NCBI GenBank assembly: GCA_009784565.1
Contig: WRBL01000024.1
Coordinates: 1-34,219, forward strand
Length of the DNA stretch: 34,219 nucleotides
Reading direction: 5' to 3'
Source of the DNA: Streptosporangiales bacterium
GTDB lineage: Bacteria > Actinomycetota > Actinomycetes > Streptosporangiales > Streptosporangiaceae
The position numbers and the translations under genes are program-made. Under the pieces are notes generated by a model, which did no database searches, was not told the DNA's origin, and saw nothing but the letters and a program-made list of their open reading frames with translations. This document shows positions 1 through 34,219 of this stretch, piece after piece (within the stretch, counting starts at the first letter, position 1; each line of letters opens with the position of its first letter).

Positions 1-2
1 CC

Positions 3-797
3 ATGCCGCACGTCCTGCTCGCCGATTTGTCCATGGGCCTGGGTGAGAACCGGTCGGCCACGGTGCGGCACGCGCGGGCCGCGCTGCCGGTGATGGAGCG
101 GGTCGGGGCCGCCGACGACGTAATCCAGCTGCGTTCGGCGCTCGTGATGTGCGCGGTCGCGGACGGGCGGCTCGCCGACGCGGCGGACGAGCTGGCTCTG
201 CTGGAGGACTCGGTCCTGCGGCGGGCCAGCGGTGACCTGGGCACCTTCGTTCAACGCGCCGCGCACGCCGAACTGCTGCTCGCCCGCGGGGACATCGCCT
301 CCGGGCTGCGCATGTACCGCGACTGCGCGGCCCGGATGCGGAATGTGCGGCTCCCGGGGGTCGGGCCGGCCCAGATGCAGCCGTGGACCCTGGTCGGCGA
401 CGCCATCGCGCTGAGCGCCCACGCCCGGTACGCGGACGGCGGAGATGACGAGGCGCACGGCCGGGAGCTGTTCGCCGAGTGCCGGGGGCATGCGGCCCGG
501 GTGTTCAGCGATCCGACGGTGTTCTTCGACGTCCCCGCGGCCGGGCTGCTGCTGTTCGCGCTCGGGTCCTGGGCTTTGCGCCGCCGGGCCGGGAATGCTG
601 ATGCGGCTCTGCGGCTGCTGGCCCTGGCCAGCCGGTTCCGTTACAACCGCGGCATCCCGTCCATGGCGTGGGAGCACATCACTCCCGCCGCCGAGCAGGC
701 GGCACCGGGCCGGCTCGCCGGCTTCCTGGCCGAATACCAAGACCGTGAGCCGGCCAGCCTCCTCGCGGAGGCGGACCGGCTCGCGCGGCTGCTCTGA
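3..797 (+). CDS. C-terminal part of a TPR-type (AfsR/SARP-like) regulator, partial
   Basis: This reading frame is open from the left edge of the window, so the visible 264 codons are most likely the end of a longer protein. It is almost wholly helical and rich in Ala, Leu and Arg. Repeated paired helices, such as 'HARAALPVMERVGA' and 'AAHAELLLARGDIASGLRMY', look like degenerate tetratricopeptide repeats. This matches the C-terminal helical region of large actinobacterial regulators that join an HTH/BTAD head, an NB-ARC ATPase and TPRs. The DNA-binding and ATPase parts would lie outside the window, so the assignment rests on repeat style only. It converges on the exporter genes that follow. 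It could also be an unrelated TPR protein. Confidence 0.5.
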   Translation: MPHVLLADLSMGLGENRSATVRHARAALPVMERVGAADDVIQLRSALVMCAVADGRLADAADELALLEDSVLRRASGDLGTFVQRAAHAELLLARGDIASGLRMYRDCAARMRNVRLPGVGPAQMQPWTLVGDAIALSAHARYADGGDDEAHGRELFAECRGHAARVFSDPTVFFDVPAAGLLLFALGSWALRRRAGNADAALRLLALASRFRYNRGIPSMAWEHITPAAEQAAPGRLAGFLAEYQDREPASLLAEADRLARLL

Positions 798-803
798 GAC
801 GGA

Positions 804-1622
804 TTACAGGTGGCGGCGGTAGCCCCACACCGACAGCGGGGCGAAGATCACGATCACGACGAGGCAGGCCACCAGGGTCCAGCCCACCTCCGCGGTGACG
901 GCCCCGTTGTTGGCCAGGTCCCGGGCCGCCGATACCAGGAAGGACACCGGGTTGACCTTCACGAACGCCTGAAGCCAGCCCGGCATCGTCGTCACCGCGA
1001 CGAACGCGTTGGACAGGAACGTCAGCGGGAACAGGATCATCATCGACAGGCCCTGCACCATCCGGGCGTTGCTGGCGACCGTGCCGAAGAACGTGAAGAT
1101 CCACGCCAGCGACCAGCCGGTGATGATCGCCAGCAGGATCGCGCCGAGCACGCCCAGGACGCCGCCGCCGGGGCGGTAGCCGATGAGGACCCCGGTGACG
1201 AACGTCAGCCCGCCGGCGATGAGGTAGCGGACGAAGTCCGCGACCATCGGCCCGGCCAGCGCCGCGATGCGAGCCATCGGCAGCGACTTGAAGCGGTCGA
1301 ACACGCCCTTTTCCATGTCCTCGCGCAGCTGCACGCCGGTGGCCATGGACGTCGTCAGCACGGTCTGGGCGACGATGCCGGGGATCATCAGCGGCAGGTA
1401 GGCCTGGACGTGCCCGGAGATCGCGCCGCCGAACACGTAGGCGAACATCGCGGTGAACAGCAGCGGCTGGATGGTGACGTCGAAGAACTGCTCCGGGTTG
1501 CGCCTCATCTTCTTCAGCGACCGCCAGGCCATCAGCAGCGTCTGGCTGATCGTATCGGCGATGCTCGCCCGGGGCCGCGTCGCGGCCACCGTGACGGCGG
1601 GGTCGGCGATCATCGTGCTCAC
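804..1622 (-). CDS. ABC-2 type permease, DrrB-like
   Basis: This is a 272-residue integral membrane protein of the ABC-2 exporter family, the type that pairs with DrrA-like ATPases to export drugs or lipids. About six hydrophobic segments are visible from residue 55 onward. The family-typical stretch 'NPVSFLVSAARDLANNG' lies near residue 220. The N-terminus carries a cytoplasmic 'WRSLKKMRRNPEQFFDV' segment, as in DrrB homologues. The GTG start overlaps the stop codon of the ATPase gene by four bases (GTGA), so the two are translationally coupled. The substrate cannot be read from the sequence. Confidence 0.9.
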   Translation of the reverse strand: MSTMIADPAVTVAATRPRASIADTISQTLLMAWRSLKKMRRNPEQFFDVTIQPLLFTAMFAYVFGGAISGHVQAYLPLMIPGIVAQTVLTTSMATGVQLREDMEKGVFDRFKSLPMARIAALAGPMVADFVRYLIAGGLTFVTGVLIGYRPGGGVLGVLGAILLAIITGWSLAWIFTFFGTVASNARMVQGLSMMILFPLTFLSNAFVAVTTMPGWLQAFVKVNPVSFLVSAARDLANNGAVTAEVGWTLVACLVVIVIFAPLSVWGYRRHL

Positions 1623-2590
1623 TGCGCGTCCTCCGATTCCGTGCCCTCTCCGGTGTCGTGGCCGGTGATGGCGAGGAACACCTCGTCCAGGGTGGGCTTG
1701 GCGACGCTCACCGACGCGATCGAGACTCCGGCCTCCCGGAAGCCGATCAGCACGTCGGCCGCGCTGTCGGCGGACTCCAGGGGAACGTTCATGCCGCCGG
1801 ATTCCGGGGTCAGGACGGGCTCGGTGCCCGAGACCTGCCGGACGATCTTCCGGGCCAGCTCGGTGTCGGCGCCCGGGGCGAGCCGGAGCTGCAGGGTTGA
1901 GGAGCCGACGGACGTCTTGAGGTCATCGGGGGTGCCCTCGGCGACCTTGCGGCCGCGGTCGATCACGGCGATCCGCCCGGCGAGCTGGTCGGCCTCGTCC
2001 AGGTACTGGGTGGTAAGCAGGATCGTGCAGCCGTCGGAGACCAGTTCCCGGATGGTGTCCCACATTTGCCCTCGGGTACGGGGATCCAGGCCGGTGGTGG
2101 GCTCGTCGAGGAAGATCAGCGGCGGCCTGGTAATCAGGCTCGCCGCCAGGTCCAGCCGGCGGCGCATCCCGCCGGAGAACTGCTTCAGCTGCTTGTTCGC
2201 GGCGTCTTCCAGGCCGAACTGCCCGAGCAGCCGCCGGGCGGAGGCCTTCGCGTCCCGGGACTTCAGGCCCTGGATCCGGCCGAACAGCCACAGGTTCTCG
2301 CTGGCGGTCAGTTCCTCGTCGACCGACGCGAACTGCCCGGTCATCCCGAGCAGCTGGCGGATGCGATGGGGTTCGCGCGCGACGTCCACGCCGAATACCC
2401 GGGCCCGCCCCTCGTCGATCGACAGCAGCGTGGCGAGCATCCGGAGCATCGTGGTCTTGCCGGCCCCGTTCGGCCCCAGGACGCCGAAGATCTCCCCCTG
2501 GCGTACCCGCAGGTCAATGCCGTCGACCGCACGCAGCTGGCCGAATCTCTTCACCAGTCCGGCGGCGTCGACAGCGGCTATGTCTGTCAT
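1619..2590 (-). CDS. ABC exporter ATPase, DrrA-like
   Basis: This is a 323-residue ATP-binding subunit that energises the DrrB-like permease encoded just downstream. It has Walker A 'GPNGAGKTT' at residues 39-47, the ABC signature 'FSGGMRRRLDLA', Walker B 'PLIFLDEPTTGLD', and a C-terminal extension of the DUF4162 type ending 'PTLDEVFLAITGHDT'. The frame is open a further 34 codons upstream. I chose the internal ATG at 2590 because DrrA homologues start with this kind of 'MTDIAAVDAAGLVKRFG' N-terminus and the upstream residues match nothing in the family. The gene heads a two-gene operon. Self-resistance or lipid export is possible but not shown. Confidence 0.9.
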   Translation of the reverse strand: MTDIAAVDAAGLVKRFGQLRAVDGIDLRVRQGEIFGVLGPNGAGKTTMLRMLATLLSIDEGRARVFGVDVAREPHRIRQLLGMTGQFASVDEELTASENLWLFGRIQGLKSRDAKASARRLLGQFGLEDAANKQLKQFSGGMRRRLDLAASLITRPPLIFLDEPTTGLDPRTRGQMWDTIRELVSDGCTILLTTQYLDEADQLAGRIAVIDRGRKVAEGTPDDLKTSVGSSTLQLRLAPGADTELARKIVRQVSGTEPVLTPESGGMNVPLESADSAADVLIGFREAGVSIASVSVAKPTLDEVFLAITGHDTGEGTESEDAQ

Positions 2591-2676
2591 GCCCTCAGTG
2601 TTCCCGGCCACGGCTTCACCACGGCTACAGGCCGGTTTCACCGGCCGGCGCTTGGTTTCAGCGAGCGGTGGAATGT

Positions 2677-4098
2677 CTACCGGACGCGCCACGCGTCAAG
2701 CAGGTCCTCCGCGGTCAGCATGTACACACCATCCAGCTGCGCGGCGGCGCGCGAGACAGCGACGAGCGGAGTCGAGGCCGACGCGCCGGGCAACTGGGAA
2801 CGTTGCACGTGGAGCTCAGCGAGATCGGCCTGGCTGAAGGGCCGGTTGTCCCGCCATTTAATCGATCCAACGAAATGAATCTCCCTGGCGACCGGTTCCC
2901 GGTCCGCGCCGACCAAGTCGATCTGGACGTCCTCGGCTCGTGTCCAGTAGCTGCCTACCACCTCCGCCATGGGCGCCTGGTCACCGACCAAACGGCTGAC
3001 CGCCTCACGAATAATCGGCTCGACAGCCTGTCCCCTCCACGTGGTCCACGTCTTCTCGATGCGAGCGAGGGTCAGGTCACCCCGGCCCCGCTCGATCTCC
3101 GCCATGTAGCGTCCCAGAAAAGCCAGCCAGAAGCGCAGATGGGCATCTGTGATCAGGTACCTGGCCTGCTGGGATGCCTTCGTCGAGAGCGGAAGCGCCG
3201 TCGTGACCATCCGTTTGTCGGCCAGCAGTCGCAGGGCCCGGAGCAGTGTAGTCTTCGGGAGCCCGGCCGCCTTCATGAGGCCCGTGAAGGTCTGTTCTCC
3301 TGTACCGACAGCCCGCAGGACTTGCCTGGCCTGGGCTTCATCGGGGAACTCGGCAGCGATCGACCGCTCGCCGCTCACGAGAAGCGCCGAGGTGGGGTCC
3401 CTGACCGCGGATCGGAGGTACTCGGCGACGGTAGCCCCTTCCGGCCACTCATCCAGGATGAGAGGAAGCCCTCCCGATACCAGGTAGGCGTCGAACGCCT
3501 GGGCCGCCGGGAGCGAGAGGGCATCGGCTACGTCGCGCGGTGTTAGCGCCGAGACCACCATCTCGGTGGCTCGCTGGTGGAACGGCCGCCCGTACGCGTT
3601 CAGCGCCTCCATCATGGAGATGTCGGAGCCGATTCCCAGCAGCAGGACGGGAAGCCGGGCCAGGTCGCGGTCGAACGCCTTCTGGAGAGCGCCCTCGAAT
3701 CCCGGATCGTTCCGAACCAGGTACGGCATCTCGTCCATGACTACGACCGCGGGTTCCTCACTCCCGATGGCGGCCGTCAGCAGCCGGAAAGCGGCGGGCC
3801 AGTTGTCCGCCTGCAAACCCGCGACCCGCCGGGCGCCGGGCAGGGAGGACTCCGCGATGGCCTGGACGAACAGTTCGACATCCGCCGCGGCCGTGGCCTG
3901 CCCCTCGGCCGTGAAGAACACGCAGGGCACGTCCGCGCGTTCGACGAACTCTTCCACCAGCCGGGACTTTCCGACCCGGCGGCGGCCCCGGATAAGCATC
4001 GCCCGTCCCGGACGGCCGCCGAGTCCGCCGCGCTGCGCCCGTTCCAGGATCGCTGTCAGCAGGCTAAGCTCCCGCTCTCTGCCGATAAACGATTCCAT
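2677..4098 (-). CDS. AAA ATPase with winged helix and DUF234 nuclease-like tail
   Basis: This 473-residue protein is a single-gene unit of the prokaryotic ATPase family common in archaea and scattered in bacteria. It starts with the family's usual 'FIGRERELSLL'. Walker A is 'GRRRVGKSR' at residues 38-46 and Walker B is 'AVVVMDEM' at about 117-124. A winged-helix segment sits at about 245-292. The C-terminus is DUF234, a PD-(D/E)XK-like fold. The first acidic residue is present ('IDLV', D394), but the usual E-x-K is 'SIKW' (412-415), so the catalytic Glu appears lost. The start at 4098 gives the family N-terminus; the frame is open back to an ATG at 4173. It seems less GC-biased than its neighbours, suggesting transfer. 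The target is unknown. Confidence 0.85.
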   Translation of the reverse strand: MESFIGRERELSLLTAILERAQRGGLGGRPGRAMLIRGRRRVGKSRLVEEFVERADVPCVFFTAEGQATAAADVELFVQAIAESSLPGARRVAGLQADNWPAAFRLLTAAIGSEEPAVVVMDEMPYLVRNDPGFEGALQKAFDRDLARLPVLLLGIGSDISMMEALNAYGRPFHQRATEMVVSALTPRDVADALSLPAAQAFDAYLVSGGLPLILDEWPEGATVAEYLRSAVRDPTSALLVSGERSIAAEFPDEAQARQVLRAVGTGEQTFTGLMKAAGLPKTTLLRALRLLADKRMVTTALPLSTKASQQARYLITDAHLRFWLAFLGRYMAEIERGRGDLTLARIEKTWTTWRGQAVEPIIREAVSRLVGDQAPMAEVVGSYWTRAEDVQIDLVGADREPVAREIHFVGSIKWRDNRPFSQADLAELHVQRSQLPGASASTPLVAVSRAAAQLDGVYMLTAEDLLDAWRVR

Positions 4099-4132
4099 GC
4101 TGACCGCACCCGCCTTCCTTTGTTCCACTTCT

Positions 4133-4161
4133 GGGAGCACCAAATCCGGGAGTCCCAAATC
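4133..4161. repeat. Two 14-bp direct repeats upstream of the AAA ATPase gene
   Basis: GGGAGCACCAAATC (4133-4146) and GGGAGTCCCAAATC (4148-4161) form two near-identical units 15 bp apart, 35-63 bp upstream of the chosen ATPase start. They could be a tandem operator. If translation instead began at 4173, they would encode a repeated PDLGL/PDLVL pentapeptide. Confidence 0.4.
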
Positions 4162-4221
4162 TGGAACCATCATAGGCCGCCGGAGGCGAGACCACCACGA
4201 ACAACGCGCCGTGACGCAATG

Positions 4222-4698
4222 TCAGCGGCAGTTGGCGCAGCGGCCCGTGACCGCGAAGCGGTGGGGGTTGATCGCGAAGCCGTACTCGGTGCTGGCGGTC
4301 TGGATCAGGTCCCGGAACATGTCGTCGGGGACCTCGGTCATCGAGCCGCACTTCTCGCAGACCAGGTGGCCGTGGGCGGCGGTGGCCAGGTGATAGGTGG
4401 CGGGGCCGCCGCCGAGGCGAGTGCTGTCGATGACGCCGAGCCGCTCGAGTTCCTCGAGGTTGCGGTAGATGGTGGACAGATGCACGTCGGGCGCCTGGGC
4501 GTGGACCTCGGCCGCGAGTTCCTCGGCGCTGCGATGCTCGCCGGTGCCGAACAGCGCCTTGAGCAGCAGGCGCCGGGCCGGCGTCGCCCGGCCGCCGTTC
4601 CGGCGGACGAGGGCCAGCACTTCCTCGATCGCCTCGGTCTCGGCCCGCTCCGCGGAAGCCGTCGGCGTCTCGTTGCCCACGGTGCCAGGGTATAGCAC
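4222..4698 (-). CDS. Fur-family metal-responsive repressor, probably Nur-type
   Basis: This is a 158-residue Fur-family repressor. The N-terminal winged helix includes 'RATPARRLLLKALF' and the recognition stretch 'HLSTIYRNLEELERLGVI' (73-90). The dimerisation domain has His103, His109 and His111, then two CxxC pairs, C114/C117 and C154/C157, which form the structural zinc site of the family. The nickel regulator Nur of Streptomyces uses a clustered set of histidines in this same loop. The gene lies 64 bp downstream of a nickel/cobalt permease on the same strand, whose promoter carries a Nur-like box. The specificity is therefore inferred to be nickel, though Zur or Fur cannot be excluded. An alternative GTG at 4680 follows a TATACC -10-like element (4689-4694) and could start a leaderless mRNA. 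Confidence 0.88.
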   Translation of the reverse strand: MLYPGTVGNETPTASAERAETEAIEEVLALVRRNGGRATPARRLLLKALFGTGEHRSAEELAAEVHAQAPDVHLSTIYRNLEELERLGVIDSTRLGGGPATYHLATAAHGHLVCEKCGSMTEVPDDMFRDLIQTASTEYGFAINPHRFAVTGRCANCR

Positions 4699-4707
4699 CT
4701 CGCGCAG

Positions 4708-4729
4708 TTGCGACTGATCGCTATTGCGA
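4708..4729. promoter_or_regulatory. Two TTGCGA half-sites upstream of the Fur-family gene
   Basis: TTGCGA occurs at 4708-4713 and again at 4724-4729, in the 64-bp gap between the permease and the regulator. The same hexamer forms one arm of the inverted repeat at the permease promoter (5927-5943). This could allow autoregulation, but neither copy has a matching partner at the expected 5-bp spacing, so the site is weak. Confidence 0.3.
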
Positions 4730-4762
4730 ACGGCAAGGTCGCGACGGTACTCGGCCGCCTCG

Positions 4763-5875
4763 TTACTCGGCCGCCTCGGCGATGGCCTGCCCGGTGCTCC
4801 ACTTCTGTTCCAGCTTGCCGAAGCGCCAGACGGCCAGCGCGATGATCCAGGTCACGATGAAGACGGCGACGATGACGAAGCCCGCGGCGTTGATGTTGAA
4901 GTTGGCCATGAAGGACCAGAAGCCGCCGCCCAGGTTCGCTTCCTGCCCGACCAGGCCGAGCAGTTCGACGGCGCCGATGAACACGGCGACGAACACCGAC
5001 AGCCCGGTGATGGTCATGTTGTAGTAGACCTTGCGGACCGGGTTGGAGAACGCCCAGTCGTAGGCGAAGTTCATGAAGCAGCCGTCGGCCGTGTCGAACA
5101 GGCTCATGCCCGCCGCGAACAGGATCGGCAGCGACAGGATGGCGTAGAAGGGCAGCCCGCCGACGACGGCCGAGCCCGCCAGGACGAGCAGCGCGACCTC
5201 GGTAGCGGTGTCAAAGCCCAGGCCGAACAGGAACCCGATCGGGTACATCTTCCACGGAGCGTCGACCCGGCGGGCCAGCTTGCCCAGGAACCGGTTCATG
5301 AGGCCGCGCTTGTCCAGCTGCTCCTCCAGCGCGGCGTCGTCGTAGGTGCCCCGCCGCATCTGGCGGAAGACCTTGAGGATGCCGAACAGGACGACGATGT
5401 TGAACGCGGCGATCAGGAAGAGGAAGAACCCGGATACGCAGGTGCCGACGATGTTCGTGGTCTGCTGCAGTTGCGAATTGGAGTCCTGGACCTGGCTGGC
5501 CAGGCCGCGGATGCCGAAGTTCAGCAGCAGGGCCAGCCCGAACACGACGCTGGAGTGGCCGAGCGAGAAGAAGAACCCGGTCGACAGCGGGCGCTTGCCC
5601 TCCCCCACGAGCTTGCGCGTGGTGTTGTCGATCGCGGCGATGTGGTCGGCGTCGAACGCGTGCCGCATGCCCAGCGTGTAGGCGAGGGCCCCGGTCCCGA
5701 AGCCGAAGATCTCCGTGCGGCTGATGTGATAGTGCCCCGCGGCCGCCGCCGCCAGCATCAGGAACCCGGCGACGTGCAGGCCGATGATGACGGCCGTCAT
5801 CCCGCCCGTCCGGGCCCACTCGGCCGGGGTCAGCCCGTTCCGCACTCTCGCCAGCCGCACGCTCGCGCTCGTCAC
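4763..5875 (-). CDS. Nickel/cobalt transporter, NiCoT family
   Basis: This 370-residue permease imports Ni2+ or Co2+ across the cytoplasmic membrane. It carries the NiCoT signature 'RHAFDADHIAAIDN' (71-84), whose HX4DH core lies in the second membrane segment and is needed for metal recognition. The second and third family motifs, 'FFFSLGHSSVV' (101-111) and 'LGFDTATEVALL', are also present. About eight hydrophobic segments can be counted. The GTG start at 5875 follows a purine-rich GGAGGGTGG site. The Fur-family gene lies downstream on the same strand. A Nur-type operator overlaps the predicted promoter, so import is probably repressed when nickel is sufficient. Ni versus Co preference cannot be settled from sequence. 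Confidence 0.95.
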   Translation of the reverse strand: MTSASVRLARVRNGLTPAEWARTGGMTAVIIGLHVAGFLMLAAAAAGHYHISRTEIFGFGTGALAYTLGMRHAFDADHIAAIDNTTRKLVGEGKRPLSTGFFFSLGHSSVVFGLALLLNFGIRGLASQVQDSNSQLQQTTNIVGTCVSGFFLFLIAAFNIVVLFGILKVFRQMRRGTYDDAALEEQLDKRGLMNRFLGKLARRVDAPWKMYPIGFLFGLGFDTATEVALLVLAGSAVVGGLPFYAILSLPILFAAGMSLFDTADGCFMNFAYDWAFSNPVRKVYYNMTITGLSVFVAVFIGAVELLGLVGQEANLGGGFWSFMANFNINAAGFVIVAVFIVTWIIALAVWRFGKLEQKWSTGQAIAEAAE

Positions 5876-5913
5876 CGGCAGCCACCCTCCGCGTCGTTTG
5901 CCTGACTCGCGCC

Positions 5914-5943
5914 AGTCTAGGGATAGATGCGATGGACTCGCAA
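5914..5943 (-). promoter_or_regulatory. NiCoT promoter overlapped by a Nur-type operator
   Basis: The sequence ATGCGATGGACTCGCAA (5927-5943) contains a perfect inverted repeat TGCGA-N5-TCGCA. This matches the 6-5-6 architecture of the Streptomyces Nur box (tTGCaa-N5-ttGCAA). On the minus strand, TTGCGA (5938-5943) also serves as a plausible -35 element, 18 bp from a TAGACT -10 (5914-5919), about 40 bp before the permease start. A repressor bound here would cover the -35 element and part of the spacer. Similarity to the Nur box is from memory of the published consensus. Confidence 0.65.
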
Positions 5944-6085
5944 TAGCAGACTAAGCGTATCTGCCTGGTTACCGCGGTTCACCGGCGGCCGCTGCCCGTT
6001 CCTGCGCCCCTGGCGGGAGGGAAGAGTAACCACGATCCGTTCGGTGAAAGGGTTTGAGGTAAAGTACCCGGGTCAGATGAACGCC

Positions 6086-6144
6086 CTGGCGCGGAGGTTC
6101 CGGCCTCCCGAACCGCCGCGACGCAGCGGCTGATGGCTTCTTGC
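6086..6144 (+). promoter_or_regulatory. Candidate fluoride (crcB-motif) riboswitch
   Basis: The leader of the tandem fluC genes contains the 3' half of the crcB RNA motif. This half has AACC (6111-6114), a perfect 5-bp stem GCCGC/GCGGC (6115-6119 with 6126-6130), and then UGAUGGCUUCU (6131-6141), matching the conserved UGAUGRCnnCU tail. The 5' half (GGCG, 6088-6091, loop with GGAGGUU, then CGGCC) is less regular. P1 would need a bulged G, and the pseudoknot GAGGUU/GGCUUC would rely on three G-U pairs. The ribosome-binding site AAAAGGAG lies 20 bp further on, so control of translation initiation is plausible. Location and the 3' half are strong; the 5' half is not. Confidence 0.6.
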
Positions 6145-6176
6145 TTCCCGTCCGCGGTGAAAAAGGAGTCTGTGGC

Positions 6177-6683
6177 GTGCCCGAATCCCCTGGTGACCTG
6201 ATCGCCTCCATCGGCGTTCCCGATCCCGGGGCGGTCCCGGCCGGGGAGACCCCGCCGGCCGCGGGAAAGAACCGGGCGCTGCCGCGCATCGACCGGCGGG
6301 AGATCACCGCGATCTTCGTCGGCGGGGCGATCGGCACGCTGGCCCGGGCCGCGCTGTCCGAGGCGTTCCCGCTGCCCGCGACGGCCTGGCCGTGGCCCGT
6401 CTTCGCGGTCAACATCGTCGCCGCGTTCACCCTCGGTTTCGCCGTCACGCGCCTGCAGGAACGGCTGCCTCTGTCGTCCTACCGGCGGCCGCTCATCGGC
6501 ACCGGGATCTGCGGGGGCCTGTCCACGTTCTCGACGATGCAGGTGGAACTGGTGAAGATGATCGAGGCTCACGCCTGGGTCCTGGCCCTCGGATATGCCG
6601 CCGCCAGCGTCGTAGCGGGTTACGCGGCCATTCACCTGGCCACCGCGATGGCCCGGCACGTGCGGATGCGGGTGCCGGCATGA
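6177..6683 (+). CDS. crcB: Fluoride channel FluC/CrcB, first copy
   Basis: This 168-residue small membrane protein exports fluoride. The family motifs are present: '[14 protein letters not shown]', the pore-lining '[13 protein letters not shown]' with the conserved Asn, and '[17 protein letters not shown]', the Na+-binding and Phe-box region. Four membrane segments follow an unusual hydrophilic, Pro-rich N-terminal extension of about 45 residues. The GTG at 6177 is chosen because AAAAGGAG (6161-6168) lies 8 bp upstream; an earlier ATG at 6141 lies inside the riboswitch tail. Its stop overlaps the start of the second channel gene (ATGA), so the two are probably made together, as in paired Fluc genes that form heterodimers. 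Confidence 0.92.
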
Positions 6684-7045
6684 ACGTCCTGGTCTGGACC
6701 GGAGTGATCCTCGCCGGCGGGGCCGGCGCCGTCGCCCGGTTCCTGCTCGACGGAATCGTCTCCTCCGCCGCCGGGAAGAGCTTCCCCTACGGCACCCTGG
6801 CGGTCAACGTGTCGGGCGCGGTCATCCTCGGCCTGCTGACCGGCCTCGCGCTCAGCGACAACGCGGCCCTGATCATCGGCACCGGGATCGTCGGCTCCTA
6901 CACGACATTCTCCACGTGGATGCTGGAGACCCAGCGGATGGCCGAGGAACGCCAGCACCTGCGGGCCATCCTCAACGTCGTCGTGTCCCTGGTGCTGGGC
7001 GTGGCGGCGGCGGCGCTCGGCAACGCGATCGGAGCGCACCTGTGA
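6680..7045 (+). CDS. crcB: Fluoride channel FluC/CrcB, second copy
   Basis: This is a 121-residue fluoride channel subunit with four membrane segments. Motifs are '[11 protein letters not shown]', '[15 protein letters not shown]' and '[17 protein letters not shown]'. The ATG overlaps the stop of the first copy by four bases. The gene ends in a GTGA overlap with the DUF190 gene, so all three are translationally coupled. FluC acts as an antiparallel dimer. Organisms with two copies usually encode oppositely oriented subunits, and the strong sequence difference from the first copy agrees with a heterodimer. The N-terminal extension of the first copy is absent here. Confidence 0.93.
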
Positions 7046-8094
7046 ACGAAGACTGCCTGAAGCTCACGTCGTACTTCGGCGAGCGCCAGCGGGTCGAGGG
7101 CCGGTTCGCCGCGGACGCGCTACTGGACGCCTACGGGCGGCACGGAGTCGCGGCCAGCATCCTGATGCGCGGGACCGAGGGCTTCGGGGCCAAGCACCTG
7201 CTGCGCACCGACCGGTTGCTCACCCTGTCCGAGGACCTGCCGCTGGTCGCCATCGCCGTCGACACCCGGGAGCGGATCGAGCCCCTGTACGACGAGGTGA
7301 AGCGGCTCACCGGCACCGGCCTGGTCACCCTCGAGACGGCGCGACTGCTCAGCGGGGAAATCGAGCCGGTCAGCGAGCTGACGCCGGGGCCGTCCGGGGA
7401 CAGCATGAAGCTGACCGTCTATCTCGGGCGGCAGGAGCGGACCTACCGGGTGCCGGCCTTCGTCGCCGTCTGCGATCTCCTGCGCCGGCGGGGCATCGCG
7501 GGTGCCACCGCCCTGCTCGGCGTCGACGGGACCGCGAACGGGGCGCGCCGGCGCGCGGCGTTCTTCGGGAACAACGCGGATGTGCCGATGATGGTCATGG
7601 CCATCGGCCCGGCCGGCCGGATCACGAAGGTGCTGCCGGAGCTGGGCGGGCTGCTGCGCCAGCCGCTGCTGTCCCTGGAGCGGGTGCACGTGTGCAAGCG
7701 GGACGGGCAGCGACTCGGGATACCCGGTGACCTGCCGGCCGCCGACGCGGACGCCGGCGGCCGGCCCCTGTGGCACAAGCTCATGATCTACACGTCCGAG
7801 GCGGCGCTGCACGACGGGCAGCCGGTGCACCGGGCCATCGTCCGGCGGCTGCGGGCGGCCGGGACCGCGGGCGCCACCACCCTGCGCGGCGTCTGGGGCT
7901 TCCACGGCGACCACGAGCCGCACGGCGACCGCCTGATGCGGGTCAGCCGGCGCGTCCCGGCGGTCACCACGGTGATCGACACTCCCGGGAAGGTCGCCGC
8001 GGCGTTCGGCGTGATCGACGAGCTCACCGCCGGGCAGGGCCTCGTCACCTGCGAGACCGTCCCGGCCGTGGCCCCGGTCCGGGTTAATTCCTGA
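7042..8094 (+). CDS. Protein with three tandem DUF190 domains
   Basis: This 350-residue soluble protein is built of three copies of DUF190, a PII-like ferredoxin-fold domain often found next to crcB. Copy 1 starts 'CLKLTSYFGERQRVEG' (residues 4-105). Copy 2 starts 'MKLTVYLGRQERTYRV' (from 122). Copy 3 starts 'HKLMIYTSEAALHDGQ' (from about 245). Each copy repeats the 'GxxGATxLRGxxGxG' block and a final 'GLVTxET'-like strand. Single-domain DUF190 proteins of about 110 residues are usual, so the three-in-one arrangement is notable; it could act as a self-contained trimer. The GTG start overlaps the second channel gene. DUF190 has no firmly assigned biochemical role; a link to fluoride response is inferred from context. 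Confidence 0.88.
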   Translation: MNEDCLKLTSYFGERQRVEGRFAADALLDAYGRHGVAASILMRGTEGFGAKHLLRTDRLLTLSEDLPLVAIAVDTRERIEPLYDEVKRLTGTGLVTLETARLLSGEIEPVSELTPGPSGDSMKLTVYLGRQERTYRVPAFVAVCDLLRRRGIAGATALLGVDGTANGARRRAAFFGNNADVPMMVMAIGPAGRITKVLPELGGLLRQPLLSLERVHVCKRDGQRLGIPGDLPAADADAGGRPLWHKLMIYTSEAALHDGQPVHRAIVRRLRAAGTAGATTLRGVWGFHGDHEPHGDRLMRVSRRVPAVTTVIDTPGKVAAAFGVIDELTAGQGLVTCETVPAVAPVRVNS

Positions 8095-8095
8095 T

Positions 8096-8112
8096 CCCCG
8101 CAGCCGCGGGAT
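8096..8112. terminator. Short hairpin between convergent genes
   Basis: CCCGC (8097-8101), loop AGCC and GCGGG (8106-8110) form a 5-bp GC stem just after the DUF190 stop and before the convergent DUF3040 stop. There is no T-tract. Weak candidate for a bidirectional terminator. Confidence 0.3.
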
Positions 8113-8129
8113 GCCGTCCGCGGTTACCG

Positions 8130-8537
8130 CTAATGACGGGCGGGCGTGGTTCTCCTGCGCGCGGGAACCGCCGGATGATGCCCGATCGTCGGACTGACGC
8201 ATGTCATCGCCAGTGACTGGCCGCACGCAGGGTGAGGGCCTTTGGAACCGAAGATAGCCCCCACCGCGATCATCGCGGCCGTGGCCAGCAGCCACACTGC
8301 CAGGCCGATCCGCCGGAAGCGCCGGTACTGCCCCGGGCTCAGTTCAAAGTGCAGCCGGACGCGAAAGCGCCGGAAGAGATCCCGAGGGCCGTTTCGCAGT
8401 TGTTCCCGGTCCGGCATTCCCTCGCCCGCGGACACCCGGCTGAACGCCGACAGTAGCGCGGCTAGTTCCGGGGCGGATTCGGAGAGTCGTATCTCGATCG
8501 CTTTCAGGGCTTTTTGTTCCCGGGCGTTAAGGCTCAC
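8130..8537 (-). CDS. DUF3040 membrane protein
   Basis: This is a 135-residue member of the actinobacterial DUF3040 family. It begins with the family's 'SLNAREQKALKAIEIRL', a short amphipathic helix, and has one clear membrane segment ('IGLAVWLLATAAMIAVGAIF'). The C-terminus is basic and low in complexity. The GTG at 8537 is preferred because GGAGGGG lies 7 bp upstream and it gives the family N-terminus. The function of the family is unknown. The usual family members carry two membrane segments, and this one appears to have a single long one followed by a divergent tail. Confidence 0.8.
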   Translation of the reverse strand: MSLNAREQKALKAIEIRLSESAPELAALLSAFSRVSAGEGMPDREQLRNGPRDLFRRFRVRLHFELSPGQYRRFRRIGLAVWLLATAAMIAVGAIFGSKGPHPACGQSLAMTCVSPTIGHHPAVPARRRTTPARH

Positions 8538-8658
8538 CGCTGGTCCCCTCCGCCGCATCGACAGGGAACGAGATGCGACATATCGCCCTTCACCTGCCCT
8601 ATACGGTGCTCACCACACCAATGGAGCAGAGGCCATTAGCCCGTGACGTGAAAATCGC

Positions 8659-9072
8659 TCAGGCGGGCCACAGGCTGTCCAGGTTGACCACGATGCCTTC
8701 CTGGCTGCTGCGGGCGATGATCACCACCGCTTCCTCGGAGCCGGGGTTTTCCTCGCGGTGCGGCACGTACGGCGGGACGAAGATGTAGTCGCCCGGGCCA
8801 GCCTGGATCTTCACTTCCCGGTCGCCTTCGGCGAACGCGAAGGCCGGGGTGCCCGACACGACGTAGATCGCGGTCTCCGCCTCGCCGTGGTGGTGGTCGC
8901 CGGAGCTGGCCCCGGCCGCGACGTGGGTCTGTCCCATCCAGAGCTTCTGCGACCCGGCGCTCTTGCCCGACAGGGCCTCCCACCGGGTCATCCCGGAGGT
9001 CTGGTTGGTGTCGCCGCTCAGCTCCCCCTTGCGGACGTGGGTCAGCGGCCGGTGCCAGTGGTCCTCGCTCAT
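8659..9072 (-). CDS. Cupin-domain protein
   Basis: This 137-residue single-domain cupin has the metal-binding motif 1 'SSGDHHHGEAETAIYVVSG' (58-74) with His60, His61, His62 and Glu66. Motif 2, 'GPGDYIFVPPYVPHREENP', has His105. It is a small cytoplasmic beta-barrel protein; such cupins include isomerases, dioxygenases and sugar or metabolite sensors, and the sequence does not say which. The ATG at 9072 is chosen because the upstream residues are Arg/Pro-rich and unlike the family. No partner gene is adjacent on the same strand except DUF3040 downstream, 121 bp away. Confidence 0.85.
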   Translation of the reverse strand: MSEDHWHRPLTHVRKGELSGDTNQTSGMTRWEALSGKSAGSQKLWMGQTHVAAGASSGDHHHGEAETAIYVVSGTPAFAFAEGDREVKIQAGPGDYIFVPPYVPHREENPGSEEAVVIIARSSQEGIVVNLDSLWPA

Positions 9073-9288
9073 GCCGCCAATGCTGTCATACCGGCGGAAC
9101 GACCTCACCGCGCCGGCACGGCGGAGGCACGGCGGAGGCATCTACGCAGACAGCGGTCACCGCGGCAGAAAAGTGGCCAAATGGTTATGCGACATGGAAG
9201 ATATTTAGTTTTATTCCGCCCCGAAGGGGGCCAAGATCTTCTCGGTCCCGTCAACGAGGACCAATTCATCGGGGAACGGAGCAGAGCA

Positions 9289-9732
9289 ATGAGCACCCCC
9301 TACCAGCCGTATCCGCAGGGCCAGCCCGAAGGTTACGGGGCGCCGCAGGGAGGCAGCGGCCAGGAAGGCTACCTGCACGGAGCGCCGGCCGGCTTCGGCG
9401 AGGCCATCTCGCTGGGCTTCAAGAACGTCCTGACCTTCAATGGCCGCGCCTCGCGATCCGCCTTCTGGTGGTTTTTCCTCGGCGCCTTCATCATCGACCT
9501 GATCGGCGCCATCATCGGCACGGCGGCCCATGCCACCGCGATCCAGTACATCATCGAGATCCTTGTCGTCCTCGCGACCCTCGCGGTGGCGGTCCGGCGG
9601 CTGCACGACTCCGGGAAGAGCGGATTCTGGTGGCTCATCGGCCTCATCCCGATCATCGGCACGATCACGCTGATCGTGTTCTACTGCCAGGACAGCACCC
9701 CCGGCCCGAACAAGTACGACCAGTACGCCTGA
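9289..9732 (+). CDS. DUF805 membrane protein, first of a tandem pair
   Basis: This 147-residue inner-membrane protein has a short Gly/Gln/Pro/Tyr-rich cytoplasmic N-terminus of about 30 residues. It is followed by a DUF805 domain: 'NGRASRSAFWWFFLG', further hydrophobic segments, the conserved 'AVRRLHDSGKSGFWWL' and a final 'DSTPGPNKY'. Function in this family is unknown. The ATG follows GGAG at 7-bp spacing. The 216-residue-bp-scale gap before it is AT-rich at 9178-9216 and may hold the promoter. The sequence 'GFGEAISLGFKNVL' is shared almost exactly with the next gene, marking a tandem duplication. Confidence 0.9.
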   Translation: MSTPYQPYPQGQPEGYGAPQGGSGQEGYLHGAPAGFGEAISLGFKNVLTFNGRASRSAFWWFFLGAFIIDLIGAIIGTAAHATAIQYIIEILVVLATLAVAVRRLHDSGKSGFWWLIGLIPIIGTITLIVFYCQDSTPGPNKYDQYA

Positions 9733-9745
9733 GAAACCGCCGCGA

Positions 9746-9773
9746 GGCCGGATTCGCCCCGGCGAGTCCGGCC
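9746..9773 (+). terminator. Strong hairpin after the first DUF805 gene
   Basis: GGCCGGA (9746-9752) pairs with TCCGGCC (9767-9773), and the stem continues through a T-G pair into TCGC/GCGA with a CCCG loop. This gives a nearly perfect 12-bp stem 13 bp after the stop codon. There is no T-tract, as is common for actinobacterial terminators. Confidence 0.6.
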
Positions 9774-9780
9774 CGCGCAC

Positions 9781-9809
9781 CGGGCGGCGGCTCACGGGCC
9801 GCCAACCCG
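9781..9809 (+). terminator. Second hairpin between the DUF805 genes
   Basis: GGCGGC (9786-9791), loop TCACGG and GCCGCC (9798-9803) form a 6-bp stem, extended by CGGG (9781-9784) with CCCG (9806-9809). It lies just after the first hairpin and may back up termination. A further 6-bp inverted repeat, AAACGG/CCGTTT, spans 9828-9854 ahead of the second DUF805 gene. Confidence 0.45.
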
Positions 9810-9951
9810 GCTAACCCGCGAGTAACTAAACGGTTCCGCAACGAAAACCCGTTTCCCCTCCGCCCGGCAGTGAACCGCCCCAGAATCGGCAACGTCTTCC
9901 TATAGGGACGGTCTTGTCCTCAGGACCCGGGGAAATTCGGAGGTTTACCGC

Positions 9952-10665
9952 GTGAGCACCCCCTACTCGCCCAACCCGCAGCAGCCGGGCGGATACCCGC
10001 CGCCGGGCGGGTACGGTCAGCCCGGGCAGCCAGGCCCCTACGGCCAGCCGACGCCCCCGCCGGGGCAGCCGGGCTACGGCCAGCCGCCCCAGCCCGCGCC
10101 GTACCCCCAGCCGGGACAGCCCGGTCAGCCGGCCTACGGCCAGGCTCCCGCGTACGGGCAGGCCCCTCCTCAGTACGGCCAGCCCCCGCAGTACGGTCAG
10201 CAGCCCCAGTACGGCCAGGCTCCCCAGTACGGGCAGCCCGCGCCCTACGGGCAGGCCCAGTACCAGCAGGGCGGCGCCCCCGGCGCCCCGGGCGCGGACG
10301 GCTACCTGCGCGGCGCCCCGGTCGGCTTCGGCGAGGCCATCTCGCTGGGCTACAAGAACCTGTTCAACTACAACGGCCGCGCCTCGATGTCCGCGTTCTG
10401 GTGGTCCTACCTGTACGACGTCATCATCTTCTTCGTCGGGTACATCCTGCTCATCGTGCTCGCCATGAGCGGCAGCGCGGCCCTCGGCATCATCGGCGGG
10501 ATCCTGTTCTTCGCGGCCTGGCTCCACCTCATCCTGCGCGTCTTCTCGGTCGGGGCCAGGCGCATGCACGACAGCGACAACAGCGGCTGGTTCATCATCT
10601 GCCCGATCATGAACATCGTCTACGCGTTCACCGCCGGCACCCCGGGCCCGAACCAGTACGGGTGA
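9952..10665 (+). CDS. DUF805 membrane protein with Pro/Gly/Gln/Tyr repeat head
   Basis: This is a 237-residue paralogue of the preceding DUF805 protein. Its first 105 residues are low-complexity repeats of the type YGQ(A/P)P, with about ten copies of 'YGQ', likely a disordered cytoplasmic segment. The DUF805 domain follows: 'VGFGEAISLGYKNLFNYNG', membrane segments at about 140-190, 'GARRMHDSDNSGWFII' and a final 'AGTPGPNQYG'. The GTG start follows CGGAGG at 8-bp spacing. It is separated from its sibling by two hairpins, so each gene may have its own promoter. The repeats resemble those on other actinobacterial membrane proteins and suggest scaffolding, but no function is known. Confidence 0.9.
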   Translation: MSTPYSPNPQQPGGYPPPGGYGQPGQPGPYGQPTPPPGQPGYGQPPQPAPYPQPGQPGQPAYGQAPAYGQAPPQYGQPPQYGQQPQYGQAPQYGQPAPYGQAQYQQGGAPGAPGADGYLRGAPVGFGEAISLGYKNLFNYNGRASMSAFWWSYLYDVIIFFVGYILLIVLAMSGSAALGIIGGILFFAAWLHLILRVFSVGARRMHDSDNSGWFIICPIMNIVYAFTAGTPGPNQYG

Positions 10666-10676
10666 CCTGACCGGAC

Positions 10677-11615
10677 CTAGTGCTCGAAGAGCACGCTGAC
10701 CGACTGGCCGTCGTGCGTCCGGCGGATCGCCTCGGCGAGCGCCGGCGCCACGGACAGCACGGTCAGCTTCGGGTGGGCGAAGGGGACGGGGACCGAGTTC
10801 GTGCAGACGATCTCGGTCACGTCCTCCTCCGCCGCCAGCTTCTCCAGGGCGCTGTCGGCGAACAGCCCGTGCGTGCAGGCCACCCTGATCGACCGGGGCT
10901 CGTAGCCCCGCAGCACCGACAGCAGTTCGGTCACCGTGGTGCCGCGGGCGATCTCGTCGTCCAGGACGATCACGTCCCGGTCCGCCACGTCTCCGATGAT
11001 CGACGTGATCGATACCTTCTCGTCGCTGAACCGCTCCTTCGCCCCGGCGGCGACCGGCACGCCCAGCCGCTTGGCGAAGTGGGCCGCGCCCTTGGCGTAG
11101 CCAAGGTCGGGAGAGAGCACCGTGGTCCGGCTCAGGTCTCCCCGCCGGAAGTGGAAGGCCAGTTCGCGCAGCGCGTGCAGGTGGTCGACCGGCACCGAGA
11201 AGAACCCGTGGACCTCCGGTGAGTGCAGGGTCAGCGTCAGGACCCGGTTGACGCCCGCGGTGACCAGCAGGTCGGCGACGAGCCGTCCGCCGATCGAGAT
11301 GCGCGGCTCGTCCTTCTTGTCCGAACGCGCGTACGCGTAATGCGACATCACCGCGGTGACCCGGGCCGCCGAGGCTCCCCGGGCCGCGTCCGCCATCAGC
11401 AGCAGCTCCACCAGGTTCTCCTGGGCCGGCGGAACGATCGGCTGGATGAGATAGACGTCACGTTCCCGGCAGTTCGCCTGAAGCTGCACTTCGAGGCAGT
11501 CGTTGGCGAAGCGACTGGTCCGCACCGGGCTGCGCGGCACGTCGAGGTGGCCGCAGATCTCGTCGGCCAGCTCCGGGTGCGCGCTGCCGCTGAAGAGGAC
11601 GATCTCGGCGTTCAT
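10677..11615 (-). CDS. Ribose-phosphate pyrophosphokinase paralogue
   Basis: This 312-residue protein is homologous to PRPP synthetase, which makes phosphoribosyl pyrophosphate from ribose 5-phosphate and ATP. Matching features are 'LIQPIVPPAQENLVELLLM' (57-75), 'YAYARSDKKDEPRISI' (93-108) and 'LHSPEVHGFFSVPVDHL' (130-146). The PRPP-binding loop is 'VIVLDDEIARGTT' (215-227) where canonical enzymes have VDDMIDTAGT; the two acids are kept but the rest is altered. The substrate-side 'FANDCLEVQ' replaces the usual FSDGE-V. It is therefore probably a divergent second copy, not the housekeeping enzyme; activity is likely but unproven. It converges on the DUF805 gene with an 11-bp gap. Confidence 0.85.
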   Translation of the reverse strand: MNAEIVLFSGSAHPELADEICGHLDVPRSPVRTSRFANDCLEVQLQANCRERDVYLIQPIVPPAQENLVELLLMADAARGASAARVTAVMSHYAYARSDKKDEPRISIGGRLVADLLVTAGVNRVLTLTLHSPEVHGFFSVPVDHLHALRELAFHFRRGDLSRTTVLSPDLGYAKGAAHFAKRLGVPVAAGAKERFSDEKVSITSIIGDVADRDVIVLDDEIARGTTVTELLSVLRGYEPRSIRVACTHGLFADSALEKLAAEEDVTEIVCTNSVPVPFAHPKLTVLSVAPALAEAIRRTHDGQSVSVLFEH

Positions 11616-11685
11616 GGGTACAACCTTGGCACATCACGCACTCGGGTCACCGTCCCAGCCGGCCGGCGGAGATACTCTCGTAGCC

Positions 11686-12189
11686 ATGGAATCCCCCGCC
11701 ACCAGCGGCACCGCCTCCGCCCCGTCCGGGTCGGCCTGGCGGTTCCTGGCGCAGCCCAAGTGGCTGCTCTGGCATCTCACCATGGTCGTGTCGTTCGTGG
11801 GCATGCTGTGGCTGGGAGACTGGCAATGGCACCGCGCCCTGGGCGGCAACGGGCTGAGCTGGGCCTACGTCTTCGAGTGGCCGCTGTTCGCCGTGTTCGC
11901 CGTGGTGTTCTGGGCCAAGACGGTCCGGGACGAGCTGCGGATCCGGACCGGCAAGATCCCCGATCCGAAGCGGATCCGGGAGCTGGAGGCCGCCGCCGCC
12001 GAGGCCCGCATGCTGGCCAAGATCGACCCGAACCGGCCCAAGGCCATCACCGCGGGTTCGGCGTCCACCGAGCTCGGCATCTCGCAGCAAGAGGACTGGA
12101 ACCAGCCCTGGGCCGAAGACGAGCCCGGGGATCCCGAGCTCGACGATTACAACGCCTACCTGGCGAAGCTTCACCTCGAGGGCAAGTAG
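11686..12189 (+). CDS. Two-segment membrane protein, actinobacterial unknown
   Basis: This 167-residue protein has two hydrophobic segments, 'WLLWHLTMVVSFVGMLWLG' and 'WPLFAVFAVVFWAK'. Between them is a 'DWQWHRA' motif reminiscent of SURF1-like first membrane helices. The C-terminal half is soluble, charged and partly coiled ('RIRELEAAAAEARML'). It sits 7 bp before the DUF3817 gene and is probably co-transcribed with it. This pair recurs in actinobacteria in my recollection, but no function is assigned. A GATACT element (11671-11676) nine bases before the ATG may be the -10 of a short-leader mRNA. Confidence 0.75.
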   Translation: MESPATSGTASAPSGSAWRFLAQPKWLLWHLTMVVSFVGMLWLGDWQWHRALGGNGLSWAYVFEWPLFAVFAVVFWAKTVRDELRIRTGKIPDPKRIRELEAAAAEARMLAKIDPNRPKAITAGSASTELGISQQEDWNQPWAEDEPGDPELDDYNAYLAKLHLEGK

Positions 12190-12196
12190 GAGATAC

Positions 12197-12562
12197 ATGA
12201 AGCGCCTTGTGCTGGCCTACCGGACGATGGCCTACATCACCGGCGTCCTGATCATCGTGCTGGTCTTCGCCGGCGTCCCGTTGCAGTTCGCCTTCGGCCA
12301 GCCTCTCGTCGACGCGATCGTCGGCACCGTGCACGGCTGGCTCTACATCGTCTACGTGATCATCGCGTTCGCCCTGTCGCTGAAGCTCAGGATGCGGACG
12401 CTGTCGCCTCAGGTGCTCATCCTGCTGCTGGCCGGCATCATCCCGGTCGCCACGTTCGTGGTCGAGCGGTGGATGATGCGCACGTACATCGCCCCGGCGC
12501 TGGCCGCCGAGGCCGCCGGCTCTCCGTCCGCGGGCTCCCCGGCCGAGACCGCCCGCCGGTAG
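12197..12562 (+). CDS. DUF3817 membrane protein
   Basis: This is a 121-residue protein with three hydrophobic segments and the DUF3817 pattern: 'YRTMAYITGVLIIVLVFAGVP', 'VGTVHGWLYIVYVIIAFAL' with the conserved HG, and a final 'AGIIPVATFVVERW'. The C-terminal 20 residues are Ala/Gly-rich and probably disordered. TAGGAG lies 6 bp before the ATG. It follows the two-segment membrane protein by 7 bp. The family is found in membrane proteins of actinobacteria and firmicutes and its role is unknown. Confidence 0.88.
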   Translation: MKRLVLAYRTMAYITGVLIIVLVFAGVPLQFAFGQPLVDAIVGTVHGWLYIVYVIIAFALSLKLRMRTLSPQVLILLLAGIIPVATFVVERWMMRTYIAPALAAEAAGSPSAGSPAETARR

Positions 12563-12570
12563 CGCGTCCC

Positions 12571-13170
12571 GTGAGCGGGCACTACTTCGACGCGTCCCCG
12601 GAGGCGGCCCACCGTCCCGGCCAGGTCCGCGTGGTGCTGCCCGACGTGTACCTGGAACTGGCCACGGACTCGGGGGTCTTCTCCCCCGGGCGCCTGGACC
12701 CGGGCACCCGGTTCCTGCTGGAATCCGTGCCGCAGCCGCCGCGGGCCGGCGACCTGCTCGACGTCGGCTGCGGCTACGGCCCGATCGCCTGCACCCTGGC
12801 CCGGCGATCGCCCGGCGCCACGGTGTGGGCGGTGGACGTGAACGAGCGGGCGCTGGGCCTGTGCGCGCGGAACGCGGCCGCCGCGGGCCTGGACAACGTC
12901 CGCTGCGTGAAGCCGGACTCACCTGACCTGCCGCCCGCGTTCGCCGCGATCTGGTCCAACCCGCCGATCCGGATCGGGAAGGCCGCCCTGCACGACCTGC
13001 TGCGGACCTGGCTGGGCCGCCTGGCCCCGGACGCCGCCGCTCACCTGGTGGTCGGCAAGAACCTCGGGTCCGACTCGCTCCATTCCTGGCTGGAGTCCGA
13101 GGGCTGGACGGTGGCCCGCGCGGCGGCCCGGAGCGGCTATCGTCTACTCAACGTGACAAACAGCCGATAA
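12571..13170 (+). CDS. RsmC-like class I SAM-dependent methyltransferase
   Basis: This 199-residue methyltransferase belongs to the MTS/RsmC-like group that modifies guanine in 16S rRNA. Motif I is 'LLDVGCGYGPIACTLA' (62-77), the acidic end of strand 2 is 'VWAVDVNERAL', and the catalytic motif IV is 'WSNPPIRIGK' (128-137). This is the NPP(I/F) signature of N-methyltransferases acting on exocyclic amino groups. It corresponds to the C-terminal domain of enterobacterial RsmC; the N-terminal pseudo-MTase domain is absent, as is usual in actinobacteria. The GTG start lies 8 bp after the DUF3817 gene. A SpoU-type methyltransferase follows, so the two may form an RNA-modification pair. Confidence 0.88.
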   Translation: MSGHYFDASPEAAHRPGQVRVVLPDVYLELATDSGVFSPGRLDPGTRFLLESVPQPPRAGDLLDVGCGYGPIACTLARRSPGATVWAVDVNERALGLCARNAAAAGLDNVRCVKPDSPDLPPAFAAIWSNPPIRIGKAALHDLLRTWLGRLAPDAAAHLVVGKNLGSDSLHSWLESEGWTVARAAARSGYRLLNVTNSR

Positions 13171-13196
13171 TCCCGAACGGATCGTTCCTGCTCCTC

Positions 13197-13757
13197 ATGA
13201 CTACGCCTGCTCCCCCGCCCGGCCCGCCGCGGCAGCTTCGTCCCACCGACGTCAAGCGCCTTAACCGGGACTGGAAGCGCCGCACCGAGGGCCGTGTGTC
13301 CCTCATCCTGGACTCCGTCGCCCAGCCGTTCAACGTGGGCTCGGTGGTGCGGACGGCGGCCGCCTTCGGCGCGGAGAAGCTGTGGCTGTGCGGGAACACG
13401 CCCGACCTGTCCCTGCCCGCGGTGGGCAAGACGGCGCTGGGCACCGACCGGTACCTGACCGTCGTCCGCGAGCACTCCCCCGCCGCCGCGGCCAAGGCCG
13501 CCGCCGAGGAGGGATTCCGGACCGTCGCGGTCGAACTGGCCAACGGCGCCCTGCCGCTGTTCGAGGCGCCGCTGGACGGCGACATCTGCCTGGTGATCGG
13601 CAACGAGGACCACGGCTGCGCCCCCGCGACCCTGGCCGCGGTCCACGCGGTCGCCTACATCCCGCAGCCCAGCCGCGTCGGCTCGTTCAACGCCGCCATC
13701 GCCGCCGGCATCGTCCTGTCCGAGGTCCGCCGCCGCGAGTGGACGGCCGGCGGCTAA
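13197..13757 (+). CDS. SpoU/TrmH-family RNA 2'-O-methyltransferase
   Basis: This 186-residue SPOUT methyltransferase has the three knot motifs. Motif 1 is 'PFNVGSVVRTAAAFGAEKLWL' with Asn46 and Arg52; motif 2 is 'LVIGNEDHGC' (132-141); motif 3 is 'IPQPSRVGSFNAAIAAGIV' (155-173). These bind SAM in the trefoil knot and transfer a methyl group to a ribose 2'-OH of tRNA or rRNA. The protein lacks the N-terminal L30e-like substrate domain of RlmB-type enzymes, so it is of the short TrmH type. The exact target nucleotide cannot be read. No clear ribosome-binding site precedes the ATG. Confidence 0.9.
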   Translation: MTTPAPPPGPPRQLRPTDVKRLNRDWKRRTEGRVSLILDSVAQPFNVGSVVRTAAAFGAEKLWLCGNTPDLSLPAVGKTALGTDRYLTVVREHSPAAAAKAAAEEGFRTVAVELANGALPLFEAPLDGDICLVIGNEDHGCAPATLAAVHAVAYIPQPSRVGSFNAAIAAGIVLSEVRRREWTAGG

Positions 13758-13762
13758 CCGTG

Positions 13763-13814
13763 TTACAGCTGTGACCATATTTCCTTCTATCCCCTTACAG
13801 AAGCTCTGTAGATT
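13763..13814 (+). promoter_or_regulatory. Two palindromes and a possible leaderless promoter
   Basis: ACAGCTGT (13765-13772) and the perfect inverted repeat TACAGA-AGC-TCTGTA (13796-13810) share ACAG/CTGT arms about 31 bp apart. A TAGATT element (13809-13814) overlaps the second palindrome and sits 6 bp before the ATG at 13821, the spacing expected for a leaderless transcript. A factor bound to the palindrome would block this -10 element. The -35 is not obvious. Confidence 0.4.
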
Positions 13815-13820
13815 TCCTTC

Positions 13821-14897
13821 ATGAGTGAGGGGACAAACGAAGCCGACGACAGGATGGACGCCGAGCTCCGTAAAATTCTGGCGGGCGATGCCCTTGAGGC
13901 GAGGTTCCGCGAACTTTCCGCCGAAGAGCGGGAAAAGCAGGCAAAAGACTGGCAGAAGCAGCAGAAAGCCGCGCGGAAGCGGCAGCGGAAGGCCCGGCGA
14001 AGACGGGCGTTCCGCCGGACGGCCTGGGGACTGGCCGCGATCGTCCTGGCGGGCGGCGGAACCTACGCCTACCTGCGCTACGGCCACGGCGGCGGCCCCG
14101 ACGACACGCAGACCATCGCCCACGGCGCGGTCCCGCGGGGGCTGAAGACCTCGGCCCCGCGCCCGCAGTCCGGACCTCCCGCGGATCCGTTCAGCGGCAC
14201 TCCGGCCGACAAGTGGGCCGACGGCGCGGCGGGCATCACCCTCCCGGCCGCCAAGCCGGCCGGGCAGTATTCGGCGGCTCAGGTCGAAGACGCCTACCAG
14301 ACGACGAGGAAAATGCTCGTCGCGGCCGCCCTCGACCCGCAGACCCTCAACGGCGGAGCCCCCACCGCCTTCGCGAAGCTCCTGACCCAGGACCAGCGAA
14401 CCGAGTTTCTCGGCGGCCTGAACAAAATCGGCACGGACAAGTACCACGTCGCCCTCAGCACCCGTTCCTGGATCACCCAGTTCGCGCCCGGGACCACGAA
14501 GCTCATCGGCTCTGTCGTCAAGGTCCACGGCACGATGAGCGCGACCACGGCGAAGGAGCAGAGCGGACAGACGGCCCTGCGAATCACCGTCGATTACCTG
14601 GTCGCCTACCCGGTCGAGCCGCCCAAGGCCCCCGAAGACTGGATGCGGGTCGTCTCCCAGTTCAGCGGCACGGTCGACTTCGCATCCTGGTCGGACGCTG
14701 AGTCACCGTTCGAGCCCTGGTGGAACGCTAATCCAGCACCAGCGGGCGGCCGCTGCGGAACGCGGGACGGCTACGTTCACCCGGACTTCCCCGGAGGGCC
14801 GGCGGACATGACCCCGAAGAAGGGTCGCATCATCAACCCGTACGCCCTCTCTCCGCCCAGCGGCACCCCCGGCTGCGGGCAGACCACCGGCACCTGA
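13821..14897 (+). CDS. Membrane-anchored extracytoplasmic protein of unknown function
   Basis: This 358-residue protein starts with an acidic segment and a charged helix (20-66) rich in Lys, Arg, Gln and Glu that ends in a polybasic 'RKARRRRAFRR'. A single membrane segment follows, 'TAWGLAAIVLAGGGTYAYL' (67-85), so the remainder should face outside. The exterior has a Pro/Gly linker (90-150) and a soluble domain (about 160-315) containing 'VHGTMSATTAKEQSG' and 'RITVDYLVAYPVEPP', a beta-rich fold typical of actinobacterial hypotheticals. Two cysteines (near 311 and 352) might form a disulfide. I do not recognise a named family. It stands alone between the SpoU gene and the GDPD gene. Confidence 0.8.
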   Translation: MSEGTNEADDRMDAELRKILAGDALEARFRELSAEEREKQAKDWQKQQKAARKRQRKARRRRAFRRTAWGLAAIVLAGGGTYAYLRYGHGGGPDDTQTIAHGAVPRGLKTSAPRPQSGPPADPFSGTPADKWADGAAGITLPAAKPAGQYSAAQVEDAYQTTRKMLVAAALDPQTLNGGAPTAFAKLLTQDQRTEFLGGLNKIGTDKYHVALSTRSWITQFAPGTTKLIGSVVKVHGTMSATTAKEQSGQTALRITVDYLVAYPVEPPKAPEDWMRVVSQFSGTVDFASWSDAESPFEPWWNANPAPAGGRCGTRDGYVHPDFPGGPADMTPKKGRIINPYALSPPSGTPGCGQTTGT

Positions 14898-14989
14898 TCA
14901 GGAACCGGCGTAAACCGGAAACCCGGGCATCTTCAGTGTGACACGCGGTGTTCACCGGACGTCTCAGGTGGATGGGCATACTCCGCTAC

Positions 14990-15820
14990 GTGTCAGTAGC
15001 TTATCTTGATCACGACCGCCCGGCCGCCTTCGCCCACCGAGGCGGCGCGGCGGACAAGCCCGAGAACTCCTGGGCCGCGTTCGAGCACGCGGTGAGCCTG
15101 GGTTACGCCTACCTCGAGACCGACGCGCGCACCACCTCCGACGGCAGGCTGCTGGCCTTCCACGACTCGACCCTGGACCGGGCGACCGACCGCACCGGGC
15201 GGATCTGTTCGATGAGCTACCGGGACGTCTCGGCCGCGCGGGTTCACGGCACCGAGGAGATCCCGCTGCTGGAGGACCTCCTGGGCACCTTCGCCGGGCA
15301 GCGGTTCAACATCGACCTCAAGGACAGCGGGAACGTCGGGCCGCTGAACGGCATCCTGCGCCGGACCGGCGCCTGGGACCGGGTCTGCATCACCTCGCTG
15401 TCGGGCAGGCGCCTGCTGGCGGCCCAGCGCAGCCTGGACCGGCCGGTGTGCCTGGCGGTGACCCCCACCGCGTTCGTGGCCGTCCGTTTCGCCGGCCGTC
15501 CCGGGATGACCCTCGCCGCCCGGCTGGCCCGGGCCGGCGCCCGGTGCGCCCAGGTCCCGGGGATCATCGCCACCCGGGGGTTCATCCGCCGCTGCCACGA
15601 ACTCGGGCTGCAGGTGCATGTCTGGACGCTGAACACCCGGCAGGAGATCGAGCGGGCCCTGGACCTCGGCGCGGACGGCGTCATGACCGACGATGTCGTG
15701 CTCCTGAAAAAAATTCTCAGCGAGCGGGACCAGTGGCACCAGCGGGGAAACACTGCGGAAACGGGGTTGGATGGGCCGGCCAACGGGAATCTTGACCGGG
15801 TGTCTAGCGTTGCCGTTTAG
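14990..15820 (+). CDS. Glycerophosphodiester phosphodiesterase
   Basis: This 276-residue TIM-barrel enzyme cleaves glycerophosphodiesters to an alcohol and sn-glycerol 3-phosphate. The catalytic 'FAHRGG' (His16, Arg17), 'PENS' (Glu25, Asn26), the metal ligands 'LETDAR' (Glu43, Asp45) and 'FHDSTLDR' with the second catalytic His58 are all present. The C-terminal 'VHVWTLNTRQEIERALDLGADGVMTD' strand-helix is typical of the family. No signal peptide is seen, so it is likely cytoplasmic. Start choice is open: 14948, 14972 (ATG) and 14990 (GTG) are in frame. The last gives the N-terminus common in actinobacterial homologues, and CATACT (14978-14983) could be its -10 if leaderless. The sigma-R-like promoter of rbpA lies inside its 3' end. 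Confidence 0.88.
   Translation: MSVAYLDHDRPAAFAHRGGAADKPENSWAAFEHAVSLGYAYLETDARTTSDGRLLAFHDSTLDRATDRTGRICSMSYRDVSAARVHGTEEIPLLEDLLGTFAGQRFNIDLKDSGNVGPLNGILRRTGAWDRVCITSLSGRRLLAAQRSLDRPVCLAVTPTAFVAVRFAGRPGMTLAARLARAGARCAQVPGIIATRGFIRRCHELGLQVHVWTLNTRQEIERALDLGADGVMTDDVVLLKKILSERDQWHQRGNTAETGLDGPANGNLDRVSSVAV
15786..15811 (+). promoter_or_regulatory. Sigma-R-type promoter of rbpA
   Basis: GGAAT (15786-15790), exactly 18 bases, then GTT (15809-15811) reproduces the consensus of the disulfide-stress sigma factor SigR of Streptomyces (GGGAAT-N18-GTT). It lies 38 bp before the rbpA start and within the end of the GDPD gene. In Streptomyces, rbpA is known to belong to the SigR regulon, which supports the match. 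Confidence 0.75.
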
Positions 15821-15849
15821 GATCGCCAACCGCCTGGGAGGCAGTAAGT

Positions 15850-16236
15850 ATGGCCGAACGCGCACTTCGCGGAACCCGGCTCGGTGCCACGAGCTATGAG
15901 AATGACCGGAACACGGACCTGGCCCCCCGCCAGGACGTCGCTTTCGACTGCCCGAACGGACACAATTTTACAGTGCCCTTCGCCGCTGAGGCGGAACTCC
16001 CCCCGACTTGGGAGTGCCGGGTCTGCGGGGCCGCCGCCACAGCGGTCAGCGGGCAGGCGCCGACAGCGAAGAAGGTGAAGCCGCCGCGCAGCCACTGGGA
16101 CATGCTGATGGAACGGCGCACCGTTGAGGACCTGGAAGCCGTCCTCGCGGAGCGGCTTGAGGTTATCCGGGAGCGGCGGGCCGCCGAGCACCGGGTGATG
16201 GAGGAGAGCCTTCGCCACCAGCGGCGGAGCGCCTAG
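15850..16236 (+). CDS. rbpA: RNA polymerase-binding protein RbpA
   Basis: This 128-residue actinobacteria-specific transcription factor binds RNA polymerase and group 1/2 sigma factors and stabilises the open complex. The order is as in the family. An N-terminal tail 'RALRGTRLGATSYE' is followed by a core with zinc ligands Cys34, His38, Cys56 and Cys59 ('CPNGH' and 'CRVCG'). The basic linker 'KKVKPPRSHWDMLMERR' (74-90) contacts promoter DNA. The sigma-interaction helix pair is 'TVEDLEAVLAERLEVIRERR'. Some RbpA proteins have degenerate zinc ligands, but this one has all four. GGGAGG (15836-15841) sits 8 bp before the ATG. The sigma-R-type promoter upstream suggests induction by thiol stress. 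It converges on the polyprenol mannose synthase gene. Confidence 0.97.
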   Translation: MAERALRGTRLGATSYENDRNTDLAPRQDVAFDCPNGHNFTVPFAAEAELPPTWECRVCGAAATAVSGQAPTAKKVKPPRSHWDMLMERRTVEDLEAVLAERLEVIRERRAAEHRVMEESLRHQRRSA

Positions 16237-16240
16237 CGGC

Positions 16241-16270
16241 GAGGTTCAGCGCTGAGCCTCCTGCCGGAGG
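16241..16270. terminator. Bidirectional hairpin between rbpA and ppm synthase
   Basis: GAGGTTCA (16241-16248), loop GCGC and TGAGCCTC (16253-16260) form an 8-bp stem with one T-G pair. A second, partly overlapping stem CCTCC/GGAGG spans 16257-16270. It fills the 34-bp gap between two convergent stop codons, where a shared terminator is expected. Confidence 0.6.
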
Positions 16271-17032
16271 TCAGCGGCGGACATCGGCTGCGGAGCGGCC
16301 CCGCAGCCGCGCCGTGATGCCCCAGCGGGCAACGCGGAGGAACGCTTCCCCGATGACGGCGTTGCTCATCTTCGACGAGCCGCGCTCGCGCTCGATGAAC
16401 GTGATCGGGACCTCGATGATCGTCAGGCCCGCCTGCAGTACGCGCAGCGTCATGTCGATCTGGAAGCAGTAGCCCAGCGACTCGATGCTGTCGGTGTCGC
16501 TCTTGCGCAACGTCTGCGATTTGTAGGCGCGGAACCCTCCGGTCGCGTCCTTGATCGTGACGCCGAGCATGAGCTGGTTGTAGAGGTTGGCCCCGCGGGA
16601 GAGGAACTCGCGGGACTTCGGCCAGTTGACGACCGTGCCGCCGGGGACGTACCGGGAGCCGATCACGGCGTCGGTGCCGTCGTCCAGGGCGGCGAGCAGG
16701 CGGGGAAGGTCCTCCGGGCGATGCGACCCGTCCGCGTCCATCTCGCAGATGACGCCGTAGTCCCGCTCCAGGGCCCAGGCGAAGCCGGCGATGTAGGCCC
16801 GGCCCAGTCCGGCCTTCTCCGTCCGGTGCAGGACGTGGATCCGGGAGTCGGCCTCGGCCAGCTTGTCCGCGAGGTCGCCAGTGCCGTCCGGGCTGTTGTC
16901 GTCGACCACCAGCAAGTCGGCCTCGGGAGTGGCCTCCCTGATGCGGCCCGCCATGATCTCGAGGTTCTGCCGCTCGTTGTACGTCGGCATGACGATGATC
17001 ACGCGCCCAAGGTCCGCGGCCGGCTGTGTCAT
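16271..17032 (-). CDS. Polyprenol-phosphate mannose synthase (Ppm1/DPM1-like)
   Basis: This 253-residue GT2 glycosyltransferase transfers mannose from GDP-mannose to polyprenyl phosphate, the donor for extracytoplasmic protein O-mannosylation and lipoglycans. Visible motifs are 'VIIVMPTYNERQNLE' (11-25), 'VVDDNSPDGTGDLAD' (42-56), the metal-binding 'CEMDADGSHRPEDL' with DAD, 'VIGSRYVPGG', and the acceptor-side 'GYCFQIDMTLRVLQAG'. It lacks C-terminal membrane segments, so it is the soluble catalytic domain, unlike mycobacterial Ppm1, which is fused to an acyltransferase. The ATG at 17032 follows GAGGTGAG. The frame is open to 17368, but that extension is Arg/Cys-rich and unlike the family. Being next to rbpA matches the arrangement in Streptomyces. 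Confidence 0.93.
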   Translation of the reverse strand: MTQPAADLGRVIIVMPTYNERQNLEIMAGRIREATPEADLLVVDDNSPDGTGDLADKLAEADSRIHVLHRTEKAGLGRAYIAGFAWALERDYGVICEMDADGSHRPEDLPRLLAALDDGTDAVIGSRYVPGGTVVNWPKSREFLSRGANLYNQLMLGVTIKDATGGFRAYKSQTLRKSDTDSIESLGYCFQIDMTLRVLQAGLTIIEVPITFIERERGSSKMSNAVIGEAFLRVARWGITARLRGRSAADVRR

Positions 17033-17430
17033 TGCTCGCGTACTCACCTCTCGTATACGGAAGAGGGCCCGGATGGCGTCTTCGGTCCGGAGACGTACCC
17101 GCCGGCAACGAGTACGACACCGTTGTCTACTGAGCCATCCGGGCCCTTTCCAGGCCCAACCCCCTGACGGCCGGACATACGCGGCCGACCAACACTGGCT
17201 GTCACGCCTGGCGCCCGGAAACTGGCTGCTCCCGCCCCCGCCTCGGCATGACGCTCTTCCTTCAATGTAGTCGCCGATCGTTCCGGCCGGCGAACCCAGT
17301 GCTGGGCTGAACAGAAAATTTACCGTCGATCGCGGGGATGTCAACCGCTGGCCGCATACCCGGGACATACGCAGGGAAGAGAATTAGTTACTCTACGTGA
17401 TCAGATGCGTAGCGTGTAGGGGGGACTTCC
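17033..17430. other. 398-bp divergent intergenic region
   Basis: This gap separates the divergent mannose synthase and transpeptidase genes. It contains the structured element described separately (17064-17157), a small hairpin CCCA-GTGC-TGGG (17295-17306), an AT-richer stretch at about 17309-17322, and an inverted repeat CTACG-N10-CGTAG (17393-17412) around TGATCA just before the transpeptidase. GGGGGG at 17418-17424 serves as its ribosome-binding site. I see no convincing gene. Confidence 0.6.
17064..17157. other. Structured element with 14-bp inverted arms and alternative pairing
   Basis: AGGGCCCGGATGGC (17064-17077) and GCCATCCGGGCCCT (17134-17147) are perfect inverted arms around a 56-base loop. 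Inside, GTCTTCGGTCCGGAGAC (17078-17094) folds as a 7-bp hairpin, with one T-G pair on the plus strand, and CAACG/CGTTG (17106-17125 region) forms another. The right arm's GGGCC (17141-17145) can instead pair with GGCCC (17153-17157), so two exclusive folds exist. Wobble pairs favour a plus-strand RNA; on the minus strand it would be the mannose synthase leader. Function is unknown. It lacks the TpsiC sequence and CCA of a tRNA. Confidence 0.5.
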
Positions 17431-18963
17431 TTGGGTAGCGCATCTCGTACCACCGTCCTTGTGGCCTCCGGTACCGCACTCGCCATCGCCGGGGGTCTTT
17501 CCGCTGTCGCGTTCGCCGGCGGCCAGTCTCATTCCCCGCCGTCGAGGGCGTCCGTCACGCATATGACGGCCGCGCTTCCGCCGCTGCGGGTCGTCTCGTC
17601 CAGCCCGGCCGGCCGCGCCGGACACGTGAACGGCACGCGGCCCGTCACCATCACCTTCAACGAGCCCCTGCCCGCCAGCGTGCCCTTTCCCCGGCTCTCC
17701 CCCTCCGTCCCGGGAACCTGGCGCCGGTCCGGCAACTCCGCGATCTTCACCCCGGGGGCCTCCGGGATCCCCGGTCACACCAGCGTGACAGTCAGCATGC
17801 CCAAGACGGGAACCGTGGTCCGTTCCGCCTATCGGTCGACGTTCTCTACCGCGCGGTACTCCACGCTCCGCCTGCAGCAGTTGCTCGCCCAGATGGGCTA
17901 CCTGCCCCTGTCCTGGTCTCCCCGCCTCAAGGGCTCCGTCGCCCCGGGGAGCGTGGCCGCCCAGGCCGCCGCCGCCTTCTCCCCGCCGGCCGGGTCCTTC
18001 TCCTGGCACGGCGGGTACCCCGGGCAGCTTCACGGCATGTGGAAGGCCGGCTCGGCCAACCTGGTCGATAACGGGGCCATCGCCGCCTTTGAGAACGACC
18101 ACGGCCTGCAGCCCGACGGAGTCGCCGGGCCGAAGGTCTGGAAGGCGCTCCTGGCGGCCGCCGCCAAGGGCAAGCGCAACAGCCACGGGTACAGCTACGC
18201 GGTCGCCAGCGAGAGCACGCCGGAGTCGCTGACCATCTGGCACGACGGAAGGGAGGTGCTCTCCAGCCCGGCCAACACCGGCCAGGCGGTCGCGCCGACC
18301 GCGACCGGGACGTTCTGGGTGTACGAGAAGCTCCCGTACCAGATCATGCAGGGCACCAACCCCGGCGGGTCCCGTTACTCCGACCCGGTCCAGTGGGTGT
18401 CGTACTTCAACGCCGGCGAGGCGGTGCATTACTTCGACCGCGGCTCCTACGGCTGGCCGCAGAGCCTGGGCTGCGTGGAACTCCCCTACAGCGAGGCCGA
18501 GGAGTCCTACCACGACCTGCCCTACGGCTCCCTCGTCTCCGTCGACCCGTAACTCGCGGGGGAGGTCGCCGAAGACCGACTGGTAGTGCTCGTCGGCGAC
18601 CTCTTCCAGCCACTGGGTCCGGCCGAGCGAGATCGCGGTATGCACCATGAGCGAGTCCGGGGCCGCGCCGTGCCAGTGCTCCTCTCCCGGCGGCGCCCAG
18701 ACGGTGTCACCCGGCCGGAGAGGCTTCCGGTCCCCGTCCCGGGTCTCGACGGCGCCGCTGCCGCTGGCGACCAGGATGAGCTGCCCGTCGTCGTGCGAAT
18801 GCCAGTAGGTCCGCCCGCCCGGCTCGAAGACCACGGTGTTGGCGCGGACCTCGCGCTTGCCGTCGTCGGCGGCGACGAGCGGGTCCAGCACCACCCTGCC
18901 GCTGAACGTGCCGCTCCCCTGCCGCGACGGCTGTCCGTCCTGGCGTCCGCGTACGTGCTCCAC
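17401..18963 (-). CDS. Cupin protein whose frame lacks a nearby stop and runs antisense through the transpeptidase gene
   Basis: Only the first 138 residues or so (18550-18963) are recognisable: a single cupin domain closely related to the divergent neighbour at 19107. Metal ligands are His55, His57, Gln61, His96 and His98 ('TYWHSHDDGQ', 'APPGEEHWHG'). The neighbour stops right after 'EERYQKAVEGE'. Here the matching 'DEHYQSVFGDLPREL' runs on without a stop, past the end of the transpeptidase gene and through it to 17401. The roughly 380-residue tail is Gly/Arg/Val-rich, as expected from reading a GC-rich gene backwards, and I consider it not a real domain. A lost stop, a frameshift or a sequencing error at about 18540-18560 would explain it. 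GTG 18963 is preferred over 18969 because AAGGA lies 8 bp upstream. Confidence 0.5.
   Translation of the reverse strand: MEHVRGRQDGQPSRQGSGTFSGRVVLDPLVAADDGKREVRANTVVFEPGGRTYWHSHDDGQLILVASGSGAVETRDGDRKPLRPGDTVWAPPGEEHWHGAAPDSLMVHTAISLGRTQWLEEVADEHYQSVFGDLPRELRVDGDEGAVGQVVVGLLGLAVGEFHAAQALRPAVGAAVEVMHRLAGVEVRHPLDRVGVTGPAGVGALHDLVRELLVHPERPGRGRRDRLAGVGRAGEHLPSVVPDGQRLRRALAGDRVAVPVAVALALGGGRQERLPDLRPGDSVGLQAVVVLKGGDGPVIDQVGRAGLPHAVKLPGVPAVPGEGPGRRGEGGGGLGGHAPRGDGALEAGRPGQGQVAHLGEQLLQAERGVPRGRERRPIGGTDHGSRLGHADCHAGVTGDPGGPRGEDRGVAGPAPGSRDGGGEPGKGHAGGQGLVEGDGDGPRAVHVSGAAGRAGRDDPQRRKRGRHMRDGRPRRRGMRLAAGERDSGKTPGDGECGTGGHKDGGTRCATQGSPPYTLRI
17431..18552 (+). CDS. Secreted L,D-transpeptidase (YkuD) with Ig-like and PG-binding domains
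   Basis: This 373-residue exported enzyme would form 3-3 peptidoglycan crosslinks. The N-terminus (1-30) is a signal peptide or anchor: 'TTVLVASGTALAIAGGLSAVAFAG'-type hydrophobic core without a lipobox Cys. Residues 52-140 form an Ig-like domain ('PVTITFNEPLP', 'TSVTVSMPKTG'). Residues 145-245 contain a peptidoglycan-binding helix bundle ('LRLQQLLAQMGYLPL', 'AIAAFENDHGLQPDGVAGPKVW'). The YkuD domain (about 256-373) has the active-site motif with His333 and 'PQSLGCVELP' with Cys348. TTG is the start, supported by GGGGGG 7 bp upstream. A cupin frame runs antisense through the whole gene. Confidence 0.93.
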   Translation: MGSASRTTVLVASGTALAIAGGLSAVAFAGGQSHSPPSRASVTHMTAALPPLRVVSSSPAGRAGHVNGTRPVTITFNEPLPASVPFPRLSPSVPGTWRRSGNSAIFTPGASGIPGHTSVTVSMPKTGTVVRSAYRSTFSTARYSTLRLQQLLAQMGYLPLSWSPRLKGSVAPGSVAAQAAAAFSPPAGSFSWHGGYPGQLHGMWKAGSANLVDNGAIAAFENDHGLQPDGVAGPKVWKALLAAAAKGKRNSHGYSYAVASESTPESLTIWHDGREVLSSPANTGQAVAPTATGTFWVYEKLPYQIMQGTNPGGSRYSDPVQWVSYFNAGEAVHYFDRGSYGWPQSLGCVELPYSEAEESYHDLPYGSLVSVDP

Positions 18964-19070
18964 TGCCACCGTCCTTAGCTGGCCGCTTCTGGTACCTCAA
19001 GCCACGCTAGACGCGGAAGCCCCCGGTGGCCAGACGCGACCTCCGCGAACCGGGCGAGAACATTACTCTC

Positions 19071-19099
19071 TTGTTACGGTTACGGCACTCTCGTATAGT
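19071..19099 (+). promoter_or_regulatory. Promoter of the cupin gene, probably leaderless
   Basis: TTGTTA (19071-19076), a 17-bp spacer and TATAGT (19094-19099) form one of the best sigma-70-type promoters in the window. The ATG at 19107 lies 7 bp after the -10, so transcription should begin at or next to the start codon, giving a leaderless mRNA. There is no ribosome-binding site. Confidence 0.7.
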
Positions 19100-19106
19100 C
19101 GGGGCC

Positions 19107-19514
19107 ATGAAGTACTCACCGGCGGGGAAGAGCGGCGGAACCTTCGAGGGCGACCAGTCGACGTTCACCGGGCGCGCGGTCATGGGGCGGTTCCTCGGCG
19201 GCGGCAAGGGCGGGAAGACCCAGGTCGGCACCATCACCGTCACCTTCGAGCCCGGCTCTCGCACCTACTGGCACTCCCACGACGACGGCCAGGTGCTGAT
19301 CGCGTCGGAGGGGCACGGCGTCGTGGAGAACCGGGACGGCGACCGCCACCTCCTGCACCCGGGCGACATCGTCTGGGCCCCGCCCGGCGAGGTGCACTGG
19401 CACGGCGCCACCCCGGATTCCAGCCTGATCCAGACCGCCGTCTCCCTGGGCGAGGCCCGGTGGGAGGAAGAGGTTCCCGAAGAGCGGTACCAGAAGGCGG
19501 TTGAGGGAGAGTAG
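19107..19514 (+). CDS. Cupin-domain protein
   Basis: This 135-residue single-domain cupin is a paralogue of the divergent gene at 18963. The metal site is His56, His58 and Gln62 in 'TYWHSHDDGQVL', with His97 and His99 in 'APPGEVHWHG'. The WHSHDDGQ motif places it in the cupin_2 subgroup often annotated as carboxymuconolactone-type or quercetinase-like; actual substrate is unknown. The domain spans nearly the whole protein. A 143-bp divergent region separates the two paralogues. It may be translated from a leaderless mRNA. DUF3311 follows 39 bp downstream on the same strand but is probably a separate function. Confidence 0.9.
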   Translation: MKYSPAGKSGGTFEGDQSTFTGRAVMGRFLGGGKGGKTQVGTITVTFEPGSRTYWHSHDDGQVLIASEGHGVVENRDGDRHLLHPGDIVWAPPGEVHWHGATPDSSLIQTAVSLGEARWEEEVPEERYQKAVEGE

Positions 19515-19553
19515 GCCCTATCCGTTCGGGAGAATTCGTCGGATTATGGGTCT

Positions 19554-19751
19554 ATGCGCAGATCGCTCCTAGTCGGATTTATCCCGTACGTCATCATGCT
19601 GATCGGCATCCCGTTCTTTAACAAATCGGTGAACGTGGGCGGGATACCGCTGCTCGGGCTCTGGATCGGCGCGTGGGTCGTGCTCACGCCCGCGTTCCTG
19701 GCGCTGGCGGCCCGGCTGCTGCCCCGGGCGGAGCGGGAGGACTCGCTGTGA
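19554..19751 (+). CDS. DUF3311 small membrane protein
   Basis: This 65-residue protein has two hydrophobic segments ('LVGFIPYVIMLIGIPFFN' and 'LGLWIGAWVVLTPAFLALAARLL'), the pattern of DUF3311. Members of the family are almost always encoded just upstream of a sodium:solute symporter, as here, where the stop overlaps the symporter's GTG. It is probably a small accessory subunit, similar in arrangement to YhdT/PanF-type or ActP-associated partners. Biochemical role is unproven. Confidence 0.88.
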   Translation: MRRSLLVGFIPYVIMLIGIPFFNKSVNVGGIPLLGLWIGAWVVLTPAFLALAARLLPRAEREDSL

Positions 19752-21217
19752 ACCTTCCGCTGATCATCACCATCGTTATCGTCGCGGTCGCCGTCATCAT
19801 CGGGTTCGCGGCGCACGGCCGGTCGCGGATGGACATCGAGGAGTGGAGCGTCGGCGGGCGCCGGTACGGCGGCCTGGTGCTGTGGGTCCTCGCCGCCGGG
19901 GAGATCTACACGACCTTCACCTACCTGGGCGCCTCCGGATACGCCTACACCAACGGCGGGCCCGTCTTCTACATCCTCGGCTACGGGGCGCTCGCCTACA
20001 TCATCTCCTTCTTCCTGCTGCCGCCCCTGTGGCGGTACGGCAAGCGGAACGGACTGCTCACCCAGGCCGACTACTTCACGAGCCGGTTCGGCAGCCGGTG
20101 GATCGGGGCCCTCGCCGCCGTCGTCGGCGTCGTGTTCGTGGTGCCCTACGGCACGCTGCAACTCGAGGGCCTGGGCGACATCGTGACCACGGTGACGGAC
20201 GGGAAGGTCAGCAGCGCCGCGGCGATGCTGATCGCGTTCGGCCTGACCGCGCTGTTCGTCTTCGCGTCCGGGCTGCGGGCGGCCGCCTGGACCTCGATCC
20301 TGAAGGACGCCCTGCTGATCATCACCGTGCTCATCGTCGGCATCGGGCTGCCGCTGAAGTACTTCGGCTCCTACAGCGCCCTGCTGAACGCGGTCAGCCA
20401 CGCGCATCCCGGCATCCTGGCCGCCCCCGGCACCAGCGCCCACGGATCGCTCGGCGTGCTGTGGCTGATCTCGACGCTGCTGCTGACCAGCGCGGGCTTC
20501 TACATGTACCCGCAGGCGTTCGCGGTGACGTACTCGGCGCGCTCCGCGAAGGCGATCCGGCGCAACGCGACGTTCCTGCCCGCCTACCAGATCATCATGA
20601 TGCTGCTGTTCTACGTCGGGTTCGCGGCGCTGCTCATCGTGCCGGGCCTGAAGGGGCCCGACACCAACTTCGCCCTGCTGGACCTGGTGAAGAAGGGCGA
20701 GCCGGCCTGGATCACCGGGCTGGTCGGCGGCGGAGGAGCCCTGGCCGCCATGGTGCCCGCGGCCGCCATCGTGCTCGCCGCCGCCACCCTCGTAGGCCGC
20801 AACATCTACCGTGACCTGCTGCGCCCCCAGGCGTCCCCGCGCTCGGTGCTGGGCGTGTCGCGGGCCTTCGTCCTGGTCATCATGGCGTTCTCGCTGTGGG
20901 TCGCGATCGCCTCGCCCGGGCTGATCGCCAACCTGCTGCTCACCGCCTACGACGGCGTCACCCAGTTCTTCCCGGCCGTCCTGGCGTCCCTGTTCTGGCG
21001 GCGGACGTCCCGGGCGGGCGTCGCGGGCGGCGTGATCGCCGGGGTGGTCATCGTGCTGTACCTGGTCATCAGCGGCCAGGACCCGGTCTGGGGGATGAAC
21101 GCCGGGTTCGTCGCCCTCATCGCCAACGCCGTCGTCCTCGTGGCCGGCAGCCTGGCGCTGCCCGACCAGGCCGCCGACGAGGTCATGGCCGCCTACCGCC
21201 CGGAGCCCGGGGCATGA
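19748..21217 (+). CDS. Sodium:solute symporter (SSS family)
   Basis: This 489-residue permease takes up an organic solute with Na+. About 13 hydrophobic segments can be counted. Family marks are 'DIEEWSVGGRRYGGLVLWVL' near residue 30-50, 'TYLGASGYAYTNGGP', 'LLTQADYFTSRFGSRWIG', and 'GLRAAAWTSILKDALLIITVL', which is the SSS signature region around segment 5. The combination with DUF3311 is typical of monocarboxylate/organic-acid permeases, but the substrate is not fixed by the sequence. The GTG overlaps the DUF3311 stop (GTGA) and its own stop overlaps the HAD gene (ATGA), so three genes are coupled. Confidence 0.92.
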   Translation: MNLPLIITIVIVAVAVIIGFAAHGRSRMDIEEWSVGGRRYGGLVLWVLAAGEIYTTFTYLGASGYAYTNGGPVFYILGYGALAYIISFFLLPPLWRYGKRNGLLTQADYFTSRFGSRWIGALAAVVGVVFVVPYGTLQLEGLGDIVTTVTDGKVSSAAAMLIAFGLTALFVFASGLRAAAWTSILKDALLIITVLIVGIGLPLKYFGSYSALLNAVSHAHPGILAAPGTSAHGSLGVLWLISTLLLTSAGFYMYPQAFAVTYSARSAKAIRRNATFLPAYQIIMMLLFYVGFAALLIVPGLKGPDTNFALLDLVKKGEPAWITGLVGGGGALAAMVPAAAIVLAAATLVGRNIYRDLLRPQASPRSVLGVSRAFVLVIMAFSLWVAIASPGLIANLLLTAYDGVTQFFPAVLASLFWRRTSRAGVAGGVIAGVVIVLYLVISGQDPVWGMNAGFVALIANAVVLVAGSLALPDQAADEVMAAYRPEPGA

Positions 21218-22044
21218 CCCGGACGCTGTACGTCAGCGACCTCGACGGCACCCTCCTGGGCGAGGACGGGACCCTCAGCCCCCGGACGGCCAGCGTCGTC
21301 AACGACCTGATCGACGGGGGCGGGCTGTTCACCTACGCGACGGCCCGGTCGTTCACCAGCGCGTCCGCGGCGACGGCCGGGCTGCGGCTGAACCTGCCCG
21401 CCATCACCTACGGCGGGTCGGCGGTCATCGACCCCCGCACCGGCGAGCTGGCGTCCGCGACGTTCCTGCCCGCGACGGTGGTCACCCGGATCCTGCGCCT
21501 CATGTCCCGGGCCGACGGCGTCGAGCCGTTCGTCTTCGGCATGGTCGACGGCCAGGACCGGGCGGTCTGGCGGGAGGCGCACGCGAACGACGGAGTGCGG
21601 GCCGTCCTGGACGCCCTGAACGGCGACCCGCGGCTGCTGTCGGTCGCCGGCTGGTCCGACATCGACCCGGCCCAGGTGCTGTCGATCGGGACGGGCGGCT
21701 CCGCCGGGCCGCTGCGGGAGGTCCGGGACGCGCTCGGGGACGCGCTGGAGGGCTGCTTCTCGGTCCTGTGGGACAACGACGGCCGGCCCGGCCGCCAGTG
21801 GCTGGAGATCTACTCCGCCGACGCCACCAAGGCGGCCGCCGCGCGGCGGCTGCAGGCCCGGGTCGGCGCGGACCGGCTGGTGGCCTTCGGCGACCACCTC
21901 AACGACGTGCCGCTGCTGGCCGGAGCCGACGCCGGGTACGCCGTCGCCAACGCCGTCCCGGAACTGCGCGCGGTCGCCACCTCCGTGATCGGGAGCAACG
22001 GCGACCACGGCGTCGCCGAGTGGCTCGCGGAGTTCGGACGGTAA
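21214..22044 (+). CDS. HAD-superfamily phosphatase, Cof type
   Basis: This 276-residue hydrolase is of HAD class IIB. Motif 1 is 'VSDLDGTLLGEDG' with the nucleophile Asp9 and the acid/base Asp11. The Cof-type cap lies between motifs 2 and 3. Motif 4 is 'AFGDHLNDVPLLAGAD' at about 224-239, followed by 'GYAVANAVPELRAVA', which is typical of the group. Such enzymes dephosphorylate sugar phosphates, pyridoxal phosphate or nucleotides. Its ATG overlaps the symporter stop, suggesting action on a phosphorylated product of the imported solute, which is inference. Confidence 0.92.
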   Translation: MTRTLYVSDLDGTLLGEDGTLSPRTASVVNDLIDGGGLFTYATARSFTSASAATAGLRLNLPAITYGGSAVIDPRTGELASATFLPATVVTRILRLMSRADGVEPFVFGMVDGQDRAVWREAHANDGVRAVLDALNGDPRLLSVAGWSDIDPAQVLSIGTGGSAGPLREVRDALGDALEGCFSVLWDNDGRPGRQWLEIYSADATKAAAARRLQARVGADRLVAFGDHLNDVPLLAGADAGYAVANAVPELRAVATSVIGSNGDHGVAEWLAEFGR

Positions 22045-22058
22045 CGCCGTTTCCGGCG
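22045..22058. terminator. Hairpin after the HAD gene
   Basis: CGCCG (22045-22049), loop TTTC and CGGCG (22054-22058) form a 5-bp GC stem directly after the stop codon, between convergent genes. No T-tract. Confidence 0.4.
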
Positions 22059-22083
22059 GCGGCTTCAGCGGCGGCCGTACAGG

Positions 22084-22136
22084 CGGTCCAGGGCGCGGCG
22101 GGTTAGCGGCCCCGGAGACGGTCCAGGGCGCGGCGG
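22084..22136. repeat. 18-bp direct repeat at the 3' end of the S4 gene
   Basis: CGGTCCAGGGCGCGGCGG occurs at 22084-22101 and 22119-22136, 35 bp apart. The second copy encodes the S4 protein's terminal 'RRALDRL'. The first lies beyond its stop and would encode the same residues in another frame, indicating a tandem duplication whose length is not a multiple of three. Confidence 0.6.
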
Positions 22137-22480
22137 TCGCGCTTGGTGGGACGGCCGGCGCCGCGCTCGCGAGTGGGGACCGGGGGGACGAACGTCTTCG
22201 GCGGGGGCGGCGGGCTGTGGTCGGCGTAGCAGGTCACCGCCACGGGCGCCCCGACCCGCTTGGCGATGATCTTCACGACCTCCACGATCCGCTCCCGGTC
22301 GCCCTGGAGCACCCGGATCTCGTCTCCGGGCCGGACCGTGTGCGCGGGCTTGACCCGCGCCCCGTTGACCTTCACGTGCCCGCCCTTGACCGCGGTCTGC
22401 GCCGCCGAACGGCTCTTGGCCAGCCGCACCGCCCAGATCCAGGTATCCACGCGGCCGCCGGACGACTGCTGTTCTGCCAC
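22103..22480 (-). CDS. S4-domain RNA-binding protein, Hsp15-like
   Basis: This 125-residue protein carries an S4 RNA-binding domain at 10-70: 'RVDTWIWAVRLAKSRSAAQTAV', then 'GHVKVNGARVKPAHTVRPGDEI'. The C-terminal 50 residues are Pro-rich and then strongly basic ('RGAGRPTKRDRRALDRLRGR'). The layout matches Hsp15/HslR, which binds the 50S subunit carrying nascent chain-tRNA and helps recycle stalled ribosomes. It starts with GTG 18 bp after the livF stop on the same strand, so it could be transcribed from the liv operon; TACCAT 6 bp before the GTG could alternatively be the -10 of a leaderless mRNA. Confidence 0.88.
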   Translation of the reverse strand: MAEQQSSGGRVDTWIWAVRLAKSRSAAQTAVKGGHVKVNGARVKPAHTVRPGDEIRVLQGDRERIVEVVKIIAKRVGAPVAVTCYADHSPPPPPKTFVPPVPTRERGAGRPTKRDRRALDRLRGR

Positions 22481-22498
22481 GCTCCGATGGTAAGCCGG

Positions 22499-23239
22499 CT
22501 ACGCGGTCTTCGCCGCGCCGCCGAGGTACAGCTCGCCGATCTCCGGGTGCTCCAGGACCTCCCGGCCGGTTCCGGCGAGGCGGACCGTGCCGTTCTCCAG
22601 GACGACGCCCCGGTGGGCCAGCTTCAGCCCGGCCCGGGCGTTCTGCTCGACCAGGAGGATAGTGGCCCCGTCGGCGTTCATCCGCTTGACCGCGTCGAAC
22701 ACCGACTTCAGGACGATGGGAGACAGGCCCATCGACGGCTCGTCGAGCAGGATGAGCTCCGGCTCCAGCATCAGGGCCCGCGCGAACTCCGCGAGCCGCT
22801 GCTGGCCGCCGGACAGCGCCCCGGCCTTCTGCCCCGCCCACTCCTTGACCTGGGGGAACATCTCGTAGACCCGGTCCGTCCGCTGCCGGACGGCGGCCCG
22901 GTCCCGCACGGTGTAGGCGCCGAGGTCGAGGTTCTCGGCCACCGTCATGTCCTTGAACAGGCTGTGCTGCTGGGGGACCTGGACCACGCCCGCCTTGAGG
23001 ATCTGCCGGGCCGAGCGGCCGTTCAGCTTCTTCCCGGCCAGGGTGACCGAGCCCTGGCGCGGCCGCAGCAGGCCGCTGATCACCTTCATCACGGTGGACT
23101 TGCCCGCGCCGTTCGGCCCGACGACACAGGTGATCTCGCCCTGGGGAACCTCGAACGACACGCCGCGCAGCACGTCGCCGCCGCCGTACCCGGCGACGAT
23201 CCCGTCCAGGACGAGCGCGGGCTCGCTATCGCTCGGCAT
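22499..23239 (-). CDS. livF: ABC importer ATPase, LivF type
   Basis: This is a 246-residue ATP-binding subunit of a hydrophobic amino acid transport (HAAT) importer. Walker A is 'GPNGAGKST', the ABC signature is 'LSGGQQRLAEFARAL', Walker B is 'ELILLDEPSMGLSP' and the switch His is replaced by 'VEQNA', which is the hallmark of LivF. 'AGYGGGDVLRGVSFEV' at the start and 'GELYLGG' at the end are also LivF-typical. The ATG at 23239 overlaps the end of livG; the frame is open 13 codons further upstream. It is the last gene of a complete five-gene K-H-M-G-F set. Confidence 0.94.
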   Translation of the reverse strand: MPSDSEPALVLDGIVAGYGGGDVLRGVSFEVPQGEITCVVGPNGAGKSTVMKVISGLLRPRQGSVTLAGKKLNGRSARQILKAGVVQVPQQHSLFKDMTVAENLDLGAYTVRDRAAVRQRTDRVYEMFPQVKEWAGQKAGALSGGQQRLAEFARALMLEPELILLDEPSMGLSPIVLKSVFDAVKRMNADGATILLVEQNARAGLKLAHRGVVLENGTVRLAGTGREVLEHPEIGELYLGGAAKTA

Positions 23240-23981
23240 CGGCGGCCTCCTCCGGGGACGCTGGCTCGTCCTCAACATCCGACCCGAGGTAGGCGTCGAG
23301 GACCCGGGGGTCGGTGCGGATCGCGTCCGGCGGGCCGCTGGCCGCGACCGTCCCGGAGGCGAGCACCGTGACGCTGTCGCACAGCCCCATGACGAACTCC
23401 ATGTTGTGCTCGACGATCAGGAACGTCGTGCCGCTGGCGTTGAGCTGGCGGATCCGGTCGGCGATGTGGTTGATCAGGGTCGGGTTGACCCCGCCGGCGG
23501 GCTCGTCGAGCAGGATCACCGCCGGGTCGGCGATCAGCACGTAGGCCAGCTCCAGCAGCTTGCGCTGCCCGTAGGACAGCGACCCGGCGGGCAGTTCCGC
23601 ATGCCGCTCCAGCCCGACGAACTCCAGCAGTTCCCGGGCCCGGGCCCGGTGCTTGCCCCGTTTGTGCTGGGCCGCCACCAGCATGTTCTCCTCCACGGAC
23701 AGCCGCGGGAAGATCCGGGACAGCTGGAAGGTCCGCCCGATGCCGGCCGAGAAGACCTTGTCCGGCCGCTGGTTGGTGATCGTCTTGCCGCGGAAGACGA
23801 TGTCTCCCGCGTCGGCCTTCTCGTAACCGGTGATGACGTTGAACAGGGTGGTTTTACCCGATCCGTTGGGTCCGATCAGGCCGGTGATCTTTCCCTCGGC
23901 GACCTCCAGGGTGGCGCCGTCGAGCGCCTGGACCCCGCCGTAGGCCTTGCGGATCCCGTCGGTGCGCAGCAGCGCGGTCAT
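23226..23981 (-). CDS. livG: ABC importer ATPase, LivG type
   Basis: This 251-residue ATP-binding subunit is the partner of LivF. Walker A is 'GPNGSGKTT'. 'GIGRTFQLSRIFPRLSVEENML' is the LivG Q-loop region, the signature is 'LSYGQRKLLELAYVL', Walker B is 'VILLDEPAGGVNP', and 'VEHNMEFVMGLCD' carries the switch His. The acidic C-terminal tail ('DVEDEPASPEEAADAER') is longer than usual. The ATG overlaps the stop of livM by four bases, and its 3' end overlaps livF by 14 bp. Confidence 0.94.
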   Translation of the reverse strand: MTALLRTDGIRKAYGGVQALDGATLEVAEGKITGLIGPNGSGKTTLFNVITGYEKADAGDIVFRGKTITNQRPDKVFSAGIGRTFQLSRIFPRLSVEENMLVAAQHKRGKHRARARELLEFVGLERHAELPAGSLSYGQRKLLELAYVLIADPAVILLDEPAGGVNPTLINHIADRIRQLNASGTTFLIVEHNMEFVMGLCDSVTVLASGTVAASGPPDAIRTDPRVLDAYLGSDVEDEPASPEEAADAER

Positions 23982-25018
23982 TTCTCGCCTCCCGGAGTCC
24001 CGGCGGGGACCGACTCTTTCGTCATGGCGACCGCCGGCACCACCGCGGGCTTGCCTCTGGTGCGCAGCTTCGTGATCCACTCGCCCCCGGCCGGGATGAT
24101 GCCGCGCGGCACGAACAGCACCACGGCCAGGAACACCGCCCCGAGCACGATCTCGGCGATGCCGGAGAGCTGCGGCTGGCTGTTCAGCCACAGGGTCCCG
24201 GGTTCGATGAGCAGCGCTCCGAGGACCGGGCCGGCGACCGACCCGTAACCGCCGAGGAACGCCATGAGCACGACGGTGAGGTCGAACAGCGGGTCGAACC
24301 CGGTCTGCGGCTGGACCTGGGTCTCGTAGTAGAACCAGACGGCGCCGATCAGCGAGGTGAGCGCACCGGAGATGACGAACGCCGACAGCTTCACCCGCAT
24401 CGTCTTCACCCCGAGGCCGCGGGCCCGGTCCTCGTCGTCCCGGATCGCCCGCAGCCGCAGGCCGAACGTCGAGCGGCGGATCAGCCAGGAGATGACGATC
24501 GTGCCGACGGCGCAGGCCAGGGCGATGTCGTAGAAGGACAGGTTGAAGCTGGCCTGCGTCCAGCTCAGGAACGGGGAGGACAGGCCGCTGGACCCGCCGG
24601 TGAAGGAGAAGTTGAACGCCATCAGCTGGAAGATGAAGAAGACCGCGATCGTGACCACGATGAACGTGTGCCGGCGCACCCGCAGCGCGACCAGTCCGAA
24701 CGGCACGGCGATAACCGCCCCGGCCAGGGCGCACAGCGGCAGCAGTTCGAAGACCGCGGTCCCTTCCAGATGCCAGGCCTTCGCCGCGACCCCCATGACG
24801 TACGCGCCGCTGCCGTAGAAGACCGCGTGGCCGAGGGAGATGTAGCCGGAGTAGCCGCTGAACAGGTTCCAGGCGCTGGCCACGGTCACGAAGATCATGG
24901 CGAACACGCCGTAGTTGGTGACCGCCGGGTTGCTGAACAGCCAGGGGAACGCGATCGCCAGCGCCAGCAGGACGATCAGCCCGCCGGCGCGCGGCAGTTT
25001 GTCTCGGGACAGGGTCAC
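23978..25018 (-). CDS. livM: ABC importer permease, LivM type
   Basis: This 346-residue membrane subunit has about nine or ten hydrophobic segments. The family stretch is 'NLFSGYSGYISLGHAVFYGSGAY' near residues 50-75, and the coupling loop is 'GLRLRAIRDDEDRARGLGVK'. The later 'AFLGGYGSVAGPVLGALL' is the LivM signature of the conserved transmembrane dipole. The GTG overlaps the livH stop (GTGA). It forms the heterodimeric channel with LivH. The last 40 residues are a soluble, Pro/Thr-rich tail. Confidence 0.94.
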   Translation of the reverse strand: MTLSRDKLPRAGGLIVLLALAIAFPWLFSNPAVTNYGVFAMIFVTVASAWNLFSGYSGYISLGHAVFYGSGAYVMGVAAKAWHLEGTAVFELLPLCALAGAVIAVPFGLVALRVRRHTFIVVTIAVFFIFQLMAFNFSFTGGSSGLSSPFLSWTQASFNLSFYDIALACAVGTIVISWLIRRSTFGLRLRAIRDDEDRARGLGVKTMRVKLSAFVISGALTSLIGAVWFYYETQVQPQTGFDPLFDLTVVLMAFLGGYGSVAGPVLGALLIEPGTLWLNSQPQLSGIAEIVLGAVFLAVVLFVPRGIIPAGGEWITKLRTRGKPAVVPAVAMTKESVPAGTPGGEK

Positions 25019-25893
25019 TGGGCCCGCACCTCCTTCCGCCCGAAGAAGCCTTGCGGGCGGATCACCAGGACCAGCACGAGCGCCGCGTAGAACACCGCGA
25101 TCGCCCAGGTGGGCTCCCAGATCGTCACCACGGACTCCAGCGTGATCATGAAGACGGACGCGGCCAGCGCGCCGCCGATGCTGCCCAGGCCGCCCAGGAT
25201 GATGATCGCCAGCAGCCGGGAGATCAGGTCGTACCCGCTGTTGGCGTTGAAGGCGTTCGTCGCGCCGTACATCATGCCGCCGACCGCGGTGACCGCCACT
25301 CCGATGCCGAACGTCAGCGCCGACACCCGGTTCACGTCGATCCCGACGAGCCGCGCGGCCGTCTCGTCCTGCATGGTCGCCCGGATGGTGCGACCGAACC
25401 GGCTGCGGTACAGCAGCAGGTAGACCGCCAGGACCAGGACCACGGCCAGGATGAACCCGTAGACGTAGATCCAGGGCAGGTAGAAGCCCAGCAGATGCAC
25501 GCTGGAGGTCGTGTAGGACGCCTTGAGCTGGACGTTGTCCGCCCCGTAGAGCATGTACAGGACGCCCTCGATGATCAGCGCCGCCGCGTAGGTGACGAGC
25601 AGGGTCATCGAGGTCCGCTCGCTGCCGCGCAGCCGGCGGATGAACGCCCAGTGGATCACCACGCCGATGATGAACATCACCGGGATCGTGATGAGGAGCC
25701 CGGTGAACAGGTCGATGTGCGCCCGCGTGGACAGCGAGTAGCTGAGGTAGGCGCCCAGGATGACCAGGACACCCTGGGCGATGTTGATGATGTCGAGCAC
25801 GCCGAAGATGAGCGTCAGGCCGACGGCCATCAGCGCGTACACGCCGCCGACCAGGATTCCGTCGACGACGGCCTGGTAAATCTGGGATGCCAT
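25015..25893 (-). CDS. livH: ABC importer permease, LivH type
   Basis: This is a 292-residue membrane subunit with about eight hydrophobic segments. 'GGVYALMAVGLTLIFGVLDI' near the N-terminus, followed by 'NIAQGVLVILGAYL', is the LivH hallmark. The coupling loop is 'GRTIRATMQDETAARLVGID', and 'AIIILGGLGSIGGALAA' lies near the end. The ATG is 6 bp after the livK stop, so the order is K-H-M-G-F in one operon. Nothing departs from the family pattern. Confidence 0.94.
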   Translation of the reverse strand: MASQIYQAVVDGILVGGVYALMAVGLTLIFGVLDIINIAQGVLVILGAYLSYSLSTRAHIDLFTGLLITIPVMFIIGVVIHWAFIRRLRGSERTSMTLLVTYAAALIIEGVLYMLYGADNVQLKASYTTSSVHLLGFYLPWIYVYGFILAVVLVLAVYLLLYRSRFGRTIRATMQDETAARLVGIDVNRVSALTFGIGVAVTAVGGMMYGATNAFNANSGYDLISRLLAIIILGGLGSIGGALAASVFMITLESVVTIWEPTWAIAVFYAALVLVLVIRPQGFFGRKEVRAQ

Positions 25894-25899
25894 GCGGGG

Positions 25900-27171
25900 T
25901 CAGCTGCTCCAGGACGGCTTGGTCGCGAGGATCGACTTGGATCCGGAGGCGCCGGCGGGGAGGACCTGGGTGTAGTTCCCCTTGTTCTGCCACTGGAAGA
26001 TGAACGCCGCCGCGGCGCCGTTCTCCCCGAGGCTGTCGAACTTGACCGGGCCCTGGACGCTGCTGATCGACGCGCCGCTGTGCAGGTACTTGATGATCTT
26101 GGCGTTGTCGGTGCCGCCGGTGGCCTTGACCGCCTGGGCGGCGACCTGGCCCACGGCGTAGGCCTCGGCCACGTCCGCGTTCACGCCGGACGCGTTCCCG
26201 CCGTAGGTCTTCACGTACTGCTTGACCATCTGCTGGCTCTGCGGGTTGGCGTAACCGGGGAACCAGCCGTTCGGCACCATGACGCCGTTGGCGTTGGCCG
26301 CGCCCACCGCGGAGGTGAACGCCTGGCCCTGGTCCGGGCCCGCCGCGGGGATGAACATCTTCGGCGTGTAGTGCTGCTGCTCGAACGCCTGCATGAAGGC
26401 GCCGACCGTGGGCACGTCGGTGGAGCCGAGCACCACCAGGTCCGGCTTCTGCGACGCCACCTGGTCGGCGGGCGCCTTGTAGTCCGCGACCTCCTCCGGG
26501 AAGACCTTGGAGTAGACGGTCTTCACGCCGAGGGCCTGCAGCGCCTTCTGGGCGGCCTGCACCGGCGGGTCGGCGAACGGGTCCTGCGCCATCGGGTAGG
26601 CGGCGGTCTTGGGCCGCTTGGCGGGCGGCAGCGACTTGATGTAGTCGACGAACGGCATCATCTCGTCCGCGATCGGCAGCGAGACGTCGAAGATGTTGTG
26701 GTCGGCCTGGTTCGGCGGCGAGTTGAACACGGTCGGCGCGCCGCCCGCGCCCTCGATGAGCGCGTAGCCTCCCCGCGCGGCCACCGACGCCGCGGGGGTC
26801 GTGATCAGCGACGAGAACGGCCCGAAGGTCAGGTCCACGTGGTCACTGTTCATGAGGGTCTGGTAGTTGGTGACGGCCTGGTTGGGGTTGCTCGCGTCGT
26901 TGAGGACCGTGAGCTTCACCTGGCGGCCGCCGATCCCGCCGCTGGCGTTCACGTCCTTGGCCCACAGCTTGTAGCCCTTATCGAACGCCTGGCCGTCGGC
27001 GGAGAAGTCGCCGGTCAGGGAGAGGGACGCTCCGATACTGATCGGCCCCTTGGACGAGCCGCCCGCCCCGCCGCTGGCGCTGGTGCCGCAGGCTGCGAGA
27101 GAGCCGGCCGTCAGCACGGTGACAGCCGCGGCGAGCGCTGTCTTGGAAAACCAGGGAAGGCTTGGTCTCAC
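25900..27171 (-). CDS. livK: ABC importer solute-binding lipoprotein, LivK type
   Basis: This 423-residue periplasmic-binding-type lipoprotein has the signal peptide 'KTALAAAVTVLTAGSLAAC' with lipobox LAAC and Cys28 as the lipid attachment site. A Gly/Ser linker (29-38) leads to a Peripla_BP_6 fold: 'ISIGASLSLTGDFSADGQAF', then 'YQTLMNSDHVDLTFGPFSS', and 'DNAKIIKYLHSGASISSVQGPVKFD' near the end. HAAT binding proteins take branched-chain amino acids, amides, urea or aromatic compounds. Here the gene is under a LacI-type operator and beside a mannosidase, so the solute may not be an amino acid. GTG start with AGAGGAA upstream. Confidence 0.92.
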   Translation of the reverse strand: MRPSLPWFSKTALAAAVTVLTAGSLAACGTSASGGAGGSSKGPISIGASLSLTGDFSADGQAFDKGYKLWAKDVNASGGIGGRQVKLTVLNDASNPNQAVTNYQTLMNSDHVDLTFGPFSSLITTPAASVAARGGYALIEGAGGAPTVFNSPPNQADHNIFDVSLPIADEMMPFVDYIKSLPPAKRPKTAAYPMAQDPFADPPVQAAQKALQALGVKTVYSKVFPEEVADYKAPADQVASQKPDLVVLGSTDVPTVGAFMQAFEQQHYTPKMFIPAAGPDQGQAFTSAVGAANANGVMVPNGWFPGYANPQSQQMVKQYVKTYGGNASGVNADVAEAYAVGQVAAQAVKATGGTDNAKIIKYLHSGASISSVQGPVKFDSLGENGAAAAFIFQWQNKGNYTQVLPAGASGSKSILATKPSWSS

Positions 27172-27226
27172 GCTCGGTTCCTCTTTCCTTCCTCAGGACT
27201 AACTCAGAGTGGTGATCCCGGTCACA

Positions 27227-27240
27227 CGCAATCGTTTGCA
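27227..27240. promoter_or_regulatory. LacI-family operator upstream of livK
   Basis: CGCAATCGTTTGCA is a palindrome around a central CG (27233-27234), read as TGCAAACGATTGCG on the minus strand. This is the usual shape of LacI/GalR-family operators. It lies directly after the stop codon of the LacI-family gene and 56 bp before livK, so it probably controls the importer. GTGA-N6-TCAC (27212-27225) lies just beside it. Confidence 0.7.
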
Positions 27241-28374
27241 TCAGAGGTTGCTACGCGCCTCATCAGTTGTCAATGCCCCTGAAGGTTCAGTACCCGTTAA
27301 GGCCCGCCGCCGGTGCAGCGAAACGGCGTCCCCGGCCCCGGCATCCGACGGCACGGGGCACGTCGAGCCGCGTGTCACCAGTTCCGGCGCCAGGTAGAGG
27401 ATCTTCACCGGGCCCTCGCCGCCCTCGACCCGCTCCATCAGCAGCGTGGCCGCCTCGGTGCCCAGCTGGTAATGCGGGAACCGGACCGTCGACAGCGGCG
27501 GGCGCAGCCGGTCGATGAACGGCATGTCATTGAACCCGATCACCGACATGCCGTCCGGGCACGTCAGCCCCCGCTCGTCCAGCGCGCCGTAGCAGCCCAC
27601 GGCGAGCATGTCGTTGGCCGCCACGATCGCGGTCAGGCCCCCGTCGCGCTCCAGGAGTTCGCGGCCGCAGCGCAGCCCTTCCTCGATCGAGTAGCCTCCC
27701 GCGTACACGATCCGGCCCTCGTCGGCCGTCAGGCCGCGGGCCTCCATCCCGTCGCGGAACCCCCGGTACCGGGAGACACCCGTCGAGACCTCCTGCGGGC
27801 CGGCGATGTGCCCGATGCGGGCGTGCCCCAGGGACGCCAGGTGGGCGACCGCGGCCCGCACGCCCTGCTCGTTGTCCACCGACACCGAGGAGAAGGGATA
27901 GCCCTGGGCGGTGCGGTTCATCAGCACGACCGGCACCTCGGCCTCGGCGGCCTCTTCCAGCACCGGGCTCTGCAGGGTCGCGGTCGCGAACACGAAGCCG
28001 TCCACGTGCCGCGCCCGCATCTGGTCGAACAGGTTCCGCTCGCGCCGCTCGTCGGCGTCGGTGTTCCCGATCAGGGCGACATAGCCGTGCTCGGCCAGCC
28101 GGTCTTCCAGGCCCCGCACGATCGGCGGGAACAGCGGGTTGTTCAGGTCCGGGATGATCACGCCGATCGTGTGCGAGCGCCGGGTCCGGAGGCTGCGCGC
28201 GACCGGGTTGGGCCGGTAGCCGAGCCGCTCGGCCGCCTCGGTGACCCGCTGGGCGGTCTCCTCGCTCACCAGGAGCCGGGTGCTGGGATTCAGCGCGCGC
28301 GACGCCGTGGCCGGGTGGACACGTGCCGCCGCCGCTACGTCACGCAGCGTCGCGGGCCGGTCGGACTTGCCCAT
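27241..28374 (-). CDS. LacI-family transcriptional regulator
   Basis: This 377-residue repressor has the LacI HTH at residues 9-28 ('TLRDVAAAARVHPATASRAL') and the hinge 'RLGYRPNPVARSLR'. A sugar-binding core of the periplasmic type follows ('TIGVIIPDLNNPLFPPIVRG', 'VDGFVFATATL', 'GHARIGHIAG', 'GLTAIVAANDMLAVG', 'SVIGFNDMPF'). The ATG at 28374 is chosen because it gives the standard N-terminus; the frame is open 25 codons further upstream. The C-terminus is about 30 residues longer than usual. It is transcribed towards the importer and divergently from the GH38 gene. A LacI-type operator lies at 27227. The effector is probably a sugar, but this is not shown. Confidence 0.93.
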   Translation of the reverse strand: MGKSDRPATLRDVAAAARVHPATASRALNPSTRLLVSEETAQRVTEAAERLGYRPNPVARSLRTRRSHTIGVIIPDLNNPLFPPIVRGLEDRLAEHGYVALIGNTDADERRERNLFDQMRARHVDGFVFATATLQSPVLEEAAEAEVPVVLMNRTAQGYPFSSVSVDNEQGVRAAVAHLASLGHARIGHIAGPQEVSTGVSRYRGFRDGMEARGLTADEGRIVYAGGYSIEEGLRCGRELLERDGGLTAIVAANDMLAVGCYGALDERGLTCPDGMSVIGFNDMPFIDRLRPPLSTVRFPHYQLGTEAATLLMERVEGGEGPVKILYLAPELVTRGSTCPVPSDAGAGDAVSLHRRRALTGTEPSGALTTDEARSNL

Positions 28375-28412
28375 GGTGATCGCTCTCCCGCCGTCGATCG
28401 GGGAAAATCCCC

Positions 28413-28427
28413 TGGTGATCGTCACCA
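28413..28427. promoter_or_regulatory. 15-bp palindrome in the LacI/GH38 divergent region
   Basis: TGGTGA-TCG-TCACCA is a perfect inverted repeat midway between the divergent LacI and GH38 starts. Its left half, TGGTGATCG, recurs at 28374-28382, 39 bp away. It is a likely regulator-binding site, but its odd length is not the even CG-centred form of the operator at 27227. It could be a different factor's site. Confidence 0.5.
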
Positions 28428-28449
28428 TACCGCGTGCGACGATGGTCAC

Positions 28450-31400
28450 ATGCGGATCACTGGCGTGGAATCCACGAGCCTTTTCGCCGGCACCATTGCC
28501 CGTCCCCTGCAGATCATCCGGGTCACCGTCGAGAGTGACGGGCCCGCCCAGACCGGGACGATCACAGTCGGCGGGGCACGGGCGAGAACCGAAGACCCGT
28601 TCCGGATATCAGTGCCGGGACCCGGGGAAAGCCGTACCTTCGAGGTTCCGGTCCTCTCCGAGGGCGCGCCCGGGGTGTCCCGGCCGGTGACGGTCACTGG
28701 CGAGACCTCCGGCGGCAGCCGGGTCTCCGTCGAGGCGACGGTCACCGTCGCCGAGCCCGGCTGGACGATGTGGATGGTCAGCCATTTCCACTACGACCCG
28801 GTCTGGTGGTCCACCCAGGGCCAGTTCACCGAGGCCCGGCTCGTCCTGCCCGGCGAGGACGGCGACCTGCCCGCCGTCCGGACCGCGTTCGAACTGGTCA
28901 CGCTGCACCTGGAGAAGGCCCGGCGGGACAGCGACTACAAGTTCGTGCTGGCCGAGGTGGACTACCTCAAGCCGTACTTCGACGCGTTCCCCGGCGAACG
29001 GGCCTTCCTGCGGCGGCTGTTCGCCGAGGGCCGGTGCGAACTGGTCGGCGGCACCTACAACGAGCCGAACACCAACCTGACCGGCGCCGAGCTCACCATC
29101 CGCAACGCGGTCTACGGCATCGGCTACCAGCGCGACGTGCTGGGCGCGGACCCCCGCAGCGCGTGGATGCTCGACGCGTTCGGGTTCGACCCGGGGTTCC
29201 CCGGGCTGATGGCCGCCGCCGGGCTCACGAGCTCATCGTGGGCGCGCGGCCCCTTCCACCAGTGGGGACCGGATTCCAACCCCGACATGCAGTTCCCGGC
29301 CGAGTTCGAGTGGATCTCCCCCGACGGCACCGGGCTGCTCACCTCCTACATGGCCAACCACTACGGGGCGGGCTGGGGCCCGCTGCACGAGGCGGGCGAC
29401 ATCGCCGCGGCGGAGGCGGCCGCCTGCCAGCAGTTCACCGAGCTGGCGCCGGTCGCGGCGACCCGCAACGTGATGCTGCCGGTCGGCGCCGACCACGTCC
29501 TGCCGGCCCGCTGGGTGACGGACGTGCACCGGTCGTGGAACGAGCGCTACACCTGGCCCCGGTTCGTGACGGCGATCCCCCGGGACTACTTCGACGCCGT
29601 CCGGGCCGAGACGGCGCCGGGCGCCGCTCCGTCCTCGGGGCTCGGGATCACGCCGCAGTCCCGGGACATGAACCCGGTCTACACCGGCAAAGACGTGTCC
29701 TACATCGATACGAAGCAGGCCAGCCGGGCGGGCGAGATCGCCGTCTGCGAGGGCGAACGCTTCGCCACCCTGGCCTGGCTGCGCGGCGCCCCCTACCCGG
29801 CCGGCTCCCTGGACAAGGCCTGGCGGCAGCTCGCCTACGGCGCGCACCACGACGCCATCACCGGCACCGAGTCCGACCAGGTCTACCTCGACCTCCTGTC
29901 CGGCTGGAAGGAAGCCTGGCAGCGGGGGGACGACACGAGGCGCGCGGCGTGCGCGTTCCTCGCGGAGGGGCCCGAGCCCGCCGGGTCCGGCCCGGCGAAC
30001 GCGGAAAACGCGGTCACGGTTTTCAACGGCCTGGCCCGGGAGCGCGACGGCATGGTGACGGCGACGGTCACGTTCACCGAGCCCGGACCGGCCTGGGTCG
30101 CGCTGGCCGACGGCTCCGGCGCCGAGGTCCCGGCCCTCGCCGAGAACGTCAACCGCCATCCCGACGGCTCGCTGGCGTCGGCGGATCTCACCTTCCGCGC
30201 GACCGGGGTTCCCGGTCTCGGATCCCGCCAGTACACGCTGCGGGCGGTGCCCGCTCCCGGCACCGGTCCCGGCTGGACCGACGTCCCCGGCACCGCGATC
30301 GAGAACGACCGGATCGCGGTGACCGCCGACCCGGCTCGCGGCGGCGCGCTGACCTCGGTGACCGACAAGCGCACGGGCCGCGACGCGCTGACCGGGCCGG
30401 GCAACGAACTGGTCCTGCAGGAGGAGTACGCGCAGCACCCGCGCTGGGGCGAGGGCCCGTGGCACCTGTCTCCCAAGGGACCCGGAACCGGGTCCGCTTC
30501 CCGCCCGGCCGACTCGGTCCGCGCCCAGCGCTCCCCCGCCGGATCGCGCCTGGTCGCCGACTTCACGCTGGGCGACCTGTCCGTGCGGAGCGAGACGATC
30601 CTGTGGGACGGGTCGGACCGGGTCGAGTTCCGCACCCGCGTGTCCGGCTCGATCGGCTCCGACCGGCTGCTGCGCGTGCGGTTCCCCGCCGACGTCCCCG
30701 GCGGACGGCCGGTGTACCAGACCGCGACCGCGGTCATCGGGCGGCCGTTCGGCGCTCCGGAGGCCGACACCGCCGTGCAGTGGTGGACGCTGGACAACCC
30801 GGCCCACCAGTGGTTCGGCGCGGGCTCGGTGGCGGCGGTCTCGGTCCCGGGATCCTCCGCCGACGGCGAGACGGGCGGGCGCACGCGGCAGGCGATCGGC
30901 GTAGCCGAGGTCGTCTGCCCCGGCGGCACCGCCGACCCGGGAAACGTCCGGGACCTGGTCGTCTCGCTCGCCCAGGCCGGCGTGACCGCGACATCCTCGC
31001 GCGCGGACGGGCCCCGGTACGGGGCGGTGGACCTGGACTCCAACCTGCCCGACTTCCGGATCGCGCTGGGCGGCCCGGACGACAACGCGTTCACCGCCGC
31101 GGTGCTGGACGCCGCCGGGCCCGAGGCCCGCAAGCGGCTGGCCGAACTGGCCGCGGAACAGGGGTCGGCGCGGCTGTGGGTGCCGGCGGCGCGGCCCCTG
31201 GCGGACGCCGTGGCTCCGGAGGCCGACCTGCGCGGCCCCCGCGACCTGCCGGTCCTGATCGTGGCCGGTTCCGGGGGGCTGGAGCCGGCGGTCGAGGCGC
31301 TGCGGGCGGACCTGGCCACCGGGACGGTCCCGGCGGACGCGGCCGCGGGCCTCGCCGACGGCACGGACGACCCCGCCGCGCTGGGCGACGGCACGGTCGC

Positions 31401-32880
31401 GCTGTTCAACGCCGGGACCCCGTCGGCGGCGGTCACTCCGGACGGAACGCTGTGGATGGCGCTGATGCGGGCCTGCTCCGCGTGGCCGTCGGGGGTATGG
31501 ATCGACGGCGACCCGCGTACCGCCCCGGACGGCAGCAGCTTCGCCTGGCAGCACTGGAGCCACACGTTCGCCTACGCGCTCGCCGTCACCGGCGGGGACT
31601 GGCGCGAGGCCGGGTTCAACGCCGCCGCCGAGGACTACAACCACGCCCTCACCGCGATCGTCTCCGGTGTCGCCGCCGGCTCCGGTGGCCCCGCGGTCAG
31701 CGTCGGCGCGCCGAACGTGTCCCTGTCCGCGCTCAAGCCCCGGGGCAATCCCCTGGCCGCCGGGCGGCTCAGCGGCGCCCCGGCCGCCGGCCGGGAGGTG
31801 ACGGTACGGCTGCGGGAGACCGACGGCCGCCCCGCCTCGGCCCGCCTGCGGATCGCGCCCGGAATCGAGGCAGCGTGGCGCACGGATCTGCTCGAGGACG
31901 AGACGCTCTCGCCCCTCGGAGTTCACGACGGCACGGCGACGGTGAAACTGGGCCCGTTCGAGACCGTGACCCTGGCCGCCCGCGTCGCGGACACCGGAGC
32001 GCCGGCCGGAGCGCCGGCCGCGCCCGCCGGGATCGGTGAGGACGAGCCGGTCCGCCCGCCGTATGCCCGGTACTGGCTGCACGGGACGGGTGCCGCGCCC
32101 GCCGGGAACCTGCCGGTCACCGTCACCTTCACCCCGCCCCGCGCCACCCTCCAGCCCGGCACCGGCCAGCCCGGCACGGAAGAGCGGCTGCGCCTGACCG
32201 TGGCCTGCGGCCCCGAGCCCGCTTCCGGCTACGCTTCCCTGGCCCTGCCCGCGGGGATCGGGGCATCAGTCGCCGGCGGGGCCGGCGGCGAGCCCGCCGA
32301 CGCGGCGGTCACGCTCCCCTATGACCTGCCCGGCCATGGCCACGTCGCCTGGGACCTGACCCTGCGCGCGGAGCCGGACACGGCCGGCGGCCGGTACTTC
32401 GTCACCGCCGCCATCGCCGACGACTCGGGGCACTCCGCCGAGGACGCCGCCCTGGTCACGGTCGGCGAGCCGGGACCGCCGGAACGGGATCTGCCGGCCG
32501 ACGACCTGTTCTTGCGCATGATGACCGACACCCAGGCCCAGGCCGCCGAAGCCGACGTGAGCTTCCCCGGCGTCCCCGACCCCGCGGCCGGGGTCGCCCT
32601 CCGTCCGGGAGAACGGGGACGGCTGAGGGTCCGGGTAGCGAACCGTCTCGCCTCGGAACTGCGCGGCGCGGCCCAGCTGATCTCGCCCTTCGGCTCCTGG
32701 GAGGGAACCCCGTCCTGGGTCCTTCCGGTCACGGCCGCGGCGGGCGCGGAAACGGAGATCGTCTTCGACATCGCCGTCCCGGCCGGCGCGGCGCCCGGCT
32801 GGGAGTCGTGGCTGCTGGTGAAGCTGTCGTACTTCGGCCGGGTCCGCTACTCGCCGTCGGTCCGCCTCGCCGCCGGGTAG
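28450..32880 (+). CDS. GH38 alpha-mannosidase, long multidomain form
   Basis: This 1476-residue glycoside hydrolase belongs to family 38. It starts with a beta-sandwich domain (1-103). The catalytic domain has the zinc ligands in 'HFHYDPVWW' (112-120), the nucleophile Asp242 in 'WMLDAFGFDPGFPG', and 'HHDAITGT' (466-473). The C-terminal beta domains contain 'WQHWSHTFAYAL' (about 1033) and 'ARYWLHGTG' (about 1204), both typical of GH38. A further Ig-like region fills 1290-1476. No signal peptide is seen, so it probably acts in the cytoplasm. Bacterial GH38 proteins are commonly about 850-1050 residues, so this one is long. It diverges from the LacI regulator across 75 bp. Retaining alpha-mannosidase activity is well supported; the natural substrate is not known. 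Confidence 0.92.
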   Translation: MRITGVESTSLFAGTIARPLQIIRVTVESDGPAQTGTITVGGARARTEDPFRISVPGPGESRTFEVPVLSEGAPGVSRPVTVTGETSGGSRVSVEATVTVAEPGWTMWMVSHFHYDPVWWSTQGQFTEARLVLPGEDGDLPAVRTAFELVTLHLEKARRDSDYKFVLAEVDYLKPYFDAFPGERAFLRRLFAEGRCELVGGTYNEPNTNLTGAELTIRNAVYGIGYQRDVLGADPRSAWMLDAFGFDPGFPGLMAAAGLTSSSWARGPFHQWGPDSNPDMQFPAEFEWISPDGTGLLTSYMANHYGAGWGPLHEAGDIAAAEAAACQQFTELAPVAATRNVMLPVGADHVLPARWVTDVHRSWNERYTWPRFVTAIPRDYFDAVRAETAPGAAPSSGLGITPQSRDMNPVYTGKDVSYIDTKQASRAGEIAVCEGERFATLAWLRGAPYPAGSLDKAWRQLAYGAHHDAITGTESDQVYLDLLSGWKEAWQRGDDTRRAACAFLAEGPEPAGSGPANAENAVTVFNGLARERDGMVTATVTFTEPGPAWVALADGSGAEVPALAENVNRHPDGSLASADLTFRATGVPGLGSRQYTLRAVPAPGTGPGWTDVPGTAIENDRIAVTADPARGGALTSVTDKRTGRDALTGPGNELVLQEEYAQHPRWGEGPWHLSPKGPGTGSASRPADSVRAQRSPAGSRLVADFTLGDLSVRSETILWDGSDRVEFRTRVSGSIGSDRLLRVRFPADVPGGRPVYQTATAVIGRPFGAPEADTAVQWWTLDNPAHQWFGAGSVAAVSVPGSSADGETGGRTRQAIGVAEVVCPGGTADPGNVRDLVVSLAQAGVTATSSRADGPRYGAVDLDSNLPDFRIALGGPDDNAFTAAVLDAAGPEARKRLAELAAEQGSARLWVPAARPLADAVAPEADLRGPRDLPVLIVAGSGGLEPAVEALRADLATGTVPADAAAGLADGTDDPAALGDGTVALFNAGTPSAAVTPDGTLWMALMRACSAWPSGVWIDGDPRTAPDGSSFAWQHWSHTFAYALAVTGGDWREAGFNAAAEDYNHALTAIVSGVAAGSGGPAVSVGAPNVSLSALKPRGNPLAAGRLSGAPAAGREVTVRLRETDGRPASARLRIAPGIEAAWRTDLLEDETLSPLGVHDGTATVKLGPFETVTLAARVADTGAPAGAPAAPAGIGEDEPVRPPYARYWLHGTGAAPAGNLPVTVTFTPPRATLQPGTGQPGTEERLRLTVACGPEPASGYASLALPAGIGASVAGGAGGEPADAAVTLPYDLPGHGHVAWDLTLRAEPDTAGGRYFVTAAIADDSGHSAEDAALVTVGEPGPPERDLPADDLFLRMMTDTQAQAAEADVSFPGVPDPAAGVALRPGERGRLRVRVANRLASELRGAAQLISPFGSWEGTPSWVLPVTAAAGAETEIVFDIAVPAGAAPGWESWLLVKLSYFGRVRYSPSVRLAAG

Positions 32881-32885
32881 CGGGC

Positions 32886-33797
32886 TCAGTTCTCCGGGTT
32901 CTCGCCGCCCTGCTGCTCGGCCAGGAACTGCTCGAACTGGGCGGCGAGTTCGTCCGCGGTCGGCATCTCCTCGTCGTCGGCGAGGAGATTCTCGCCGTCG
33001 TGGGCGTTGGCGGCGTCCCACTGCTGCTCCAGCCCGCTGACCAGCTCGGCGACCTCGGTCGACTCCGACACCTGCCTCGCGATCAGCGAGTTGGTGGTCT
33101 CCTCGGCGTCCTTCAGGGAGCCGTCGGGCAGGTCCAGTCCGGTCGCCTCGCGCAGCGATTCCAGCAGCGCGAGCGCGGCGGTCGGGTAGGCGGCCTGCGA
33201 GAGATAGTGCGGTACCTGGACGGCGAAGCCGATGGCGTCGCGCCCGGCCTCGCCGAACCGGAGCTCGAGCAGGGACGCCGCGCTGCCCGGGACCTCGAGC
33301 TTGCGCGGCAGCTTGGCCTTGCTCGTGACCAGTCCCGGCCGGGTGCCGTGCGCGATCACGCCGAGCGGCCTGGTGTGCGGGATGCCCATCGGCACCCCGA
33401 AGTAGTTGACCGCCGTACCCGCCCCGAGCCGGTCGGCCAGCGACCGGACGGCGGTGGTGAACAGTTCCCATTCGTGGTCGGGCTCGGGCCCGTCGATGAG
33501 CAGGAACTTCCGGCCGGACGCGTCGGTCAGCACGTCCACCTTGAGCTCGGGCTGGTCGTAGGCGCTCCAGCGGCCCTCGTCGAAGGTCATGACGGGCCGC
33601 CGGGACCGGTAGTCGACGAGCCGGTCGATGTCGAAGGTCGCGATGGTCTCGTGGTCGCGGGTGTCCAGCAGGTGCTCGGTCAGCAGGCGCCCCGCGGCCC
33701 CCGCGTCCATGAACCCGTCGAGGTGAACCAGGATCGGGGCGCCTTCCACATCGGGGGCCGCCAGGTCCAGTTCGTAGAGTTCTTCCGGCTGCTGCAT
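32886..33797 (-). CDS. PAC2-family protein
   Basis: This 303-residue cytoplasmic protein carries the PAC2 fold, named for eukaryotic proteasome assembly chaperone 2. Family features are 'APILVHLDGFMDAGAAGRLL', 'LIDGPEPDHEWELF', 'VNYFGVPMGIPHTRPLGV' and 'FAVQVPHYLSQAAYPTAALALLE'. The C-terminal 60 residues are acidic and helical ('LLADDEEMPTADELAAQFEQFL'). It is common in actinobacteria, where a link to proteasome or Pup biology has been suggested but not established. It converges on the mannosidase gene with only 5 bp between stops. Confidence 0.92.
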   Translation of the reverse strand: MQQPEELYELDLAAPDVEGAPILVHLDGFMDAGAAGRLLTEHLLDTRDHETIATFDIDRLVDYRSRRPVMTFDEGRWSAYDQPELKVDVLTDASGRKFLLIDGPEPDHEWELFTTAVRSLADRLGAGTAVNYFGVPMGIPHTRPLGVIAHGTRPGLVTSKAKLPRKLEVPGSAASLLELRFGEAGRDAIGFAVQVPHYLSQAAYPTAALALLESLREATGLDLPDGSLKDAEETTNSLIARQVSESTEVAELVSGLEQQWDAANAHDGENLLADDEEMPTADELAAQFEQFLAEQQGGENPEN

Positions 33798-33857
33798 TTG
33801 TCTAGTCTCCCACTACCTGCCATGGTCCGCTGTGTCACCAGCATCTAGGGCGTTCAA

Positions 33858-33974
33858 CGTACGGTACGGCAAGATCCTTCCGGCGGCGCCCCCGTGCGTG
33901 TCGATCTTTGCCCGTATATCCCGGGACACGAAAATAGTGTCCGCGCCTGTCCGACTGATGGTTCGTGCATGCAC
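33858..33974. repeat. Three palindromes upstream of the Lrp/AsnC gene
   Basis: The gap between the PAC2 and Lrp genes holds CGTAC-G-GTACG (33858-33868), GGACAC-N7-GTGTCC (33924-33942) and GTGCATGCAC (33965-33974), all perfect. They are candidate operators for autoregulation by the Lrp/AsnC protein, which typically binds several sites near its own promoter. Confidence 0.4.
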
Positions 33975-33983
33975 AAAAAACGC

Positions 33984-33989
33984 TAAGTT
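33984..33989 (+). promoter_or_regulatory. -10 element of a possible leaderless Lrp/AsnC mRNA
   Basis: TAAGTT ends 6 bp before the GTG at 33996, the spacing of a leaderless start; no ribosome-binding site is seen. No good -35 is found. Confidence 0.4.
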
Positions 33990-33995
33990 GTCGTA

Positions 33996-34219
33996 GTGGA
34001 AGAGATCGACCGAAAGATCGTGTCCCTGCTGTCTCGCAACGGGCGCATGAGCTTCACCGAACTCGCCAGGCAGGCGGGCCTGTCGGTGTCGGCCGTGCAC
34101 CAGCGCGTTCGCAGACTGGAGACCGATGGAGTCATCACGGGATATGTCGCACTGTGCGATCCTGAGGTAATCGGGCTGCCCCTGACCGCTTTCGTGTCGG
34201 TTAAACCGTTTGATCCGTC
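33996..34219 (+). CDS. Lrp/AsnC-family transcriptional regulator, 5' part
   Basis: The first 74 codons of an Lrp/AsnC regulator reach the right edge of the window. The HTH is 'IDRKIVSLLSRNGRMSFTEL' followed by 'ARQAGLSVSAVHQRVRRLET', then 'DGVITGYVALCDPEVIGLPL', which is the hinge into the effector-binding RAM domain, cut off here. The family regulates amino acid metabolism in response to amino acid ligands. The GTG start gives the standard N-terminus. Several palindromes lie upstream. Ligand and targets are unknown. Confidence 0.88.
   Translation, partial: MEEIDRKIVSLLSRNGRMSFTELARQAGLSVSAVHQRVRRLETDGVITGYVALCDPEVIGLPLTAFVSVKPFDP

Follow-up and report, generated by a model that had tools for sequence, protein, structure and literature searches.

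The window, a stretch of 34,219 nucleotides from a Streptosporangiales genome, carries two perfect 14-bp inverted arms (17064–17077 and 17134–17147) separated by a 56-nt spacer. The locus raises the question of whether these arms belong to a functional RNA and, if so, on which strand it is read, how it folds and what it is for. The gene beyond the left arm (16271..17032) is taken to be ppm on the basis of the first-pass annotation and its translation rather than a family search; its neighbours are presumably a divergent L,D-transpeptidase-like gene (17431–18552, plus strand) and an RbpA-like gene (15850–16236, plus strand). With the ATG of the ppm-like gene 31 nt downstream of the element, the proposed location in a mannose synthase leader is borne out. 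Among the perfect inverted repeats of the window with a spacer of 3–110 nt, these arms form the longest; nevertheless, dinucleotide shuffling of the window gives an equally long repeat in one case out of 12, and arm length alone is therefore borderline.

Covariation, strand and fold of the element

Loci containing ppm were gathered from 100 relatives, 30 of them supplied as loci, and from 80 named genomes. A constant order recurs in the relatives, consisting of a long stem, CAGUAGAMAAC, a hairpin, GGNCCGAAGG and a stem. A covariance model (R1), built from the window and nine similar leaders, yields 66 matches over the 100 sources at E ≤ 0.05. By position, 53 of these lie where the element is expected, 10 lie opposite a true copy on the other strand, and 3 lie at other sites. 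The E-values are 9e-11 in Nonomuraea and 3e-10 in Actinomadura, and significant values extend to Streptomyces (9e-9 to 7e-5), Cellulomonas (1e-7 and 6e-4) and Arthrobacter (1e-6 upwards). All 66 matches constitute alignment A4, and 39 of them, one from each of 39 of the 100 sources, constitute A5, which is preferred for counts and from which a second model (R2) is built. A further alignment, A8, comprises 100 chosen loci with 97 distinct sequences: 38 found by searching for ppm, 21 out of 30 given by the R2 genome searches, 34 of 40 fetched regions, some picked because the element is not beside ppm, and 7 others. The counts leave out the MAFFT alignments A1, A2 and A6.

The check proposed in the first-pass annotation, a search of homologous leaders for compensatory changes, gives a strongly positive result. 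In A5, two-sided changes affect 23 of 27 pairs, and 93.0% of the cells are paired, compared with 74.8% in shuffled alignments; in A8, the corresponding values are 93.2% and 72.5%, with the structure favoured in such pairing counts by the fitting of the alignments to the model. However, R1, derived from a narrow set, found the distant copies independently of these alignments. Cells with two-sided changes number 470 in A8 against 128 after shuffling, 15 of the 16 modelled P1 pairs change on both sides, and the covariation score is 0.529, with slid partners reaching at most 0.091. The number of pairs changed on both sides is the weaker statistic, reached by 14 of 500 shuffles. Within the apical stem of A8, the P2 pairs are 98.3% paired and the inner P3 pairs 98.9%, with the pairs in between at 66–84%. 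The element is a real, widely conserved RNA.

From its wobble pairs, the plus strand had been thought to fit better, a reading that is reversed here. Folding energy lies below that of shuffled sequences on both strands (z −4.8 each) and thus leaves the strand unsettled. The R1 score is 101.4 bits on the minus strand and 35.0 bits on the plus strand, R1 itself having been built from the minus strand, and R2 scores the window element at 89 bits. Read on the ppm strand, the 97 distinct sequences of this form, designated class A, contain 195 G-U oppositions and 52 A-C oppositions; therefore, the RNA is the ppm (minus) strand. The plus-strand reading is rejected on the R1 bit scores and the opposition counts.

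The conserved fold is one interrupted hairpin, formed by a long P1, an internal loop and an apical stem (Table 1). The structured RNA with perfect arms described in the first-pass annotation is confirmed by fold and covariation, but its multi-branched shape is not, since the two inner hairpins are present in the plus-strand energy fold only. The GGAA/UUCC extension of P1 derives from the energy fold and, by eye, from an alignment of 18 related leaders, in which conservation drops, again by eye, directly after the UUCC end of P1. The internal loop has the family form CAGUAGAMAAC facing GGNCCGAAGG and is nearly invariant. Ten of its columns are identical in 100 of 100 copies, six on the 5′ strand (22, 23, 24, 26, 27 and 28) and four on the 3′ strand (95, 96, 99 and 101). 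Nine further columns are conserved in 91–99 copies, namely columns 18–21 (91–99) and columns 98, 100 and 102–104 (92–96). The AGUA facing GAA within this loop is reminiscent of a loop-E/sarcin-ricin motif.

Table 1. Coordinates of the element, its parts and the surrounding leader and gene features
Feature	Position	Strand	Basis
Conserved RNA element, class A (P1, internal loop, P2/P3 hairpin)	17063..17148	-	R1, R2, covariation in A5/A8
P1 5′ strand (right arm of the first-pass annotation plus GGAA extension)	17133..17151	-	Covariation
P1 3′ strand plus UUCC end (left arm of the first-pass annotation)	17059..17078	-	Covariation
Internal loop 5′ strand, nearly invariant, CAGUAGACAAC	17122..17132	-	100 aligned copies
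Internal loop 3′ strand, GGACCGAAGAC (family form GGNCCGAAGG)	17078..17090	-	100 aligned copies
P2/P3 apical hairpin	17091..17121	-	Energy fold, A8 pairing
ppm, polyprenol-phosphate mannose synthase-like	16271..17032	-	Translation; ATG 31 nt past the element
Shine-Dalgarno-like AGAGGUG of ppm	17045-17051	-	
Promoter: -35 TTGACA (17339-17344), -10 TAAATT (17317-17322), spacer 16	17317..17344	-	Consensus scan
Transcript 5′ hairpin, AGCCC-AGCACU-GGGUU	17293..17308	-	Leader alignment; pairing read by eye
Conserved box directly ahead of the element, GUCCGGCC...GGGGGUUGGGCC	17153..17176	-	18-sequence leader alignment

A second partner for one arm of P1, which had suggested two exclusive folds, is present in the window and corresponds, on the RNA, to the GGGCC directly 5′ of P1. 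The exclusivity is unsupported over the 100 loci. The anti-P1 hairpin reaches p ≤ 0.05 against shuffled upstream sequence in two of 100 loci (median p 0.455; window copy 0.17), and in all 100 loci P1 forms the stronger duplex. The alternative fold is rejected, being no better than shuffled upstream sequence and weaker than P1 throughout; an anti-P1 role for the conserved box ahead of the element is likewise unsupported. A further pairing, CCUCU with AGAGG, is confined to the window, is unconserved by eye in the 18 aligned leaders, and is likewise discarded.

Promoter and leader

A consensus promoter scan finds one promoter where 0.1 is expected, and its position and sequence are conserved in relatives. 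As this promoter reads leftwards, the element sits inside a leader of approximately 280 nt, with a transcription start that we infer to lie near 17310. Furthermore, a TTGAC-type promoter is located 60–260 nt upstream of the element in 81 of 100 class A loci, compared with 2 of 100 when the same stretch is reversed and 6 of 72 in a stretch further upstream. In 18 related loci, read by eye, the leader has a constant order of fixed promoter, 5′ hairpin, variable middle, the box GUCCGGCUGGAC..GGGGGUUGGACCC and the element, and similarity ends directly after P1. The 5′ hairpin reads CAGUCC-AGCACN-GGRCU in the 18-sequence alignment, and a GUCCACCACAGGAC-like sequence occupies this region in Streptomyces and others. 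A short reading frame with a Shine-Dalgarno-like stretch (MPRRGREQPVSGRQA; 17202–17249, minus strand, ATG at 17249) is also found in the leader of the window; it is rejected, being unconserved by eye in the 18 aligned leaders.

Downstream of the element, an intrinsic terminator scan of the window region finds none, and the CUCUUCC that follows the element comes without a U-run; a T-rich stretch is located downstream in 7 of 100 loci, most clearly in L115. The Shine-Dalgarno sequence of ppm is free in the minimum-energy fold of element plus start in the window, and masking is not seen in that predicted fold.

Arthrobacter and some other relatives repeatedly carry an additional inverted repeat of the form (C)TGACCTGC...GCAGGTCA or a similar one. 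It is situated approximately 160–400 nt upstream of ppm (L059, L100 and L085) or upstream of the element (L181), lies close to the class A promoter in the cases observed, and is perhaps a terminator or an operator.

Gene context and a second form

R2 finds class A in 144 of 296 genomes of the class, nearly always as a single copy; the genome counts are lower bounds, because searches beyond 40 genomes used stricter filters and few candidates were scored per genome. In the 80 named ppm loci with 3-kb flanks, R2 gives 38 matches at E ≤ 0.01, including 16 of 18 Streptomyces, with 0 of 4 in Mycobacterium and 0 of 4 in Corynebacterium. Among the 197 phylum genomes scanned, R2 matches 12; of these, 10 belong to the same class and two lie outside it.

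Neighbouring genes were named tentatively, by tblastn against our own picks and by sequence features, rather than by a family search. Among the genes searched, the next co-directional gene is ppm in 35 of 100 loci and lnt in 57 (plus L130), often within 100 nt; ppm is over-represented here, because 38 of the 100 loci came from ppm searches. With another 34 chosen by hand, the 100 loci are a biased sample. Two loci (L155 and L180) end too soon for gene context, and lnt or ppm is next and co-directional, among the genes searched, in 93 of the 98 class A loci with a long enough contig. In the least biased subset, the 21 R2 top hits, 19 are co-directional (4 ppm, 14 lnt and L130) and two (L113 and L126) are not. 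In the longer version of L115 (L267), lnt aligns from approximately 1.1 kb, likewise in L269, having first been counted at approximately 0.9 kb.

This context bears on a classical cis-regulator of lnt and ppm, a riboswitch or protein-responsive attenuator whose loop senses a metabolite or protein and alters read-through or translation. The regular succession of element and co-directional lnt or ppm favours such a regulator, as does a loop that barely varies within a variable, covarying surrounding structure, a combination typical of riboswitch aptamers. As in riboswitches, covarying stems surround a nearly invariant core; unlike in riboswitches, the element is not always co-directional upstream (93 of 98 loci in the set above, and 11 convergent loci once the further regions below are added). 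Also against a cis-regulator, the window region contains no terminator, no alternative fold is conserved, and the ppm Shine-Dalgarno sequence is unpaired in the minimum-energy fold. Class A is also retained where it has no gene to lead into, as at L113, where the element scores 79.5 bits despite the convergent gene after it. Altogether, we regard the cis-regulator as a tentative alternative with a substantial minority of the probability.

A convergent gene follows the element in 7 of 9 loci of family f19 and in 4 of 4 loci of family f15. In f19 (L113, L154, L164 and L261–L264), it is an amidohydrolase-like gene whose alignment ends 15–69 nt past the element, and lnt is divergent in the five loci where it aligns, e.g., L113; in the other two of the nine f19 loci, lnt is co-directional (L114) or the contig is cut off (L180). 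In f15 (L126, L181, L265 and L266), a convergent TauE/SafE-like gene is situated between the element and lnt. Nine further regions, one of them the L115 locus, include four f19 loci like L113, two f15 loci like L126, and L268 with lnt next. The full promoter pattern is kept in only 2 of the 11 convergent-gene loci (L113 and L154). A weaker match, TTGAG...TACGKT, is present at −181 to −189 in each of the four f15 loci, whereas L164 and L261–L264 lack any promoter match. Own transcription at the convergent loci is therefore insecure.

The genome of the window contains one further significant R2 match at about 5404–5482 of contig C46 (44 bits; next best 19.6). This copy (L166, L218) is approximately 80 nt long, is convergent with a gene we take to be pdtaR-like, and scores 87.6 bits with R3, the model of a second form, class B, built from an alignment of eight tightly aligned rows (A7). 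Class B is a single hairpin bearing the loop of class A, but with CACCAAAGG in place of CCGAAGG, and its apical loop is CGGGGAAG. An alignment of 36 copies (A9) has a covariation score of 0.728, compared with at most 0.139 for slid partners, and contains 70 G-U and 16 A-C oppositions. R3 matches 73 of the 296 genomes, with a separate class B copy in at least 53 by hand count. A hand tally that leaves out R3 matches sitting on a class A copy gives 111 genomes with class A only, 33 with both, 20 with class B only and 132 with neither.

A TAnnnT box is located 7–17 nt before the first modelled base in 24 of the 36 class B copies, compared with 0 of 36 in the reversed 3′ flank and 5 of 36 in the stretch 100 nt further up. 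TTG at −35 distance accompanies 22 of these 24 boxes, a figure without a control. Some copies (L220, L221, L225, L228, L229 and L236) have no −10- or −35-like boxes at the expected distance. Class B has no constant downstream gene, and its neighbours point in either direction. On one side, they are often genes we take to be polA-like and PaaI-thioesterase-like; on the other, they are presumably pdtaR-like (4 of 36), branched-chain amino-acid transporter-like or others.

The two R2 matches outside the class, L250 (G392) and L251 (G488), fit class B better (R3 55.8 and 48.3 bits, R2 38.4 and 37.8 bits, respectively). They belong to a family outside the class and have a lower GC content (0.56 and 0.52, respectively), and class B there adjoins, by eye, a response-regulator-like gene.

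A proposed function and comparison with known RNAs

These properties are best explained by an undescribed actinomycete RNA with two forms, in which class A is the 3′ domain of an approximately 250-nt RNA with its own promoter and the loop binds one conserved partner, an explanation we hold with confidence about evenly balanced. The RNA would be transcribed leftwards from the sigma-A-type promoter at 17344–17317. The class A hairpin would end this leader-like RNA, usually ahead of lnt and/or ppm, and class B would be an approximately 80-nt RNA with little beyond the same hairpin. What suggests a partner common to both classes is the loop that they share. Such a partner is more likely a protein than a metabolite, given that the RNA persists at loci lacking a switchable gene. 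As ppm begins only 31 nt downstream, the same transcript must also carry ppm in the window. The amount of ppm mRNA is probably determined either by binding to the loop or by the long P1 as a site of cleavage or pausing, and class B would offer the same binding site in trans. The elements before convergent genes, together with the second form, point to a partner able to act in trans. However, the weaker promoters at the convergent loci lower our confidence in this explanation, and slightly in the regulon and the Ms1/6S kinship considered below, and raise that in the cis-regulator, which the strong tie to lnt and ppm keeps alive as well. The earlier suggestion of an attenuator or riboswitch thus stands as a candidate for the lnt and ppm loci, but leaves the convergent-gene copies and the approximately 80-nt relative unexplained.

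A processing or stability element is another reading, in which the P1 of approximately 18–20 bp would be an RNase III site or a roadblock parting the leader from the mRNA, with the loop tuning cleavage. The long, near-perfect P1 ending shortly ahead of the gene in the window agrees with it, but a loop of more than 10 nearly invariant bases and a class B without a constant mRNA are left unexplained, and this reading appears improbable.

The two-form RNA may be extended, more speculatively and at a rather low probability, to an unrecognised RNA regulon. In this extension, the AGUAGAMAAC/CC(G/A)AAGG loop would dock one actinomycete RNA-binding protein, and the free RNA of approximately 80 nt would titrate or deliver it, as CsrB does in the CsrB/CsrA analogy. 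The carriers would be the lnt/ppm leader RNA and the free RNA found beside polA and the genes for branched-chain amino-acid transporters, or beside pdtaR. If true, the regulon would exist in a phylum where such protein partners are hardly known; to our knowledge, actinomycetes, including Streptomyces, have no well understood general sRNA partner. An RNA present in about half of the sampled genomes of the class, nearly always once, with a conserved promoter and a nearly fixed loop, would offer an entry point to a missing RNA-binding factor or ligand, and to how lipoprotein acylation and the supply of mannosyl lipids are controlled. The control of ppm is of practical interest, because PMC5882110 describes S. 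coelicolor strains as hyper-susceptible to multiple antibiotics when they lack polyprenol phosphate mannose synthase or protein mannosyl transferase.

The statement that the structure matches no recognised class is upheld by Rfam 15, which gives no match in the window at the gathering score and, at permissive thresholds, nothing on the elements of three class A and seven class B loci; the permissive matches look like chance, except for two tRNA genes elsewhere in the loci. Literature searches, with supplements and many subscription papers outside their scope, return no recognisable report of the element. The texts of PMC11109978, PMC2864571, PMC8632094, PMC9130861 and PMC11077062, as far as accessible and without their supplements, mention no RNA ahead of lnt or ppm in actinomycetes.

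Like the element, the Ms1 and 6S RNAs, bacterial RNAs that bind RNA polymerase, are structured, widespread and driven by a promoter of their own. A relative of these RNAs would account for the strong promoter and the length of approximately 250 nt, and Ms1 is likewise widespread in Actinobacteria (accessible text of PMC9130861). Nevertheless, no Rfam model matches, and the synteny given for Ms1 in the same text, a HAD hydrolase and an oxidoreductase (sco3558–sco3559 in S. coelicolor), is not encountered here, where the neighbours are lnt, ppm and the amidohydrolase-like gene. The fixed-sequence loop is also unlike 6S RNA, for which conserved length and structure but unconserved sequence are reported in the accessible part of PMC11077062. 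Such kinship is the least probable of the explanations considered and very doubtful.

Several orphan motifs are likewise conserved structured leader RNAs. The msiK motif, an 11-nt bulge in a long hairpin, and the mraW motif belong to this group (msiK in the accessible text of PMC2864571), together with the Streptomyces motifs livJ, dauA and pntA (accessible text of PMC11109978). In these sources, each motif is reported with one kind of gene, whereas the element is found with lnt and ppm, with convergent genes and in a second form. The Lnt RNA motif (RF01711), listed in PMC2864571, is by name near lnt too, but it derives, as far as that listing goes, from Chlorobi and has no Rfam match here. 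The HMP-PP (thiS) riboswitch, a terminator-embedded aptamer described in the accessible part of PMC6478431, similarly has an aptamer-like loop in a long stem; unlike in that riboswitch, P1 in the window has no U-run after it, and a T-rich stretch is found in 7 of 100 relatives.

ANTAR-target RNAs, also structured leaders of actinobacteria, invite comparison as class B adjoins a pdtaR-like gene, pdtaR being the name we assume for the ANTAR regulator, in 4 of 36 loci. According to the accessible text of PMC8164766, they are dual stem-loops with hexaloops carrying A1 and G4. By contrast, the element forms one hairpin and so does class B, whose loop is CGGGGAAG; the ANTAR models applied were those in Rfam. 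A Y RNA, the partner of Ro/TROVE proteins, is rejected; this genome, at 84.5% completeness, yields no TROVE match, and TROVE occurs in 42 of 296 genomes of the class. The identity of the livJ motif with class B is rejected as well, since R3 has no match in four Streptomyces thioesterase loci, a comparison made apart from the published livJ alignment. Among these four loci, at least L253 is situated, by eye, near a LivJ-like gene.
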